From contig NZ_CP061800.1 of NCBI RefSeq assembly GCF_017377395.1, positions 2,356,001 through 2,420,000 of the forward strand: a DNA stretch of 64,000 bases, read 5' to 3'. This DNA is from Desulfonema magnum (lineage in GTDB: Bacteria; Desulfobacterota; Desulfobacteria; Desulfobacterales; 4be13). Numbering within the stretch: the stretch's first letter is position 1; each line of letters starts with the position of its first letter. Of the stretch, positions 1 through 64,000 are shown one piece after another. The position numbers and the translations under genes are program-made. The notes under the pieces are model-generated. The model was not told the origin of the DNA. It saw only the letters and a program-made list of their open reading frames with translations, and made no database searches.

Positions 1-1274
1 GCCTCCCGTATTTTATCATCATCCATAGCCTGTTTTGCGAAAAATAAATATCGATCCGCGATATCCCTTATCCCGTGTTTTGCTGTCTGATTATCCGGGT
101 CACTCCTCAGCACCTTCCGATATATCTCAAAAGCGTTTTTCCCGGGAGGCTTGGTCAGATAATTTTCATCTATATATTTCTGAGCTATCTCGAGCAGGGG
201 AATAATTTCCGAGGGACCGAATTCTTTTGCCCCGATGTGGGTGAGGACCTGCTGGGCATCCTCGCTGCCCGGATATTTTTCTATCACGGCCTCAGCATAA
301 ACCCGGGCCTCATCATATTTTTTCTGTTTCACAGATGTTTTTGCTTTTTCAATTAACGCACCGATGATCAGCTGTTCAAGGCGATCCAAGGCCGCGTCCG
401 CATCTGCTTCGGATTCAAGATGTTTTGCTGCTTCCTGGGCTTTTTTCTGATAATTCGTGGCTTGTTCCGGCGAGGCTTCTGAAAGGGCTTTGTTGGCAAG
501 ATCAGCATAGAGAAACACAGTATCTTTTAATATCTGCCGGGCACTCTGATTTTCCGGATCCGTATGTAGAATCGTCAATGCGTGGGATACCGCGTCATCA
601 TATTTTTTTCCCTCCAGTGCCTCAATTGCCTTTTCAATCAGCGTTTCTGTTTCTGATTTTTTCTCAAGTTCAAATGTAACTTCGGACAACTGGGTCGAAT
701 GAACCTGTATGAATTGGGATTGGATATGACCGTCAGCCCCCGCGCTGACATCTGCCTCACCGACCGGAATATCTTCACACAGCAGCGGCTGACTTCTGTT
801 GGCTATTCCTTTGTATTCATTATTGACATAGACCTCCGCATCCTGGACATCCACAATGACCCGGATACTTCCGGTTTTCGGAGTCTGAGTAAAGGTGAAC
901 GTCACCGTGTCCGTGTCTGTCCTGTTATCACTGTCTGTAACACTGACAGCAATGGCCGCGTGTGCAGGGGGAACACCGTCCGCGGTGTCCGGAGGAATAT
1001 AATAAACAATCTGACTTGTTGTGTCATCTCCTCTGAACTTGCCGCCTGACGGCGATGGCGGATCAATTTTCCATTGAAACTTGAAATGTTCCTTATTGGT
1101 CTGTGTCTGAGCTTCCATTCTTATTTGTTTTGAGGTCGGGATTTGTATCTCTCGTGTATCAGTGTCTGTCTCAAGCCTTACCTGTGGCTGGGCATACCCC
1201 CCTGTAAAAAGCAATAATATGCTGAACACACTAATGATAAATATTTTCAAAACCCGCTGATATGTCCCGTACAT
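1..1274 (-). CDS. Secreted PEGA-domain/TPR repeat protein (3' end beyond window)
   Basis: Open frame on the minus strand from ATG at 1274 to the window edge, about 424 codons with no stop seen. The N-terminus is a signal peptide (basic MYGTYQR, hydrophobic IFIISVFSILLLF, then GYAQP), so the protein is exported. After it comes an Ig/cadherin-like stretch (around residues 60-120, ending in a TDTVTFTF strand). A PEGA-like domain follows (about 125-195: GSIRVIVDVQDAEVYVNN, then VPVGEADVSAGADGH-like strands). The rest is helical TPR-like repeats with phrases such as KKYDDAVSHALTIL and KKYDEARVYAEAVIEKYPGS. PEGA/TPR proteins are envelope-associated scaffolds; a specific role cannot be stated. The start overlaps the end of the upstream primase gene by 28 bp, so the two are probably co-transcribed. 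It has no entry in a complete-ORF list because it runs off the edge. Confidence 0.75.
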   Translation of the reverse strand, partial: MYGTYQRVLKIFIISVFSILLLFTGGYAQPQVRLETDTDTREIQIPTSKQIRMEAQTQTNKEHFKFQWKIDPPSPSGGKFRGDDTTSQIVYYIPPDTADGVPPAHAAIAVSVTDSDNRTDTDTVTFTFTQTPKTGSIRVIVDVQDAEVYVNNEYKGIANRSQPLLCEDIPVGEADVSAGADGHIQSQFIQVHSTQLSEVTFELEKKSETETLIEKAIEALEGKKYDDAVSHALTILHTDPENQSARQILKDTVFLYADLANKALSEASPEQATNYQKKAQEAAKHLESEADADAALDRLEQLIIGALIEKAKTSVKQKKYDEARVYAEAVIEKYPGSEDAQQVLTHIGAKEFGPSEIIPLLEIAQKYIDENYLTKPPGKNAFEIYRKVLRSDPDNQTAKHGIRDIADRYLFFAKQAMDDDKIRE

Positions 1275-2932
1275 TTTGAATCATTCCTCCCTGAACCATA
1301 TATGTCTTTACTGTGAGCAATCTGTAGCTCTGATTTTTCTGAACTGGTTTTATCAGACGCGGTTTTATAGTCAAGCATAAAAAAATCATGCCAGCGGACC
1401 CCCTTCAAATCTGCGGGCCATAAGATTGTTTCCCGCACACCTGACTGAGCGGACTGAATCTCAGGATAGCCATATTGAACTGGCTTCTGAGCAGCCTGAA
1501 TTTTTTTGTATTTAAGATATGCCCTTTCATGAGAACTGCTCGGATGCCGCTGACCTTGACAGACCCATTGAAAATGTTTTTGTGCCTCTGTCCTCGGGAT
1601 GCGACTGCCTTTGTCAAGAGACCGATAAAATTTATAATGTTTTCCAATAAGTTCTTTTTCTTTGCTTGTGAGTTGGTAATGAAGATGCCGCACGATGCTC
1701 CCCGTGTGAAACCGGCCGGTATTCTCCTGGTATGTTGTTTTTTTCCGGCCAAGGACAATGGGACTTTTCACCTTCCCGATGTGCTTACAGGTTTTACAGT
1801 ATCTTCCGTTAATCCTTTGAATCGTCCGACAGCAATAAGGCCCGGGGCTGTCCAGCGCGTGACGGATTTTTGCCTCTGTCTCTTCAGGTGTATATTCCGG
1901 GTAAGGCTCGGAGAGCTTGTGAGAAAGCTGTCTGCCATCTTTGCATCTGGCCGCGATGGTGAGTAAAATATACCAGTCCGGCTCGGAAAGTGTTTTTGCG
2001 TCATCCCGGCAATGCGCGATAAAGGCGCATTCCTCTGCTACCCGCTGAAAATCAGACAGCGGATAGGCTGATTTCGGTGAATAGCCAGTATATTCTGCCA
2101 GTTGGGAATTTTCATCTCCAGTCAGCGTCTGACTCAGATTCCATTCGCTTATCAGATCATCTAAGACAGACACGGTATTTTTTTGAATTCCTGCCAGTAT
2201 ATCCCATTGATTTTTATAAGGCGTTATGAATCCCGAATCCGGATTTAAGAACAGCGTATGACCGTTTTTTGCCGCTTTTCCCTGGAAAGGCAGCGCAATG
2301 AGATTGCCAAAGCCTTTTCCTGAGAGCTTGTCCTGATTGGGAAACAGACGGTCAAAACTTGAAAGTTCCATGTTATCTTTTATGACTTCCGCTTCCTGAA
2401 GCAGCGCAAAAATCACAACCCGGGCTTTCCGGGCAGGCACAGGGCCTTCAAAAAAGATAAATGCGTGATACCCGGTTCCTGATTTTGATCTTAAAATATA
2501 ACAGGGGATTTCCTGGAGCTGGCAGACTTCGTAAAACGCCCTGATGTCATGAAGGGGGGACAGATTTTTTTTATGATTATCAAAGTCAGCAGCGATAAAA
2601 TAACAGGTATTATCTGAAAATAAAGGATAAACACCCAATATATGCTTTCCCATGAAATGATCATAAATAAGCGAGTCTGAAAGCGGCATATAGGCTTTAT
2701 TTTCGCAGGCAGCGCAGGTGACTTTCATGCCTCGTTTCTGACATCTGAGGTATTGCCATTCATTTCTGCATATCGGTGAATAACCGCTCCTCCCGGTTTT
2801 GGCGGATATCCAGTGTCTGGGAACAACATCCTCACGTCCTTTGAAAATTTCCCGGAACAGTTTAATTTTATCAAATTTTGTCATCACTCTGACCATTTCC
2901 GAGGGGCGGTGAAGCATAGCTTTACCTGCCAT
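1247..2932 (-). CDS. Archaeo-eukaryotic primase (TOTE conflict-system type)
   Basis: 561 aa. The N-terminal two thirds match the archaeo-eukaryotic primase (AEP) fold as found in TOTE conflict systems. Visible signs are a zinc-finger-like Cys pair near residue 72 (CAACENK), the metal-binding DxD strand (YFIAADFDNHKK), the SxxGxxH motif (SKSGTGYHAFIFFE) and the third strand (GKGFGNLIALPFQ). The region about 300-400 resembles PriCT-type primase C-terminal helices (SEPYPEYTPEETEAKI), followed by a Cys cluster (CCRTI, YCKTCKHIG). No helicase or nuclease domain is fused, although TOTE proteins often carry one. The role is inferred as nucleic-acid synthesis in mobile-element or phage conflict. No clear ribosome site decides the start; ATG at 2884 (residue 17, before TKFDKIKLFREIF) is a good alternative. 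It overlaps the downstream PEGA/TPR gene by 28 bp. Confidence 0.75.
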   Translation of the reverse strand: MAGKAMLHRPSEMVRVMTKFDKIKLFREIFKGREDVVPRHWISAKTGRSGYSPICRNEWQYLRCQKRGMKVTCAACENKAYMPLSDSLIYDHFMGKHILGVYPLFSDNTCYFIAADFDNHKKNLSPLHDIRAFYEVCQLQEIPCYILRSKSGTGYHAFIFFEGPVPARKARVVIFALLQEAEVIKDNMELSSFDRLFPNQDKLSGKGFGNLIALPFQGKAAKNGHTLFLNPDSGFITPYKNQWDILAGIQKNTVSVLDDLISEWNLSQTLTGDENSQLAEYTGYSPKSAYPLSDFQRVAEECAFIAHCRDDAKTLSEPDWYILLTIAARCKDGRQLSHKLSEPYPEYTPEETEAKIRHALDSPGPYCCRTIQRINGRYCKTCKHIGKVKSPIVLGRKKTTYQENTGRFHTGSIVRHLHYQLTSKEKELIGKHYKFYRSLDKGSRIPRTEAQKHFQWVCQGQRHPSSSHERAYLKYKKIQAAQKPVQYGYPEIQSAQSGVRETILWPADLKGVRWHDFFMLDYKTASDKTSSEKSELQIAHSKDIYGSGRNDSKCTGHISGF

Positions 2933-2966
2933 TTTATTCAGTTATCCCTGTAGTCCACCACATCAT

Positions 2967-3215
2967 CTCGTTCCCATGCTTTGCGTGGGAATGCAGAAAA
3001 GACGCTTCATCTCGTTCCCATGCTTTGCGTGGGAATGCAGAGGGGACGCTTCGCGTCATTTCGTTCCCATACACATCATCTCGTTCATCTCATTCCCATG
3101 CTTTAATCTCGTTCCCATGCTTTGCGTGGGAATGCAGAGGGGACGCTTCGCGTCATTTCTCGTTCCCATACACATCATCTCGTTAATCTCGTTCCCATGC
3201 TTTCCATGGGAACGA
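2967..3215. repeat. GTTCCCATGC-type palindromic repeats (5 partial copies)
   Basis: Several copies of the palindromic phrase ctcgttcccatgctttgcg / tgggaatgcagagg, followed by ggacgcttcgcgtc, plus degenerate spacers (cccatacacatcatctcgtt). Each core can fold as a hairpin (TTCCCATGC...GCGTGGGAA). The same core recurs in reverse orientation at 61930-61990 and near 62110. Apparent ORFs here are just repeat translations. Confidence 0.8.
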
Positions 3216-3220
3216 GGAGC

Positions 3221-4122
3221 CGAGGAACACAAGAAGCATCTGCTGACCCTATGTGTTATTACGACCCTGATGAAGAATTTTTCAAAGAACAAAATAAAAA
3301 ACAGGTTCTCAACGCATGTTCTGCGTTAAAAAATATTGAAAATATTAATAGGTTATAAAATCAACCAGCATCAGACAATATGCCTGAATAACAGACCTTC
3401 CGGAACAGGCAGACGCGGAACCTTCGCACCGAGATTGAGGTCTTGTTCGAAATCATTGCCTGATAATCAGGAAAACAAAATACGGATCAAAGCAAAAAAA
3501 TTCTGATCACCTGTCATCAGTGCCCGAGCAAATAAATTCTGAGGAGTGAAATTTGGAAAAACCGAACGCATGAAAATTATGCAGTACACCACTTTGAAAG
3601 TTCCTCCCCCCTGATAGCTTTGGCAACAGAGTTGTTCCTAAATAAATAATGCCACAAAGACACGAAGGCGCGAGGGCCTCACGAAGGGTTTTTGTGTGCC
3701 TTTGTGCTTTTGTGTCTCTGTGGCATTATGAGCTGCACGTCCGCGTCATATTTTACATCTCAGCAACCCGTCAGAACGTATTTGGTCAGGCACTGAATTC
3801 TAAACGTCAATGGCAGCGTCTGTGCTTTGGCCGAGGTTGGCGGAATTTTTTCTAATACGGTTTTTTCTTACCTTGAAACAGAATGCGGACTGTTTCAGTG
3901 GCTCTATCCGGAATTATCATACCTCGGTATGAACATGTGGAAAATGACAAAAGAGTACTACGACCATGCGAATTTTCGCATCCATTGCAGGGAAATGTTA
4001 AAATGCCCGCTGATCCAGTTTACTAAGTCGGAATATCAGACTCATCAGGTCAGAAACTTTCGGATAACGCCTTGAAAGGGCGATTTATTAAGGTTCGGGA
4101 TGACACTGAAAAAAGTTTGTTC
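3221..4122. other. Gene-poor spacer
   Basis: No convincing gene. The only structured element is the cacaaagacac hairpin at 3649-3726. An 82-codon frame at 3827-4075 has no recognisable motif or ribosome site and could be a fragment. Confidence 0.4.
3649..3726. repeat. CACAAAGACAC-family hairpin, single copy
   Basis: The left arm atgccacaaagacacgaagg and right arm tgtgcttttgtgtctctgtggcat pair into one long imperfect hairpin. Same family as the arrays at 6704-7148, 23497-24455 and 32651-32886. Confidence 0.75.
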
Positions 4123-4151
4123 TTGACAAATGTTCTTCTGTTTCATATCAC
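4123..4151 (+). promoter_or_regulatory. Candidate sigma-70 promoter for the HNH gene
   Basis: TTGACA at 4123-4128, a 17-bp spacer, then TATCAC at 4146-4151, placed 37 bp before the HNH gene start. The -35 is perfect and the -10 is partial. Confidence 0.4.
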
Positions 4152-4188
4152 AAAGCTGCTTGAATGTATATAAAAATGGAAATAGCTT

Positions 4189-5016
4189 ATGACAGAAGCT
4201 CATGTTGTGATTATTCTGACAGAACTGATTCTTTTGATAAGTATTCTGTGGCTTTGTAAGAAAAATCTCCGTGAAAAAAATACGCAGATAAAAGAGACTC
4301 CGGAAAAAGATTACGCGGATTATCTTCAGTCAAAACATTGGGAAGGACTTAGAAAAAAGGCGCTTGAACGGGCAGATTACAAATGTGAGCTGTGTAAGGG
4401 TTCCTATGCAGCTGTTCATCATATCAGATATCCCAAAAAATATCAGGGGGATCACCTTGACAACCTTCTCGTGGTTTGTGAAAAATGTCATGCAAAGTTG
4501 CACGGCATTCGTGATGAAACAGCATTTCAAAATTCCGAATCTCAGCATACTGCCAAAAAAATTCCTTTAAAAGCCAGTGAAAAGCTGTTTTCAGAAGAAG
4601 TGGTAAAAGGCAGTGGCTGTGCTTATTTTTTTGATGTTGAATATTCCCCTGCCGGAGAAAAACAATTGGTGATCACTGAGGACAGACCCTCAAAACAAAA
4701 TACATTCGGAGATTACCGTATTTCCGTGACTGAAGCAAATCTGAATACTTTTGCAAGACAGATCAGAACGACATTCGAGATGATGACAACACAAAACGAA
4801 CTGTATTCGGAGAAACTGCTGACATCTGATCGTACTTATTTTTTTGATGTGAAAATAGCGGTTAACGGACGAAAATATGTGGCAATAGCAGAATCCAAAC
4901 GAATAGCCCCGGGATCTTTTGAGCGAAGCAGCATAACTGTTTTTGAAAATGTTATGCATCCGTTTGCCAGCGGTTTGGAAAACGCATTTAAGTTCCTGAA
5001 TATCAGTTCATTTTGA
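4189..5016 (+). CDS. Membrane-anchored HNH protein with two PUR-like C-terminal domains
   Basis: 275 aa with an unusual domain order. Residues 6-23 are a hydrophobic helix that would anchor the protein. Residues about 44-105 form an HNH nuclease: zinc ligands Cys66/Cys69 (CELC) and Cys97/Cys100 (CEKCH), the His77-His78 pair (VHHIRYP) and Asn92 (DNL). The C-terminal half holds two diverged copies, about 137-198 and 206-271, of the same unit: YFFDV, an antiparallel strand pair ending in VITED or AIAES, a third strand (ISVTE / ITVFE) and a helix. This pattern resembles the bacterial PUR-alpha-like single-strand nucleic-acid-binding family (DUF3276). A membrane-tethered nuclease that binds ssDNA or RNA is the inference. 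A TTGACA promoter lies upstream; the ribosome site is weak. Confidence 0.7.
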   Translation: MTEAHVVIILTELILLISILWLCKKNLREKNTQIKETPEKDYADYLQSKHWEGLRKKALERADYKCELCKGSYAAVHHIRYPKKYQGDHLDNLLVVCEKCHAKLHGIRDETAFQNSESQHTAKKIPLKASEKLFSEEVVKGSGCAYFFDVEYSPAGEKQLVITEDRPSKQNTFGDYRISVTEANLNTFARQIRTTFEMMTTQNELYSEKLLTSDRTYFFDVKIAVNGRKYVAIAESKRIAPGSFERSSITVFENVMHPFASGLENAFKFLNISSF

Positions 5017-5190
5017 AAAACGCTTTGTATTTTATTTTTTAAATAACGGAGAATAACAGGGATTTTCCATACAGAAAATTGCTGATTATGGGAAATCACA
5101 GATCAAGTGCATATAAACAGCAGGGTTCCGAATCCGGATATGACTCCATATCTGTCAATCGGAACACTGTACTGAAAAAGGAGGTTTCAA

Positions 5191-6654
5191 ATGGCAGAAA
5201 AGAAGAAACTGACCAACAACGCGGGTGCCCCTGTAGCTGATAACCAGAATGTCATGACTGCCGGACCTCGCGGTCCTATGCTGCTACAGGATGTCTGGTA
5301 TCTGGAAAAACTTGCCCATTTTGACCGGGAGGTGATCCCTGAACGACGTATGCACGCCAAAGGCTCCGGAGCTTACGGAACCTTTACTGTCACCCATGAC
5401 ATCACCCGTTATACCAAGGCTAAAATATTTTCCCAAGTGGGAAAGAAAACTGAACTTTTCACCCGTTTTTCCACGGTGGCCGGTGAGCGCGGTGCCGCGG
5501 ACGCCGAGCGTGACATCCGGGGCTTTGCAGTCAAATTCTATACAGAGGAAGGGAACTGGGATCTGGTGGGCAACAACACACCTGTATTTTTTCTGCGTGA
5601 TCCGCTCAAATTCCCGGATCTGAACCACGCGGTCAAGCGGGATCCCCGCACCAATATGCGCAGCGCCCGCAACAACTGGGATTTCTGGACATCCTTGCCG
5701 GAGGCACTCCACCAAGTCACCATTGTTATGAGCGACCGGGGCATTCCCAGTTCCTACCGCCATATGCACGGCTTTGGCAGTCACACCTTCAGTCTCATCA
5801 GCGCAAAAAACGAAAGATACTGGGTCAAATTTCATCTTCGTACACAGCAGGGGATCCAAAACCTGACCGATGAAGAGGCTGAGGCAGTCATTGGCAAGTG
5901 CAGGGAAAGCCACCAGCGTGATCTGTACGAAAGCATTGAACAGGGCAAATTTCCGCGATGGACCATGTTTATCCAGGTGATGCCGGAGAAAGACGCGGCC
6001 ACCTGTCCTTACAATCCCTTTGATCTCACCAAGGTCTGGTTCCATAAGGACTACCCCCTGATTGAAGTGGGGGTGCTTGAACTGAACCGTAACCCGGAAA
6101 ACTATTTTGCCGAGGTCGAACAGTCAGCTTTCAATCCGGCCAGCATCGTGCCGGGCATCGGTTTCTCACCGGACAAAATGTTGCAGGGACGTCTGTTTTC
6201 CTATGCGGATGCCCAGCGTTACCGGCTCGGCGTGAATCACCACCTGATTCCGGTCAATGCTTCCCGGTGTCCGTTTCACAGTTACCACCGTGACGGTTCC
6301 ATGAGGGTTGACGGCAATTATGGCAGCACCCTGGGGTATGAGCCTAACAGTTACGGCGAATGGCAGCAGCAGCCGGATTTTGCCGAACCGCCCCTCAGTC
6401 TGGAAGGTGCGGCTGATCACTGGGATCATCGTGAGGATAAAGATTACTATTCCCAGCCCGGCCTGCTTTTTCGCCTGATGAGCCCTGAGCAGCAGTCACT
6501 CCTCTTTGCCAATACGGCCCGGGCTATCGGCGACGCGCCAAAAGAGATTCAGATCCGCCATATTGGCAACTGTCTGAAAGCGGATCCGGCTTATGGCAAA
6601 GGTGTAGCCGATGCACTTGGCATCCCGCTTAACGAAATCCCCAAAGAGACATAA
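5191..6654 (+). CDS. katA: Monofunctional haem catalase (small-subunit clade)
   Basis: 487 aa, the usual length for small-subunit catalases; it converts hydrogen peroxide to water and oxygen. The distal catalytic His55 lies in [15 protein letters not shown], the catalytic Asn in [11 protein letters not shown] (about 128-129), and the proximal haem Tyr338 in the RLFSY motif. Further family signatures are [19 protein letters not shown] and a [13 protein letters not shown] segment. No signal peptide, so it should be cytoplasmic. The start is fixed by a strong aaaggaggt site 7 bp upstream. It appears monocistronic: about 170 bp separate it from the HNH gene, and a repeat array follows directly. 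In an anaerobe this is an oxygen-defence gene. Confidence 0.95.
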
Positions 6655-6703
6655 AACCGTCATCAAACCGAACAGGGCGGGCAGGCATTGCCCACCCTGA
6701 TTT

Positions 6704-7148
6704 ACACATCCGAAAAAATCAGCCACAAAGACACAAAGTCACCACAAAGAGACTTTGTGAGACTTCGTGCCTTCGTGGCAAAAAAACGGATGTGTCCCCC
6801 CTTTTACACATCCGAAAAAATCAGCCACAAAGACACAAAGACACAAAGTCACCACAAAGAGACTTTGTGAGACTTCGTGCCTTCGTGCCTTCGTGGCAAA
6901 AAACGGATGTGTCCCCCCTTTTACACATCCGAAAAAATCAGCCACAAAGACACAAAGACACAAAGTCACCACAAAGAGACTTTGTGAGACTTCGTGCCTT
7001 CGTGCCTTCGTGGCAAAAAAACGGATGTGTCCCCCCTTTTACACATCCGAAAAAATCAGCCACAAAGACACAAAGACACCACAAAGAGACTTCGTGAGAC
7101 TTTGCGCCTTCGTGCCTTCGTGGCAAAAAACGGATGTGTCCCCCCTTT
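6704..7148. repeat. Four tandem hairpin units bounded by ACACATCCG/CGGATGTGT
   Basis: Units start at 6704, 6806, 6923 and 7041 (102-118 bp). Each begins acacatccgaaaaaatcagc, runs through cacaaagacacaaag and a spacer to ttcgtgccttcgtggc, and closes with cggatgtgt, so each unit is one large inverted repeat with its own terminal inverted repeats. Length changes come from loss or gain of acacaaag or cttcgtgc sub-units. Long ORFs across it are artefacts. Confidence 0.9.
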
Positions 7149-7593
7149 TCCTAGTTCCGCCTTTAAGCGGTGTGACTCCGCCTAAAGGCAGAACTACAAA
7201 CTTTATTCTTGAAAATCCAGTTAAGAAGTTCTTCAAAAACGTTATCCTCTCATCTCCCGGTGTTTATAATATTATTCAGCGCGGCCGCAACCGTTCAGAA
7301 TGGGAAGCAGTCATGGTTTATATTTCTTATACAACACTGAGATATCCTGCCTGCATCTTTCAGCAACACTCCAATGTTGTTCTTCTCACGCATCAGCCTG
7401 AAAAACGCTTTGCAATTTTATTCATTTTATGCGATAAAAAAATATATGGAAACAAGGGAATACCTCTTTGGGTACTTAGGGAACATGAAATAAATAATAT
7501 ACCCGATACAAAAAATGGGTATTTTATTTTTGGGGAAATCCCTTAGTAATCCTGAGTGTTATGGCATAGAAATAAAAAACAAGGAGCATGGAT
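7149..7593. other. Spacer with terminator-like hairpin at 7499-7533
   Basis: No gene seen. At 7499-7522, ATACCC pairs with GGGTAT and a T-rich run follows, which looks like an intrinsic terminator on the plus strand. It has no gene directly upstream and sits about 60 bp before the methyltransferase, so it may be a leader structure or read-through stop. Confidence 0.3.
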
Positions 7594-8220
7594 ATGAGTT
7601 TTTCAACATTTTTCTCAAAACAGGCCAGAAAACCGTCCGGAATATTCGGGCGATTTGTCGCATCCCGAATTTTCGACAAAAAAAATGTTGAAATGAATGA
7701 TTTTATAAAGGAACTGATGACCATACAACAACATGATCATATTCTGGAAATTGGTTTTGGCACAGGAAATCTGATGAATGAGATAGCTGAACTCGCAAAT
7801 CAGGGAATTGTTCAAGGGATTGATTTTTCAGATACAATGGTATCTGTGGCGCAAAAGAGAAACAGGAAACATATTGCCAGCGGCAGAGTCATCATCCGCC
7901 AGGGGGATTTTGATGAAATACCATATGATCATAACAAGTTTGACAAAATATGCAGCACAAATACAATATACTTCTGGCAGGACCCGGAAAAAACACTTCA
8001 AAAGATATTGAATCTTTTAAAGACCGGAGGGAAGCTGATGCTGGGTTTCCATAATAAGACACATCTGGAAAAAATGTCACTTAACTGGGATGTGTTTCGT
8101 GCTTATTCTCAGGATGATGTAAAGACGCTTTTAATAAATGCAGGTTTTACAGGCGGGGTTGATATCATGTCAAGAAAAGGAAAAGAAGCGGTTTCTTATT
8201 GTGCTGTGGCTGCGAAGTAA
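7594..8220 (+). CDS. Class I SAM-dependent methyltransferase
   Basis: 208 aa from this start. Motif I for S-adenosylmethionine binding is ILEIGFGTGN, followed by the acidic loop GIDFSD, a QGDFDEIPY motif and the NLLKTGGKLMLGF strand-turn typical of Methyltransf_11/25 enzymes. The substrate is unknown. An in-frame ATG at 7588 lies only 1 base after aaggag (7581-7586) and would be a poor start; ATG 7594 has an ideal 7-base spacing, so it is preferred. A Uma2 gene follows after 21 bp. Confidence 0.8.
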   Translation: MSFSTFFSKQARKPSGIFGRFVASRIFDKKNVEMNDFIKELMTIQQHDHILEIGFGTGNLMNEIAELANQGIVQGIDFSDTMVSVAQKRNRKHIASGRVIIRQGDFDEIPYDHNKFDKICSTNTIYFWQDPEKTLQKILNLLKTGGKLMLGFHNKTHLEKMSLNWDVFRAYSQDDVKTLLINAGFTGGVDIMSRKGKEAVSYCAVAAK

Positions 8221-8241
8221 AATATGTAATGGGAGATTATC

Positions 8242-8901
8242 ATGGAAATCATATTAAAACCAATTATCAGTTCTCCAAAGCTGGTCCTGTATCTTCGGGA
8301 ATTGGAAAGCATTGTCGAGGCGGAAGACAAAAAGCGGCGATATTTTTATGAAGAAATTTCCGAAGACCAGAAAGCTGAGTTTATTAACGGAGAACTTGTG
8401 ATGCATTCGCCCGCGAAACTGAGACATACCGTTGTTTGTAAATTTCTCTCGGAACTTCTCGACACTTATGTTCGAATACATGGCTTCGGCCATGTTGGCA
8501 GTGAAAAACTGCTTGTTTCATTGACCCGTAACGACTACGAACCTGATATTTGCTTTTTCTCCAAAGAAAAGTCGGCTGAATTTTTCCCGGATCAGATGAA
8601 ATTCCCCGCACCCGATTTTATAGCGGAAATCCTTTCCCCGAGTACAGAGGAAAAAGACCGGGTTATAAAATTCACAGATTATGCAGCACACGGTGTGAGC
8701 GAATACTGGATCATTGACCCTGACAAGGAAATCGTGGAACAGTATGCTCTCAGAGGGGATGCTTACGAACTTTTGCTAAAAGTAAAACACGGAATTCTCC
8801 AAAGTCATGCAATCTCGGGCTTTGAAATTCCTGTCCGTGCGATCTTTGACGAAAAAGAAAACTTGGATATGCTGAGAAAGATTCTTTCAGAAAAGGAATA
8901 A
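8242..8901 (+). CDS. Uma2-family (DUF820) putative restriction-like nuclease
   Basis: 219 aa. The PD-(D/E)xK-type fold of Uma2 proteins is visible as EFINGELVMHSPAK near residues 48-61, YEPDICFF (about 101), the core strand PDFIAEILSPST (about 122-133), DYAAHGVSEYWIIDP (about 145-160) and a closing HAISGFEIPVRAIF. Uma2 proteins are abundant in cyanobacteria and repeat-rich filamentous bacteria; their substrate is not settled. A gggagatt site precedes the ATG. It sits between a methyltransferase and a toxin-antitoxin pair. A second, distant paralogue is at 12383-12970. Confidence 0.85.
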   Translation: MEIILKPIISSPKLVLYLRELESIVEAEDKKRRYFYEEISEDQKAEFINGELVMHSPAKLRHTVVCKFLSELLDTYVRIHGFGHVGSEKLLVSLTRNDYEPDICFFSKEKSAEFFPDQMKFPAPDFIAEILSPSTEEKDRVIKFTDYAAHGVSEYWIIDPDKEIVEQYALRGDAYELLLKVKHGILQSHAISGFEIPVRAIFDEKENLDMLRKILSEKE

Positions 8902-8938
8902 AATTTACGGCAAAAAATTTTTAAATAAGGAGAATACT

Positions 8939-9154
8939 ATGAAACGCCATTTCACAGCAGTTATCATTAAGAGCGGTGACTGGTTTGCCGGTACGGTAAA
9001 AGAATTATCCGGAGTTCATACTCAGGGTAAGACAATTGATGAAGTCAGGGAAAATCTGAAAGAGGCAATAACAATGGTAATTGAATCTAATATCAGGCAT
9101 TTCACCGAAGCTTCAAAGGAATATATTGAAGAAGATATTGTGGTTAATTTGTGA
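8939..9154 (+). CDS. hicB: HicB-family antitoxin (short form)
   Basis: 71 aa containing the HicB half-RNase-H fold: a strand pair with GDWFAGTVKELSGVHTQG, then the helix TIDEVRENLKEAITMVIE. No C-terminal ribbon-helix-helix DNA-binding domain is present, so it may neutralise the toxin without autorepressing strongly. An aaggag site precedes the ATG at 8939. The next gene starts at GTG 9151, overlapping this stop by 4 bp, which indicates translational coupling. The gene order here is antitoxin first. Confidence 0.85.
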   Translation: MKRHFTAVIIKSGDWFAGTVKELSGVHTQGKTIDEVRENLKEAITMVIESNIRHFTEASKEYIEEDIVVNL

Positions 9155-9345
9155 AACGAAAAGATTTAATACGATATTTGTTATCAAAAGGTTGTGTCAG
9201 GGAACGAGAGGGAAGAAAGCATACATTGTTTTATAATCCGGAAACAAAGAGTTCTGGCACCGTTCCAAGACATAGGGAGATTAATAATTTTACAGTTCAT
9301 GGCATATGCAAGGAACTTGGCATTCCGGTTGTAAGAATTCGATAA
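9151..9345 (+). CDS. hicA: HicA-family mRNA interferase toxin
   Basis: 64 aa; starts with GTG inside the hicB stop. It has the double-stranded-RNA-binding-like fold of HicA: the helix KRKDLIRYLLSKGC, the catalytic-His strand GRKHTLFYNP, a TVPRHREINNFTV strand-loop and the helix GICKELGIP. HicA toxins cut mRNA and are held in check by HicB, which is encoded just upstream. Length and all core elements look intact. Confidence 0.88.
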   Translation: MKRKDLIRYLLSKGCVREREGRKHTLFYNPETKSSGTVPRHREINNFTVHGICKELGIPVVRIR

Positions 9346-9512
9346 CCTGTTAACCAATAAATAAAATAAGTACCTGATCATAAATTTTCGGATATAAGAC
9401 CTTCGAGCTTTCTATTTTTAAAATTGTTTTTTCCGCACTTGAGAAATAGGCGTAATAAAAATAAAACCAACCATTCCTCGTGATTCAGCAACAGTTAGGA
9501 GTAATTCATTTT
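9346..9512. other. Leader before aroA
   Basis: AT-rich spacer. It holds the recurrent phrase ataagtacctgatca at 9365-9379 (also near 25438 and 50300). A weak TTGAGA(9439)-17-TAAAAC pair could be the aro promoter. Confidence 0.3.
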
Positions 9513-10772
9513 ATGCTTGAAATAAAACCCCGAAACATAGCAAACGCCCAAATTACCGTGCCCGGGTCAAAGAGCTACACCCACAGAATTCTCATTGCCT
9601 CGGGCCTGTCTGACGGTCTGTGTACCATCGAAAACGCCCTGAAAAGCGAAGACACGCTTCTGACGCTGGGCGCATTAAAACATCTCGGTGTAAAAACAGA
9701 TGTGAACGATAACAACATCACCATACACGGCACAAAAGGCATTCTCAGCCCTTGTGATACGCCGGTCTATCTCGGAAACTCCGGGACATCCGTGCGATTA
9801 CTCACCGCGGTGGCTGCCCTCGGTAAAGGCACATACACCCTCACCGGCACAGAGCGCATGGCCGAGCGACCCATTCAGGACCTTTTGGACGCACTGCGTC
9901 AGATGGGCGTGTCAGCCTGTTCCGTGAATAATAACGGATGTCCTCCGCTCGAAATCACCGGAGGAGAAATAAAGGGCGGAAAGGTCGGATTAAAATGCAA
10001 AATCAGCAGTCAGTATCTTTCCGCGCTTCTCCTGATTGCGCCCTATACCCGGGAAGGGCTTGAAATCACTGTTACCGAAGGGCCTGTGTCCAAACCTTAC
10101 ATAGATATGACCGTGGATGTGATGAAGCAGCTTAATGTTGAATTGGCGCGGGACGGATACAATTTTTTTAACATACCCGGAAAACAGGTTTACAAAGCAG
10201 GGTCATATCTGGTAGAATCAGATTGTTCCAATGCCGGGTATTTCTGGGCAGCGGCCGCTGTGACCGGGGGAACAGTCAAAGTCAGAGGCATCAGCCGGGA
10301 CTCACGTCAGGGAGATGTGCGTCTGACAGAGGTTTTTGAAACCATGGGCTGCAAAGTGGTTCAGGAAAAAGACGGACTTGTTGTTTCCGGCGGAAAACTT
10401 TCCGCAACAGAGGTGGACATGGCGGATATGCCGGATATGGTTCCCACGCTTGCCGTGGTCGCTGCTTTTGCAGAAGGAACCACAGTCATCAAAAACGTGG
10501 CGCATCTCAAGGCAAAAGAGAGTGACCGCCTGACTTCCGTGGCAACAGAACTTTCAAAAATGGGCATCCAGGCCACCTGCACAGACACCGGCCTGATCAT
10601 CAGAGGCGGCAATCCGCACGGAGCCGAGATTGACACCTACAATGACCATCGCATCGCCATGTGTTTCGCTGTGGCAGGTCTCAGCGTTCCTGGTGTTTTT
10701 ATTCGGGATGAGAAATGCGTTGAAAAATCCTTTCCAAATTTCTGGGAAGTATTTGAAGAATTAAAAAATTAA
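9513..10772 (+). CDS. aroA: 3-phosphoshikimate 1-carboxyvinyltransferase (EPSP synthase)
   Basis: 419 aa; joins shikimate-3-phosphate and phosphoenolpyruvate to make EPSP in the shikimate pathway. Family motifs in order: PGSKSYTHRILIA (phosphate-binding Lys/Ser), YLGNSGTSVRLLTAV, GTERMAERPIQDL, KISSQYLSALLL, DMPDMVPTLAV, LKAKESDRL and YNDHRIAMCFAV. The frame opens earlier at GTG 9480, but ATG 9513 gives MLEIKPRNI, the normal family N-terminus, and has aggag at 9497-9501. First gene of the aromatic amino acid operon; the next gene starts 14 bp downstream inside an attgagaattg minisatellite. Confidence 0.95.
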   Translation: MLEIKPRNIANAQITVPGSKSYTHRILIASGLSDGLCTIENALKSEDTLLTLGALKHLGVKTDVNDNNITIHGTKGILSPCDTPVYLGNSGTSVRLLTAVAALGKGTYTLTGTERMAERPIQDLLDALRQMGVSACSVNNNGCPPLEITGGEIKGGKVGLKCKISSQYLSALLLIAPYTREGLEITVTEGPVSKPYIDMTVDVMKQLNVELARDGYNFFNIPGKQVYKAGSYLVESDCSNAGYFWAAAAVTGGTVKVRGISRDSRQGDVRLTEVFETMGCKVVQEKDGLVVSGGKLSATEVDMADMPDMVPTLAVVAAFAEGTTVIKNVAHLKAKESDRLTSVATELSKMGIQATCTDTGLIIRGGNPHGAEIDTYNDHRIAMCFAVAGLSVPGVFIRDEKCVEKSFPNFWEVFEELKN

Positions 10773-10786
10773 TTGAGAATTGAGAA

Positions 10787-11308
10787 TTGAATATTTTTTT
10801 GATTGGTTACAGATGTACGGGCAAAAGTTCTGTGGGAAAATCTCTTGCGGACAGGCTTGATCTGTCCTTTGCTGATTCAGATTCGGAAGTGGTAAGGGAA
10901 CAGGGCATAAGTATTTCCGAAATGGTATCAAAACACGGGTGGGATTTTTTCCGTGAAAAAGAACGCGAAGCCATAAAGCGATTAAGTGCGGCAGATAAGC
11001 ATGTGATTGCCACGGGAGGCGGCGTTGTTCTCAATCCTGAAAATGTAAAAGATATGAAAGAGAACGGCATTGTTGTGTGGTTAAAGGCGACTCCGGAGAC
11101 AATTAAACAAAGAATTTTGCAGGATGAAAACACAGCCGATTTACGCCCCTCGCTGACATCAAAGGGATTTGTGGAAGAAATTCAGGAAATTCTGTCTGAA
11201 CGAACCCCGCTTTATGAAAATACCATGGATTTTTACATTGACACAGACCATGTTGGTTTGAATGAGATATGCAGCTTTATTATCAGTAAATTACAACAAA
11301 AATCGTGA
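10787..11308 (+). CDS. aroK: Shikimate kinase
   Basis: 173 aa; phosphorylates shikimate with ATP. The P-loop is GYRCTGKSSVG, the shikimate-binding Asp lies in FADSDSEV, and the central ATGGGVVL and lid Arg (LRPSL) are present. The start is TTG at 10787 (TTG AAT ATT TTT gives MNIFLIG). This TTG lies in the short tandem repeat ttgagaattgagaattga that separates it from aroA, so the repeat supplies the start codon; no classical ribosome site is seen. Its product is used by AroA, and the order aroA-aroK is reversed relative to the reaction order. Confidence 0.93.
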   Translation: MNIFLIGYRCTGKSSVGKSLADRLDLSFADSDSEVVREQGISISEMVSKHGWDFFREKEREAIKRLSAADKHVIATGGGVVLNPENVKDMKENGIVVWLKATPETIKQRILQDENTADLRPSLTSKGFVEEIQEILSERTPLYENTMDFYIDTDHVGLNEICSFIISKLQQKS

Positions 11309-11337
11309 TTCTGAGCAAACCTGACAGCACTTATTAG

Positions 11338-11379
11338 TCCGGAGTGCCAAACTTACAGTTTGGCAAAGACACTCCGAAT
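11338..11379. repeat. CCGGAGTGC-framed hairpin with CAAACTTACAGTTTG stem
   Basis: ccggagtgccaaacttacag pairs with tttggcaaagacactccg. The same inner stem is used twice in the large palindrome at 20155-20236. Lies just after aroK. Confidence 0.8.
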
Positions 11380-11388
11380 AATCTGAAA

Positions 11389-12299
11389 AGTCCCGTAGGG
11401 GCGGCATATTTGTAGCATAAGAGAATTTGCCTCCTTTCCGAGTCCCGTAGGGACGGCATATCCGGCTTGGAAACACGGAGGGATGTCATTGCTACAAAGA
11501 TGCCGTCCTCACGGGACTTGGGAACACGGGGCATATCATTCCTACAAATATGCCGTCCCCACGGGACTCACAAACACGGGGGGATCTCATTTGCTACAAA
11601 TATGCCGTCCCTACGGGACTCACAAACACGGGGGGATCTCATTTGCTACAAATATGCCGTCCCTACGGGACTCGCAAACACGGGGGAATCTCATTTGCTA
11701 CAAATATGCCGTCCCCACGGGACTCGCAAACACGGGGGAATCTCATTTGCTACAAATATGCCGTCCCTACGGGACTCGCAAACACGGGGGGATCTCATTT
11801 GCTACAAATATGCCGTCCCTACGGGACTCGCAAACACGGGGGAATCTCATTTGCTACAAATATGCCGTCCCTACGGGACTCGCAAACACGGGGGAATCTC
11901 ATTTGCTACAAATATGCCGTCCCCACGGGACTCGCAAACACGGGGGAATCTCATTTGCTACAAATATGCCGTCCCTACGGGACTCGCAAACACGGGGGGA
12001 TCTCATTTGCTACAAATATGCCGTCCCTACGGGACTCGCAAACACGGGGGAATCTCATTTGCTACAAATATGCCGTCCCTACGGGACTCGCAAACACGGG
12101 GGAATCTCATTTGCTACAAATATGCCGTCCCTACGGGACTCGCAAACACGGGGGGAATGTCATTGCTATAAATATGCCGTCCCTACGGGACTCGCAAACA
12201 CGGGGGAATCTCATTTGCTACAAATATGCCGTCCTCACGGGACTCGCAAACACGGGGGAATGTCATTTGCTACAAATATGCCGTCCCCACGGGACTTTT
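11389..12299. repeat. 52-bp tandem array, 16 direct copies plus two inverted leaders
   Basis: Unit: aaacacgggggaatctcatt, tgctacaaatatgccgtccc, tacgggactcgc (52 bp). The phrase atgccgtcc falls at 11500, 11550, 11602 and then every 52 bp to 12278. Two reverse-orientation copies (gtcccgtaggggcggcatat) precede at 11389-11460, so the array starts with a head-to-head hairpin. Each unit has the small palindrome GTCCCTACGGGAC with T/C changes at one site. As 52 is not a multiple of 3, all three frames stay open and give false ORFs. Confidence 0.95.
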
Positions 12300-12382
12300 C
12301 AAACGCCCTCTAAGGGGAAAAAACCGGGTTTGTTCCCGCTTCGCAGCCTTTTTGTCCTGTGTGCAGAATTTTTATAGAAAAG

Positions 12383-12970
12383 ATGAAACCTATGGCAGCA
12401 AATACACTGTATAACCCAGAATCATCTGAAGCCCCGCCTCTGTTCAGCGGCGAAGAGCTGTTTGATATGGGCGACATTGGACGAACTGAGCTGGTTGGAG
12501 GAGAATTAATTCGTATGTCCCCTACAGGATATCCCCACGGTATTGCAGAAGCTAAAATCGCTCACACACTCAGTTTGTTTGTTGACCAGCATAAACTTGG
12601 TCATGTATTAGTTGGCGAAGTGGGGATTTATATCCGTCGTAATCCGGACACAATTCGAGGCGCTGATGTGATTTATATCTCGGCAGAACGTCTCTCGCAG
12701 GCGAAATCAAAAAGTTATCTTGATGTCGCGCCGGAGTTAGTAGTGGAAGTTCTCTCTCCCGGGGACAGATGGAGCGATGTCACTGACAAAATAGACGAAT
12801 ATTTCTCTATCGGCGTTCAGGTCGTATGGATTGCTGACCCCAGACAGAGGCAAATATTTGAGTATCGCTCTCCGACCCAGGTGAAACGTTTCAAGGCTGA
12901 TGAAACATTATCAGGAGGAGACATCTTGCCCGGATTTGAGATTTCAGTAGCAACATTGTTTGAAACTTGA
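12383..12970 (+). CDS. Uma2-family (DUF820) putative nuclease
   Basis: 195 aa from ATG 12383 (an in-frame GTG at 12359 is less likely). Uma2 core: ELVGGELIRMSPTGYPHG, RGADVIYISAERL, the central strand APELVVEVLSPGDRWSD, then DEYFSIGVQVVWIADPRQRQI and a closing GFEISVATLF. It is in the same orientation as the aro genes and lies between aroK and aroC, separated from them by a 52-bp array upstream and a 7-bp minisatellite downstream. It is therefore an insertion into an otherwise ordinary aro operon. Its last codons (TTT GAA ACT TGA) are already the first unit of the downstream GAAACTT repeat. Confidence 0.85.
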   Translation: MKPMAANTLYNPESSEAPPLFSGEELFDMGDIGRTELVGGELIRMSPTGYPHGIAEAKIAHTLSLFVDQHKLGHVLVGEVGIYIRRNPDTIRGADVIYISAERLSQAKSKSYLDVAPELVVEVLSPGDRWSDVTDKIDEYFSIGVQVVWIADPRQRQIFEYRSPTQVKRFKADETLSGGDILPGFEISVATLFET

Positions 12971-13150
12971 AACTTGAAACTTGAAACTTGAAACTTGAAA
13001 CTTGAAACTCGAAACTTGAAACTCGAAACTTGAAACTCGAAACTTGAGACTCGAAACTTGAAACTCGAAACTTGAGACTCGAAACTTGAAACTCGAAACT
13101 TGAAACTCGAAACTTGAGACTCGAAACTTGAAACTTGAAACTTGAAACTC
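12962..13150. repeat. Heptanucleotide minisatellite (GAAACTT/GAAACTC)
   Basis: About 27 head-to-tail 7-mers, gaaactt alternating irregularly with gaaactc and gagactc. It begins inside the Uma2 stop codon and ends about 30 bp before aroC, whose ribosome site (cagaggag) lies outside it. Confidence 0.95.
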
Positions 13151-13181
13151 GGCTCAAGTTTTAATTTTCAGAGGAGAAATA

Positions 13182-14252
13182 ATGCCAGGAAGTACCTTTG
13201 GAACACTATTTAAAATAACAACTTGGGGGGAATCTCATGGAAAAGGCGTCGGTGTTGTTGTTGACGGATGTCCGCCCGGTATTCCCCTTGATGAAGCCAC
13301 AATTCAGGCCATGATGGATCGCAGAAAACCAGGCAGTTCGTCCGCAAGCACGAGCCGGAAAGAGCCGGACAAAGCCATCATCATGTCGGGCGTTTTCGAG
13401 GGAGTGACAACCGGAACCCCCATCATGATCATGATGCACAACAAGGATGCGAAATCCGACGCGTACAAGCCATATGCGGACCTTTTTCGTCCCGGGCACG
13501 GCGACATCACATATGAAGCCAAATACGGCATACGGGACTGGCGGGGCGGAGGACGCTCTTCCGCACGGGAAACCGCCGGAAGAGTGGCAGCAGGGGCCGT
13601 GGCAAAGGCCTTTTTGGACAGGAAAAATATCAGTGTTTCCGCATACACCACGGCTCTCGGAGGAATCAAAGCAGAGAAACGGGATTTGAATGTGATAAAT
13701 GAAAACCCGTTTTATTGCCCGGATACGGACGCTGCGGAAGAAATGCAACAGCGGGTACTGGCGGTAAAAAACGAAGGGGATTCCCTGGGAGGAATCGTGG
13801 AGATTTTAGCCGCAGGTGTGCCAGCGGGATTGGGAGACCCCGTATTTGACAAGCTGGATGCGGAACTGGCAAAGTCGCTGATGAGTATCGGAGCGGTCAA
13901 AGGCGTTGAAATCGGGGCCGGTTTTGAAGCCGCGTCAAAAAAGGGGTCTGAAAATAATGATCCCATCACACCGGAAGGGTTTGCCACGAACAATTCAGGC
14001 GGTATTCTCGCGGGCATATCCAACGGAGACAATCTCCTCATGCGTGTGGCCGTAAAGCCGATTCCCTCCATTGCCATTGAACAGAATACCACTGACCGCC
14101 AGGGAAATCCCAGGACCATTTCCACAAAAGGGCGCCACGATATTTCCGCGATACCGAGAATTAATGTTGTCTGCGAGGCCATGGTCTGCCTTGTCCTTGC
14201 AGATCATTTGTTAAGGCAGAAAGCCATTTTATCCGTAAACAATGACCAATAA
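13182..14252 (+). CDS. aroC: Chorismate synthase
   Basis: 356 aa; converts EPSP to chorismate using reduced FMN. The family signatures are complete: GTLFKITTWGESHG at the N-terminus, the long central FRPGHGDITYEAKYG and DWRGGGRSSARETAGRVAAG motifs, NNSGGILAGISNG, and a C-terminal RHDISAIPR. The ribosome site cagaggagaaat precedes the ATG. It supplies chorismate for the aminotransferase-tyrA-pheA block that follows 13 bp later. Confidence 0.96.
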   Translation: MPGSTFGTLFKITTWGESHGKGVGVVVDGCPPGIPLDEATIQAMMDRRKPGSSSASTSRKEPDKAIIMSGVFEGVTTGTPIMIMMHNKDAKSDAYKPYADLFRPGHGDITYEAKYGIRDWRGGGRSSARETAGRVAAGAVAKAFLDRKNISVSAYTTALGGIKAEKRDLNVINENPFYCPDTDAAEEMQQRVLAVKNEGDSLGGIVEILAAGVPAGLGDPVFDKLDAELAKSLMSIGAVKGVEIGAGFEAASKKGSENNDPITPEGFATNNSGGILAGISNGDNLLMRVAVKPIPSIAIEQNTTDRQGNPRTISTKGRHDISAIPRINVVCEAMVCLVLADHLLRQKAILSVNNDQ

Positions 14253-14265
14253 ACAGTAAACACCA

Positions 14266-15399
14266 ATGAAATTATCAGACAGAATCCAAAGTGTTGAAGA
14301 ATCAGGAACCGTCAAATTCAGTTCGCTTCTCCAAAAGCTGCGCAAACAAGGCAAAGAGATTATCAGCTTTGCCATAGGCGAGCCTGAGTACGAAACCCCG
14401 GGGATCGTCATCGAATCCACGAAAAACGCGCTTGACAGGCATAAAACCAGATACGGTCCGGCCGAGGGCATGCCTGAACTGAGGCAGGAACTGGCAAAAA
14501 CGTATGAGGGATATGATGCGGATAACATTATCGTATCCAACGGATCAAAACATTCCCTTTACCTCATATTCCAGGTCATTTGTGACCCGTGTGATGAAGT
14601 GATTATTCCGAGGCCCTGCTGGACCAGTTTTCCTCAGCAGGTGAGGCTTGCCGGAGGCAAACCGGTCTTTGCGGATACCAACAAAAGCCATCAGTTGGAT
14701 TGTGAGGAAATTGAAAAGGCCATCACGCCAAAAACAAAAGCCATTCTTATCAATACACCGAACAATCCCACAGGGGCGGTTTATCCGAAAACGGACTTGG
14801 AGAAAATCGCCCGAATTTCATCCGAACATGATTTATATATTATTTCAGATGAAGCATATGATTTTTTTATTTATGACGGACTAAAAAACGAAAGTATTTT
14901 TGAGTTCAGGGAGATTCGTGACAGGGTTATCATTACAAAAAGTTTTTCCAAAAGCTATAACATGACAGGCTTCAGGGTCGGATATGTCGCTGCTCATAAA
15001 AACATTGTAAAGGCCATGTCCAAATGTCAGGGACATTGCACGGGGAATGTTTGCACATTTGCGCAGTATGGCGCGCTGGCTGCGCTTTCTCTTGACGGAG
15101 ATGTTATTTCGCAGTGGCAAGCCGAACTGGAGAAGAAAAGAGATATTGCCTACGGATATGCGTCAAAATTATTCCATTGCATCAGACCTCAGGGAGCATT
15201 TTATCTCTTTCCTGATATATCGAACTATCTGAAAAACGGAGAAACCTCAGAAGACTTTGCCGCTGATCTGCTTGAAAAAACAGGGGTCGCTGTTGTTCCG
15301 GGAGAGGCATTCGGAATGGCCGGCCATGTCAGAATATGTTATGCGGTTCCTGAAAATATGCTGAGGAAAGGTTTTGAAAAGATTGCAGAGGCATTATGA
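14266..15399 (+). CDS. Class I/II PLP aminotransferase (aromatic or aspartate type)
   Basis: 377 aa fold-type I enzyme. Visible elements: FAIGEPEYETP near residue 35, NTPNNPTGAVY, the PLP-ring Asp in IISDEAYD, the PLP-binding Lys in SFSKSYNMTGFRVGY, and the substrate-carboxylate Arg in HVRICYA. The position between aroC and tyrA/pheA, with a 4-bp overlap into tyrA, suggests transamination of phenylpyruvate, 4-hydroxyphenylpyruvate or prephenate. Aspartate aminotransferase activity cannot be excluded from sequence alone. Confidence 0.88.
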   Translation: MKLSDRIQSVEESGTVKFSSLLQKLRKQGKEIISFAIGEPEYETPGIVIESTKNALDRHKTRYGPAEGMPELRQELAKTYEGYDADNIIVSNGSKHSLYLIFQVICDPCDEVIIPRPCWTSFPQQVRLAGGKPVFADTNKSHQLDCEEIEKAITPKTKAILINTPNNPTGAVYPKTDLEKIARISSEHDLYIISDEAYDFFIYDGLKNESIFEFREIRDRVIITKSFSKSYNMTGFRVGYVAAHKNIVKAMSKCQGHCTGNVCTFAQYGALAALSLDGDVISQWQAELEKKRDIAYGYASKLFHCIRPQGAFYLFPDISNYLKNGETSEDFAADLLEKTGVAVVPGEAFGMAGHVRICYAVPENMLRKGFEKIAEAL

Positions 15400-16142
15400 C
15401 CGGAAATATTAAAAAAATTGGCATCATCGGTTTCGGACGGTTCGGAAAGCTTATGACAGGATATCTTGCCCAGGATTTTGAAGTGTTTGTTTACAACAGA
15501 AGTGATAAAACATCCGAAATCCGTAAAATCGGGGCTTATCCCACATCGCTCGCGGAAGTCTGCGAACAGGATATGGTTATCCTCACGGTTCCGATCTCCA
15601 TGATGAATGCGGTTCTCAAAGAGATTTCGCCACTGCTCAGGAAAGATGCGGTGGTCACGGATGTGTGTTCGGTAAAGGAATATCCTGTCAGATGGATGGA
15701 AGAACTTCTGCCTGAGACGGTCTCGATTCTGGCGACGCATCCCATGTTCGGTCCGGACAGTGCGGCAGATTCTCTTAGAAAAAGAAAAATTGTTTTATGC
15801 AGGAAAAGAATCGAAGACGCTCTGTACAATAAAATAAAATCCTATTTGTCTGCCAAAGGTCTCATTGTGATTGAAACAACACCCGAGGAGCATGACAGGC
15901 AGATCGCTGTCAGCCTTGCCCTGACGCATTTTATCGGAAGAACCCTGTCCGAATACGGGGCATCCGAACTTGATATTGACACAGAAGGCTATAAGCGGCT
16001 GCTGCATATACTGGGCGTTGTTGAACATGATACCTGGCAGTTGTTCGTGGATATGCACAAGTATAATCCCTATGCCAAAGGGGAGCGTATTGCCTTGACG
16101 GAGGCCATGAAAATTATTAATGAGAAATTGGAGGAAAAATGA
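15396..16142 (+). CDS. tyrA: Prephenate (or arogenate) dehydrogenase
   Basis: 248 aa; oxidative decarboxylation in tyrosine synthesis. The Rossmann NAD(P) motif IGIIGFGRFGKLM lies at the N-terminus. Downstream are VILTVPISMM, the catalytic region ATHPMFGPDSA, a QIAVSLALTHFIGRTL helix and the C-terminal KRLLHILGVVEHDTW. No chorismate mutase or ACT domain is fused, so mutase activity must come from elsewhere. The gene overlaps both neighbours by 4 bp, a tightly coupled operon. Prephenate versus arogenate preference cannot be decided here. Confidence 0.9.
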   Translation: MTGNIKKIGIIGFGRFGKLMTGYLAQDFEVFVYNRSDKTSEIRKIGAYPTSLAEVCEQDMVILTVPISMMNAVLKEISPLLRKDAVVTDVCSVKEYPVRWMEELLPETVSILATHPMFGPDSAADSLRKRKIVLCRKRIEDALYNKIKSYLSAKGLIVIETTPEEHDRQIAVSLALTHFIGRTLSEYGASELDIDTEGYKRLLHILGVVEHDTWQLFVDMHKYNPYAKGERIALTEAMKIINEKLEEK

Positions 16143-16966
16143 AAATCGCTTTTCAGGGCATAAAAGGCGCGTACAGCGAGCTGGCCCTTTATGAACATTT
16201 TGGCAGAAATGCGGAATCCGTCGGCTTTGACAGTTTTGATGAGATGTTTGAAGCCGTGGCTGACGCGAGTGTTGATTTTGCTGTTGTACCTGTTGAGAAT
16301 ACCATTGCAGGAACCGTGGTTGAAAATTATGATCTGCTGCTTTCCCATGATATTTTTATTGTGGCGGAGATTTTTATGAAAATCCGCCACACGCTTCTTG
16401 CGAAAAAAGGCGTTGTTCTCAATGATATTAAGGAAGCCTATTCGCATCCGCACGCGCTTCGGCAGTGCAAAGAATTTCTCAGGACACACAACATAGAACC
16501 CATGCCTGTTTATGATACGGCAGGAGCGGCCGAGCGTGTTTCCCAATGGGACAGGAAGGATTGCGCGGCCATAGCGTCCGAGCTGTGTGCTGAAATTTAC
16601 GGAATGGATATCCTGAGCAAAGATATTCAGACCAATAAAAGCAATACCACCCGTTTTTTTGTGATTATTAAAAAAGAGAATCTCACGGATGAAATTGTTC
16701 ATGAAAAAACCACCATTGCGTTTAAGATTCAGCATTATCCCGGGGCGCTTGTGGATTGTCTCAAAACCTTCCAGGAAAATCGTCTGAATCTCACAAAACT
16801 CGAGTCAAGGCCCATTCCTGAAAACCCGTGGGAATATGTGTTTTATACTGATTTTGACGGCGGCATGGATTCCGAAGTTGTCAGACATACATTGGAGGAG
16901 CTGGAACAGCGTTCGCTCTTTATAAAAATTTTGGGGAGTTATCCCAAAGGAACGGATTGTTGGTAA
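16139..16966 (+). CDS. pheA: Prephenate dehydratase with ACT domain
   Basis: 275 aa; makes phenylpyruvate from prephenate. Catalytic domain: FQGIKGAYSE, VPVENTIAGTVVENYDLL, a HPHALRQC motif, and NKSNTTRFFVI, which holds the conserved Thr-Arg-Phe. The C-terminal ACT domain carries the Phe-binding LTKLESRPI segment, so feedback inhibition by phenylalanine is expected. No chorismate mutase domain. Starts ATGA-overlapping tyrA; the next gene begins 1 base after the stop. Confidence 0.94.
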   Translation: MKIAFQGIKGAYSELALYEHFGRNAESVGFDSFDEMFEAVADASVDFAVVPVENTIAGTVVENYDLLLSHDIFIVAEIFMKIRHTLLAKKGVVLNDIKEAYSHPHALRQCKEFLRTHNIEPMPVYDTAGAAERVSQWDRKDCAAIASELCAEIYGMDILSKDIQTNKSNTTRFFVIIKKENLTDEIVHEKTTIAFKIQHYPGALVDCLKTFQENRLNLTKLESRPIPENPWEYVFYTDFDGGMDSEVVRHTLEELEQRSLFIKILGSYPKGTDCW

Positions 16967-16967
16967 T

Positions 16968-19490
16968 ATGTTCCATGTCTCAAATATCAATGAGGGCAGC
17001 TTGTCGGACAGAGTGGATTTTTACCGTCTGGACGCGAGCCGAAAGCTGAATCCCAAAATCCGGTCTGAAAAAGGTCAGTTTATGACGCCTGCCTTTGTCG
17101 CGCGTTTCATGGCGTCGCTTTTTAAAGAATCGGAAAACTCGGTGAGATTATTGGATCCCGGAGCTGGCATCGGAACGCTCACATCCGCATTTGTTGAAAA
17201 AATTTGTTCAGATGCCACGCATCCGGAAACTATAAATATTGTCGCGTATGAGTCAGACACCTTGCTGACTGAGTATCTGAACTTAACATTGACAACCTGC
17301 CGTCAGGAATGCGAAAGCGCAGACATAAAATTTTCAGACGAAATTTTACAGAAAGACTTTGTCAAAGCAGGCGTTGAGATAATGAATGACACACTGCCCT
17401 TTATGAATCAGGATCATCAGCGTTTCTCCCACGCAATTATCAATCCGCCCTATAAAAAGATACGAAGCAATTCCGAGCATCGCCGAAGACTCAGATCGGT
17501 CGGCATAGAAGCAGGTAATCTTTACACCGCGTTTCTTTCTTTAACAATTCATTTGCTGGAACCAGAGGGGGAGCTTGTTGCCATTGTCCCGCGCAGCTTT
17601 TGCAACGGCCCTTATTTCAAACCGTTCCGTAAATTGTTTGTGGAGAAAATGGCGATAACTCGCCTTCATGTATTTGAGGCTCGAAATGAAACATTTAAAG
17701 ATGACGAAGTATTACAGGAGAATGTAATTTTTCATGCTGTAAAGGGAATGAGACCCGCTTCTGTTCTTATTTCCACCAGCAGCGGATCAGATTTTGATAC
17801 AATGACTGTTCGGCGGGTAAATTATGAGAAGATCATCAGACCGGATGATTCGGATTTGGTCATTCATGTTGTCACAAGTGAAATGGATCAGAACGTTCTG
17901 GATCGTATGTCGCTGTTTAAAAACAAATTAGAAGATATTGATGTTGAAGTGTCAACAGGGCCGGTGGTTGACTTCAGGCTTAAAAAATACCTTCGGAATA
18001 ATCCTCAGTCCGACACCGTCCCCCTGATCTACCCGATGCATATTTTTAATCATTTTATCATCTGGCCCAAAAAAGGAGGACGAAAACCCAATGCCATTTT
18101 AAATGAAGGTGATGCCCAAAAATGGCTCCTTCCCAATGGCTATTATACAGTGGTACGCCGTCTGTCTTCCAAAGAAGAACCGCGTCGAATTGTCGCGGCA
18201 GTTTATGATCTGAAAAAGGTAAGCGGTAAGGCTGTGGGTTTCGAGAATCATCTGAATATCTTTCATTCCAAGCGAAAAGGGTTGTCACCCGAGCTTGCAA
18301 AAGGTCTCGCTGTTTTCCTTAATTCAACGCTTGTGGATGAGTATTTTCGTCAGTTCAGCGGACATACCCAGGTAAATGCCAGTGATTTAAAGATGATAAA
18401 ATATCCGCCCAGAGAAGTTTTGAAACGGCTGGGAAGTACTGTCGGTAAAATATTTCCGTCCCAGGATATTATTGACGAACTAATTAACACGGAAATTCAG
18501 AAGTTGACAAAAATGACCTCATCCGATCCGGTTAAAGCGAAAAAGAAGATTAAGGAAGCGATAACTATTCTTAAAGCATTAGGTTTTCCAAAACCTCAGC
18601 AAAATGAACGTTCTGCTCTGACTTTGCTGGCAATGTTAAATATCAGACCGGAGTGTTCCTGGGACGAAGCTTTGGTTCCGCTGATGGGAATTACGCCGAT
18701 AATGTATTTTTGCCGGGATGAATACGGAAAAGAATATGCTCCGAATACCCGCGAAACCATTCGCAGACAAACCATTCACCAGTTTGTGGATGCAGGGTTG
18801 GCAATACCGAATCCTGACCAGCCGGACAGACCCATAAACAGTCCGAAATGGTGTTATCAGATTTCGCCTGAAGCGTATGCGTTAATCAGAACATATGGAA
18901 CGCCTGAATGGAAAAATAAACTTTCTGTTTATCTCGATAAAAAGGGGAGTCTGTCAAAACGATACGCACGAGAACGCAAGATGCAGATGATCCCTGTAAA
19001 AATAGGTGAAAATCAGGAAATTCAACTTTCTCCGGGGAAGCACAGCAAACTCATCAAAGCGATTCTTTACGAATTTGCGCCGCGTTACGCTCCGGATAGC
19101 AACGTCGTATATATCGGCGATACCGCAGACAAATGGGGCTATTTTGATCAGGAATTACTTAAAACTCTCGGGGTGGAAGTTGATGCTCATGGAAAAATGC
19201 CTGACGTGGTTTTGTATTATGAGGAGAAAAACTGGATTTTGCTGATTGAAGCGGTGACCAGTCACGGACCTGTGGACAGTAAACGACATGATGAGCTGAC
19301 AACGCTTTTTAAGGACTGCAAATCTGGCATCATTTATGTGACGGCTTTTCCCTCACGTTCGGAGATGGCGAAATATTTAGGTGATATTTCATGGGAAACC
19401 GAGGTGTGGATAGCAGATGCTCCCACTCATCTCATCCATTTTGACGGCGAGCGTTTTCTCGGGCCGTATAATTTGGAAAAGGGCAAATAA
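16968..19490 (+). CDS. Adenine DNA methyltransferase fused to BsuBI/PstI-type restriction endonuclease
   Basis: 840 aa single-chain restriction-modification protein. The N-terminal methyltransferase has motif I LDPGAGIGTLT (62-72) and the catalytic NPPY (159-162, AIINPPYKK), as in Eco57I-like N6-adenine enzymes. The middle region (about 330-480) looks like a target-recognition part. The last about 270 residues match the BsuBI/PstI endonuclease family: VYIGDTADKWGYFD, the nuclease core MPDVVLYYEEKNW followed by LLIEAVTSHGPVDSKRHDEL, and a final RFLGPYN. Both activities should recognise the same site, CTGCAG-like if true to family (inference). ATG lies 1 base after pheA, so it is probably expressed with the aro operon. 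Confidence 0.88.
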   Translation: MFHVSNINEGSLSDRVDFYRLDASRKLNPKIRSEKGQFMTPAFVARFMASLFKESENSVRLLDPGAGIGTLTSAFVEKICSDATHPETINIVAYESDTLLTEYLNLTLTTCRQECESADIKFSDEILQKDFVKAGVEIMNDTLPFMNQDHQRFSHAIINPPYKKIRSNSEHRRRLRSVGIEAGNLYTAFLSLTIHLLEPEGELVAIVPRSFCNGPYFKPFRKLFVEKMAITRLHVFEARNETFKDDEVLQENVIFHAVKGMRPASVLISTSSGSDFDTMTVRRVNYEKIIRPDDSDLVIHVVTSEMDQNVLDRMSLFKNKLEDIDVEVSTGPVVDFRLKKYLRNNPQSDTVPLIYPMHIFNHFIIWPKKGGRKPNAILNEGDAQKWLLPNGYYTVVRRLSSKEEPRRIVAAVYDLKKVSGKAVGFENHLNIFHSKRKGLSPELAKGLAVFLNSTLVDEYFRQFSGHTQVNASDLKMIKYPPREVLKRLGSTVGKIFPSQDIIDELINTEIQKLTKMTSSDPVKAKKKIKEAITILKALGFPKPQQNERSALTLLAMLNIRPECSWDEALVPLMGITPIMYFCRDEYGKEYAPNTRETIRRQTIHQFVDAGLAIPNPDQPDRPINSPKWCYQISPEAYALIRTYGTPEWKNKLSVYLDKKGSLSKRYARERKMQMIPVKIGENQEIQLSPGKHSKLIKAILYEFAPRYAPDSNVVYIGDTADKWGYFDQELLKTLGVEVDAHGKMPDVVLYYEEKNWILLIEAVTSHGPVDSKRHDELTTLFKDCKSGIIYVTAFPSRSEMAKYLGDISWETEVWIADAPTHLIHFDGERFLGPYNLEKGK

Positions 19491-19641
19491 TATCTGCGAG
19501 GTTTCGGAAACCTCACAGGTCTGATGCCGGATTCATACCTGAAAATTTATGTCCGGGTATTTATAAAAATTCTCGTTCCCAGGCTCCGCCTCACCGGGGA
19601 GCGAGTGAACAATTAACACCTGACGATTAACACTTAAAACT

Positions 19642-19881
19642 ATGGGTGATGACTTTAAGTTACTCAGTGAGCCGTCGGCAACTCAAATTATTGCGGCGAA
19701 TTTATCTGTTCGGATACATGCCAAACTGAAATCTCAGTATGGCGGACGCCGTTGGAGAGAACTCAAAGGTATTTCCTATGTTCGGTTTCCAAACGGAGAA
19801 ATCCGAAAAGCAGAAGTTCATTGGTATGAAGCTCACGGAGTCGGACGCCGAAAAATGAAAGTGAAACGTATCTTGGAATGA
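19642..19881 (+). CDS. Small conserved protein of unknown function
   Basis: 79 aa, basic. The C-terminal half (RFPNGEIRKAEVHWYEAHG followed by a KMKVKRIL end) recalls short proteins common in cyanobacteria and Desulfobacterota that are encoded next to a 70-75-aa acidic partner, exactly as here. That recall is from memory, not from a search. No ribosome site is obvious. The stop overlaps or abuts the next gene. A toxin-antitoxin-like pair is possible but nothing in the sequence proves it. Confidence 0.6.
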   Translation: MGDDFKLLSEPSATQIIAANLSVRIHAKLKSQYGGRRWRELKGISYVRFPNGEIRKAEVHWYEAHGVGRRKMKVKRILE

Positions 19882-19889
19882 GGGATAAC

Positions 19890-20108
19890 ATGAAATTTGC
19901 AATTTGCATACAAAGTAGCGGATATGATGATCTGGAAAGCTGGAAAATTTACCGTACTCTTCCGGATGAGAAAGCAGATCAGGTGGATTGTATTCGTGTG
20001 ATTGACGAATCAGGCGAAGATTATCTTTATCCCGCGGCCAGATTTCTGATTGTGGAATTTTCTGAAGAGATACAGGAAAAATTATTAGGTTCAATTGAAG
20101 CAGCCTGA
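19890..20108 (+). CDS. Small conserved acidic protein, partner of preceding gene
   Basis: 72 aa from ATG 19890; ATG 19878 also overlaps the upstream stop, but 19890 has gaggga 4-5 bases before it. The product is acidic, with phrases KFAICIQSSGYDDLESWKIY and IRVIDESGEDYLYPAARF, and no known motif. Paired with the basic 79-aa protein just upstream. Confidence 0.6.
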   Translation: MKFAICIQSSGYDDLESWKIYRTLPDEKADQVDCIRVIDESGEDYLYPAARFLIVEFSEEIQEKLLGSIEAA

Positions 20109-20154
20109 TAAACACCTCCGTATCTCCGAGAAATCAGGTTATTTTGAATTCTGG

Positions 20155-20236
20155 AGGAGTGCCAAACTTACAGTTTGGCAAAAAGCCCCGGTTTGGGGGC
20201 AGAGAATTGCCAAACTGTAAGTTTGGCACTCCGGAG
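20155..20236. repeat. Large CCGGAGTGC-framed palindrome
   Basis: ggagtgccaaacttacagtt at the left is the reverse complement of aactgtaagtttggcactcc at the right, with a ccccggtttggggg loop hairpin between. Between convergent genes, it could act as a bidirectional terminator-like structure. Confidence 0.85.
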
Positions 20237-20246
20237 ACAGGCCGAG

Positions 20247-21362
20247 TCAGTTTTTTAATAACGGGATAAATTTAAGATTGGCTTTGGGAAACGGATACTG
20301 CTCTGTTTCTTCTGTTGCTATCCATCGGAAATCCTCGGGGCCGTTTAATTTCACACGGCCTGAAACATAAGCACATCGAAACACATCCATGACAATCTTA
20401 AAATGGGTGTAGGCATGTCTCACACAGGTAAGATGCGATTCCACTTCAACCACAAGATTTGTCTCTTCCTTAATTTCTCTGATACAGGCCTGTTTCGCGT
20501 CCTCATTTTTTCTGACTTTTCCTCCTGGAAATTCCCATAATCCGCCCAGCAGTCCTTCAGGTTTTCGCCGGGTAATCAGCACCTGACCTTCTTTGTAAAC
20601 AACCCCGGCTGCAATATGATATTCCGGCACAGGCTTGCCCGGGGTGCGCCTGGGATATTCATCTGTTTTTCGGGCCTGATGCGCCAGGCAGAAAGAGGGG
20701 AGCGGACATATATCGCACATCGGATGTTTTGGCTTGCAGATCATGGCTCCCAGTTCCATTATTGCCTGATTAAAGGTTCCGGGCATGTCTGAAGCAAGCA
20801 GCTTATCCGCGGTGCTTTTGAATAGTTTATGCGAAGCGGATTTATTCACAGGGGCATCAATTTGAAATAAACGGGCAAGCACCCGCTTGACATTACCATC
20901 TGCCGCGGCACAGGGATGCCCAAAGGCAATGCTCTGAACCGCAGACGCGATGTAGTCCCCCACGCCTGGTAATTTTTGAAATTCTCCCGGATCATCCGGA
21001 ATTTTGCTGTTGTATTCTTTTACAACCACATTTGCCGCCCGGTGGAAATTTCGCGCACGTGCGTAATATCCCAGACCTTCCCACAGTTTGAGTACAGCCT
21101 GCAAGTCAGCCTGTGCCAGAGATGTTATGTCTGGAAAATGGCGAAGAAATTTTTCATAATAAGGCAAAACCGTTTTCACCTGAGTCTGCTGAAGCATGAC
21201 CTCTGACACCCACACATGATAAGGATCATGTGTTTCACGCCAGGGCAGCTGGCGCTGATTTTTCATGTACCAGTGAACGAGATGTTCCTGAATATGTGGA
21301 ATATTTTTTATCTTCAATGACGGATTCCAAGCTCCTTTCTTGCTGTGTTTGTCAAATATCAT
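20247..21362 (-). CDS. mutY: A/G-specific adenine DNA glycosylase
   Basis: 371 aa; removes adenine mispaired with 8-oxoguanine. The glycosylase domain has the catalytic Glu in VMLQQTQV, the helix-hairpin-helix LPGVGDYIASAV and the catalytic Asp in CAAADGNVKRVL. The [4Fe-4S] cluster ligands follow the C-x6-C-x2-C-x5-C spacing (CKPKHPMCDICPLPSFC). The C-terminal part is a NUDIX-like 8-oxoG recognition domain with GGLWEFPGGKV and the box helix REIKEETNL. Both domains are complete. Confidence 0.96.
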   Translation of the reverse strand: MIFDKHSKKGAWNPSLKIKNIPHIQEHLVHWYMKNQRQLPWRETHDPYHVWVSEVMLQQTQVKTVLPYYEKFLRHFPDITSLAQADLQAVLKLWEGLGYYARARNFHRAANVVVKEYNSKIPDDPGEFQKLPGVGDYIASAVQSIAFGHPCAAADGNVKRVLARLFQIDAPVNKSASHKLFKSTADKLLASDMPGTFNQAIMELGAMICKPKHPMCDICPLPSFCLAHQARKTDEYPRRTPGKPVPEYHIAAGVVYKEGQVLITRRKPEGLLGGLWEFPGGKVRKNEDAKQACIREIKEETNLVVEVESHLTCVRHAYTHFKIVMDVFRCAYVSGRVKLNGPEDFRWIATEETEQYPFPKANLKFIPLLKN

Positions 21363-21512
21363 ACCATTCTTCAGAGCATTCAGCCTTATTTATTCCTTGT
21401 TTCCACGCTTCGGCTTGGAAACGATCCGGCTATGGATGCCGTGTCTTTACGGCAAGCAGAAGCTGCCCCGAGAATCTGTTCCCAAACCGGAATCTGGGAA
21501 CGAGAAAAAAAT

Positions 21513-21695
21513 TCAGGTCTGCGATCCCGGATCCTCACGTTCAAGCCTGATATGCTCACCAATTTCTTTAAGGACAAAATATCGCTTTAAAGCACTGGCG
21601 ATTTCTTCCTGTGAAGGTTTTTTGCTGGTGGTTTCTTTTATGAAATTCTCTATTATCTCCAATGCCTGTTTTATACATTCTTCAACTTCCGCCAT
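21513..21695 (-). CDS. Small conserved helical protein
   Basis: 60 aa, almost entirely helical and charged (MAEVEECIKQALEIIENFI at the start, EEIASALKRYFVLKEIGEHI later). A ggggaa ribosome site lies about 6 bases before ATG 21695. I recall near-identical short ORFs in related genomes, but function is unknown. It lies upstream of mutY in the same orientation, 150 bp away, with a TTCCC-type repeat between. Confidence 0.55.
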   Translation of the reverse strand: MAEVEECIKQALEIIENFIKETTSKKPSQEEIASALKRYFVLKEIGEHIRLEREDPGSQT

Positions 21696-21777
21696 GCTAT
21701 TCCCCCTTTTGTATTTTGGTTATGATTTTAGTTTGAAGCAAATAAAATTTCAAGAAAAAATTTCAACTTTGAATGGT

Positions 21778-21847
21778 CAGCAGATCAAAGAATTCCCTTC
21801 TGAAGGGGAATTTCTGATTTGGACTTCTTAAACTTTTTCATCTGCTG
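21778..21847. mobile_element. Short MITE-like cassette with CAGCAGAT ends
   Basis: The left end cagcagatcaaag and right end (reverse complement) cagcagatgaaaaag enclose a gaattcccttctgaaggggaatttc hairpin written here as left gaattccctt and right aaggggaattt. Same termini as 22545-22854, 36668-37287 and 55603-55755. Confidence 0.55.
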
Positions 21848-21949
21848 ATGGTTGACAAAAATCTGTTCACATTTTATGATTTTCGACAAATGGCCATGAT
21901 CCCGCGGCCACAACAACACATGGAACATTGCAATATTTTTCCTGACACT

Positions 21950-21990
21950 TAACACTTAACACCTAACACTTAACACCTAACACCTAACAC
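21950..21990. repeat. CTTAACAC/CCTAACAC minisatellite
   Basis: Head-to-tail cttaacac and acctaacac units directly before the FmdB-like gene. A reverse-oriented relative (gttaggtgtcaggtgtcagg) lies at 26194-26221. Confidence 0.85.
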
Positions 21991-22016
21991 TTTCCCATAA
22001 AAAACAAGGAGTCACC

Positions 22017-22511
22017 ATGCCAATATACGAATTTTACTGCGAGAACTGCAATACGATCTTTAATTTTTTTTCCAAAACAGCAGATACGACAAAAACCCCT
22101 GACTGTCCGAAATGTAAGACAACGCCCCTGGTAAGGCAGATGTCTTTGTTTTCAGTTACAGGAAAAGCAAAGGAAGACAGTGACACGGAGGAACTCCCTT
22201 TTGATGAGGGGAAAATGGAACAGGCCATGCAGATGCTGAACAGAGAGGCGGATAAAATAAACGAAGATGATCCCAGACAGGCTGCCGACCTTATGCGAAA
22301 GCTTTCTGATATGACGGGGCTGAAACTGGGCCAGGGCATGGATGAAGCCCTGAGACGGATGGAGAAGGGAGAAGATCCGGAACAGATAGAGGCTGAAATG
22401 GGTGATATTCTGGAACAGGAAGAACCGTTTTTATTATCGGAAAAAAGGGGAAAAAATACAACGTCAAAACACGCCGCGCCGTTCAGGGACGAAACTCTTT
22501 ATGATCTTTAA
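22017..22511 (+). CDS. FmdB-type zinc ribbon protein
   Basis: 164 aa. The N-terminal 40 residues are the FmdB/CxxC zinc ribbon (MPIYEFYCENCNTIF, then CPKC). The rest is an acidic helical tail rich in Glu and Asp (MEQAMQMLNREADKINE, MDEALRRMEKGEDPEQIE). FmdB was named for a putative regulator of formamidase; most family members have no proven role. The ribosome site acaaggag is well placed. A MITE-like element follows. Confidence 0.88.
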   Translation: MPIYEFYCENCNTIFNFFSKTADTTKTPDCPKCKTTPLVRQMSLFSVTGKAKEDSDTEELPFDEGKMEQAMQMLNREADKINEDDPRQAADLMRKLSDMTGLKLGQGMDEALRRMEKGEDPEQIEAEMGDILEQEEPFLLSEKRGKNTTSKHAAPFRDETLYDL

Positions 22512-22544
22512 AACTCAGGAGTTCAAAGTCTGAATTGTCAGCGT

Positions 22545-22854
22545 CAGCAGATCGAAAAGTTTTCGGACTGTGCGCGGTGCGGCAAAGAAACCCGGCTTTT
22601 TTTCCGGGACGGGGCGCTCTCCCCCGCGGAAAAAAGCCGGGTTTCTCCCCTGTCTCGCCGTGTCCGCCCCGTGACAGCCCGATCTGCCGGACGGGGTTTG
22701 CAACCCCGTCCGAAATATTTTCCGACCCCCGAAAACAAACGTTTCGGACGGGGTTGCAAACCCCGTCCGGCAGTCTTAGCCTGATGCATATGGGGTTTCT
22801 CCCCTGTCTCGCCGTGTCCGCCCCGTGACAGCCCGAAAACTTTTCGATCTGCTG
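22545..22854. mobile_element. MITE-like CAGCAGATC element with a nested palindromic insertion
   Basis: The ends are perfect inverted repeats: cagcagatcgaaaagttttc on the left and its complement at 22835-22854. Inside is the aaacccggcttttttt/ aaaaaagccgggttt stem. A 44-bp segment (22639-22682) is repeated at 22793-22836. Between the two copies lies another palindrome, tgccggacggggtttgcaac paired with gttgcaaaccccgtccggca. The simpler form of the element is at 55603-55755. Confidence 0.75.
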
Positions 22855-22916
22855 AACGTATCTGATTCTGACAACTCAGGTGATGAACTTCGTCAAACAG
22901 AAAAAGGAGAGAGAAG

Positions 22917-23438
22917 ATGAACAAGAAATTATGTGATCGTATGGAAGTTATGCAGGGAGATATAACAAAGCTTGACGTTGACGCCATCGTGAATGCGGCG
23001 AACAATTCGCTTCTGGGAGGGGGCGGTGTGGACGGGGCAATTCACAGGGCCGCAGGACCGGAGCTTCTCGCGGAATGCCGCACCATCGGAGGATGTCCTA
23101 CCGGCGAGGCGAGAATAACCAAAGGCTATCGCCTGCCTGCCCAGTATATCATTCACACCGTGGGACCGGTCTGTAGCGGAAAGCCCCGGGACAGCAAGCT
23201 GCTGACTTTGTGTTATCAAAACAGCCTTCAGCTTGCTGTTGAAAACAATGTTTCCACCATTGCATTTCCGGCTGTCAGTTGCGGTGTTTACGGCTATCCC
23301 ATAAAAGACGCGTGCAAAATTGCCGTGGATACCGCCGCCGCGTTTCTCAAAGAGAACCTGTCTGTGAAAAAAGTCATATTTATCCAATTCTCATCTGAAA
23401 ACTATGATGTTTACATGGATTATCTTAACTCACTGTAA
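22917..23438 (+). CDS. Macrodomain protein (O-acetyl-ADP-ribose deacetylase type)
   Basis: 173 aa, a single macrodomain. ADP-ribose-binding motifs: QGDITKLDVDAIVNAANN, LLGGGGVDGAIHRAAG (the catalytic loop), TVGPV, and the phosphate-binding loop PAVSCGVYGYP. Enzymes of this MacroD/YmdB type hydrolyse O-acetyl-ADP-ribose or remove ADP-ribose from acidic residues. Strong ribosome site aaaggagagaag. No partner ADP-ribosyltransferase is visible nearby, so a link to one would be speculation. Confidence 0.93.
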   Translation: MNKKLCDRMEVMQGDITKLDVDAIVNAANNSLLGGGGVDGAIHRAAGPELLAECRTIGGCPTGEARITKGYRLPAQYIIHTVGPVCSGKPRDSKLLTLCYQNSLQLAVENNVSTIAFPAVSCGVYGYPIKDACKIAVDTAAAFLKENLSVKKVIFIQFSSENYDVYMDYLNSL

Positions 23439-23496
23439 ATCACCATATCTCCCTGTCACTGCCCCGTCTCCCCGTCTCCCCGCTGCAAAATCATTA

Positions 23497-24455
23497 GCCA
23501 CAAAGACACGAAGACACAAAACTGACACAAATAAACTTCGTGAACCTTCGTGCCTTTGTGTCTTCGTGGCAAAAAAACTGAACTGTCATAAGAGACAATC
23601 ATCATAATTCCCTGTCACTGCCCCGTCTCCCCGCTGCAAAATAATCCGCCACAAAGACACGAAGACACAAAGCTGACACAAATAAACTTCGTGAACCTTC
23701 GTGCCTTTGTGCCTTCGTGGCAAAAAATAAGAGACAATGATCATATCTCCCTGTCACTGCTCCTTCTGCCCGTCTCCCCGCTGCAAAATCATTAGCCACA
23801 AAGACACGAAGACACAAAGCTGACACAAATAAACTTCGTGAACCTTCGTGCCTTTGTGTCTTCGTGGCAAAAAATAAGAGACAATGATCATATCTCCCTG
23901 TCACTGCTCCTTCTGCCCGTCTCCCCGCTGCAAAATCATTAGCCACAAAGACACGAAGACACAAAGCTGACACAAATAAACTTCGTGAACCTTCGTGCCT
24001 TTGTGTCTTCGTGGCAAAAAATAAGAGACAATGATCATATCTCCCTGTCACTGCTCCTTCTGCCCGTCTCCCCGCTGCAAAATCATTAGCCACAAAGACA
24101 CGAAGACACAAAGCTGACACAAATAAACTTCGTGAACCTTCGTGCCTTTGTGTCTTCGTGGCAAAAAATAAGAGACAATCATCATATCTCCCTGTCACTG
24201 CCCCGTCTCCCCGCTGCAAAATCATTAGCCACAAAGACACGAAGACACAAAGCTGACACAAATAAACTTCGTGAACCTTCGTGCCTTTGTGTCTTCGTGG
24301 CAAAAAATAAGAGACAATGATCATATCTCCCTGTCACTGCTCCTTCTGCCCGTCTCCCCGCTGCAAAATCATTAGCCACAAAGACACGAAGACACAAAGC
24401 TGACACAAATAAACTTCGTGAACCTTCGTGCCTTTGTGTCTTCGTGGCAAAAAAA
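23497..24455. repeat. Seven tandem 139-153-bp CACAAAGACAC hairpin units
   Basis: Units start at about 23497, 23648, 23795, 23942, 24089, 24228 and 24375. Each has gccacaaagacacgaagac, a constant aaataaacttcgtgaacc spacer, then ttcgtgcctttgtgtcttcg/tggc closing the hairpin, and a linker (agagacaatgatcatatctc, ccgtctccccgctgcaaaat). The standard period is 147 bp; one is 139 bp because an 8-bp tccttctg block is missing. A 240-codon minus-strand frame here is an artefact. Confidence 0.95.
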
Positions 24456-24854
24456 ATGAACTGTCCCTTTCCGGCTTTCCGGGCCGCATTCGGAATTGCT
24501 TTTCGGACACGCTCTGACAAAAAATTATCAGTAAATTCAGCCAGAAGAAAAAAAATGATCATTGAGTATAGGTTGTTAATTCGCTAAAACCATTTTTTTG
24601 AGTTTTAAAATAGTGAAAAAATTTTTGGCCGGGTACTTATGAATTCATCGAAATTGACTTATTGTGAAAATCAGGTTGCTCTGACCGGGTAACTGTGATA
24701 TAAATGTGATAAATTTTTAGAAAGCCGGCATTGAAATAATTTTTTAGTGATGTTCCGTCTGCGTTGATAACGCTTGGTTTTTTTGAATTTTTTACAGAAG
24801 GAGGTGGGCGGATTTTTTTTCAACGTCATAAAATGAAGAGAAAGTTGAACGACC
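24456..24854. other. Spacer and leader of the MarR gene
   Basis: AT-rich, no gene seen. It carries gggtacttatgaattc (reverse form of the ataagtaccc phrase) and a promoter-like pair described separately. Confidence 0.35.
24676..24704 (+). promoter_or_regulatory. Candidate promoter for the MarR gene
   Basis: TTGCTC at 24676, a 17-bp spacer, TATAAA at 24699. It lies 150 bp before the start codon, leaving a long leader. Confidence 0.35.
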
Positions 24855-25307
24855 ATGTCTGACAGCACTTACAGCAGCGATATGAGTATTGATGAGCGGG
24901 TAATGATGGCAATTGTGAGGGTGGCTGAACGCTTTAAAAAGGAAGCTTCTGCTATTTTAAAAAATTATGAGCTTACGTTTCCTCAATATAACGTGCTCAG
25001 GGTTTTAGATGCGTCAAAAGACGGCCAGAATACCATGAAGAATATCAACAGGATCATGTTGGTTTCAAGCGCGAACATGACAGGTATAACCAAACGATTG
25101 GAAAAAATCGGGTTTATAAATAGAAAGAATGTTCCGGAGGATGACCGCTTAAAATCTTTGGAACTCACAGAAAAAGGAAGACTTGTGCTGAGGCGTATTT
25201 CTGATAAAAAAGAGGATATTGTAAAAAAATACCTGGCAAAATATTCCAATGAGCAAAAATCTGAACTACTTGTAATGTTACGAGAAATCCTTTACCTGGA
25301 AAATTGA
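24855..25307 (+). CDS. MarR-family transcriptional regulator
   Basis: 150 aa winged-helix regulator. Helices before the DNA-binding part include ILKNYELTFPQYNVLRVL. The recognition helix region is LVSSANMTGITKRLEKIGFI, followed by the wing RKNVPEDDRLKSLELTEKGR, where DDR+xxxLTxxG is the MarR signature. Such proteins bind as dimers to palindromes and often sense small phenolic ligands. No divergent target gene adjoins it, so the regulon is unknown. Confidence 0.92.
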   Translation: MSDSTYSSDMSIDERVMMAIVRVAERFKKEASAILKNYELTFPQYNVLRVLDASKDGQNTMKNINRIMLVSSANMTGITKRLEKIGFINRKNVPEDDRLKSLELTEKGRLVLRRISDKKEDIVKKYLAKYSNEQKSELLVMLREILYLEN

Positions 25308-25597
25308 GGTTCAACGCCATAATAAACATCTCACCTGTTCGGACGCCTTTATGCCAAAGTTTCGTATGCTTAGGATACAGAAACCCCGCCTTGCCCGTGT
25401 TTTAACTATCTGAACAAAAATCAACAGATCGAAAATATAAGTACCTGAGCAAAAGTGCTTATACTTCTTTTTCAGTGAGTGGTAAAGAAACCCGGTTTTT
25501 TCTTAGGAGGCAAGTGAATTATTCGGGGAAAAATCCGAATTTCTTCCCACACTAAAATTTTTTTACATACAAGTTAAAAAATTTATGATTAAATATT
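25308..25597. other. Spacer with degenerate MITE-like remnant
   Basis: No gene. At 25424 caacagatcgaaaatataag joins the ataagtacctgagcaaaag phrase, and aaacccggttttttc follows, so parts of the CAGCAGATC/AACCCGGCTT family are present in decayed form. Confidence 0.4.
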
Positions 25598-25634
25598 AAA
25601 AAACCATGCTTTTTGTGTCTCTCTGTGACAAGAA
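25598..25634 (-). terminator. Intrinsic terminator after the universal stress gene
   Basis: Read on the minus strand, aaaccacgcttcttgtc pairs imperfectly with gacacaaaaagcatggtt and ends in a run of T. It lies just after the uspA-like stop. Confidence 0.5.
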
Positions 25635-25645
25635 GCGTGGTTTAT

Positions 25646-26161
25646 CTAAGAAACATCCGGCGGCGGAGCAAGAAGCACAGGAACTCTGGTTTTATTCAGG
25701 ACCACTTTTGCGACTCTTCCGATACCTCTCTTGCCAAGCAAGCCCTTATGTGATCCCATGACAATAAGATCGCAGTTATTCTCAGTAGCGACATTCAGTA
25801 TCTCTTCCGTGACATTCCCCTTGCTCACGATGATGTTATGTGTGTTGAATTCACCTCCGTCCGTATCTGTGAAGCTGGGAAAATTCGCCAAAGCATCGCG
25901 AATGATATCATACTGCTTGCGTTTGCCGATGATAATATCTTTTGCTGTCATCAGATGTGCTTCCTGCATTTGCTGCCATTTCTCCTCGCCGAACAGATTC
26001 CTAAGTAGCTGATCTATATCAGTTCTGGATTCTTCCATCACATGAAGCATAATAATGCCTGCCCCATGGGCCATTGCCAGGGCCGCCGCATAGCAGAATG
26101 CATGGCGGGAGTTCTCGCTGAGGTCAGTCGTAAAAAGAATCTTTTTAATAACGGGAACCAT
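25646..26161 (-). CDS. Universal stress protein (UspA family)
   Basis: 171 aa. Starts with the Usp strand KKILFTTDLSENSRHAF; the second half has the CDLIVMGSHKGLLGKRGIG loop and VLNKTRVPVLL end typical of ATP-binding Usp domains (G-x2-G-x9-G-like). One Usp domain with an extended middle helix region. These cytoplasmic proteins accumulate under growth arrest or stress. Single gene with its own terminator; an ataataacactcc ribosome-like site precedes the ATG. Confidence 0.9.
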   Translation of the reverse strand: MVPVIKKILFTTDLSENSRHAFCYAAALAMAHGAGIIMLHVMEESRTDIDQLLRNLFGEEKWQQMQEAHLMTAKDIIIGKRKQYDIIRDALANFPSFTDTDGGEFNTHNIIVSKGNVTEEILNVATENNCDLIVMGSHKGLLGKRGIGRVAKVVLNKTRVPVLLAPPPDVS

Positions 26162-26282
26162 AATAATAACACTCCTTTATTTTTTATATGAAGGTGTTAG
26201 GTGTCAGGTGTCAGGTGTTAGGAAAAACTGCAAAATTTTTCGACCTGTGCGGTTAAACATAACTATTTGAAATTTAAAAAAT

Positions 26283-26356
26283 GTAGGGTGGGCGGAGCAA
26301 AGCGGAACCCACCGAAATTCAGTAAACGGTAGGTTCCGCTTTGCTCCGCCCACTTA
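26283..26356. repeat. GGGCGGAGCAAAGCGGAAC inverted repeat
   Basis: gtgggcggagcaaagcggaa at the left and ttccgctttgctccgcccac at the right flank a short loop (accgaaattcagtaaacggt). Perfect arms of about 20 bp between uspA and the DUF262 gene. Confidence 0.85.
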
Positions 26357-26470
26357 TTTTTTTATAGCGGCGGTATCAGGGGCATGAGCGTCATTCAGAA
26401 GCATTCGGAGTTCCGGTAATTCCTGACACTCCATGATCAAGTTTTTTGACCTGATTCAAACAAAACTAAC

Positions 26471-26497
26471 TGTCATTCCTGCGAAAGCAGGAATCCA
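26471..26497. repeat. CCTGCGAAAGCAGG palindrome
   Basis: gtcattcctgcgaaagcagg/aatccac; the same palindrome occurs twice at 61268-61376. It lies just beyond the truncated DUF262 gene. Confidence 0.7.
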
Positions 26498-26535
26498 CTT
26501 TTTGCCAGTGCCATATGCGGTGTCTGTCCTTTGTT

Positions 26536-27294
26536 TCAGAAATCTTCCTCAACCAGGTAGTCATAATTTTGGAAAGTTCTTGCGATCATGACATCCATTG
26601 AACTCAGCGCTTTTCCTTCCTGGTTTATACACTCGAAAATTTCCCGAACCGCAGGTATGTCAAATCCCCTGATATGGATGAAGGATAAATTGTAATTTGA
26701 AAAAACATGTGCCAGCTGTCTGACATTTTTTTCGATCATTGGGCAACATTGTGATTCATGGGCAACACGGTCCAAAATTTGGCTTTCGTGGTTAAGCATG
26801 TCACTGAGTCGTATAAGAAATACCGGATTGACGTTTCGCTTTCGCCGATTGAACTCATTGGCGAAAAAGAATGTTTTGTTCGTTGCATCAAAATACAAGG
26901 TGAAGTCAAAATCTTTTCTCGCCCCGAGTTTTCCTTCCTGTTCCCAAAGCGGCATCATCAAGGCCGTAGATCGCTGCTGTCCGTCCAGAATATAGACCCT
27001 CTTGTTCGATTTTCCGGAGGCTACTTTGTTATTTCCCAAAATAAATCCGCCGACTTTGCGGTGAATATTCAGACAAATGTCTGTTTCCCAACAGAGGATG
27101 CTGCCAATAGGATAGAACCGATAGATGCTCTCCCAGAGCTTGATAATACTATCCTTGTCCCACACAAATTCTCGTTGAAAAGACGGAATAAGGATTCTGT
27201 TCTCGGAAAGCATCGTTGTAAATTCAACAATTTTTTTTTCCTGAGCGCTGATATGGCGATTCATCATTTTAAAAAACCACGCGTTTCCTTTCAT
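26536..27294 (-). CDS. DUF262 (GmrS/ParB-like) protein, probably C-terminally truncated
   Basis: 252 aa. The DUF262 nuclease/NTPase fold is clear: the IPSFQREFVWDKD entry, IGSILCWET, and the catalytic DGQQRST motif (YILDGQQRSTAL). It continues to FECINQEGKALSSMDVMIA and then ends abruptly at VEEDF. Family proteins usually continue with a long helical region, and GmrSD-type systems also carry a DUF1524 HNH part. Here the stop is followed within 40 bp by a CCTGCGAAAGCAGG repeat. The gene is therefore either a minimal DUF262 protein or a remnant of a modified-DNA restriction system. No partner nuclease is visible next to it. Confidence 0.7.
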   Translation of the reverse strand: MKGNAWFFKMMNRHISAQEKKIVEFTTMLSENRILIPSFQREFVWDKDSIIKLWESIYRFYPIGSILCWETDICLNIHRKVGGFILGNNKVASGKSNKRVYILDGQQRSTALMMPLWEQEGKLGARKDFDFTLYFDATNKTFFFANEFNRRKRNVNPVFLIRLSDMLNHESQILDRVAHESQCCPMIEKNVRQLAHVFSNYNLSFIHIRGFDIPAVREIFECINQEGKALSSMDVMIARTFQNYDYLVEEDF

Positions 27295-27327
27295 TCTACT
27301 ACTTTATCAAGTTTGATTTTAGGAGTT

Positions 27328-27482
27328 GAACAGGCTTTGCTAAAATTTCATTTTAGCACTCCGGAGAATACCAACTCTGAACAGGCTTTGCTAAAATTTC
27401 ATTTTAGCACTCCGGAGAATACCAACTCTGAACAGGCTTTGCTAAAATTTCATTTTAGCACTCCGGAGAATACCAACTCTGT
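27328..27482. repeat. Three 51-bp units with GCTAAAATTTCATTTTAGC stem
   Basis: Unit: aacaggctttgctaaaattt, cattttagcactccggagaa, taccaactctg (51 bp, three copies). It ends in the GCACTCCGG frame shared with other hairpin families. Being 17 codons long, it keeps frames open. Confidence 0.93.
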
Positions 27483-27518
27483 ATTTCAATCTTGACAACG
27501 CACTATTTTCCTGTGTCC

Positions 27519-28811
27519 TTACATGGTGCCGAGAAGCAAATCAGGCACCACCGTGGAAAGCCACGGCACAAAAGCGATGATAAACAACGCCGCGATGTAA
27601 ATCATCAAAGGACTGTAAATGGCTCTGCTTACCTTGACAAAATCCAGACGGGTGATGGCCTGAACCGTGTAGAGAAGCAGACCCAGGGGCGGTGTGATAT
27701 ATCCGATACCAAGCCCCACGCAGAAAAGAAGACAGTAGTGAATGGGGTCTATGCCCATATGATTGGCAATGGGCATCATAATGGGTACCAAAATCATAAT
27801 TGCCCCGATCTGATCCATGAAGGTTCCGACGATGAGCAGCACCACACATGTGAAAACAAGATACATCGAGGCATTGGGGATGTATTTCATGGATATTTCA
27901 AGCATTTGTTGGGGAATCTGCTGGAGAATGATGTATTCGGAGATGACCCCTGCCCCGGAAACAGTGATGACCAAAGCACCGCTCACAACACCCGAGGAAA
28001 TCAGAAGCTCCTTTAAATCTTTCAATTTTACTGCCCGATAAATGAGCATCTCGACAATGAGGATCATAACACAGGAAACCACCGATGCCTCGGTGATGGT
28101 AAACGCACCTGAATAAATACCGCCGAAAAGCACCGCTATGATGAGAATTGCAAAAGTCGCTTCCTTACCAGCTATGATAAGTCCTTTAAAATCAAAATCT
28201 TCAAGGGCTTCTTTGCCCAGCCCCTTGCGGCGGGATTCCCACCAGGCATAAAGAGAAAGCATGAGCATGATAATCATTGCCGGCAAATATCCGGCAGCAA
28301 AAAGCCGTACAACAGATTCGCCAGCGGTGAGAGCGCAGACGATCATAATGATGCTGGGAGGAACAATGATGCCCAGAATAGAGGCAGCGGTGATCAGCCC
28401 TGCGGAGAAATCCTTGGGATATCGGTACTTGTCCATATAAGGAAACATGACACCGCCGATGGTGACCACAGTAGAAATGGCTGAACCGCTGATGGCACCG
28501 AACACACCTGCGGAAACAACGGCTGTGATGCCCAGTCCCCCTGGCAGCCAGGAAGCAAACTTCCATGCGAACTGCACCAGACGGGTGGCGGACTGCCCTC
28601 GTACCATGACCGCCCCCATAAGAATGAAAAAAGGAATGCAGAGCAAAGAGAAGTTGTCAATCTTTTTCAGCATGGTCTGGGCCACGAAGGTAAAATCCAT
28701 ACTGGTAAAAATCCATAAACCCAGTACTCCTGTGAGGTAGAGGCAGATATAGATAGGAATACGCAGCAGCAGCAAGGCAAACAGGATGAAGAGGATGATA
28801 ATTGATTCCAT
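27519..28811 (-). CDS. dctM: TRAP transporter large permease (DctM)
   Basis: 430 aa inner-membrane protein with about 12 hydrophobic segments. Family landmarks: the N-terminal LRIPIYICLYLTGVLGLW, VFGAISGSAISTVVTIGG, PYGVIPPS-like region IIVPPSIIMIVC, FMDQIGAIMILVPIM, and the C-terminal GLGIGYITPPLGLLLY. It is the sodium-coupled channel subunit of a TRAP importer for organic acids. It is the last gene of a minus-strand unit: acyl-CoA ligase, dctP, dctQ, dctM; 6 bp separate it from dctQ. Confidence 0.95.
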   Translation of the reverse strand: MESIIILFILFALLLLRIPIYICLYLTGVLGLWIFTSMDFTFVAQTMLKKIDNFSLLCIPFFILMGAVMVRGQSATRLVQFAWKFASWLPGGLGITAVVSAGVFGAISGSAISTVVTIGGVMFPYMDKYRYPKDFSAGLITAASILGIIVPPSIIMIVCALTAGESVVRLFAAGYLPAMIIMLMLSLYAWWESRRKGLGKEALEDFDFKGLIIAGKEATFAILIIAVLFGGIYSGAFTITEASVVSCVMILIVEMLIYRAVKLKDLKELLISSGVVSGALVITVSGAGVISEYIILQQIPQQMLEISMKYIPNASMYLVFTCVVLLIVGTFMDQIGAIMILVPIMMPIANHMGIDPIHYCLLFCVGLGIGYITPPLGLLLYTVQAITRLDFVKVSRAIYSPLMIYIAALFIIAFVPWLSTVVPDLLLGTM

Positions 28812-28817
28812 TGCTTA

Positions 28818-29300
28818 TTAATGCCCTTTCTGACGATGTTCGCGGATCACTTGATAAAGACATTCCACCGAGCGGATACCCATGATGACTCCGAAAAAGG
28901 GAAACATGGCAGCGATAACGCTCATAGGAATAAGAAGGATCGGCGTGACGGTTTCCATATCCCTCTCGATCAGCACGAAATTCCAACCCGAGTAGATGAA
29001 ACTGATGCACACCCCGAATCGGATCAAATGCAGCAGAATATCCAACTGAAATTGCCAGTGGGGTAAAAAACCATAAATGGCATCCACTTTGAGTTCCATG
29101 TTGCTCTTGACAGAAGCACTGGCCCCCAGAAAAGTCATGAGCATAAACAAATAGGTGGACAGTTCATCCGGCCAGGTCAGAGGACGATGAAAAACATAGC
29201 GGGTGGTGATGCTGATGGTAAGTGAGATCAGGCTGACAGAGAAACAGATCAGAATGCCCCAGTTTTCCATATGATCCAAAATTGCAGAGACACGCTTCAT
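28818..29300 (-). CDS. dctQ: TRAP transporter small permease (DctQ)
   Basis: 160 aa with four predicted membrane helices. The DctQ signature is TTRYVFHRPLTWPDELSTYLF (helix 2 start) followed by FLGASASVKSNMELKVD. It assembles with DctM in the inner membrane. Start ATG 29300 has an aaaggag site. Upstream, the gap to dctP is filled with a ttcaattctcaat minisatellite. Confidence 0.92.
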   Translation of the reverse strand: MKRVSAILDHMENWGILICFSVSLISLTISITTRYVFHRPLTWPDELSTYLFMLMTFLGASASVKSNMELKVDAIYGFLPHWQFQLDILLHLIRFGVCISFIYSGWNFVLIERDMETVTPILLIPMSVIAAMFPFFGVIMGIRSVECLYQVIREHRQKGH

Positions 29301-29318
29301 AGCAAACTCCTTTATTGG

Positions 29319-29470
29319 AATTGAGAATTGAAGATTGAAAATTTACAAGCTGAAATTTATTCTCAGTTCTCAATAAAAGTCAGAGGTTGAAATTTATTCT
29401 CAATTCTCAATTTTCAATTCTTAATTTTCAATTTTCAATTCTCAATTTTCAATTTTCAATTCTCAATTTT
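29319..29470. repeat. TCAATTTTCAATTC minisatellite between dctQ and dctP
   Basis: Degenerate units tcaattctcaattttcaatt, in places preceded by gaaatttattctc. Its edge forms the last codons of dctP (AAA ATT GAG AAT TGA). A related phrase lies between aroA and aroK. Confidence 0.9.
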
Positions 29471-30451
29471 GCCAGTGAAAGCTTTGATCTTATCCAGCCA
29501 GTCTTTACCAATCTCAGGCTCAAACTTGTCCCATACGGCTGCCTGGCTCGCCTTGAATTTACCTATCTCCTCCGGTGAGAGTTCAGTCACCGTAAGTCCT
29601 TTTGCTTTTAAGGCAGCATCAGCCTCCTGAGTCAGTTTCATACTGGCCTGCCGGGCTTTGGCGAGGTTTTTGGATATAATGTCAGACAAAGCATTCCGGA
29701 TTCCCGGTTCCAAACCATTCCACCACTTGTCATTTACGATGAAAAAGAACAGACCCAGCATATGACGGGTGTGGGTGAAATTTTTGCAGACATCGGCCAA
29801 ACGCATTCGAGTCACGTTCACGGTCTGGTCCGTGCCATCCACCACTCCCTGCTTGAGAGCAGGAAAAACATCTCCCCATGCCATGGGCAGCGGATTCATT
29901 CCCAGCGCCTTCCAAAAAGCCAGGGGATAACGGGCCTGAGTGGTACGCATTTTCATACCTTTCAATTTTTCCAACGTGTTAAACGGTTTGGTCGTCACGA
30001 TGCCGTAAACGCCGAAATAGGCCATGTCAAGTACAAGGAGCTTCTTATCCTGAAGACAGGTGAAGAGTTCTTTACGGAGTTCCTGATTTTTCAGAAAACC
30101 CTCCCACTTGGCGTATGAATCCATGCAGTAAGCCAGCGTGCCGATGCCGAACTTGGGATTCAGTTCAGGCGCATAGTTGCCAGTCAGATAGCCGCCCTGA
30201 AGCGCACCCATTCGTACCTTTTTAACGATTTCAATCACGTTCCCCATTTGTCCGGAGTGGAAATATTTGGCATTGACCTTTCCTGCAAGTTTTTCATTTA
30301 CTTCATCCTCAATCCATTTCCCGGACTCAGGTCCGGGTTCAACGAGGCTGATGAAGTGGGCAAACCTGAAATTCACAGGACCTGCCTGAACACTGAGCGC
30401 CCCCAGACAAAAAATCATCGCCAATGCAAAAGTCAACCTTGGTTTCTTCAT
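29456..30451 (-). CDS. dctP: TRAP transporter periplasmic binding protein (DctP)
   Basis: 331 aa with signal peptide (MKKPRLTFALAMIFCLGALS, cut after VQAG), so periplasmic. The DctP fold shows in VNFRFAHFISLVEP, the substrate-carboxylate Arg region LKGMKMRTTQ, WGDVFPALKQGVVDGTDQT and the C-terminal helix DWLDKIKAF. It captures a carboxylate solute for DctQM. The pairing with a CoA ligase 100 bp upstream suggests the solute is an acid activated to a CoA thioester. The terminal codons overlap a minisatellite. Confidence 0.93.
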   Translation of the reverse strand: MKKPRLTFALAMIFCLGALSVQAGPVNFRFAHFISLVEPGPESGKWIEDEVNEKLAGKVNAKYFHSGQMGNVIEIVKKVRMGALQGGYLTGNYAPELNPKFGIGTLAYCMDSYAKWEGFLKNQELRKELFTCLQDKKLLVLDMAYFGVYGIVTTKPFNTLEKLKGMKMRTTQARYPLAFWKALGMNPLPMAWGDVFPALKQGVVDGTDQTVNVTRMRLADVCKNFTHTRHMLGLFFFIVNDKWWNGLEPGIRNALSDIISKNLAKARQASMKLTQEADAALKAKGLTVTELSPEEIGKFKASQAAVWDKFEPEIGKDWLDKIKAFTGKIEN

Positions 30452-30550
30452 TTCATCTCCTTTTGGGTTGCGGCGAGGCTAAGATTAATGACAAAGCCTG
30501 CGCCGGTTGTTGGGTGATTTGATTATTTGATTATATGATCACACTATTCA

Positions 30551-32110
30551 TCAGACTTTACGATCCTGCTCTCTCCAGTAGTCATCCCGCAAGACCCGTT
30601 TCAGTATCTTACCTGCAGGACTTTTGGGCAGGGCCTCACGAAAGTCCACTGAACTGGGCTTCTTATAGCTGGCCAGGTTCTCTTTACAGAAAGCGATCAG
30701 CTCTTTGTCAGTGGCGGTCATCCCCTCTTTCAACACTACTATGGCCTTGACAGATTCTCCCCAGTGATTATCGGGAATGCCGATAACAGTTGCTTCCAGC
30801 ACCGACGGATGCATGTAAAGGACCTCCTCCACCTCGCGAGGATATATATTTTTACCGCCGCTGATAATCATATCGTTTTTACGATCCACGATATAAATAA
30901 AGCCGTCCTCGTCCTGTTTGGCATAATCGCCGGTATGCAGCCAGCCGCCTCTCAGCAGCTTATTTGTTTCCTCGGGCAGATGCCAATACCCGGTGGTAAC
31001 ACACTCACCGCGAACCGTGAGTTCGCCAACTTCCCCGCGGGGAATCTCCTGGTCATTTTCATCCACCATGCGCGCTTCGAAATGCAGGGCGCTACGTCCG
31101 CAGGAAGCGAGCCGCTGCACCCCGATTTCAGTATCAACGATATGCTCTTCCGGAGGCAGCACCGTGGTCATCGGACCGGTTTCAGTCTGACCGAAAAACT
31201 GCATGAATCCGGTATTTTTAAAGCGTATGAGAGATTCTTTGAGCAAATTTACGGGCATGGGTGCGGCCGCGTAAAGGATCAGACGTAAGTCGCTCAGGTC
31301 GTACTTTTCAAAAGACTTTTCCTGAAGCAGTGTGTTGATCATGGTGGGGACAAACTGACACACGGTGATGCGATGGCGGGAAAGCAGTTCCAGTGCTTCG
31401 GCGGCTCTGAAACCGCCCTCCCGGCGGAGAACAATGGTATTGCCCCGCAGGATGTGACAGAAACGGTCTTCAAAGGTCACATGGTAAAAAGGAAACAGAA
31501 GCATGACCCGGTCATCCGGACGCAGACTCAGTTCGATTGCAGCCGCATGAGCGTTAAGGTAGTTATGACGATGGGTACGCATGACACCTTTGGGTTTTCC
31601 GGTGGTGCCGGAGGTCAGGAAGATGCTCATAAGATCATCATCTTTTACTTGCACATCCGGTTCATCCTCACTTTGTCCTTCAAACAGCAATTCGTAATTC
31701 TTATGCTGCGGCGAACTGACATCACCGATACAGATGCCCGTCTCCAATGAAGGAATCTCCCCCATTACTTTGTCCACAGTGTCGGCGAACTCAGCCTGGA
31801 AAAAGATGAACCGAGGCTCAATATATGTGAAGTCTCGATGTAATTCCTGCTCTCGCAGAAGATTGTTGAAGGGAACCATTACTCCCCCGATCTTAATGAG
31901 AGCAAGGTAAATTTCATAATACTCTATGCAGTTATGGGTAAGAACAGCCACCCTGTCCCCCTTTTGGAAAGACAAATCCAGCATTGCATGTGCCAGACGG
32001 TTGACCCGGCAGTTCAGCTGATCATAAGTGAGGGTTTTTTCCTCCATGATCAGGGCTGTCTTATCCGGCATACGGTGGGCGGTCATTCTCAACATATCTT
32101 TCATGGCCAT
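30551..32110 (-). CDS. Acyl-CoA synthetase / aryl-CoA ligase (class I adenylate-forming)
   Basis: 519 aa. Adenylation motifs in order: LTSGTTGKPKGVMRTH (phosphate loop), FFGQTETGPM (A5), WLHTGDYAKQDEDGFIYIVDR (A7-A8, given here as separate parts WLHTGDYA and DGFIYIVDRK), NDMIISGGKNIYP, and the catalytic Lys in SPAGKILKRVLR. It makes an acyl-AMP and then an acyl-CoA, consuming ATP. The transporter context suggests the substrate is the acid imported by dctPQM. Medium-chain, aromatic or cyclic acids are all possible. A long leader with an inverted repeat and a possible sigma-54 site lies upstream. Confidence 0.9.
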   Translation of the reverse strand: MAMKDMLRMTAHRMPDKTALIMEEKTLTYDQLNCRVNRLAHAMLDLSFQKGDRVAVLTHNCIEYYEIYLALIKIGGVMVPFNNLLREQELHRDFTYIEPRFIFFQAEFADTVDKVMGEIPSLETGICIGDVSSPQHKNYELLFEGQSEDEPDVQVKDDDLMSIFLTSGTTGKPKGVMRTHRHNYLNAHAAAIELSLRPDDRVMLLFPFYHVTFEDRFCHILRGNTIVLRREGGFRAAEALELLSRHRITVCQFVPTMINTLLQEKSFEKYDLSDLRLILYAAAPMPVNLLKESLIRFKNTGFMQFFGQTETGPMTTVLPPEEHIVDTEIGVQRLASCGRSALHFEARMVDENDQEIPRGEVGELTVRGECVTTGYWHLPEETNKLLRGGWLHTGDYAKQDEDGFIYIVDRKNDMIISGGKNIYPREVEEVLYMHPSVLEATVIGIPDNHWGESVKAIVVLKEGMTATDKELIAFCKENLASYKKPSSVDFREALPKSPAGKILKRVLRDDYWREQDRKV

Positions 32111-32243
32111 GAATCATCTATCTCCTGATGTTGTTAAAAAGATTAAAGCATATTTTTCATTCCCGGATATCCGAGTCACTGTTGTTAAGTTCAGCCCTTT
32201 GAAAAGCACGCAATTGTAAATACTCTATATGTAATATCCTCCC

Positions 32244-32269
32244 AGCCCCTTTCAAATGGGGCTTTTTTT
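32244..32269 (+). terminator. Orphan intrinsic terminator
   Basis: AGCCCC (32244) pairs with GGGGCT (32258-32263), followed by seven T. A textbook plus-strand terminator, yet no plus-strand gene ends here. It could stop an unannotated small RNA or antisense transcript divergent from the ligase gene. Confidence 0.5.
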
Positions 32270-32348
32270 GCTTAACCTGATAGCAGTGAATTCAAATTAA
32301 AGAATGATTAATATTCATAAAAAAAAACATTTTTCCTGAAAAATTCAG

Positions 32349-32518
32349 TACTGTTCGGTATGATTTTGACATATAGCAGAGCAATAACCGTCTGAATTTA
32401 AATATTCAAAAGCCTCATATTCTGAAATATTCTCAGATGGCTTTCAGAAACAGTTTTTCCCAAATACGGATACGATGGTTATTCATGTCTGGTTACGCAA
32501 AAATCATGCCGAACGGTA
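32349..32518 (-). promoter_or_regulatory. Inverted 22-bp operator-like pair with a sigma-54-like -24/-12 site
   Basis: The plus-strand element tactgttcggtatgattttg (32349) and the minus-strand element taccgttcggcatgattttt (starting at 32518) are near-identical and face each other. The minus-strand copy contains GG-N10-GC (cggcatgatttttgc), matching the sigma-54 -24/-12 spacing and pointing towards the ligase gene, about 390 bp away. Confidence 0.35.
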
Positions 32519-32650
32519 TTGGAAAAAAAACGCTTTTCCAGATTTTGTTTCAATTTCTAATGGGGAAATAAAAAGAAATTCCGATTGAGTTTCTTCTAAC
32601 AACTAACCTATTTTAATTATTACTGATTATAAGGTAATGTCCAACTTATA

Positions 32651-32886
32651 AAATGCCACGAAGGCACAAAGGCACGAAGCCCCACGAAGATTTCTTTGTA
32701 TGTCTTTGTGGCTAATTCCTCTAAAATGCCACGAAGACACAAAGGCACAAAGTCCCACGAAGATTTCTTTGTGTGTCTTTGTGGCATATTCTTAAATCCA
32801 TTTATAAAATGCCACGAAGGCACAAAGGCACGACGTTTCACGAAGGTTTCTTTGTGTGCCTTTGTGGCTTCGTGTCTTTGTGGCTA
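32651..32886. repeat. Three CACAAAGACAC-family hairpins
   Basis: Units at about 32651-32712, 32726-32789 and 32807-32886. Each starts atgccacgaaggcacaaagg or similar and closes with tgtctttgtggc; the spacers differ. It lies between the ligase operon and the molybdenum hydroxylase operon. Confidence 0.9.
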
Positions 32887-32902
32887 AATCCTTCTTGCTT
32901 TG

Positions 32903-35173
32903 TTAATCTTTTTTTCCAGCGAGAATCTTCTCAGGCGTGATGGGAAGGTCTTTGCATCGGTATCCTGTCGCATGATGCACCGCATCCGCTATGGCAGGTG
33001 CCGTGGGGATTGCAAGCCCTTCACCAGCTTCCTTGGCTCCCATGGGCCCCTCCGGCTCGTAAGTCTCTATATGAGCCACCTCGCTTGGCGGCACATCCAT
33101 GGCATTGGGCATTTTATAATCAAGGAAATTGGTATTCAGGGTTTTCCCGTCTTCCATCACAAACTGTTCTGAAAGCGCATAGCCCAGCCCCATCTGGATA
33201 GAGCCTTCAAGCTGTCCTTCCACGGCCATCTGATTGATCACCGTGCCGCAGTCATGCGCGGTCCAGAATTTCTTCACGCGGACAACTCCGGTATCCTTAT
33301 CCACCTCCACCTCGGAAATCTGAGCACCGAAGCTGAACGCGGGTGTCACCAACCCTTTGTCTCTGGGAGTGTAATAACCGCGTTCCACAAGCGGTTCCCC
33401 GCGATTGGCTTTTTGTGCCATGGCCACAGCCTCTCCGAAAGGAATTCCCCGGTCCGGTCTGCTCTTTGGAAACACCATGCCATCTTTGCAGCCCAGTTCA
33501 TGAATCACATTCAAATTCTGCCGTGCTGAAACCGCACCAAAAAGTTGGGCTTTGATTTTCTTTGCCGCGTCAAGCACAGCATTTCCGTTCATCATCGTCA
33601 GCCTGCTTCCCCATGCGCCCAGGTCCGCCTGCGGGGTTGTGGACGTATCCGCGGAAGTGATCCGGATATCTTCCATTTTAAGTCCGAGTTCTTCAGCGAG
33701 AATCTGTTTCAGGACAGTATCACAGCCCTGACCGATGTCCGCGGCCATGGTCAGCAGATGGGCAGTTCCGTCATCAAATACCCTTACTTCCGCGGCAGAA
33801 AAGGGAAACTGCGTATTAAACCAATTGAACACGCCGCCGGAGATAAAACTGTAACATCCGATGCCAATGCCCTGACCCGGTTTGGGTGAGTAACGCTTCT
33901 CTTTCCAGCCGCTCATTTCAGCCGCCTTCTGAAGCGCCTCGATAAAGCCGCAACTGGAGATGGTTGCCACATCCGGAATTTCATCTCCTGTGACCTGAGC
34001 ATTTTTAATCCTCAGTTCTATGGGATCAATGCCCAGTTCTTCAGCAGCGATATTCATCTGGCTTTCTGTGGCAAAGAGCGACTGAGGTGCACCAAATCCC
34101 CGCATGGCACTGGCGGGCGGTTTGTTGGTGTAAACATGCTGACCCCAGAAGCGGTAATTCGGATAACGGTAAAGCATGGCTCCGAAAGTGCCGCACAAAA
34201 AGGTGGCGGTGGGACCCATGGCATTGTATCCGCCACCATCCAGATAGATTCTGAGATCTTTTCCGGTCAGGGTCCCATCCTTTTTAAAGCCTACCTTGGA
34301 ATAGAGCTTCATAGCATGCCTTCGCCTGCCGGCGAGAAATTCCTCCTCACGGGTCATGGTGAATTTTACGGGTCTGCCTGTTTTCTTTGCGATAAAGGCA
34401 GCGCAAAATTCCCATGTCCGCAATTCCATTTTCCCGCCAAAGCCGCCGCCGACAAAAGGTTTGATCACCCGGACGTCATTTTCCCGCATGCCCATTGTCG
34501 AAGCCAGAAGACACTGAACAATATAAGGGACCTGAGTGGAGGTCCACAAGGTGATTCTTCCATCCAGATCGCACTGCGCCACTGCGGCACAAGGCTCAAG
34601 ATAAGCCGGACTCACCGCGTGAACATTAAAAACATCCTCCCGGACATAATCTGATTCTGCAAAAGCCTTCTCGATATCTCCGTAATGAATCTTCCGGTTT
34701 ACGCTGATATTGCCGGGACAGTAATCATGGAGAACCGGTGCTCCCTCTTTGATTGCCGAATCTATATCAAAAATACCGGGAAGTTCTTCGTAATCCACTT
34801 TGATCAGTTCAAGTGCTTCTTCCGCAGTATCCGCGTCCACCGCCGCAACCGCCGCGACTTCGTCCCCGATGAAACGCACCTTGTCAATCGCCAGCGGATA
34901 CTCATCCTGCGTATCAGGAAACAAACGCCAGTTGCCGTATTTGATTTTCGGCGTGTCCTCTCCGGTAATGACGCATTTAACACCCGGAAGCGAAGCTGCC
35001 CGGCTGGTGTCTATGTTCAGGATGCGTGCATGGGGAAAAGGACTCCTTAATATCTTGCCATGAAGCATTCCCGGCAGCTTGATGTCATCTGTGTAAGTTG
35101 CCGTTCCTGTGGCTTTGGCCTTCCCGTCATTTCTCGGGACACTTTTTCCAACAATGCTGAAATCTTTTTTCAT
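32903..35173 (-). CDS. Molybdenum hydroxylase large (molybdopterin) subunit
   Basis: 756 aa of the xanthine dehydrogenase/CO dehydrogenase large-subunit family. It starts with the hammerhead domain (GKSVPRNDGKAKATGTATYT). The cofactor domains show VGGGFGGKMELR, AMRGFGAPQ, GQGCDTVLKQILAEELG-like motifs and the catalytic Glu in GAKEAGEG near the C-terminus. It should carry Mo-bis-oxo molybdopterin cytosine dinucleotide and hydroxylate, or reductively dehydroxylate, an aromatic or heterocyclic substrate. Last gene of the three-subunit unit; aggaggataat precedes ATG 35173. The closest functional guess is a 4-hydroxybenzoyl-CoA reductase-like enzyme, but see the FAD subunit. Confidence 0.92.
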   Translation of the reverse strand: MKKDFSIVGKSVPRNDGKAKATGTATYTDDIKLPGMLHGKILRSPFPHARILNIDTSRAASLPGVKCVITGEDTPKIKYGNWRLFPDTQDEYPLAIDKVRFIGDEVAAVAAVDADTAEEALELIKVDYEELPGIFDIDSAIKEGAPVLHDYCPGNISVNRKIHYGDIEKAFAESDYVREDVFNVHAVSPAYLEPCAAVAQCDLDGRITLWTSTQVPYIVQCLLASTMGMRENDVRVIKPFVGGGFGGKMELRTWEFCAAFIAKKTGRPVKFTMTREEEFLAGRRRHAMKLYSKVGFKKDGTLTGKDLRIYLDGGGYNAMGPTATFLCGTFGAMLYRYPNYRFWGQHVYTNKPPASAMRGFGAPQSLFATESQMNIAAEELGIDPIELRIKNAQVTGDEIPDVATISSCGFIEALQKAAEMSGWKEKRYSPKPGQGIGIGCYSFISGGVFNWFNTQFPFSAAEVRVFDDGTAHLLTMAADIGQGCDTVLKQILAEELGLKMEDIRITSADTSTTPQADLGAWGSRLTMMNGNAVLDAAKKIKAQLFGAVSARQNLNVIHELGCKDGMVFPKSRPDRGIPFGEAVAMAQKANRGEPLVERGYYTPRDKGLVTPAFSFGAQISEVEVDKDTGVVRVKKFWTAHDCGTVINQMAVEGQLEGSIQMGLGYALSEQFVMEDGKTLNTNFLDYKMPNAMDVPPSEVAHIETYEPEGPMGAKEAGEGLAIPTAPAIADAVHHATGYRCKDLPITPEKILAGKKD

Positions 35174-35197
35174 AGATTATCCTCCTCACCTCAACGA

Positions 35198-36067
35198 TTA
35201 TTCTGATGCCCTTTTGCGAGCTTGCGAAAGGACGCGTCGGGTCAGGACAGCTACCATTTTTTCCCGATAATCCGCACTTGCTCTGACATCCGTAATTGGC
35301 GTGGCTTCCGCTGATGCCTGAACTCCCGCCTGATCAATGAGATCATCGGTCAGTTCTTTCCCGCGAACAATTGTCTCTGCTTTGGGAACGCGTATGGGCG
35401 TGGGGCCGCAGGCACCGACAAATATCCGGGTATCCTCACAGACCTTTTCCTTCAATGTGACCATTGTGGCAACGCCCACGGCCGAGCAGTCAAGCTGACC
35501 TCTGGCAGAAAGGCTGATATAAGCGGTTCCCGAGTGGGGTGTCAGCCTGGGTACATGAACAGCCGTGACAATTTCAGCAGGTTCCAAAGCCGTCATGCCC
35601 GGACCTTTGAAGAACTGGTCCAATGGCACGGTGCGCTTTCCCGATGGTCCCTGAATATGAACCTCGGCTCCCATGGCAAGAAGAGTGGGGGCATTGTCTG
35701 CCGCGGGTGAGGCATTGCAGAGGTTTCCGATCACGGTTCCCATATTTCTGACCTGCACATTGGCGGTTCCCCGTGCGGCCTGGGCAACAGTGGGGTAGTA
35801 CTTGAGAATGTCAGGATGTATTGCCACATCTGCCAAAAGGGCTGTCGCGCCGATGGTCAGCCCCTTGGTTTCATCAAATGCTATTGTATTGAGTCCGCTG
35901 ATGCTTTTGAGTGAAATAATTGTCTTGAGCTTCAACCCTGCATGGCGCATTTTGATCAGCAGATCCGTCCCGCCGGCCATCACATGAGCATCCGGTTTGG
36001 ATTGTAATAATGAAATGGCATCCGCGACAGTGGTGGGCGCGTAATAGTCAAAATGTGAGAGTCTCAT
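35198..36067 (-). CDS. Molybdenum hydroxylase FAD subunit
   Basis: 289 aa FAD-binding subunit (CoxM/XdhB type). FAD motifs: HVMAGGTDLLIKMRHAG and VRNMGTVIGNLCNASPAAD. It relays electrons between the Fe-S subunit and the acceptor. In 4-hydroxybenzoyl-CoA reductase this subunit carries an extra [4Fe-4S] loop with four Cys; here the length and Cys content (C116, C157-like scattered residues) show no such insert. Ordinary oxidative hydroxylation therefore seems likelier than low-potential reduction. Starts ATGA-overlapping the 2Fe-2S gene; 24 bp to the large subunit. Confidence 0.92.
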   Translation of the reverse strand: MRLSHFDYYAPTTVADAISLLQSKPDAHVMAGGTDLLIKMRHAGLKLKTIISLKSISGLNTIAFDETKGLTIGATALLADVAIHPDILKYYPTVAQAARGTANVQVRNMGTVIGNLCNASPAADNAPTLLAMGAEVHIQGPSGKRTVPLDQFFKGPGMTALEPAEIVTAVHVPRLTPHSGTAYISLSARGQLDCSAVGVATMVTLKEKVCEDTRIFVGACGPTPIRVPKAETIVRGKELTDDLIDQAGVQASAEATPITDVRASADYREKMVAVLTRRVLSQARKRASE

Positions 36068-36570
36068 GATGTTTTCCTTTCCGAAGCCTCTTTCATCTTT
36101 TGCCCGGCAGCCCCGACTGCTTCAATAATTTTCTTATATCCTGTACACCGGCAAAGATTTCCGGCCAAAGCCTCCCTGATCTCGTTATATGTAGGTGAGG
36201 GATTGTTATTCAGCAGATTCAAAGCGGTTAGCTCCATGCCCGGGGTGCAGAATCCGCACTGGATCGCACCCTTTTTAACAAATGATTCCTGAATGGGATG
36301 CAGTTCCTCGCCTGAAGGTGCCATTCCTTCGACGGTCATAATCTCTTTGCCTACCATTTCCACTGCTAAACTTAAACAGGAACTCACAGCCCGGCCGTCA
36401 ACCATTACCGTACATGCACCGCAGTCTCCGGATCCGCACCCAAGTTTGACGCCTGTTAAGTTTATTTCTTCCCGAAGTACCTCATTCAGTGTCTGCCACG
36501 GATTAACCGCGACTGTATAAGATTCTCCGTTGACGTTCAGTTCGATAATTTGTTTCATATTTCGTTCCAT
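36064..36570 (-). CDS. Molybdenum hydroxylase 2Fe-2S subunit
   Basis: 168 aa. The plant-ferredoxin-like cluster is GCGSGDCGACTVMVDG with a fourth Cys in SSCLSLA. The second cluster lies in the helical domain: CGFCTPGM and CRCTGYKKI. Complete small subunit of the xanthine dehydrogenase family. Two starts are possible, ATG 36570 (ggag only 1 base away) or ATG 36558 (ggag about 13 bases away); neither spacing is ideal. First gene of the three-gene unit; upstream is a CAGCAGATC cassette holding a repeat array. Confidence 0.93.
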   Translation of the reverse strand: MERNMKQIIELNVNGESYTVAVNPWQTLNEVLREEINLTGVKLGCGSGDCGACTVMVDGRAVSSCLSLAVEMVGKEIMTVEGMAPSGEELHPIQESFVKKGAIQCGFCTPGMELTALNLLNNNPSPTYNEIREALAGNLCRCTGYKKIIEAVGAAGQKMKEASERKTS

Positions 36571-36667
36571 GCTCCGTCAGATAAATCAGAGGGCAGGGAA
36601 TCCGGTTTTTCCCTTTTCCCATGATGTTGCAAAATTCACCAGGGTCCCTCAGATGGTTTCAGGATAT

Positions 36668-37287
36668 CAGCGGATCAAAAATTTGCACCAATCATCCATC
36701 CATCCGGAGTGCAAAAATTAAGCGTAGCGGTTTTTTGCACTGTATGTTTAAACAATTCTGGTGGAATGCAAAAAATCGCTTCGCTTAATTTTTGCACTCC
36801 GGAAGCTAAGAATGCAAAAAATCGCTTCGCTTAATTTTTGCACTCCGGAAGCTAAGGATGCAAAAAATCGCTTCGCTTAATTTTTGCACTCCGGAAATTG
36901 GGTGAAATGCAAAAAATCGCTTCGCTTAATTTTTGCACTCCGGAAGCTAAGAATGCAAAAAATCGCTTCGCTTAATTTTTGCACTCCGGAAGCTAAGGAT
37001 GCAAAAAATCGCTTCGCTTAATTTTTGCACTCCGGAAGCTAAGAATGCAAAAAATCGCTTCGCTTAATTTTTGCACTCCGGAAGCTAAGAATGCAAAAAA
37101 TCGCTTCGCTTAATTTTTGCACTCCGGAAATTGGGTGAAATGCAAAAAATCGCTTCGCTTAATTTTTGCACTCCGGAAGCTAAGGATGCAAAAAATCGCT
37201 TCGCTTAATTTTTGCACTCCGGAAGCTAAGGATGCAAAAAATCGCTTCGCTTAATTTTTGCACTCCGGAAAAGCTTTTGATCTGCTG
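36668..37287. mobile_element. CAGCAGATC-ended cassette carrying an 11-copy hairpin array
   Basis: The left end cagcggatcaaaaatttgc (36668) and right end aagcttttgatctgctg (37271-37287) are inverted repeats of the same type as 55603-55755. The interior is almost wholly a 46-bp tandem array. The cassette sits exactly between the acyl-CoA dehydrogenase stop and the 2Fe-2S subunit start. Confidence 0.5.
36767..37268. repeat. 46-49-bp tandem array, 11 copies
   Basis: Copies begin (tgcaaaaaatcgc) at 36767, 36813, 36859, 36908, 36954, 37000, 37046, 37092, 37141, 37187 and 37233. Unit: tgcaaaaaatcgcttcgctt, aatttttgcactccggaagc, taagaa. Every block of three to five is broken by a 49-bp variant (ccggaaattgggtgaaa), a sign of block duplication. 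Ends in the GCACTCCGG frame. Confidence 0.95.
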
Positions 37288-37296
37288 AATCTGTCT

Positions 37297-38442
37297 TTAA
37301 AATCGGCCCAGGATTTTTCTCGCGATAATGACCTTTTCAACTTCTTTGCTGCCTTCGAAAATCTCCAGAACCTTCGCATTTCTCCAGTAGTGGGCAACGC
37401 CGTACTCTTCCAGAATTCCGTATCCGCCGTGGAGCTGGATTGCCTCATCAGCCACCTGAACCGCGACCTCAGCACAGTACCACTTTGCCATGGAACTGAG
37501 CCCGGGATCCGGCGTTCCGGAATCCAGCATTGATGCGGCGCGATAACAAACTGATCTTGCAACTTCGGTTTTGGTTGCCATTTCAGCAATTTTTCCCTGC
37601 ACCAATTGGAGATTAGCCAGAGGTTTTCCAAATTGTGAGCGGTTGCGGACGTGACTTACAGCTTTGTCAAGCGCACCCTGTGCGGTCCCGACTGACAAAG
37701 CCGCAACCTGAACACGGGAGCGGTTAAAAAACTCCATAATATTGTAAAACCCCTGGCCTGCTTTACCCAAAAGATTTTCCTTTGGCACTCTGACATTTTT
37801 TAAAACCACGTCTCCGGTATTTGAGGCTCTTAAAGAGAGTTTGCCATGATAGGGAGTTGCCGAGTATCCGGCCCGATCGGTCTCCACAATGATTGTGCTG
37901 AATCGCTTATGCTTCTTGGGATTGTCAGGATCGGTCACGCATAGGACCACTATAAAATCCGCGAGGTTCGCATTCGTGATAAAGACCTTGCTTCCGTTTA
38001 TCACATATTCGTCATTATCAAGAACAGCCGTTGTTGAAACAGCCGAGACATCGCTGCCAGCATCCGGCTCTGTGATCGCCATGCCCATTCTCATCTCACC
38101 GTTACAGATGGCAGGCAGATATTTCATTTTTTGTTCTTCGGAGCCAATCAACTGAATGAGCTGAGTTCCGAAAAAAGTGGATTCGATGGCATGGGCAATT
38201 CCCAGATCCACCCGGGCAAATTCCTCAACAATCACACACTGATCAAGGTAGCCCATTCCCAGTCCGTCATATTTTTCTTCTACGAACACCCCCAGAAACC
38301 CCAGTTCAGCGGCCTTCTGCCACAGCCGCTCATCAAAGGTCTCTTTTTTGTCCAACTCCAATGCGATATCTCTGAACTCGCCCTCTGCAAATTCCCTTGC
38401 CGCCTTTCGAGTTTCCACCTGTTCCCGGGTCAATGAATACAT
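37297..38442 (-). CDS. Acyl-CoA dehydrogenase
   Basis: 381 aa from ATG 38442 (MYSLTREQVETRKAAREFA). An upstream in-frame ATG 38466 is disfavoured because gaggg lies 8 bases before 38442. Signatures: ITEPDAGSDVSAV (FAD region), ASNTGDVVLKNVRVPKENLLG, RSQFGKPLANLQLVQGKIA, and the catalytic base region EIFEGSKEVEKVIIARK. It forms an enoyl-CoA double bond and passes electrons to ETF or, here, perhaps to the adjacent FAD/Fe-S proteins. No etfAB genes are in the window. Part of the minus-strand catabolic run. Confidence 0.93.
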   Translation of the reverse strand: MYSLTREQVETRKAAREFAEGEFRDIALELDKKETFDERLWQKAAELGFLGVFVEEKYDGLGMGYLDQCVIVEEFARVDLGIAHAIESTFFGTQLIQLIGSEEQKMKYLPAICNGEMRMGMAITEPDAGSDVSAVSTTAVLDNDEYVINGSKVFITNANLADFIVVLCVTDPDNPKKHKRFSTIIVETDRAGYSATPYHGKLSLRASNTGDVVLKNVRVPKENLLGKAGQGFYNIMEFFNRSRVQVAALSVGTAQGALDKAVSHVRNRSQFGKPLANLQLVQGKIAEMATKTEVARSVCYRAASMLDSGTPDPGLSSMAKWYCAEVAVQVADEAIQLHGGYGILEEYGVAHYWRNAKVLEIFEGSKEVEKVIIARKILGRF

Positions 38443-38461
38443 AAAACAATCCCTCATAAGG

Positions 38462-38556
38462 TACAAAGTTAAAAGTTAAAAGTTGAAAGCTAAAAGTTGA
38501 AAGCTAAAAGTCGAACTTTCAACTTTCAACTTTCAATTTTTTAACTTTCTAACTTT
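38462..38556. repeat. AAAGTTGAAAGCTAAAAG minisatellite
   Basis: Units agttaaaagttgaaagctaa and the reverse-complement form aactttcaactttcaatt face each other and could fold as a hairpin. It fills the gap between the acyl-CoA dehydrogenase and the FAD-linked oxidase and reaches the latter's stop. Confidence 0.85.
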
Positions 38557-40168
38557 TATAGCCTCTTTTTTCCAAATCTTCCGGAGATTCCCAATCTTTC
38601 ATGTTTTCCATCCACGGTGCCCGGTCCACAAAGATGTCATGAGACAGCGGCACTGGCGGATGAGACATCCATTTGGGATCGAACTCGTCTTTTACTTTCA
38701 GCAGATATTCATGATAGTTGGGTCCGTATTTGGGGCCAGTCAGATAAAGCGGCTGATGCGGTCCCAGCAGTGACGTATAGAAACGATTCTCAATGTTCAT
38801 CTTGGATGTGTCAACATAGAACTGATCCACTGCATTGGTGTCATCGTCCAAATCCCAGTAAACCAGGAATTCAGAGTATCCCTGATGCCCCATTTCAAAG
38901 CTCTGGAACCATCCCGGATCACCATAATCAGGCATGAGCGGCGGTGTGTATTTCTTCTTCAGATCCGCATAAACCGGGCCGTGTTCGGGAGCCTGGGACA
39001 TGGTTTCAATGACGTAATCCACGGACACATATCCGCCGCACATCAGCCACATGCCTGCGGAGTCGGCATTTTTGATCCAGGATTCATCCGAAGGTTTGGT
39101 ACGGCGGGCAACGCCGCCCACTTCTTCCATAATATCCATCAGGACGCGCTCGTCATATTCCATCTGTTCCTCGGACGTGAAGCCGATGAGGAGGACACGC
39201 ACAATATGAAAATTGGCAACGGTTTCCTCATTTTCCTTGCCCCAGATGTCCCAGAAATCCTCTTTGCATGTGGACTTGGCAATGGCTCGCCAGAAAAGGG
39301 GCACCTTGGTGACCGCGCCGCCAATCTCAGCATGACCGATTTCCTTCATTGCCTTGACCTGAGCCTCTTTGGAAGGAACAACAAAATTGATCCATTTGAC
39401 TCTTTTCTCCGGCAGTGCCAGAGCCGTGTTCGGGGTGATACCCGTCGGCTCCAGACGTTCCGGCTGGAACGGCAGGGTTTTGATTGCCATGCGGGTTACA
39501 ATTCCCAGACATCCGCGCAATCCTGTATAACCTCTCAGCAGTCCTCTCAGGTCAGGTCCGGGGCTTTCTCCCCAGAATGCATCATCGCCGCCCTGTGCCA
39601 GGGAACCCATTCTGAGTATTTCGCCGTCCGGCATGACCACCTCAGTTCCGAGAATACGACGATGCGGAAGGCCGATCCGGTGACTCAGCGGAGACCATCC
39701 GTCACCAATGAGGTTTGCAATGGCCGAAGCCTGCGCGCCGCCGCCGCCGATGACCACATAAGCCCCGTGACTCATACATTCTTCCTGAATCGGGGAATAG
39801 ACCATCCCGGGACCCACTTCGACATAAAAATGCTTCTCATCCAAAATGAAATCATTCATCCGTTTGAGGTCAATGAGCAGCGCATCTTCCACATGGGGAT
39901 GGGAGCGGGGTCCGTAAAATCCGGTGCTGTAAGGCACATAAGGAATATTGTGGCGGTAGCAGAGCTTCACAATTTTTTGAACTTCTTCGGTGCATGAGGG
40001 CATGATCACGCATCCGGGAATCTTTGTCATGACCCGTTCGTATCCCAGACCGTTTTCGTATCCACCAGGGCCGCTTCTGTAGCCTTCGCAGATCACCGGA
40101 TCATCAGAGATATACTCAGGACCGACAATGTCCGACAACACGTTATAGTTTTCTTTGGATATTGCCAT
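38549..40168 (-). CDS. FAD-linked oxidase (FAD_binding_4 family), subunit 1
   Basis: 539 aa. The FAD-binding N-terminal part has the GCVIMPSCTEEVQKIVKLC entry, IPYVPYSTGFYG, and the IANLIGDGWSPLSHRIG pyrophosphate loop with a GGGGAQASAIAN lead-in. GCLGIVTRMAIKTLPF closes the domain. It resembles the vanillyl-alcohol oxidase/glycolate oxidase superfamily; the substrate-binding half is not assignable. Perfect aggaggtaaat site before ATG 40168. The next gene upstream (Fe-S protein) ends 18 bp away, and a second FAD oxidase comes before that, so a three-subunit flavin/Fe-S complex is the natural reading. Confidence 0.85.
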   Translation of the reverse strand: MAISKENYNVLSDIVGPEYISDDPVICEGYRSGPGGYENGLGYERVMTKIPGCVIMPSCTEEVQKIVKLCYRHNIPYVPYSTGFYGPRSHPHVEDALLIDLKRMNDFILDEKHFYVEVGPGMVYSPIQEECMSHGAYVVIGGGGAQASAIANLIGDGWSPLSHRIGLPHRRILGTEVVMPDGEILRMGSLAQGGDDAFWGESPGPDLRGLLRGYTGLRGCLGIVTRMAIKTLPFQPERLEPTGITPNTALALPEKRVKWINFVVPSKEAQVKAMKEIGHAEIGGAVTKVPLFWRAIAKSTCKEDFWDIWGKENEETVANFHIVRVLLIGFTSEEQMEYDERVLMDIMEEVGGVARRTKPSDESWIKNADSAGMWLMCGGYVSVDYVIETMSQAPEHGPVYADLKKKYTPPLMPDYGDPGWFQSFEMGHQGYSEFLVYWDLDDDTNAVDQFYVDTSKMNIENRFYTSLLGPHQPLYLTGPKYGPNYHEYLLKVKDEFDPKWMSHPPVPLSHDIFVDRAPWMENMKDWESPEDLEKRGYKS

Positions 40169-40186
40169 GATTTACCTCCTTCACGC

Positions 40187-41509
40187 CTAGCTTTCTATGG
40201 ATGCACAGATGGCTTCTGCAATATCCATCACCTGTACATCATCGCCATGGGCCTTGATTGCCTGTGCGAAATTATTTTTACAATGAGGACAAGCGGTTAC
40301 CAATGTCTCAACGCCAACATGTTTGATCTCTTCCAACCGGTGTTCGGCAGAGAATGTTGCCAGATCAGGAAAGGCTTCCCTGGTTCCCCGTCCCGCGCCG
40401 CAACAGAATGCGTTTTCCTTCATTCTGGGCAGTTCCACATAATTCACGCCCGGAACCGCTTTCAGAATATCCCGGGGCGGCTCATAGACACCGTTTGTTC
40501 CGCGTCTTCTCTCAAGTCTGGGTTCCACACATCCCATCCACTGCCGTTTTCCTTCATAAGGTGTCCAGGGTTCGCTCAGGCGGCTCAGACTACAGGCATC
40601 ATGATAGGTCATCCGTGTATTCATGGCTTTGTTCATGTTCAACGCGCCGTCTTTGATCAGCTGATCCGCATATTCGGTCAGATGAAGCACCTTGAATCCC
40701 AGTTCGTCAGTGGAAATGTTCAGCAGCTTGGGATAATCCACCTTCCACATGCGGTAGCCTTCGGCACACGCGGTCACGAGGACTTTGGCACCGGTTTTTC
40801 TCATTTCGTCAACATTTCGCTGTGCCAGTGCTTTTGCCTCATCTATCATGCCCACAGAAAAAACCGTGTTGCCGCAGCACCATTCATCCGGCATCAGCAT
40901 AAAGTCAACATTGGCGGCTTTGAAAATTTTTGCAACAGACTGTGCGATTTCCTTGTTTGTATAGGATGCCGCGCATCCGACAAAATAAAGCACTTCTGCT
41001 TTGTCAGCAGGCTTGACATCCGCAATCCAGTCTTTCCGCTTGTCATGCGGTGCGGCATAAGTATTGTGATTTTTGGCGATATTCTCAGCGGTCTTCTTGT
41101 GGGCCGGCATCGGACCCACACCGTCCTGCACGGCTTTTACTCTGAGGGATTCCAGGGACAGCTCGATTTCCAGGTCCAGATTTCGCTTACATCCCACATC
41201 GCATGCGCCGCACAACGTACACGCATATATGATTTCAAGGGCTTTCTCGTTCCAATCCAGCACGCCCTCGCCAAACGCATGGCCGATCCGCATTTTTCCA
41301 TAAGCGCCGTAGCTGTCAAACTGATATTTTTCAGCACTGGGGCACCGTGTCATGAATTTCGCACCCGGCATATAGGTATGATCCACCCAGGTACAGCCTT
41401 TGCATTTGATGCAGCGGCTCATATCGTAAACGAAATTCTGAATGTCTGTAATATCCAGGCTGAATTCCGCTTTTGGCTTGTAATATCTTACATCTGATTC
41501 ATTTGCCAT
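40187..41509 (-). CDS. CCG-domain Fe-S oxidoreductase (GlcF/HdrD-like)
   Basis: 440 aa. The N-terminal part holds two ferredoxin-like Cys clusters (CIKCKGC with a more distant CPS, and CTLCGACDVGC). The C-terminal part holds two CCG motifs: EWCCGNTVFS after YFVGCAASYTNKE, and FCCGAGRG after YHDACSLSR, closing with TACPHCKNNF. CCG proteins bind unusual or ordinary 4Fe-4S clusters and move electrons between flavoproteins and membrane or thiol carriers. Strong aaggagggg site. It lies between two FAD-linked oxidases with 13-18-bp gaps. Confidence 0.9.
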   Translation of the reverse strand: MANESDVRYYKPKAEFSLDITDIQNFVYDMSRCIKCKGCTWVDHTYMPGAKFMTRCPSAEKYQFDSYGAYGKMRIGHAFGEGVLDWNEKALEIIYACTLCGACDVGCKRNLDLEIELSLESLRVKAVQDGVGPMPAHKKTAENIAKNHNTYAAPHDKRKDWIADVKPADKAEVLYFVGCAASYTNKEIAQSVAKIFKAANVDFMLMPDEWCCGNTVFSVGMIDEAKALAQRNVDEMRKTGAKVLVTACAEGYRMWKVDYPKLLNISTDELGFKVLHLTEYADQLIKDGALNMNKAMNTRMTYHDACSLSRLSEPWTPYEGKRQWMGCVEPRLERRRGTNGVYEPPRDILKAVPGVNYVELPRMKENAFCCGAGRGTREAFPDLATFSAEHRLEEIKHVGVETLVTACPHCKNNFAQAIKAHGDDVQVMDIAEAICASIES

Positions 41510-41522
41510 TGTCTTCCCCTCC

Positions 41523-42977
41523 TTAAAAGCACAGGTTCCCTGGATTCATAATGTTATTCGGGTCAAATGTCTTCTTCAGCCGTTTGAGATGGCTGGCGTA
41601 GGACGTCGCCCTTTCATAAACAATGGGGGCCAGATCGCCATAAGGTCTTGTAAACACCGCGCCTTCGTTGATAAGCGCGACAGCAGCTTCCTTATAAAGC
41701 GCGCGAATGGCAGCCTTTTCTTCCGCATTGTCAGGATCATAGAAAAAGGTGAACTCAGGTTTGCATGCCCGGTTATGCTCAATGGGCTGAATATATAAGC
41801 CGATATCACGAATGGGGTAATCATGACGGCTGGCAATATCCTCGACCATGGCAACGAGACGTTTCGCGTGAAGCGGTCGTGTATGGAAAGAAAGCATCTG
41901 ACACGCGCCCTTGACCTGGTTTCTCCAGTGGGGCTTGTCCGCAGGCCACGGCTCCCGAAGGATCTGCAATATTTTGCCGCCCAGTCCCGGAAATCCCGGA
42001 AGACTCTCTGTCAGTTTCATGTCTGAAAACTCATTTTTGATGACCTGAGCCAGAAAATTCTCCTCATAAGCGATCTTTTCTTCAGGTCGTCTCTTGAGTC
42101 CGCTGACCACCAGAATAAGTGTCCACGGCGGCAGGGAGGCTTTCAGTTTTTCAAAATTACCAGAGTCTTTGGCGATAATGGCAGCCAGATCAACATTGTT
42201 TAACAGCAGTACTTCCTGACCAATCCGGCGGGGCAGAATGCGGTACAGAAAATCTGTGGCATAGTCCAGATCCGTGATCGGTGCGAAAAGAACTTTGTCT
42301 ATCTGAGGAATGGATTCTATTTTCAGGTTTGTCCATGTGACCACGCCCATGGTTCCCTGGGCGCACTGAAAAAAACGATAGAAATCAAGTCCGGGACCTG
42401 AGGGGTTGCCGCCTTTGGAGTGGGATTTGGGATATCCGTTCACACTTGCGGAACCCATTCTGAATATTTCGCCTGTGGGCCAGACAACTTCCATTGCCGC
42501 AAGGGGTTCACCATAATCATAAACCTGGTTGGTCGGTTCTTCGCGTTCCATAAAATCGGTAAGCGCGGAACGCTGGGCAGGCGGTGTCAGGGGCATGATG
42601 ACTCTGTAGCCTTCTTTTTTCAGCTCCTGCGTGAGTTTCTCCCATGTGACACCGGTTTCAAATCTTACACGGCGGTTGTCAGGATCAATCTCCAGGATAT
42701 TGTTCATTTTTTCCAGGTCCATGATAACGCCGCCTTCTTTGGGAATGGTAGCGCCATAAAAATGGACTTTGGAACTGCATGGGACCACCGGAATGCAGTT
42801 TTCATTGCAGAACTTGATGACTTGGGAAATTTGCTCTGAATCCCCGGGTTTGACGATATAATTCGGCGCACCGGCCGGCGTGTAGCTGTAATCGGTGGCA
42901 TAAGCCTGCAATGTTGCAGGATCATCAAAGAAGGCGTCAGTTCCGACCACTTGGGACAATTTTTCTTTTACGTCCAC
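41523..42977 (-). CDS. FAD-linked oxidase (FAD_binding_4 family), subunit 2
   Basis: 484 aa; starts GTG 42977 with ggaggtcaacc upstream. FAD domain: LQAYATDYSYTPAG, IVKPGDSEQISQVIKFC, GGVIMDLEKMNNILEIDP and the GTMGVVTWTNLKIES stretch. The C-terminal domain ends TFDPNNIMNPGNLCF, the classical end of GlcD/D-lactate-dehydrogenase-type flavoproteins. First gene of the unit FAD oxidase 2, Fe-S protein, FAD oxidase 1, acyl-CoA dehydrogenase. A 2-hydroxyacid or cyclic-alcohol type oxidation is possible; no specific substrate is claimed. Confidence 0.88.
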   Translation of the reverse strand: MDVKEKLSQVVGTDAFFDDPATLQAYATDYSYTPAGAPNYIVKPGDSEQISQVIKFCNENCIPVVPCSSKVHFYGATIPKEGGVIMDLEKMNNILEIDPDNRRVRFETGVTWEKLTQELKKEGYRVIMPLTPPAQRSALTDFMEREEPTNQVYDYGEPLAAMEVVWPTGEIFRMGSASVNGYPKSHSKGGNPSGPGLDFYRFFQCAQGTMGVVTWTNLKIESIPQIDKVLFAPITDLDYATDFLYRILPRRIGQEVLLLNNVDLAAIIAKDSGNFEKLKASLPPWTLILVVSGLKRRPEEKIAYEENFLAQVIKNEFSDMKLTESLPGFPGLGGKILQILREPWPADKPHWRNQVKGACQMLSFHTRPLHAKRLVAMVEDIASRHDYPIRDIGLYIQPIEHNRACKPEFTFFYDPDNAEEKAAIRALYKEAAVALINEGAVFTRPYGDLAPIVYERATSYASHLKRLKKTFDPNNIMNPGNLCF

Positions 42978-43370
42978 GGTTGACCTCCATTTTGTATAAA
43001 TTGCCTTGGAATAAGACTTCGTAAACTCTCAAAAAAAGATATTGACGATAAAATAAAAAGTTCCATCTGCGAAGTGTGTAACTCTTTCCGGAGAGACACG
43101 GACTGAGGTGCACACTGTTTTCAACTCGCTGATTAAGCTTTTATTTTCTCACGGGATTTAACCGTAAGGGGTAAAGAAACCCGGCTTCTTCAACAGGGAA
43201 GAATGAATGCCTTATTTTGAAAAAAACCCGAGCATCTTTCCCGTGTCACAGTTTTATTCTGCTGTACACAGCCCTATTATAAATAGATGGACTTTTTGAT
43301 GGCTGGTTGTCCCATATATTGGATATCAGCTATATACCATTTATAAGAGACGACCTTTTTTACAAAATCA
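42978..43370. other. Leader region of the FAD oxidase unit
   Basis: No gene. It has a single aaagaaacccggcttcttc remnant near 43174 and an imperfect 24-bp inverted pair around 43302-43356 (ggttgtcccatatattgg facing ataccatttataagagacga). Confidence 0.4.
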
Positions 43371-43435
43371 TAATAGTTAATGCGTTAATAGTTAATGTAT
43401 TAACGATTAATATATTAACTAAATGGGCTTGTCAA
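43371..43435 (-). promoter_or_regulatory. Promoter overlapped by TTAAT/ATTAAC operator-like repeats
   Basis: On the minus strand TTGACA (43435-43430), a 17-bp spacer and TATTAA (43412-43407) form a strong sigma-70-like promoter facing the FAD oxidase unit. The region 43371-43422 is a run of ttaat/attaac repeats including the palindrome gttaatgtattaac, suggesting a repressor or activator site. It lies 430 bp from the first start codon. Confidence 0.5.
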
Positions 43436-43478
43436 GAATATTTTTTGATTTTTTGACTTTTTTATTTCTGCTGTGAGA

Positions 43479-43686
43479 GGTTCGGTTTTGCCACTCCGAA
43501 CCGAGCCGTTTTATACCGCACAAAATCGCTCGCGGTGGATTGGCAAATCCTCCGCATGCCCTAAAAGGTTCCGATTTGGCAATGCGAACCGAGCGGTTTA
43601 TGCCTCTCCAAATCGCTCGCGGCGGATTGGCAAATCCTCCGCATGCCCTAAAAGGTTCCGATTTGGCAATGCGAACCGAGCGGTTT
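43479..43686. repeat. 87-bp repeat (two copies) with degenerate leader
   Basis: Copies at 43523-43609 and 43610-43686 share aaatcgctcgcggcggattg, gcaaatcctccgcatgccct and aaaaggttccgatttggcaa. Each contains the GGTTCG/CGAACC inverted pair. It lies upstream of hsdR. Confidence 0.88.
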
Positions 43687-43828
43687 TGTTTTGCTCAGGG
43701 ATGGTTGCATATCCATTATTGACAAATCTGTTTTCCCAGCGTATTCTCAATGTTACTGGGAGCGCACGTTCATCAAACAGGAACATGAGGGATATGTTTT
43801 TGAAATCAGCTATGCAACGGAAATAATC

Positions 43829-46207
43829 ATGCAATCAAAAAAAGATTTGTCAGAAGCAGATATAAAAGCAAAATACATCACACCTGCAATAATAAATGCC
43901 GGGTGGAATGAACATTCTCAGATCAGGCGGGAGGTTTCTCTGACAGAGGGCAAGGTTTATGTCCGTGGAAAAATGTTTGCCCGGGGAAAGCAGAAACGGG
44001 CCGATTATGTGCTTTACTACAAACCCAATATCCCCATTGCCATCATCGAAGCAAAGGACAACACGCATTCGGTCCGCTCCGGCATACAGCAGGCTTTGGG
44101 TTACAGGGAACTGCTTGAGGATGTGCCATGTGTTTACAGTTCCAACGGAGACGCATTTTTTGAACATGATTTTACCGGTGCCCGCGGCAGGATTGAAAGG
44201 GAAATTCCATTAGATGAATTTCCATCTCCTGAACAACTGTGGGAACGCTATAAAATGCTGAACCGCATTGACGAGGAACAGACGCATGTCGCGGGGCAGG
44301 ATTATTTTTATGACCGTTCGGGAAAGGAACCCCGGTATTACCAGCAGGTTGCCATCAACAGAATTGTGGAATCCGTGGCAAAGGGTGAAAAAAGAATATT
44401 GCTGGTGCTGGCAACCGGAACAGGGAAAACTTATGTCGCGTTTCAGACAATTTACCGGCTTTGGAAAAGCAAAATGAAAAAGCGGATTTTGTTCCTCGCG
44501 GACCGAAATGCCCTGATCAAACAGACAAAGACAGGCGATTTCAAACATTTTGGCGAAGCATTGCATGTGATCCGAAAAAAGAAAATTCATAAGTCTTATG
44601 AAATTTATCTGGCCCTGTATCAGGGCCTGACCGGTTATGACGAGAACAAAGACGCTTTTCGGAAATTTTCAAAAAATTTCTTTGATCTGATTGTGATTGA
44701 CGAATGTCACAGGGGCAGCGCGGCTGCTGACAGCGCATGGCGTGAGATTTTGGATTATTTCAGTTCTGCAACCCATATCGGGCTGACTGCGACGCCAAAA
44801 GAGACCCGTGATATTTCAAATATTGATTATTTCGGGGATCCGATTTATACTTATTCATTAAGGCAGGGGATTGATGACGGTTTTTTGGCACCGTATCAGG
44901 TGCTGCGTATCGGACTGAATGTGGATTTGGAAGGCTGGCGCCCCGAGGCCGGAAAATGCGATGTGGACGGGAATCTGGTCGAGGATCGGGAATATAATGT
45001 CCGGGACTATGACAGAAACCTTGTGATTGAGGAACGCACTCAGCGGGTTGCTCAGAAAATATCTGAATATCTGAAAAAATCTGACCGGTTTGCAAAGACC
45101 ATTGTGTTTTGTGTGGATATTGACCATGCAGAACGTATGGCTGAGGCGCTGAGAAATGAGAATCAGGATTTGGTCGCGAAGAATTCAAAATATGTCATGC
45201 AGATCACCGGAGACAATGAGGAGGGCAAACGGGAACTGGACAGCTTTCAGAACAGGGAATCAACATATCCGGTGCTTGTCACAACTTCCAAATTGCTGAC
45301 CACGGGGGTTGATGTTCCCACGTGCAAACTCATTGTTTTGGATGCCAATATTAATTCCATGACGGAATTTAAACAGATTATCGGGCGCGGAACCCGCTTA
45401 TCCCCTGATTTTGGGAAATTTTATTTCACCATTGCTGATTTCAGGGAAAATGCGAGAAACTTCGCTGATGATGATTTTGACGGGCCTCCGATTCAGGATC
45501 AGGAATTCGGGCAGGATGATGAGATGGATGTGCCTGCCCCTGATAATACAGACCAGGCTGATGATGACGATGTGGAAGAACCCGGGACTGAGTATTTCGA
45601 TCCTGATAATGAACAGGGCGGCGGGGATATTGCCGAGGGTGTCAGACGAAAAATAACAGTAAATGGTGTTGAGGTCACGGTGCTGAATCAGCGGGTGCAA
45701 TATTACGGGCCTGATGGCAGGCTGACCACCCAGTCGTTGGAGGATTATACGAAAACGAACATTCAGAACAATTATGCTTCGCTGGATCATTTCCTGATCA
45801 GATGGCAGGATGCGGATAAAAAACAGGCAATCATAGAAGAACTGGAAGCCCGGGGGGTTCTGCTGCCCGAACTTCAGGAACTGGTGGGAAAAGACCTTGA
45901 TCCTTTTGATCTGATTTGTCATCTCGCGTTTGATATGCGGCCGCTTTCAAGAAAAGAGAGGGCCGAGAATGTGAAGAAGCGAAACTATTTTGCCAAATAT
46001 GGTGAGAACGCCCGGAACGTGTTGGAAAATCTGTTGGAGAAATATGCGGATGAGGGCATTGAAAATATTGAGAGTTTGCAGGTGCTAAAACTTGATCCGT
46101 TAAACGCTTTTGGCACGCCCAGGGAGATTTTTGCTTTTTTCGGAGATAAGAAAAAATATATGGATGCGGTAAAGGATTTGGAACAGGAAATTTATAAGGC
46201 AGCGTGA
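43829..46207 (+). CDS. hsdR: Type I restriction enzyme R subunit
   Basis: 792 aa from ATG 43829 (MQSKKDLSEADIKAKYI), the normal family start; the frame extends 46 codons upstream into non-homologous sequence. The N-terminal PD-(D/E)xK nuclease is visible as RADYVLYYKPN followed by AIIEAKD. The SF2 translocase has Walker A ATGTGKT, Walker B DECH (VIDECHRGS), LTATPKE, TTGVDVP and the QIIGRGTRLS motif VI. The C-terminal helical region binds HsdM/HsdS. With the next two genes it forms a complete R-M system that cuts unmodified foreign DNA. Gap of 7 bp to hsdM. Confidence 0.94.
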   Translation: MQSKKDLSEADIKAKYITPAIINAGWNEHSQIRREVSLTEGKVYVRGKMFARGKQKRADYVLYYKPNIPIAIIEAKDNTHSVRSGIQQALGYRELLEDVPCVYSSNGDAFFEHDFTGARGRIEREIPLDEFPSPEQLWERYKMLNRIDEEQTHVAGQDYFYDRSGKEPRYYQQVAINRIVESVAKGEKRILLVLATGTGKTYVAFQTIYRLWKSKMKKRILFLADRNALIKQTKTGDFKHFGEALHVIRKKKIHKSYEIYLALYQGLTGYDENKDAFRKFSKNFFDLIVIDECHRGSAAADSAWREILDYFSSATHIGLTATPKETRDISNIDYFGDPIYTYSLRQGIDDGFLAPYQVLRIGLNVDLEGWRPEAGKCDVDGNLVEDREYNVRDYDRNLVIEERTQRVAQKISEYLKKSDRFAKTIVFCVDIDHAERMAEALRNENQDLVAKNSKYVMQITGDNEEGKRELDSFQNRESTYPVLVTTSKLLTTGVDVPTCKLIVLDANINSMTEFKQIIGRGTRLSPDFGKFYFTIADFRENARNFADDDFDGPPIQDQEFGQDDEMDVPAPDNTDQADDDDVEEPGTEYFDPDNEQGGGDIAEGVRRKITVNGVEVTVLNQRVQYYGPDGRLTTQSLEDYTKTNIQNNYASLDHFLIRWQDADKKQAIIEELEARGVLLPELQELVGKDLDPFDLICHLAFDMRPLSRKERAENVKKRNYFAKYGENARNVLENLLEKYADEGIENIESLQVLKLDPLNAFGTPREIFAFFGDKKKYMDAVKDLEQEIYKAA

Positions 46208-46214
46208 TTAAAAA

Positions 46215-47915
46215 ATGAATATTTCATCAGTGATTAAAAATATCCGCAATATTATGCGGCAGGACAGAGGCGTGAATGGCGATGCCCAGCGTTTGGAGCA
46301 GATGGGCTGGATGCTGTTTTTGAAAATATTTGATGCCAAGGATGAAGATTTTGAGGATATGGATGAAACCGGGGAATATGTTTCTCCCATACCGAAGAAG
46401 TTTCAGTGGCGAAACTGGGCAGCCGATGATGAGGGCATCACGGGCGATGATCTGACGGATTTTATTGATCGTGAATTGTTCCCTGGTTTAAGTGAGCTGT
46501 CTGTTACCAAAGACAAAAGAGCGGGGCTGGTTCGGGATGTGTTTGGCGGAAACAACAATTATATGAAAAACGGTCATCTTTTTCGGGATGTGGTCAATGA
46601 GATGAACAAGATTGATTTTCATGCTGCAAAAGATCGCCAAGTGTTCGGGCAGGTGTATGAAAGCATTCTGAAGGAATTGCAATCCGCGGGGAGTTCAGGC
46701 GAGTTTTATACGCCCCGGGCAATTACGGAGTTTTTAACTGAAATGGTGAATCCCCGGCTGGGCGAGAAAGTGCTGGATCCGGCCTGCGGAACTGGCGGGT
46801 TTCTGACGGCCGCGATTGAACATATCCGTAAAAGCGGTGTGGATAATCTGAAACAAAGACAAAAGCTGCAAAATTCAGTGCATGGAATGGAACTCAAACC
46901 TTTGCCTCATATGCTTGCGGTGACCAATCTGATTCTCCATGATATTGAAGTGCCGGATATTGTTTATGAAGATGCGTTGCTGTGGAATCAGTCCCTCACG
47001 CATAAACAAAGGGTGGATGCGATTCTTGCCAATCCCCCGTTTGGCGGCAATGTGGATGATGAGACAGCTTCAACATTTCCTTTGTCATTTCGCACAAAAG
47101 AATCCGCGGACTTGTTTTTGGTGATGATGGTGAATTATCTGAAGCAGGGCGGACGGGCCGCCATTGTTCTGCCAGATGGCTCGCTGACCGGCGACGGTGT
47201 CAAAGCCCGTGTGCGTGAGATGTTGCTGAGACATTGTGACTTGCATACGATTATCCGTCTGCCCAATTCTGTGTTCAAGCCTTATGCCACGGTCGCGACA
47301 AATCTGCTGTTTTTTGAACGGAAAACCGGCCCGGGTCAGGAGCCTGACGAGTTTTCCACCAAAGCGATATGGTTTTATGAGCATTCTTTGCCGGAGGGCA
47401 TGAAATCCTACTCAAAAACCAAACCGATAAAATTGTCGGAGTTTGACGGGGAACGGGAGTGGTGGAATAATCGGGAGGAGAACGGGAAAGCGTGGAAGGT
47501 CAGTATTGAGGCGATTATCGCCAGAGCCTGTGAAAATGCTGCCCCGCATTTTGAGAAAGAAACGGAACTGAAAAAAGATGCTCGTAAGATTAAGGGTAAA
47601 ATCACCAGGCAAAAGGCTGATCTGAAAAAGCTTGATAAGAAGAAGGATGCGGCAAAGTTAAAACGTGGGCAGGCAAATGTCGGGAAATTGGAAAAGCAGT
47701 TGCAGGAGACCGAGGCAAAGGCTCGCACTGAAAAACAGACTGGCGACAGCATTTATTATGCTGCGTTTGATTTGGATTTTAAAAACCCCAATGGCGTGGA
47801 AGAAGATTTGGGAGATCCTGTAAAAATGCTTAAAAAATTAAACCGCATTGATATTGAAATGGGCGAACTGCAAGAAACAATTTTAAATGAACTGAGCCAG
47901 GCATTGAGCAACTAA
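46215..47915 (+). CDS. hsdM: Type I restriction-modification methyltransferase subunit
   Basis: 566 aa N6-adenine methyltransferase. The N-terminal helical domain (DRGVNGDAQRLEQMGWMLFL) precedes the SAM motif LDPACGTGGFLTAAIEHI and catalytic NPPF (ILANPPFGGNV). The C-terminal part has a long Lys/Glu coiled coil (about 440-510, KADLKKLDKKKDAAKLKRG) that should contact HsdS. The stop and the hsdS start overlap (taATG), so translation is coupled. Confidence 0.95.
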   Translation: MNISSVIKNIRNIMRQDRGVNGDAQRLEQMGWMLFLKIFDAKDEDFEDMDETGEYVSPIPKKFQWRNWAADDEGITGDDLTDFIDRELFPGLSELSVTKDKRAGLVRDVFGGNNNYMKNGHLFRDVVNEMNKIDFHAAKDRQVFGQVYESILKELQSAGSSGEFYTPRAITEFLTEMVNPRLGEKVLDPACGTGGFLTAAIEHIRKSGVDNLKQRQKLQNSVHGMELKPLPHMLAVTNLILHDIEVPDIVYEDALLWNQSLTHKQRVDAILANPPFGGNVDDETASTFPLSFRTKESADLFLVMMVNYLKQGGRAAIVLPDGSLTGDGVKARVREMLLRHCDLHTIIRLPNSVFKPYATVATNLLFFERKTGPGQEPDEFSTKAIWFYEHSLPEGMKSYSKTKPIKLSEFDGEREWWNNREENGKAWKVSIEAIIARACENAAPHFEKETELKKDARKIKGKITRQKADLKKLDKKKDAAKLKRGQANVGKLEKQLQETEAKARTEKQTGDSIYYAAFDLDFKNPNGVEEDLGDPVKMLKKLNRIDIEMGELQETILNELSQALSN

Positions 47916-49516
47916 TGAATATTTTATTGAATAATTTTAAACAACTGACCACCACGCCCCAGAATGCGGAGCAGCTTAAAAAATTGGTGTTGCAATTGGC
48001 GGTGCAGGGCAAACTCACAGAGGAATGGCGCAAACAGCATCCTGATGTTGAGCCTGCAAGCGCATTGCTGGAACGCATCCGGACTGAAAAAGAGCGGTTG
48101 ATAAAAGAGAAGAAAATTAAACGACAGAAGTCTTTGCCGGAAATTACGGAGGAGGAAAAGCCGTTTGAATTGCCGAAGGAGTGGGAGTGGTGTCGGTTGG
48201 GGAAATATGCCCTTAATCGAGATGGTGAACGAATCCCACTTTCTAAAAAAGACAGAGAATTAAGACAGGGTGAATATGATTATTATGGCGCATCTGGTGT
48301 AATTGATAAGATTGACGATTTTCTTTATGAAGGTGAATTTTTATTAATTGGTGAAGATGGAGCAAACTTGGTTGCACGTTCTACACCAATAGCATTTATT
48401 GCAAAAGGTAAATTCTGGGTAAACAATCATGCTCATATCCTTGAATGTATCAAAGAAACTTCAATTGCTTACTTGACAAGCTTTTTTAATGCAATTGATT
48501 TGAAACCTTTTATTACTGGTGGTTTTCAACCAAAGTTAAGTCAGGGAAACTTGAATAAAATTCCTATTGCAATTCCAAATTTTCTTGAACAAAAAGCCAT
48601 CGTAGAAAAAGTAGAAAGCCTGTTTGCCAAAATAGACCGTTTGCACGAACTGGCGCAGAAAAAAGCCGAAACACGGCAAAAAGCCGCCAGTGCCGTGTTT
48701 GGTGGTATTAACAATGCAACAAACGAAGAAGATTTGCAGGCAACATGGCAATTGCTGAAAAAGAACTTTTCACAAGTCAGCCAAACCAGAGAGGGCGTAA
48801 AACAACTCCGCCAAAGCATTTTGCAACTGGCAGTGCAGGGCAGACTCACTGTCAACTGGCGCAAACAAAATCCTGATGTTGAGCCTGCAAGTGAATTGCT
48901 GGGACGCATCCGGGCCGAAAAAGAGCGGTTGATAAAAGAGAAGAAGATTAAACGCCAGAAGCCTTTGCCGGAAATTACGGAGGAGGAGAAGCTGTTTGAT
49001 TTGCCTGTGGGGTGGGAATGGTGTCGGATAGGCAAACTATGTGATATGATTTATGGTTCAAGTCTGACAAAATCTCAATGTATTCCAAATGGTAAGTATC
49101 CGGTCTATGGTTCAAACGGAATTGTAGGCCACTATAATGAATATCTTACTGAAAAAAGAGCCATTATTGTTGGCAGAAAAGGTTCTTCAGGTGCATTAAA
49201 TATTTCAGAATATCCAAGTTGGACAACAGATGTGGCGTATTACATTGAAGAATCTGATAATATTGATTTTACATTTTTCTATTATTTGCTAAAATCATTG
49301 AATCTTGAAAAAATGGGTAAAGGAATAAAACCTGGTCTGAACAGAAATGAATTTTATGAAGTGATTGCCGTTCTTCCCCCGCTCCCCGAACAACAAGCCA
49401 TCGTAAAAAAAGTAAACCAGCTCATGTCATGGTGCGACGAACTGGAGAAGAAAATAGAAGAACGGGAAACCTTGCATGAAAAAATCATGCACGCGGTGGT
49501 GAAGCAGGCGATTTAG
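47915..49516 (+). CDS. hsdS: Type I restriction-modification specificity subunit
   Basis: 533 aa with two target-recognition domains. Each is preceded by nearly the same 70-residue conserved block (LQLAVQGKLTEEWRKQHPDV at about residue 25 and LQLAVQGRLTVNWRKQNPDV at about 300, both followed by KERLIKEKKIKRQK). Each domain ends with an EQ(K/Q)AIV helix. The two recognition regions (about 48200-48590 and 49040-49370) are clearly more AT-rich and use different codons from the conserved blocks, a mark of domain exchange. It sets the bipartite DNA site for HsdR/HsdM. Confidence 0.94.
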   Translation: MNILLNNFKQLTTTPQNAEQLKKLVLQLAVQGKLTEEWRKQHPDVEPASALLERIRTEKERLIKEKKIKRQKSLPEITEEEKPFELPKEWEWCRLGKYALNRDGERIPLSKKDRELRQGEYDYYGASGVIDKIDDFLYEGEFLLIGEDGANLVARSTPIAFIAKGKFWVNNHAHILECIKETSIAYLTSFFNAIDLKPFITGGFQPKLSQGNLNKIPIAIPNFLEQKAIVEKVESLFAKIDRLHELAQKKAETRQKAASAVFGGINNATNEEDLQATWQLLKKNFSQVSQTREGVKQLRQSILQLAVQGRLTVNWRKQNPDVEPASELLGRIRAEKERLIKEKKIKRQKPLPEITEEEKLFDLPVGWEWCRIGKLCDMIYGSSLTKSQCIPNGKYPVYGSNGIVGHYNEYLTEKRAIIVGRKGSSGALNISEYPSWTTDVAYYIEESDNIDFTFFYYLLKSLNLEKMGKGIKPGLNRNEFYEVIAVLPPLPEQQAIVKKVNQLMSWCDELEKKIEERETLHEKIMHAVVKQAI

Positions 49517-49603
49517 GCGCATAAAACTTATGCTCATTTCGCAAGATAACTCTGAAGCGCATCACATAAAAGAAGAAAGGAGTTAAAAATACTTACGATA
49601 ACC

Positions 49604-49885
49604 ATGAAAGCTGACAGACCCCGGGAGGCTGCGGGAATTTTAGAAGAGGCTCTTGAAAGGGAGACTCTGCGGCTGAGACACGGCCTGAATCTTGCATGAA
49701 ACCGACTGAAAAAATTTGAAAAGAAATACAATGTCTCTTCGGAAACTTTTATGAACGAATGGGCTGCCGAAGATTTGGAAGGCGAGGATATGGAATATGT
49801 GGAATGGGCAGGAGAGTACCAGTTTTATGTAAAATTAAATGAACGGCTGCGTGTTCTGGAAGGCATCGAAAATATCAGTTCATAA
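49604..49885 (+). pseudogene. TumA-like antitoxin, interrupted by an in-frame TGA
   Basis: Reading from ATG 49604 gives 31 codons (MKADRPREAAGILEEALERE...), then TGA at 49697-49699. The same frame continues for 61 more codons with the family's typical content (NRLKKFEKKYNVSSETFM, EDMEYVEWAGEYQFYVKL, LRVLEGIENISS) to TAA 49883. The ggag site at 49578-49582 is 20 bases from the ATG but only about 6 from an ATA codon, hinting that the true start has also mutated. This is what I would expect of a decayed antitoxin next to a TumE toxin. Confidence 0.7.
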
Positions 49886-50239
49886 CTATCTCGCATTATT
49901 CCGAAGAGGAATAGAAAAGCTTGAAGATTACGGGTATGCGGAATCGTTGGAAATCAGAGAACAAATACGCCCGGATAAGCATTTGGATATAAAAGTGAAA
50001 GCGGTTCTTGTTGACAGATCGGTTCTGCACATTAAGGAATACATTGACACCAGATACAAGATAAACCGGCTGAGTTATGCGTATCATTATCAGAATGCGG
50101 ACGGCGGGCTGATCTTCCGATACGATAACGCCATGCACTGGGATTCAGGGAACATAAGCACACGAAAGATGGTGAGGTAACCCATGCCCCTTTACCGGAT
50201 TTATCTGATATCATTGATGAAATCATCGGATATTTGTAG
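49839..50239 (+). pseudogene. TumE-like toxin (DUF6516), frameshifted
   Basis: The body matches the TumE/DUF6516 family: YLALFRRGIEKLEDYGYAES, HLDIKVKAVLVDRSVLHIKEY and GLIFRYDNAMH. The usual Met start before YLALF is missing (the codon there is not a start), so translation would have to begin upstream at ATG 49839 inside the antitoxin. Near 50140-50150 the frame shifts: the expected tail HKHTKDGEVTHAPLPDLSDI, then IDEIIGYL, is present but in another frame, ending at TAG 50237. Both genes of the pair are therefore damaged. Confidence 0.7.
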
Positions 50240-50298
50240 GCTGGGGAGAATTTTTCGTTTTCATTCCTGTATAGAAATACAGCCGGGATGCTTTGCAT

Positions 50299-50440
50299 CA
50301 TAAGTACCCGATCAAAAGTTTTTTATACATCTTTTTTTTCTGTGAACAGCGGAGAAACCCGGCTTTTTCCGTCACGGGCGGCGGATCGTTCCTGTAAAAA
50401 AAGCCGGGTTTCTTCCTCGGACAAATATCGAAAACTTATG
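50299..50440. repeat. AAACCCGGCTTTTT hairpin with ataagtaccc edge
   Basis: Begins ataagtacccgatcaaaagt, has the stem gagaaacccggctttttccg / aaaaaagccgggtttcttcc, and ends cgaaaacttatgg. It shares the stem with the elements at 22545 and 55603 but lacks CAGCAG ends. Confidence 0.7.
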
Positions 50441-50468
50441 GTTAGGTAGTTAAATTGGAAATAACATA

Positions 50469-50723
50469 ATGGGGAAATACGAAAAACTGATCTTTCAGAT
50501 ACTTCGGGGCACAAGTGATGCCAATATTTCATTTTCAGATTTGGTCAGCCTTCTGCAACACTTAGGATTTGAGTTGCGTATATCGGGCAGTCACCACATT
50601 TTTCGAAAGAAAGGCGTTGAGGAAAAGCCAAATTTGCAGAAAGACGGAAATAAGGCAAAACCATATCAGGTTAAACAGATCCGAAATATTATTTTGAAAT
50701 ACAGATTGGGAGTTGAAGAATGA
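50469..50723 (+). CDS. hicA: HicA/YcfA-like mRNA interferase toxin
   Basis: 84 aa. HicA-like dsRBD-type fold: helix ISFSDLVSLLQHLGFEL, then the catalytic-His strand ISGSHHIFRKKGVEE, a KPYQVKQIRNIILKY helix and a short tail. Longer than the 64-aa HicA at 9151 and of a different subfamily. Toxin-first order here, overlapping the antitoxin by 4 bp (ATGA), the reverse of the pair at 8939-9345. All core elements intact. Confidence 0.85.
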   Translation: MGKYEKLIFQILRGTSDANISFSDLVSLLQHLGFELRISGSHHIFRKKGVEEKPNLQKDGNKAKPYQVKQIRNIILKYRLGVEE

Positions 50724-50935
50724 TAAACAAATATGAAATTATCATTTATTGGAGCGATGAGGACCGGTCATTTGTGGCAGAAGTTCCCGAGCTTCCCGGT
50801 TGCATGGCACACGGGGACACATATGATTCCGCATTGGCTAATATCAAAGATGCAATGAATCTGTGGATTGACACTGCCAAAGAATTTGATGATCCGATTC
50901 CGGTCCCCAAAGGTCGTCGTCTGGCTTTTGCATAG
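50720..50935 (+). CDS. hicB: HicB-family antitoxin
   Basis: 71 aa. The HicB pattern is a strand pair (YEIIIYWSDEDRSFVAEVP), ELPGCMAHGDTYDSAL and the helix ANIKDAMNLWIDTA, ending DPIPVPKGRRLAFA. The motif (E)xPGCxxxG is classical. No DNA-binding tail. Translationally coupled to the upstream toxin. Confidence 0.88.
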   Translation: MINKYEIIIYWSDEDRSFVAEVPELPGCMAHGDTYDSALANIKDAMNLWIDTAKEFDDPIPVPKGRRLAFA

Positions 50936-50978
50936 ACGCTTCACCGAACAAATTAGGTGAAGAGGACAGAGGAATGTT

Positions 50979-51831
50979 ATGATAAGTGAATATCAGATAA
51001 CCAATTTCAAATCATTTGCCGGCCCTGCGACCATTCCGGTGAGGCCGGTCACGTTAATATTCGGCCCGAATTCATCAGGGAAGAGTTCGCTCCTGCAATC
51101 TGTTCTGATGCTCAAGCAGACCTTGGACGAAGCAGGAGAAGAAACACCGCTTCTGCCCAAAGGGAGCCTTGTTGACCTTGGAAATTTCAGAGAATTTGTC
51201 TATCGTCATGATGTTGCAAAAAACTTCTCTTTTAAAGTGAACATTCCACTCAGAAACAGCAATGAGAAAGACGAGATTCTGGGCAGCCTCGTCAGTTTTA
51301 ACACCATATCACCTTTTCCCAGCAGGCCAATGATCTGACAGTCACAGAAATCAGCCTGTTTATCGGTGATAATTCTGATCCGGTTTTCACTTATGAACTC
51401 GGGCAACCGGATAAGGAGGCTGACAAAGGAGGAACCTTTTGTTTTCTCAGGAGCTATCATCACGTCGCCAAACTGAAAAACTTTAATGTGCGCCATGAAT
51501 ATTGGCAGAAATACCAAAGTCTTTTTGACAACACACCCATTGATGAGGATCATTTTAAATTAGACAATTATCTGACAGAATATGTGTATGATACTTTAAA
51601 AGAAGAATTCATTTCTCCGAACATCTGATTCTGCGCCTGCTCCGGCGTGTTCGTGAGACTACGGACGGAGAGCTTCCCGAAGGCATTCCTCCGATAGGGC
51701 CGGAAGACTGTCCGGTATGCTCACTGCTGAGAAAAATTACTGTCAGAGACACTCTCTCTGATTACCGGAAACTGTTTGCTCCCCCCTTTCTGACCAAAGA
51801 CCCCAATGGTTTTTATAATCCAGAAGCTTGA
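50979..51831 (+). pseudogene. AAA/SMC-like ATPase (AAA15/OLD type), frameshifted
   Basis: Frame 1 (50979-51338) begins MISEYQITNFKSFAGPATIP and has the Walker A GPNSSGKSSLLQSVL and a following LKQTLDEAG, typical of AAA15/DUF3696 ATPases. At the ccttttccc run near 51312-51320 the frame shifts; the second frame continues QQANDLTVTEISLFIGDN through LDNYLTEYVYDTLKEEF to a stop near 51626. A third segment (EHLILRLLRRVRETTDGELP to NPEA) runs to about 51831 in yet another frame. The Walker B/D-loop part is missing. It is a remnant, perhaps of a defence ATPase, beside other decayed island genes. Confidence 0.65.
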
Positions 51832-51871
51832 CAGACCAGAAACGGAGCGACATCCTGCATCCCATCCTTTT

Positions 51872-53446
51872 CTATCTGTCATCTGGATATGCATCATTAA
51901 TGGCAAGAAATTCGTCTAAGTTCTCCAGAAATAAATCCACAAGGTGCGCGTCAAAATGTTTTCCCCGCTCTTCCTTAAAAAGCGCCAAAATACGATCAAG
52001 TTCCCAGGCTTTTTTATAAATCCGGTCATGAAACAGCGCGTCAAACACGTCTATAATTTCCACAATTCGGACAAACACATGGATATCATCTTTTTTCAGT
52101 CCCTGGGGATACCCGTTCCCATCGCACCGTTCATGATGCTGAAGGGCAATGAACGCCGCAGTTTTCATGATTCTTCTGTTTGAATTTTTGAGAATATTGT
52201 ACCCGATAAGCGTATGGGTCTTTATCAGTTCAAATTCCTCTGATGTCAGACGGCCGGGCTTCAGCAAAACTGAATCCGGAATGCCGATCTTTCCGACATC
52301 GTGCATTGGCGCGGCCAGCCGCAGAATCTCCGCTTCCTCTTCATCAATGCCAGCTTTCAAGGCAAGGACGCGGGACATTTCCGCGACACGCAGGACATGA
52401 TTGGCTGTTTCTTTTGAGCGGTTCTCAACCACCTCCCCCAATGTGGTGATAACCTCCTTCTGCGTATCAACGATCTCCTGATTAAGATAAATATTGTCAA
52501 GGGCGATGATGACATTGTGTGCGAATATCTGAATCAGGCGTTTGTCCAATTCATCCAGGTTATGAGGACTTTCCAGATAAATCAGGTTGTCCGAACCGAT
52601 ACTGCTCGAAAAATATCCTGTGTAGGCATTGTCAGAAAAAACACTTTGCTTTTGTTCAATGGCACATGTCAAATCCCGGGCAACTGCTTTCGGAACCGCT
52701 TTCAAAACAGGAGTACGAACATGCTCGCTGAATGATCCGATGGCCGAAATGATAATAAATTCTCCTTTTTCCTGAGTGGCGACAAAAGCTGATATCCGGG
52801 AGCGAAGCAAATCGTCATCAGGGTGCAGAATGGACGTCAGCCAAGTCAGCACACCGGCCGTGAACATTCGGAAGGACTGAGGTTTGAAGATATTCGCAGA
52901 TGCCTCAATGATTTCCTCAAGCCCCTGCCGGTTCTTTTCAATGGTCTTCAAATCCCTGTATGAACGAATTGCGGTGGTGACACTGCTGAAAAGCTTTTTC
53001 GCGGTCAGTTCTGTTTTCTGTTTATAATCATTAATATCATATTCCGTGATCACTTTTCTTTCCGGGGCCTGACCCGGATGTCCTGTGCGAAGAATGATGC
53101 GAACAAAAGAATTTTTCAATTCCTTCCGAATGTATTCAACCACATCAAGGCCGGAATGTTCGGTTTCCATGACCACATCAAGCAGGATCACGGATGTGTC
53201 TGAATTCTCACGGATCAGTTTTTTTGCTTCTTCACCGGAATACGCACTCAGATAAGTCAGTTCCCTGTCTTCAAATGTAAAATCTTCAAGCGCCAGCCGG
53301 GTAATATCATGAATCTCCTCCTCGTCATCTACGATCATGAGCTTCCATGTTTCGCCATCTGTCACGGTAACTTTATCCGGAGTCTCCTCTGCAAAAAGAA
53401 TATCATCATCATCAAAGAATGTCTCATTATTTTTTTGCGACATCAT
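51872..53446 (-). CDS. Response regulator with DUF3369 and HD-GYP domains
   Basis: 524 aa. The receiver domain (about 35-160) carries the acidic pair VDDEEE and the phospho-acceptor Asp in VILLDVVME. A GAF-like DUF3369 domain follows (about 170-320). The HD-GYP domain has the HD pair APMHDVGKIGIPD and the signature HHERCDGNGYPQGL, so a c-di-GMP phosphodiesterase activity is expected. Its start overlaps the end of the sensor kinase gene by 20 bp, marking a cognate pair. Confidence 0.94.
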   Translation of the reverse strand: MMSQKNNETFFDDDDILFAEETPDKVTVTDGETWKLMIVDDEEEIHDITRLALEDFTFEDRELTYLSAYSGEEAKKLIRENSDTSVILLDVVMETEHSGLDVVEYIRKELKNSFVRIILRTGHPGQAPERKVITEYDINDYKQKTELTAKKLFSSVTTAIRSYRDLKTIEKNRQGLEEIIEASANIFKPQSFRMFTAGVLTWLTSILHPDDDLLRSRISAFVATQEKGEFIIISAIGSFSEHVRTPVLKAVPKAVARDLTCAIEQKQSVFSDNAYTGYFSSSIGSDNLIYLESPHNLDELDKRLIQIFAHNVIIALDNIYLNQEIVDTQKEVITTLGEVVENRSKETANHVLRVAEMSRVLALKAGIDEEEAEILRLAAPMHDVGKIGIPDSVLLKPGRLTSEEFELIKTHTLIGYNILKNSNRRIMKTAAFIALQHHERCDGNGYPQGLKKDDIHVFVRIVEIIDVFDALFHDRIYKKAWELDRILALFKEERGKHFDAHLVDLFLENLDEFLAINDAYPDDR

Positions 53447-55592
53447 TCTCCTCCTCCAACTGGATTCTTATAAAAAAATCAGTCCCTTTTCCAGGAATAC
53501 TTGAGCATTCGATTTGCCCGTTCAAGGTTTGTGTCACCAGGTTATACACGATGTGCATTCCCAGACCGGTTCCGCCCCTGGCCCGTTTGGTGGTGAAAAA
53601 CGGATCAAATATTTTTCTGATATGTTCCTCATCCATGCCTTTTCCGTTGTCACTGTATCGGAAGTGAAGCATATCCTCTTGTTTTGACACGCTGATCTGA
53701 ATATTTCCCTGTTCGATATCTTCAAAACCGTGAACCAGAGAATTCACCACCATGTTGGTGATAATTTGCATAAACACCCCCGGATAACTGTAAAGGAAAA
53801 GATCATCCGGACAGGCGACAGAGATGGTGTGTCCTGTCCGCTTATATCCCGGCCAGAGGCTTAACAGCACCTCATCTATATATTTTTTGAATCTGAACCG
53901 TCTTTTTTCCTCGACAGACTGATCCACCGCCACCTGTTTGAAGCTCTGGATCAGTTCAGAGGCTCTCTCCAGATTTGACAATATGGAGGTCGAGGACTGT
54001 CTGGCCATTTTAATGTATTTTTCCAAGTCTGAACGTTTGAGCTGACCTGATGAATAAGCCCGGGCCATCTCACTGGTTTTTTCCTCCAACAGAGAAGCCG
54101 CAGTCACACCGATGCCGACAGGGGTATTAATTTCATGGGCCACTCCTGCGACAAGATTACCCAGGGCAGCCATTTTGCCGGACTGAATCAGCTGATTCTG
54201 GGTTCTGTGCAGCTCTTCCAGCGATTCCCGTAATGCGAGATTGGCTTTTTGCAGTTCTCCGGTTCTTTCCTCCACCAGTCTGTCCAGATTATCAATCTGA
54301 TTTTTGAGATTGAGCCGCATTTTATTGAAATTTTTCGCCAAAAGGACAATCTCAACAGACGCGTTTTTTTCAACCACAGGTTCGACTTCAAGGTCTCCGG
54401 AAGCGATTTTTATGGCCGCGTGAGAGAGCCGGGTTATGGGGTCGCTGAATTTACGGGATACAAAAATGACAACAGCAACAGCACTCAGCAGTGCGAACAA
54501 GGTGATGAAGATGGTCTGCTGTTCAATATTGCCGATACGCTTCTTAATTTCCAGGGAAGTTTTTCTTGCCTCAACTGCCCTTTCGTGAACCGCCCCTGCA
54601 AGGGATCTGACAACTAACGAGCTTTGGGAAATTTTTTCCCGCCATATGAGAACATGGAGATTCAGTATCCCTCCCAGCATTTTATGTGATACAATATGAT
54701 AGTCCGCCAGCCGGGGATGAAAATCATCAAATATTGTTCCGATCATCGCGGGATCCGTATGAGCGAGAATAACTTTCTCTGAGTCGGTAAGAATAATCTG
54801 CCCATGAAAATCAGAGTCCGGAGTGATAATAAAACCGGTCAGTTGTCTGACTGTCATGACCAGTCTGAGATAACCCGAAGTGATTCTGTCACGCGGCGTG
54901 TTTTTCAGGGATTTGTGTCCGAGCGGACAGGTCAGAGACACGACCGATTCGGGCTGAAAATGATCAGAAACGGTTTCAAAGCAGATCATTGTATGAATAA
55001 ACGGTTCTTTGTCATTCACCCGGGCCTGAAACCATTCAGCGCCGGATTTATCTTTCATTGTTTCGGAAAGGGGAGAGATGTCAGAATCCGGAGGAGGGAT
55101 TTTCGGGACGGGTTCCGTAACCGCACACAGCAACTCCTGTCCTGCGGTGTCCAATATACTGATTTCCAAAAGGTTGTAATTCCTGATGACATTTGCAAAC
55201 AAGGATTTCAACTGGACTGATATTTGTTTCCTCTCTTCTGTATCCGCCCTTATATAAGATTTTACCAAATCTGCGCCGGCAAGGGTTGTGGCAATTTTTT
55301 TCAAATTGGATACCTGAAGTTCAATATTCTGTCTGATATGGCGGCTGAAAAATCTGAAATCCAACAATGTCTTACTTTCAATAACTGAGCTGATCTTGTC
55401 CTCTGCAAGACTTACGGAGGATTGTAACTGTTCGATGCTTGCGGAGAGTTTTTCAGACTCTCTGAACATGGACCGGGAATTGTAAATTGCCAGATAGCCC
55501 GTGACAGCTATGGGAATGACAATCAGAGGGATAAAAAACATCAGAAGTTTTGAGCGGATATTCATTTGCATGGAAATCTTTTTTGCTCGCAC
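53427..55592 (-). CDS. Membrane sensor histidine kinase
   Basis: 721 aa. Membrane helix 1 (about 13-33: LLMFFIPLIVIPIAVTGYLA), a large periplasmic Cache-like sensor, then helix 2 (about 355-375), a HAMP domain (DPITRLSHAAIKIASGDLEV) and a coiled coil. The kinase core has the H-box GVAHEINTPVG, N-box ITNMVVNSLVHGF, and ATP lid motifs DNGKGM, FDPFFTTKR and GGTGLGMHIV. It should phosphorylate the HD-GYP regulator encoded just downstream. GTG 55592 is the longest start; ATG 55571 or ATG 55565 (MNIRSKLLMFF) are as likely, since no clear ribosome site distinguishes them. A MITE-like element sits about 10-40 bp upstream. Confidence 0.93.
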   Translation of the reverse strand: MRAKKISMQMNIRSKLLMFFIPLIVIPIAVTGYLAIYNSRSMFRESEKLSASIEQLQSSVSLAEDKISSVIESKTLLDFRFFSRHIRQNIELQVSNLKKIATTLAGADLVKSYIRADTEERKQISVQLKSLFANVIRNYNLLEISILDTAGQELLCAVTEPVPKIPPPDSDISPLSETMKDKSGAEWFQARVNDKEPFIHTMICFETVSDHFQPESVVSLTCPLGHKSLKNTPRDRITSGYLRLVMTVRQLTGFIITPDSDFHGQIILTDSEKVILAHTDPAMIGTIFDDFHPRLADYHIVSHKMLGGILNLHVLIWREKISQSSLVVRSLAGAVHERAVEARKTSLEIKKRIGNIEQQTIFITLFALLSAVAVVIFVSRKFSDPITRLSHAAIKIASGDLEVEPVVEKNASVEIVLLAKNFNKMRLNLKNQIDNLDRLVEERTGELQKANLALRESLEELHRTQNQLIQSGKMAALGNLVAGVAHEINTPVGIGVTAASLLEEKTSEMARAYSSGQLKRSDLEKYIKMARQSSTSILSNLERASELIQSFKQVAVDQSVEEKRRFRFKKYIDEVLLSLWPGYKRTGHTISVACPDDLFLYSYPGVFMQIITNMVVNSLVHGFEDIEQGNIQISVSKQEDMLHFRYSDNGKGMDEEHIRKIFDPFFTTKRARGGTGLGMHIVYNLVTQTLNGQIECSSIPGKGTDFFIRIQLEEENDVAKK

Positions 55593-55602
55593 AGGTAAAA
55601 TT

Positions 55603-55755
55603 CAGCAGATTGAAAAGTTTCCGGACTGTGTGCGGGACTGCAAAGAAACCCGGCTTTTTTCCCGGACGGGGACCCTCCCCGTCCGGAAAAAGCCGGGTTT
55701 CTCCCACGTCCGTCGTGCCCGCTCTGTGACAGCCCGAAAATTTTTTGATCTGCTG
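55603..55755. mobile_element. Compact MITE-like CAGCAGAT element
   Basis: 153 bp with inverted ends cagcagattgaaaagtttcc and complement of tttttgatctgctg. The interior stem aaacccggcttttttcccgg/ccggaaaaagccgggttt flanks gacggggaccctccccgtc. No ORF, so it would need transposase from elsewhere. Flanked by TT and AA. Confidence 0.65.
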
Positions 55756-55977
55756 AAATTAGCAATTTTTTTTGAAAAGCTCTGATTTTTTATATTTGTC
55801 AAAAGGTTAGAAAGCTTAATTCTTTCAAAAGAAGAAAAAAATCCTTACGATAAATATATATTATTATCCCAAATTGACAACTGATACAAGAAAAAAATCA
55901 GATGCTCCCCGGGATCAGAATCCTGAGTAATACATCTGCATGTCACAAAATTTGCTAATGTCACCGGTGAATTATAA
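55756..55977. other. AT-rich spacer
   Basis: No gene or clear structure seen; upstream of the sensor kinase element and next to the repeat block. Confidence 0.4.
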
Positions 55978-56089
55978 GGGGCCAGGGGTCAGGGGCCAGG
56001 GGTCAGGGGCCAGGGGCCAGGGGTCAGGGGTCAGGGGCCAGGGGCCAGGGGTCAGGGGTCAGGGGCCAGGGGCCAGGGGTCAGGGGTCA
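55978..56089. repeat. GGGGCCAGGGGTCA minisatellite
   Basis: Irregular mix of ggggccagg and ggggtcagg units, about 14 copies, one strand purine-rich. Confidence 0.93.
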
Positions 56090-56133
56090 ATGCTGTTGAC
56101 TTAATTAAGACTGAACAGGTTTTCCGGTGTTCT

Positions 56134-58428
56134 CTCCGGAGTGCGAAAAATGCTTTTTCGCAGGCGCAAAAATAAAATTTTTGCACTCCGGATCCGCCCG
56201 GAACTTTCTCCGGAGTGCGAAAAATGCTTTTTCGCAATTGCAAAAATAAAATTTTTGCACTCCGGATCCGCCCGGAATTTTCTCCGGAGTGCGAAAAATG
56301 CTTTTTCGCAGGCGCAAAAATAAAATTTTTGCACTCCGGATCCGCCCGGAACTTTCTCCGGAGTGCGAAAAATGCTTTTTCGCAATTGCAAAAATAAAAT
56401 TTTTGCACTCCGGATCCGCCCGGAACTTTCTCCGGAGTGCGAAAAATGCTTTTTCGCAATTGCAAAAATAAAATTTTTGCACTCCGGATCCGCCCGGAAC
56501 TTTCTCCGGAGTGCGAAAAATGCTTTTTCGCAATTGCAAAAATAAAATTTTTGCACTCCGGATCCGCCCGGAACTTTCTCCGGAGTGCGAAAAATGCTTT
56601 TTCGCAGGCGCAAAAATAAAATTTTTGCACTCCGGATCCGCCCGGAACTTTCTCCGGAGTGCGAAAAATGCTTTTTCGCAGGCGCAAAAATAAAATTTTT
56701 GCACTCCGGATCCGCCCGGAACTTTCTCCGGAGTGCGAAAAATGCTTTTTCGCAATTGCAAAAATAAAATTTTTGCACTCCGGATCCGCCCGGAACTTTC
56801 TCCGGAGTGCGAAAAATGCTTTTTCGCAATTGCAAAAATAAAATTTTTGCACTCCGGATCCGCCCGGAACTTTCTCCGGAGTGCGAAAAATGCTTTTTCG
56901 CAATTGCAAAAATAAAATTTTTGCACTCCGGATCCGCCCGGAACTTTCTCCGGAGTGCGAAAAATGCTTTTTCGCAATTGCAAAAATAAAATTTTTGCAC
57001 TCCGGATCCGCCCGGAACTTTCTCCGGAGTGCGAAAAATGCTTTTTCGCAATTGCAAAAATAAAATTTTTGCACTCCGGATCCGCCCGGAACTTTCTCCG
57101 GAGTGCGAAAAATGCTTTTTCGCAATTGCAAAAATAAAATTTTTGCACTCCGGATCCGCCCGGAACTTTCTCCGGAGTGCGAAAAATGCTTTTTCGCAGG
57201 CGCAAAAATAAAATTTTTGCACTCCGGATCCGCCCGGAACTTTCTCCGGAGTGCGAAAAATGCTTTTTCGCAATTGCAAAAATAAAATTTTTGCACTCCG
57301 GATCCGCCCGGAACTTTCTCCGGAGTGCGAAAAATGCTTTTTCGCAATTGCAAAAATAAAATTTTTGCACTCCGGATCCGCCCGGAACTTTCTCCGGAGT
57401 GCGAAAAATGCTTTTTCGCAATTGCAAAAATAAAATTTTTGCACTCCGGATCCGCCCGGAACTTTCTCCGGAGTGCGAAAAATGCTTTTTCGCAATTGCA
57501 AAAATAAAATTTTTGCACTCCGGATCCGCCCGGAACTTTCTCCGGAGTGCGAAAAATGCTTTTTCGCAATTGCAAAAATAAAATTTTTGCACTCCGGATC
57601 CGCCCGGAACTTTCTCCGGAGTGCGAAAAATGCTTTTTCGCAATTGCAAAAATAAAATTTTTGCACTCCGGATCCGCCCGGAACTTTCTCCGGAGTGCGA
57701 AAAATGCTTTTTCGCAATTGCAAAAATAAAATTTTTGCACTCCGGATCCGCCCGGAACTTTCTCCGGAGTGCGAAAAATGCTTTTTCGCAATTGCAAAAA
57801 TAAAATTTTTGCACTCCGGATCCGCCCGGAACTTTCTCCGGAGTGCGAAAAATGCTTTTTCGCAGGCGCAAAAATAAAATTTTTGCACTCCGGATCCGCC
57901 CGGAATTTTTTCCGGAGTGCGAAAAATGCTTTTTCGCAGGCGCAAAAATAAAATTTTTGCACTCCGGATCCGCCCGGAACTTTCTCCGGAGTGCGAAAAA
58001 TGCTTTTTCGCAATTGCAAAAATAAAATTTTTGCACTCCGGATCCGCCCGGAACTTTCTCCGGAGTGCGAAAAATGCTTTTTCGCAGGCGCAAAAATAAA
58101 ATTTTTGCACTCCGGATCCGCCCGGAATTTTTTCCGGAGTGCGAAAAATGCTTTTTCGCAGGCGCAAAAATAAAATTTTTGCACTCCGGATCCGCCCGGA
58201 ACTTTCTCCGGAGTGCGAAAAATGCTTTTTCGCAATTGCAAAAATAAAATTTTTGCACTCCGGATCCGCCCGGAACTTTCTCCGGAGTGCGAAAAATGCT
58301 TTTTCGCAATTGCAAAAATAAAATTTTTGCACTCCGGATCCGCCCGGAACTTTCTCCGGAGTGCGAAAAATGCTTTTTCGCAATTGCAAAAATAAAATTT
58401 TTGCACTCCGGATCCGCCCGGAACTTTC
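56134..58428. repeat. 74-bp satellite array, 31 copies, nested palindromes
   Basis: Unit: ccggagtgcgaaaaatgctt, tttcgcaattgcaaaaataa, aatttttgcactccggatcc, gcccggaactttct. It nests two hairpins (gcgaaaaatgctttttcgc and gcaaaaataaaatttttgc) inside the CCGGAGTGC/GCACTCCGG frame. One site is either aattgc or aggcgc. Copies 1, 3, 7, 8, 15, 24, 25, 27 and 28 have aggcgc, the rest aattgc; linkers of copies 2, 24 and 27 read ggaatttt. The period is 74 bp (2 mod 3), so all frames on both strands stay open and yield false proteins of over 700 codons. Confidence 0.98.
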
Positions 58429-58580
58429 TAAGATATGATTGTGCAAAGTGTTTCTTGACATTATGAGTGACAGGTATTATGTATCATTTTATTATTAATA
58501 TGATACCAGTATTTTTGTATATTCAGTAATTTTGAAACGCTTCTGCGGGACTGAAACTGTCCTTAAAAGAAAGGAATAAA

Positions 58581-58982
58581 ATGACACTTCAGGAACAAAT
58601 TAAAAAGGATTTGACAGCTGCAATTAAAGAAAAAGATGAAGAAAAGAAAGCAACAATTCGCGTGATCATGGGAGAATTCGGAAGATCAGATAAAAAAGAA
58701 ATTCCAGATGATGACGTTGTGAAGATTTTGAAAAAATTAGTTAAATCCGAAAAAGAAGTGCTGGAAAGAAAAGGGGATGCTGCCGGAGATTCCCAATTCA
58801 TCAGAATTATAGAGAATTATTTGCCTAAGATGGCCGGGGAAGAAGAAATTGCAGACTGGATTAAAGAAAATGTTGATTTCTCAAAATTTAAAAATAAGAT
58901 GCAGGCCATGGGGTTAATTATGAAGCATTTCGGTTCCGCGGCAGATGGTAATACTGTCAAAAGTGTCTTACAAAAATTTTAA
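58581..58982 (+). CDS. YqeY-like GatB/YqeY domain protein
   Basis: 133 aa, shorter than the usual about 147. The YqeY fold is clear: helix MTLQEQIKKDLTAAIKEKD, KATIRVIMGEFGRSDK, a helix pair with KSEKEVLERKGD, then LPKMAGEEEIADWI and KNKMQAMGLIMKHFG, ending TVKSVLQKF. This family shares the tail domain of GatB and may act on tRNA-dependent amidation; its role is not proven. A strong aaaggaat site precedes the ATG. Confidence 0.88.
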   Translation: MTLQEQIKKDLTAAIKEKDEEKKATIRVIMGEFGRSDKKEIPDDDVVKILKKLVKSEKEVLERKGDAAGDSQFIRIIENYLPKMAGEEEIADWIKENVDFSKFKNKMQAMGLIMKHFGSAADGNTVKSVLQKF

Positions 58983-59384
58983 CTGCCAGCTACTGAAAAT
59001 ATCCTGTCCATGAATGCACAGAGCCAGATTTGCAAAATCTTCAAAATTTTCCCCTGCCCGTTTACAGGCGGGCAAAAAATATGAAAGATAAAAGTACGAT
59101 CTGACCGCATTGAAATTGAATATGAGGGGTGAGAGAAATTCGAAAAACCCGAAATCATATGAACAACCCAGCAGAATCATCGCAGTCAGGTACGATGGCG
59201 AAACCAGATAAGAAATGCTCATAAAAAACCCGGGATTCTCACCCCCGGTCATAAAAATATGTGGTGAAAACAGACAAAAAAACCCGGCTTTTCCGAATGT
59301 ATTTTCATGGTAAAGGTTTTTTTTCCTTTTCTTATCTGACTTCCCTGTACTTGTTGCCAGATTTTATCATATCCTAATACAATA
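58983..59384. other. Spacer after the YqeY gene
   Basis: No gene. A cctgcccgtttacaggcggg hairpin lies near 59053, and an aaaaaaacccggcttttccg remnant near 59275. Confidence 0.4.
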
Positions 59385-59900
59385 ATGAAAAATTCCGAAC
59401 CTGAAAAACTTGTGGCGGTTATGAGTGACAGCCACGATAACATATGGAACATGCGTAAGGCTCTGGCTGTTATAAAAAAACGAAACGCAGCGATCATCAT
59501 TCATTGCGGAGATTTTGTGGCACCTTTTATGTTAAAAGAACTGGAACAGGCTCAGATTCCCGTTCACGGTGTCTTTGGAAACAATGACGGAGAGCGGCAT
59601 TTGTTAACTCAGTTTTCTCTTACAACCTTTTCCCATATCACCTTGCATGGGAGAATGGCCGGAGAGGTCGAACTGGACGGATTCAAAATCGGTTTTGCAC
59701 ATGAACCTGTCATCGCGGATGGCCTGCTTTATCGTAAGAAATACGATATGGTCTGCTTTGGTCATTCTCACACATACACGGAGGAGAGGATCGGGCAGAC
59801 GCTTTTATTGAATCCGGGTGAAATCATGGGCAAAGACGGGAGACCTGGTTTTGCCCTGGTAAATATCGTAACCGGAAAATGTGAACACATACTCATCTGA
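59385..59900 (+). CDS. YfcE-type metallophosphoesterase
   Basis: 171 aa calcineurin-like phosphoesterase. Metal ligands follow the family order: SDSHDN (Asp/His), HCGDFV (Asp), FGNNDGE (Asn-Asp), FAHEP and GHSHTYTEE. Small YfcE/MJ0936-type enzymes hydrolyse phosphodiesters; the natural substrate is unknown. The start is uncertain, as no strong ribosome site is seen before ATG 59385 and an ATG at 59421 exists. Followed 73 bp later by a secreted PDZ protein. Confidence 0.9.
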   Translation: MKNSEPEKLVAVMSDSHDNIWNMRKALAVIKKRNAAIIIHCGDFVAPFMLKELEQAQIPVHGVFGNNDGERHLLTQFSLTTFSHITLHGRMAGEVELDGFKIGFAHEPVIADGLLYRKKYDMVCFGHSHTYTEERIGQTLLLNPGEIMGKDGRPGFALVNIVTGKCEHILI

Positions 59901-59973
59901 ACGGTCATAACCTGCCTGTTTGCAATGAAACATGAAACTCAGGGCAAATCACAAATGACTTTTATACAAATCT

Positions 59974-60648
59974 ATGAGACTCATATTTAACGCTATCATA
60001 TGGTTTTTAATTATTATTTTTCCGGAATCAGCATTATTTGCGGCTGATGCTTTTTTAATTGTCGAGCTTCAGGAGGGGAAAGCCCTGTTAGAAGCCCGGG
60101 AGATGCCTCTGGGTGAGGTGTTGGAAGAAATTCGTCAGAAATACCGGGTGAAAATACAAGGGCTGGAACACAGAGAGGATGCGTTAATCACCTTTTCTGC
60201 CGAAGGAGAGGCTCCGGAAGATGTGCTAAAGCGTTTGTTCACATATCTGGGGGAGGCAAATTACGCGTTTGAATTCTCTGATGTAAGATTAAACCGGGTC
60301 TCTGTGCTTCCGAAATCAAACGCTAAAGTTTCTTCATTTCCCACCAAAACCAATGAGAAAAAACCTCGGAGAAAATTCGCTAATGTTGTTCAGATAAAAA
60401 AGATAAATAAAAACTCCCAGGCCGAAGAATTGGGATTGCAGAAAAATGATCTTGTGATTGAGTATGATGGTGTGAAGATCACGAGCGCGCAGCAGCTTTC
60501 AAAAGAGGTCAAAAAGCGGTCTGAAGATCAGGTGGTTGAGATGACAATATTACGTGATCATGAGCCTGTGCGGTTTACTTTGAACGGAGGTCTTATTGGC
60601 ATACATATTGTAACGGCAAAAATTCCGGAAGAAGCGTCTGAGTATTAG
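59974..60648 (+). CDS. Exported STN-PDZ protein
   Basis: 224 aa. Signal peptide at 1-24 (IIWFLIIIFPESALFAAD). Residues about 25-110 resemble an STN/secretin N-terminal domain (ALLEAREMPLGEVLEEI, a helix, then ITFSAEGEAPEDVLKRL). Residues about 130-210 are a PDZ domain (VVQIKKINKNSQAEELGLQ, then LVIEYDGVKITSAQQLSKE). The two domains together suggest a periplasmic adaptor for a secretion or pilus-type complex. It has no partner genes of that kind nearby. Confidence 0.75.
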   Translation: MRLIFNAIIWFLIIIFPESALFAADAFLIVELQEGKALLEAREMPLGEVLEEIRQKYRVKIQGLEHREDALITFSAEGEAPEDVLKRLFTYLGEANYAFEFSDVRLNRVSVLPKSNAKVSSFPTKTNEKKPRRKFANVVQIKKINKNSQAEELGLQKNDLVIEYDGVKITSAQQLSKEVKKRSEDQVVEMTILRDHEPVRFTLNGGLIGIHIVTAKIPEEASEY

Positions 60649-60694
60649 TATTTATAGTTATAGTTATATTTAAACATTTACAGAACGAGGCGAT

Positions 60695-61051
60695 ATGACT
60701 AAAAAAATATTGGAATGTTCACTTTCGTTTTTTCTGATAGCCTGTGGAATCAGTATGTTATTTGTTGTTTTTAATGCAAAACAGGCTTTTAATTCCTATT
60801 TGACAGCAATCGAAGAGCAAAAACAGGTTCAAACTAAGGTATTGCAATCAGCAGAAGCTGTAAAAGAAGTTTGTTTTGAACTGGGGATTCTGGCAGGTGC
60901 CAGGAGTTTGGAAGAGCAGAGATTAATTGAGCCGACTGATGCTAATGAGATAGTTAGCGAGTCAATTGATAATATAAACAAGCATTCAGAAAGATTGGCA
61001 AAAATTGTACGTCAAGTGAATAATAAAATACTGAGTAATCGGATAAGATAA
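60695..61051 (+). CDS. Small membrane-anchored coiled-coil protein
   Basis: 118 aa. One N-terminal membrane helix (CSLSFFLIACGISMLFVVF, 8-26), then a helical, probably coiled-coil tail (YLTAIEEQKQVQTKVLQSAE, NINKHSERLAKIVRQVNN). An acgaggcg ribosome-like site precedes ATG 60695. Follows the STN-PDZ gene by 46 bp, so the two may be co-transcribed. Function unknown. Confidence 0.6.
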   Translation: MTKKILECSLSFFLIACGISMLFVVFNAKQAFNSYLTAIEEQKQVQTKVLQSAEAVKEVCFELGILAGARSLEEQRLIEPTDANEIVSESIDNINKHSERLAKIVRQVNNKILSNRIR

Positions 61052-61480
61052 GAGAGGGGGGGCTGAATCTGGATATACATCAATATTTACTTTATTGATT
61101 CAGATGGTTATAAATTTATATCCAGTTTTAGAACACTACCTTTTTTAAGGGGTGAATTTTTACGATATAAATTTTCAGAAATTAAATTTCGCCGCATAAT
61201 TTCTCTGACCAATTAAAAAAATAACTGGAATTTAATTTTACTGAATCTCGATGATCAAGTTTTTTTGTCATTCTGTTCGACTGAACTCACGCCGAAGCCT
61301 GCGAAAGCAGGAGTCCACAGCTTCCGGAACCACGGCATCGGCCAAAAATGGATTCCTGCTTTCGCAGGAATGACAAGGGGTTTGTTCGAATCGGGTCAGA
61401 AAACCCGACCATCGAGTGAAAATTTTATTTCCTGAACATCTGTAAAAGGAATAAGTCAGGGGAAAAACCTGCCGTGTCAA
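61052..61480. other. Spacer with CCTGCTTTCGCAGG palindromes
   Basis: No gene. At 61268-61376 gcctgcgaaagcaggagtcc and gattcctgctttcgcaggaa form a nested inverted pair, the same palindrome as near 26480. Confidence 0.55.
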
Positions 61481-61512
61481 AAACAAAAAAGGCTTATCAG
61501 AAGATAAGCCCT
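61481..61512 (-). terminator. Intrinsic terminator of tRNA-Glu
   Basis: On the minus strand GGGCTTATC, loop TTCT, GATAAGCC, then TTTTTTG. It lies about 12 bp after the tRNA 3' end. Confidence 0.85.
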
Positions 61513-61523
61513 TAAAATCATTG

Positions 61524-61600
61524 TTGGTGATCCCACCGGGAATCGAACCCGGGCTTCCGGCGTGAGAGGCCGGCGTCCTAGACCGCTAGACGATGGGACC
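61524..61600 (-). tRNA. tRNA-Glu (CTC anticodon)
   Basis: A complete cloverleaf on the minus strand starting GGTCCCATCGTCTAGCGG. Acceptor stem GGTCCCA/TGGGATC, anticodon stem CCGGC/GCCGG around the loop CTCTCAC (anticodon CTC), T-arm CCGGG-TTCGATT-CCCGG, discriminator A and an encoded CCA (61526-61524). It has its own promoter and terminator. Confidence 0.93.
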
Positions 61601-61631
61601 ATAAACTTCCTGATCACGAAAAGTTATGAAT

Positions 61632-61660
61632 TCAATACATAAGAAATATTGCTTTGTCAA
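61632..61660 (-). promoter_or_regulatory. Promoter of tRNA-Glu
   Basis: Minus-strand TTGACA (61660-61655), exact 17-bp spacer, TATTGA (61637-61632); about 30 bp before the tRNA. Confidence 0.6.
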
Positions 61661-62144
61661 CAAAATATTTGACGCTGTAAATTTTTTTCTGGTTATGATG
61701 GATTTGAAAGGGGGCTTTGTTTTTTATCGGTTATGTCCAACACCTTGTTATATAAAGCATTAGATCGAAAACGCCGGCAATATAATCTTGGCTGATACTG
61801 GCAAATGTGTTGCATTTTCGTGTCAATTATAAAAAAAACTTCAGATCTGCTGAAAATAAGCTGTCCGACAATCAGCAGATGGAAAATTCACACGCTTCCC
61901 GTTCCGGACGACAGCCGGAACCAGGACGCGAAGCGTCCGCTCTGCATTCCCACGCAAAGCATGGGAACGAGATTGCTTTCTGCATTCCCAGGCAAAGCAT
62001 CACTGCCATTAAGTTAAGACTCATCCGGGGTGGCAAAAAAAGTTTCCTGCAGGGATGCGAAAAATAATTTTCGCACTCCGGAAGCTTAACTTGATGGTAG
62101 TGACGCGAAGCATGGGAACGATATCTGCTTTTTTTCCCTGAATG
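61661..62144. repeat. Spacer with GTTCCCATGC and CCGGAGTGC-type repeats
   Basis: No gene. cgctctgcattcccacgcaa/agcatgggaacgag at about 61940-61970 is the reverse form of the 2967-3215 repeats. gatgcgaaaaataattttcg/cactccgg at 62053-62081 is a single relative of the 74-bp satellite. Loose cagatctgctg and cagcagatgg ends occur at 61845-61880. Confidence 0.6.
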
Positions 62145-63428
62145 CTAACTGCCCGATGAAATCAGAAAAATGTCATTGAACACATCCTCATCAATTTCCC
62201 CTAAAAGATTTATCAGTTTATTACGCATTTCTTCCTTTAACTTTTCGATCATTTTATCCGGATCATTAAGCTTTAAGGTAAATTTTTGTTCTGAAATCGG
62301 GGCTTCTTCAGGATTTCGTTCAAAGCAATTTGCCGAGACAAATGAAAACAAGGCGTGTTTAATGGATTTCTGCTCATAATTTAACAAATTATTATCAAGC
62401 ATATCAAGAACATATCCTATGCTCTTATCCTGTGTTCTGTTCTGTGTCAGACGTTCTGCCACATGAACAAGGATGCTTTCCGAAGGAAGTCTGAATATGG
62501 GATGATCAATCAGCAACAACTGTCTGTATTTCTCTGTCGTATGGATATTCCCTTCTTCAATGGGTTCCAGTTTTGTAAAACCTGAAATCTCAGTAGCGCT
62601 ACATGATATTCGGTACTCACTTGGTGCTTTGTAAACGACACAGAGCTTTGTGCCATTGCATATAAATCGCAGGAGATTTACATACTTGACAAAGCCTAAT
62701 TTCAGATAATTAAATTCCGGCATACGATATACCAGGGCCTGTTTGACGATGGAAATATTCAGGCCTGTATTTCTGAGCAAATACTGACATTCCTTATCAT
62801 TATAAAACCAGTTCAGAATTTTCTTAGATTCCGAGACCATCTGCTCCTTATTTTCAACCTTGACCGGACTTAACATTTTTGACATTTTGATGAGAATCGG
62901 ATCCTTAAAATCACTTCCCCTGGAAATCTTTTCTTCCTCATCCATATCATCAGGATCATTAATCCATACAAAATCATCGCAAACCGCTTCAAGAATCCGA
63001 TTGGCTGATTTTTTATATGCACATCCCACCACAATTTTGCCATATTCATGAAGCTTTTTGGCAAGAGATGCAAATCCCCCGTCACCGGACACGACCACGA
63101 ACACCTCTATCGCCAGTTTGGTATGCGCCAGATCAATCGCGTCAATTGCCAACTGAATATCCGCTGCATTTTTCTGAACCCCTCTTGAAAAGCCGAATAT
63201 TTGTATCGGATCTATACCTAATTCTACAATGTCTCCCTTCATCACATTTAATCTCGGATCGCTCCAATTCGCATAAGCTCTCTGAATGGCTACATTTCCA
63301 ACCTTTTCGACCTTTTCTATGCTTTCATATATCTCTTTCAGTGAAATTCTGTCTATAAAACTTTGGCTGAAATTGTATCCTTTAAGCAAATTTTCTATGT
63401 CATACAACACGGCTGTATTGAATCTCAT
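62145..63428 (-). CDS. NYN-domain ribonuclease-like protein with C-terminal helical region
   Basis: 427 aa. The N-terminal 160 residues are a NYN (PIN-like) nuclease: the first acidic strand VLYDIENLLKGYN, the middle ADIQLAIDAIDLAHT and the last VVVSGDGGFASLAKKLHEYG, which supply the conserved Asp residues. The remaining half is helical, with repeated winged-helix-like segments (around 190-260 and 320-380). This recalls LabA/MARF1-type NYN proteins with OST-HTH domains. A role in RNA turnover or RNA-based silencing is inferred. ATG 63428 is preceded by aaggagt. Confidence 0.85.
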   Translation of the reverse strand: MRFNTAVLYDIENLLKGYNFSQSFIDRISLKEIYESIEKVEKVGNVAIQRAYANWSDPRLNVMKGDIVELGIDPIQIFGFSRGVQKNAADIQLAIDAIDLAHTKLAIEVFVVVSGDGGFASLAKKLHEYGKIVVGCAYKKSANRILEAVCDDFVWINDPDDMDEEEKISRGSDFKDPILIKMSKMLSPVKVENKEQMVSESKKILNWFYNDKECQYLLRNTGLNISIVKQALVYRMPEFNYLKLGFVKYVNLLRFICNGTKLCVVYKAPSEYRISCSATEISGFTKLEPIEEGNIHTTEKYRQLLLIDHPIFRLPSESILVHVAERLTQNRTQDKSIGYVLDMLDNNLLNYEQKSIKHALFSFVSANCFERNPEEAPISEQKFTLKLNDPDKMIEKLKEEMRNKLINLLGEIDEDVFNDIFLISSGS

Positions 63429-63756
63429 TGGTAAACTCCTTGATTAAGGCATCTGACATGGAAAGTTGTTTGTTCTTAATTAGTTGGCCGGGACAGGCGA
63501 AGGAGAATTTCCTCACCGACAAAAAAAAGCAAAAGAATCAGGAAATAGGAATTGAAAAATTTATAACTGGTTAACCTGAATCCTCAATTTCAGTAAAAGC
63601 AATGAATTGGGATTCACAGGCTTTTTCTTCAGGTCGTCTGCATTTTCAACAGCAAGGCTCCCCATACAGGCTAATCTGCGAATCTGTTTTGCTTCATCAT
63701 CGGAGACAGCATACTTTCCCCTTTTAGCCGCACTGCCCCCCGGCGAAGCTTTTTTT
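63429..63756 (-). other. Possible short unrecognised reading frame between NYN and DRTGG genes
   Basis: On the minus strand a frame ending at TAA 63561 reads EPDRKKASPGGSAAKRGKYA, then SDDEAKQIRRLACMGSLAVE and PVNPNSLLLLKLRIQVNQL. It looks protein-like and starts by overlapping the DRTGG gene end, but no ATG/GTG/TTG start was found in the frame after the upstream TGA. It may be a decayed gene, or may use a rare start. Confidence 0.25.
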
Positions 63757-64000
63757 CTATCTGGTTCCGTCCAGACCCGTCATTCCATGAGCATGCAGTC
63801 TGCCACAGGAAACGAACATGGAATACGCTGTTGATAAAAGAGAAATATCTTCATCCCTGGCCATCTCAATCACTTCCGGAGGGGGAATTTTATTCCGTAC
63901 AAAAACCACAGCACCCACCCCGGACACTGCTGCTGTCCTGATCGCCTGTACAGTGGTCAGTCCTGTCAGAAACACACAATCATCCGCAAGCTTTGCCAAA
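63757..64000 (-). CDS. DRTGG-domain protein (5' end beyond window)
   Basis: The last about 81 residues are visible: DDCVFLTGLTTVQAIRTAAV, GAVVFVRNKIPPPEVIEMA, ISLLSTAYSMFVSCGRLHA and a GMTGLDGTR end. This is the DRTGG fold (ancient HPr kinase/phosphotransacetylase-associated domain) often encoded near hydrogenase or redox modules in anaerobes. The first visible codon is TTG in frame, but the conserved N-terminal strand is missing, so the true start must lie past position 64000. Confidence 0.7.
   Translation of the reverse strand, partial: LAKLADDCVFLTGLTTVQAIRTAAVSGVGAVVFVRNKIPPPEVIEMARDEDISLLSTAYSMFVSCGRLHAHGMTGLDGTR

Follow-up and report, generated by a model that had tools for sequence, protein, structure and literature searches.

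At issue in the 8.03-Mb, single-contig genome of Desulfonema magnum is an intergenic run of 31 nearly identical 74-bp palindromic units, which raises the question of what such an array is, how it was assembled, and whether its persistence calls for a host function. The window analysed is the 64,000-bp stretch of contig NZ_CP061800.1 from position 2,356,001 to 2,420,000, and coordinates refer to it unless stated otherwise. We consider it highly probable that the array arose by tandem amplification of a REPIN-type doublet, a pair of inverted REP hairpins with a GGAG tag, residing in a non-autonomous MITE of the IS4 subgroup, and that no host function is required.

Anatomy of the tandem array

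Unit parsing from position 56134 gave 31 units at a spacing of exactly 74 bp throughout, in agreement with the TRF call (56133-58429; period 74; 31.0 copies; 98% matches; score 4370), and thus the copy number and unit length given in an earlier note on this DNA are real. The features of the array are as follows:

56134..58427, + strand: tandem array, 31 units x 74 bp (parsing, TRF)
57836..58057, + strand: 3-unit block, first copy (units 24-26), with private variants common to units 27-29
58058..58279, + strand: 3-unit block, second copy (units 27-29), with private variants common to units 24-26

Each unit is a REP doublet with the architecture of a REPIN or BIME module, an identity (a doublet inside a MITE) that the earlier reading overlooked. 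The inverted REP pair consists of TCCGGAGTGC-GAAAAAtgcTTTTTC-GC, a spacer (AATT or AGGC) and GCAAAAATAAAATTTTTGC-ACTCCGGA, followed by the MITE inner arm TCCGCCCGGAACTTT; TCCGGAGTGC opens each of the two inverted hairpins, which face each other. REP orientation alternates (+-+-...) across the whole array, which is therefore made up of several head-to-tail modules of alternating REPs, as in BIME-2. E. coli BIME-2 arrays are shorter than this 31-unit array.

As single-stranded DNA, the unit is predicted to fold into an outer stem plus two hairpins (-21.7 kcal/mol; z -6.1), consistent with its earlier description as palindromic. The hairpin arms span about 8-9 bp, so that the units are hairpin pairs and not the long perfect palindromes that had been proposed. 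Instability in bacteria is a property of long perfect palindromes, from which such short interrupted ones differ, and the argument from expected instability is correspondingly weak.

Variation among the 31 units is restricted to columns 1, 30-32 and 71. Columns 30-32 are fully linked and define two unit types, AATT (22 units) and AGGC (9 units), both recognised previously; their order along the array (G A G A A A G G, six A, G, eight A, G G A G G A A A) matches the earlier string letter for letter. The two-state site had been interpreted as a compensatory change that keeps a stem paired. It is the 4-nt spacer between the hairpins, which is unpaired in the predicted fold, and self-complementarity of the unit falls from 79% (AATT) to 71% (AGGC); thus, the change is not compensatory. 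The linker variant GGAATTTT was located in copies 2, 24 and 27, as reported before, and a private first-base T is common to copies 25 and 28. Based on the sharing of these variants by units 24/27 and 25/28, the 222-bp duplication of block 24-26 as 27-29, also claimed earlier, is secure. The A and G types are not significantly clustered along the array (12 runs; runs test, P 0.27), which indicates that block duplication alone is insufficient to explain their order. The near identity of this 2.3-kb array might point to an assembly artefact or a collapsed repeat; however, the variants are ordered and block-structured, and several other arrays differ in both units and junctions, which makes such an error very improbable.

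All three minus-strand frames are open across the array (736 to 786 aa), as would be expected of a tandem-repeat protein; however, this is because the minus strand of the unit lacks TAA, TAG and TGA and its 74-bp length is not divisible by 3. The Pfam DUF3797 match spans 16 repeated residues, with no stretch passing alone, and the unit recurs in dispersed non-coding MITEs, so that the probability of a coding array is negligible. A CRISPR array was also rejected, given that repetition extends over the full 74 bp, in which just five columns vary, and leaves no unique spacers, as was a known structured RNA, the window's only Rfam match at gathering score being one tRNA. A separate 68-bp period array of GGGATTGAAAC-like repeats (L109 834-2318) is probably a CRISPR array.

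GGAG-tagged REPs across the genome

The array had been regarded as a singular satellite, whereas related arrays and single copies occur genome-wide. The sequence TGCACTCCGGA is present at 882 sites across the genome (reversed control, 0). In a census sample of 80 evenly spaced 20-kb pieces (1.6 Mb), CGGAG was the commonest pentamer preceding maximal perfect hairpins (270/3968), and 398 REP hairpins of this kind were distributed over 100 clusters that included singles, inverted pairs and 17 arrays. The same sample contained 21 inverted REP pairs that lack MITE ends, many of which have different stems (e.g., GCCAAACTTGCAGTTTGGC); REP pairs of this kind are also present in genomes G014, G035 and G041. 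Two additional REP arrays were identified in the window, with no MITE ends seen at the first of them:

36764..37270, + strand: second REP array, 46-bp unit x 10.9, GCACTCCGGA tag as in the 74-bp array, different hairpin (TRF)
27327..27481, + strand: third REP array, 51-bp unit x 3, tag as in the 74-bp array, hairpin GCTAAAATTTCATTTTAGC (TRF)

These elements have the conserved short tag at the 5' foot of a hairpin and the high copy number that characterise REPs. The tag is CCGGAG(T) and not the canonical GTAG/GTGG, and thus the array REPs are REPIN-like in their working yet lie outside the GTAG superfamily; this departure from GT[AG]G counts against our explanation.

Tandem arrays are abundant genome-wide; those in the window also include a 52-bp unit x 15.9 without a REP tag (11471-12296) and a 14-bp unit, TTGAAACTCGAAAC, x 13.7 (12960-13151).

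Host MITE with IS4-subgroup ends

In dispersed copies, the type of doublet found in the array sits inside a larger MITE of 122 or 133 bp, with CAATRCTGTTGACTTAAG at both ends and two REPs in each copy. The IS4 subgroup is characterised by -AATR--------WTW ends, 10-13-bp target duplications, elements of 1400-1650 bp, and a YREK DDE transposase (PMC2266710). The ends of the dispersed MITEs fit this pattern in inverted orientation, and perfect 11-bp target duplications, within the range for the subgroup, were identified at the copies at 3315868, 6136742, 2025862, 432952 and 7136219. In the window, the left-end stretch aligns with MITE positions 1-118 at 92%, and the array is framed by the following:

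56088..56104, + strand: left TIR bounding the host MITE, CAATGCTGTTGACTTAA (matched exactly when the genome was searched for TIRs; C1:2412088-2412104)
56105..56133, + strand: MITE inner arm on the left, TTAAGACTGAACAGGTTTTCCGGTGTTCT, shared with the dispersed 133-bp copies (flank comparison, alignment)
58428..58441, + strand: putative eroded right MITE end, CTAAGATATGATTG

No right TIR or target duplication is recognisable at the window copy (58428..58441), which is a second point against our explanation. A heptamer array (GGGGCCA/GGGGTCA, about 16 copies; 55977-56089) runs up to the left MITE end.

The exact MITE ends are present in 18/291 genomes of the order. Full IS4-type elements with these ends were found in two relatives (1498 bp, with duplication GGTGTTGTGGG; 1552 bp), and both (L221/L222) encode a PF01609 transposase; the full-element ORF shows the Y-x2-R-x3-E-x6-K motif (YFRRWEVENYYRDEK) expected of an autonomous IS4 YREK relative. 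These autonomous elements fit all traits of the IS4 subgroup (PMC2266710), whereas the D. magnum genome yielded only non-autonomous copies with REP pairs. Its PF01609 copies end differently from the MITE where readable (three copies were outside the comparison), no PF13006 transposase was found in the genome, and the full-element transposase of the relative has no homologue there, so that the D. magnum MITEs look orphaned. That no own-genome transposase matching the MITE ends was found is a third point against our explanation. Among good end pairs in the D. magnum genome, no complete MITE without REPs was seen; long ‘elements’ of 0.8-3.2 kb between MITE ends were discarded, their end matches being poor or self-overlapping. 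Other interiors occur in same-ended MITEs of genomes G038 and G084 and in one of G078. The G078 MITE at L226 1922-2043 combines the same IS4-type ends with a REP doublet whose stems are of another type, which hints at a possible independent second capture of a doublet.

Association with RAYT transposases

Y1 transposase genes in loci L016 and L018 pass the cut-off of the NCBIfam REP-associated tyrosine transposase model (NF047646), and a third such gene (L017) has about 64% identity to these two. The L018 protein is similar to E. coli TnpA-REP of known structure (4ER8; E 1.3e-12), and the alignment places its HUH histidines and its tyrosine opposite those of 4ER8. Its gene is surrounded by direct REP arrays of 37- and 42-bp units, and nine REP units flanking it are the right-hand hairpin of the window array, identical over 27 nt; the host genome therefore has, as expected for REPINs, a RAYT gene flanked by matching REP. 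No tagged REP was identified in the flanks of the G041 RAYT (L160). Close RAYT homologues span Chloroflexi, KSB1, Calditrichaceae, Methylococcales, Thiomargarita and others, and GGAG(T)-tagged hairpins adjoin them in 18/29 loci. Near these homologues, GGAG(T) hairpins make up 60/494 of the hairpins at a distance of 600 bp or less, compared with 11/356 at 1.5-3 kb. Based on this association, we infer that the GGAG doublets would be mobilised by RAYTs.

Published REP tags are GT[AG]G (PMC2817692, PMC6006769) and CGTC (PMC3733652), and the HYH form of the HUH motif has been described for TnpA-Y1 subclass 2.8 (PMC6006769). A GGAG-tagged class was not found in the published REP/RAYT literature, as far as our incomplete coverage reached. 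Tentatively, and with slightly less confidence than doubt, we suggest that GGAG REPs and HYH-motif RAYTs represent a third class of REPs, next to the GTAG and CGTC classes, occurring in several phyla, with doublets that have been captured repeatedly by IS4-type MITEs. If so, the resulting hybrids would be accessible to two unrelated transposition chemistries and capable of growing into satellite arrays of >30 units. The GGAG tag and its RAYT group would also allow the role of the guide tetranucleotide in fixing the cleavage site to be tested.

Formation of the array

In MITE coordinates, the 74-bp unit runs from 44 to 118 and takes in the doublet plus a portion of the right inner arm; at the array join, position 118 meets 44 with a shared stretch of about 3 bp (TCT). 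A longer sister array in another MITE copy (L085 7044-9772; C1:2507045; 77 bp x 35.4) has its junction at 120 to 44, and arrays in other MITE copies have junctions at about 105 to 44 (66 bp x 14), 96 to 17 (81 bp), and 127 to 41. In the L039 array (C1:432952-435883), the unit is the whole 133-bp MITE plus the 11-bp target duplication, with a 144-bp period. Because the junctions differ among arrays in MITE copies, amplification was local and occurred repeatedly after MITE insertion. The L039 array region also contains a 499-aa transposase ORF.

These data are consistent with a series of steps, the first of which would be the spread of CCGGAGTGC-tagged hairpins by RAYTs, both singly and as inverted pairs, as suggested by their association. 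As the MITE anatomy shows, one pair then became part of an IS4-type MITE, presumably by capture, and this MITE was moved by an IS4-family DDE transposase making 11-bp target duplications. The inner doublet, together with part of the MITE arm, was next duplicated head-to-tail, here and, as the junctions demonstrate, separately at other copies. Slippage or unequal exchange may have expanded and homogenised the copies, including the 3-unit block duplication. The two spacer states represent two MITE haplotypes that have been mixed in one array; dispersed MITEs carry AATT, AGGC, AAGC, ATGC, AACT and AAGT spacers, and given that the states occur in dispersed copies, an exchange with another copy, through gene conversion or recombination, is the simplest source of the mixture.

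Alternatively, the RAYT itself may have built the array, for instance through successive strand transfers or rolling-circle copying that inserted the doublet into itself, as opposed to generic slippage or recombination following MITE insertion. This would be in keeping with the direct REP arrays adjoining RAYT genes in this genome (L018) and with the REP tag in 22/111 of the tandem arrays of period at least 20 in the 1.6-Mb sample. However, the other 89/111 lack the tag, which indicates that this genome amplifies tandem DNA in general. Moreover, the 74-bp unit takes in 15 bp of MITE arm (MITE 44-118), the junction differs at each locus, and the array at 432952 repeats an entire MITE with its duplication. 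Construction by the RAYT is therefore unlikely, and we favour amplification of the MITE-borne doublet after insertion.

Relation to known repeat systems

Such a MITE-borne doublet array has counterparts in several described systems. In Pseudomonas fluorescens SBW25, REPINs and their tandem clusters likewise consist of inverted REP doublet units, and the clusters adjoin RAYT genes (Bertels and Rainey, PMC3116915); however, the largest SBW25 cluster has four REPINs, compared with 31 here and about 35 elsewhere in the D. magnum genome, and the D. magnum elements differ in their GGAG tag and in the location of the doublet inside an IS4-type MITE. E. coli BIME-2, associated with TnpA-REP, shares the head-to-tail alternating REPs and a RAYT gene flanked by its own REPs, but has a GTAG tag and no MITE frame (PMC2817692, PMC8266576). 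BrickBuilt of Porphyromonas gingivalis is, like the present array, a tandem array inside a MITE; its repeat is a 23-bp direct repeat, and its description, as far as consulted, mentions neither a REP doublet nor a link to RAYTs nor IS4 ends (PMC4596501). The GTAG and CGTC REP superfamilies (PMC3733652) and the TnpA-Y1 subclasses (PMC6006769) likewise combine a short tag beside a hairpin with high copy number, although the tag here, GGAG(T), belongs to a class that we did not find described. Relative to these known kinds, the D. magnum array stands out by its GGAG (not GT[AG]G) tag, by a REPIN that is carried within an IS4-type MITE, and by its size. It joins three topics that are usually separate, namely RAYT/REPIN doublets, IS4-type MITEs and bacterial satellite arrays, and with ordered variants and many independent junctions in one genome, the origin of tandem REP/BIME arrays becomes testable.

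Flanking genes and the question of function

The array is flanked by two divergent genes:

53427..55592, - strand: histidine kinase gene, divergent from its right-hand neighbour (Pfam HATPase_c 6e-24, HAMP)
58581..58982, + strand: yqeY-like gene (Pfam YqeY 1.6e-16)

The yqeY matches in other genomes come from other families. The position of the array in a roughly 3-kb gap between divergent genes, and the binding of gyrase by E. coli BIME-2 arrays (cited in PMC2817692), would accord with a selected, functional array: a platform for gyrase, IHF, HU or H-NS-type proteins, a chromosome organiser, or a regulator of the neighbouring genes. However, similar arrays and single MITEs are found at many unrelated sites, and the few variants fall in the spacer and linker without compensation. 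The array is also upstream of both neighbours, and is thus ill-suited to stabilising the 3' ends of their mRNAs. We therefore regard a selected function as improbable. The earlier note had attributed persistence of the array to selection, active renewal or special replication tolerance; of these, active renewal is retained, as recent homogenising tandem amplification, whereas neither selection nor special tolerance is supported. There is no need to invoke selection to explain the array, for which selfish-DNA amplification suffices.

Upstream of the histidine kinase gene there is an inverted repeat, AAACCCGGCTTTTTTCCCGGACGGGGA...CCGTCCGGAAAAAGCCGGGTTT (55640-55710), and palindromes related to it (AAACCCGGCTTTTT) form arrays at L091 8688-9973 and L130 16508-17194.
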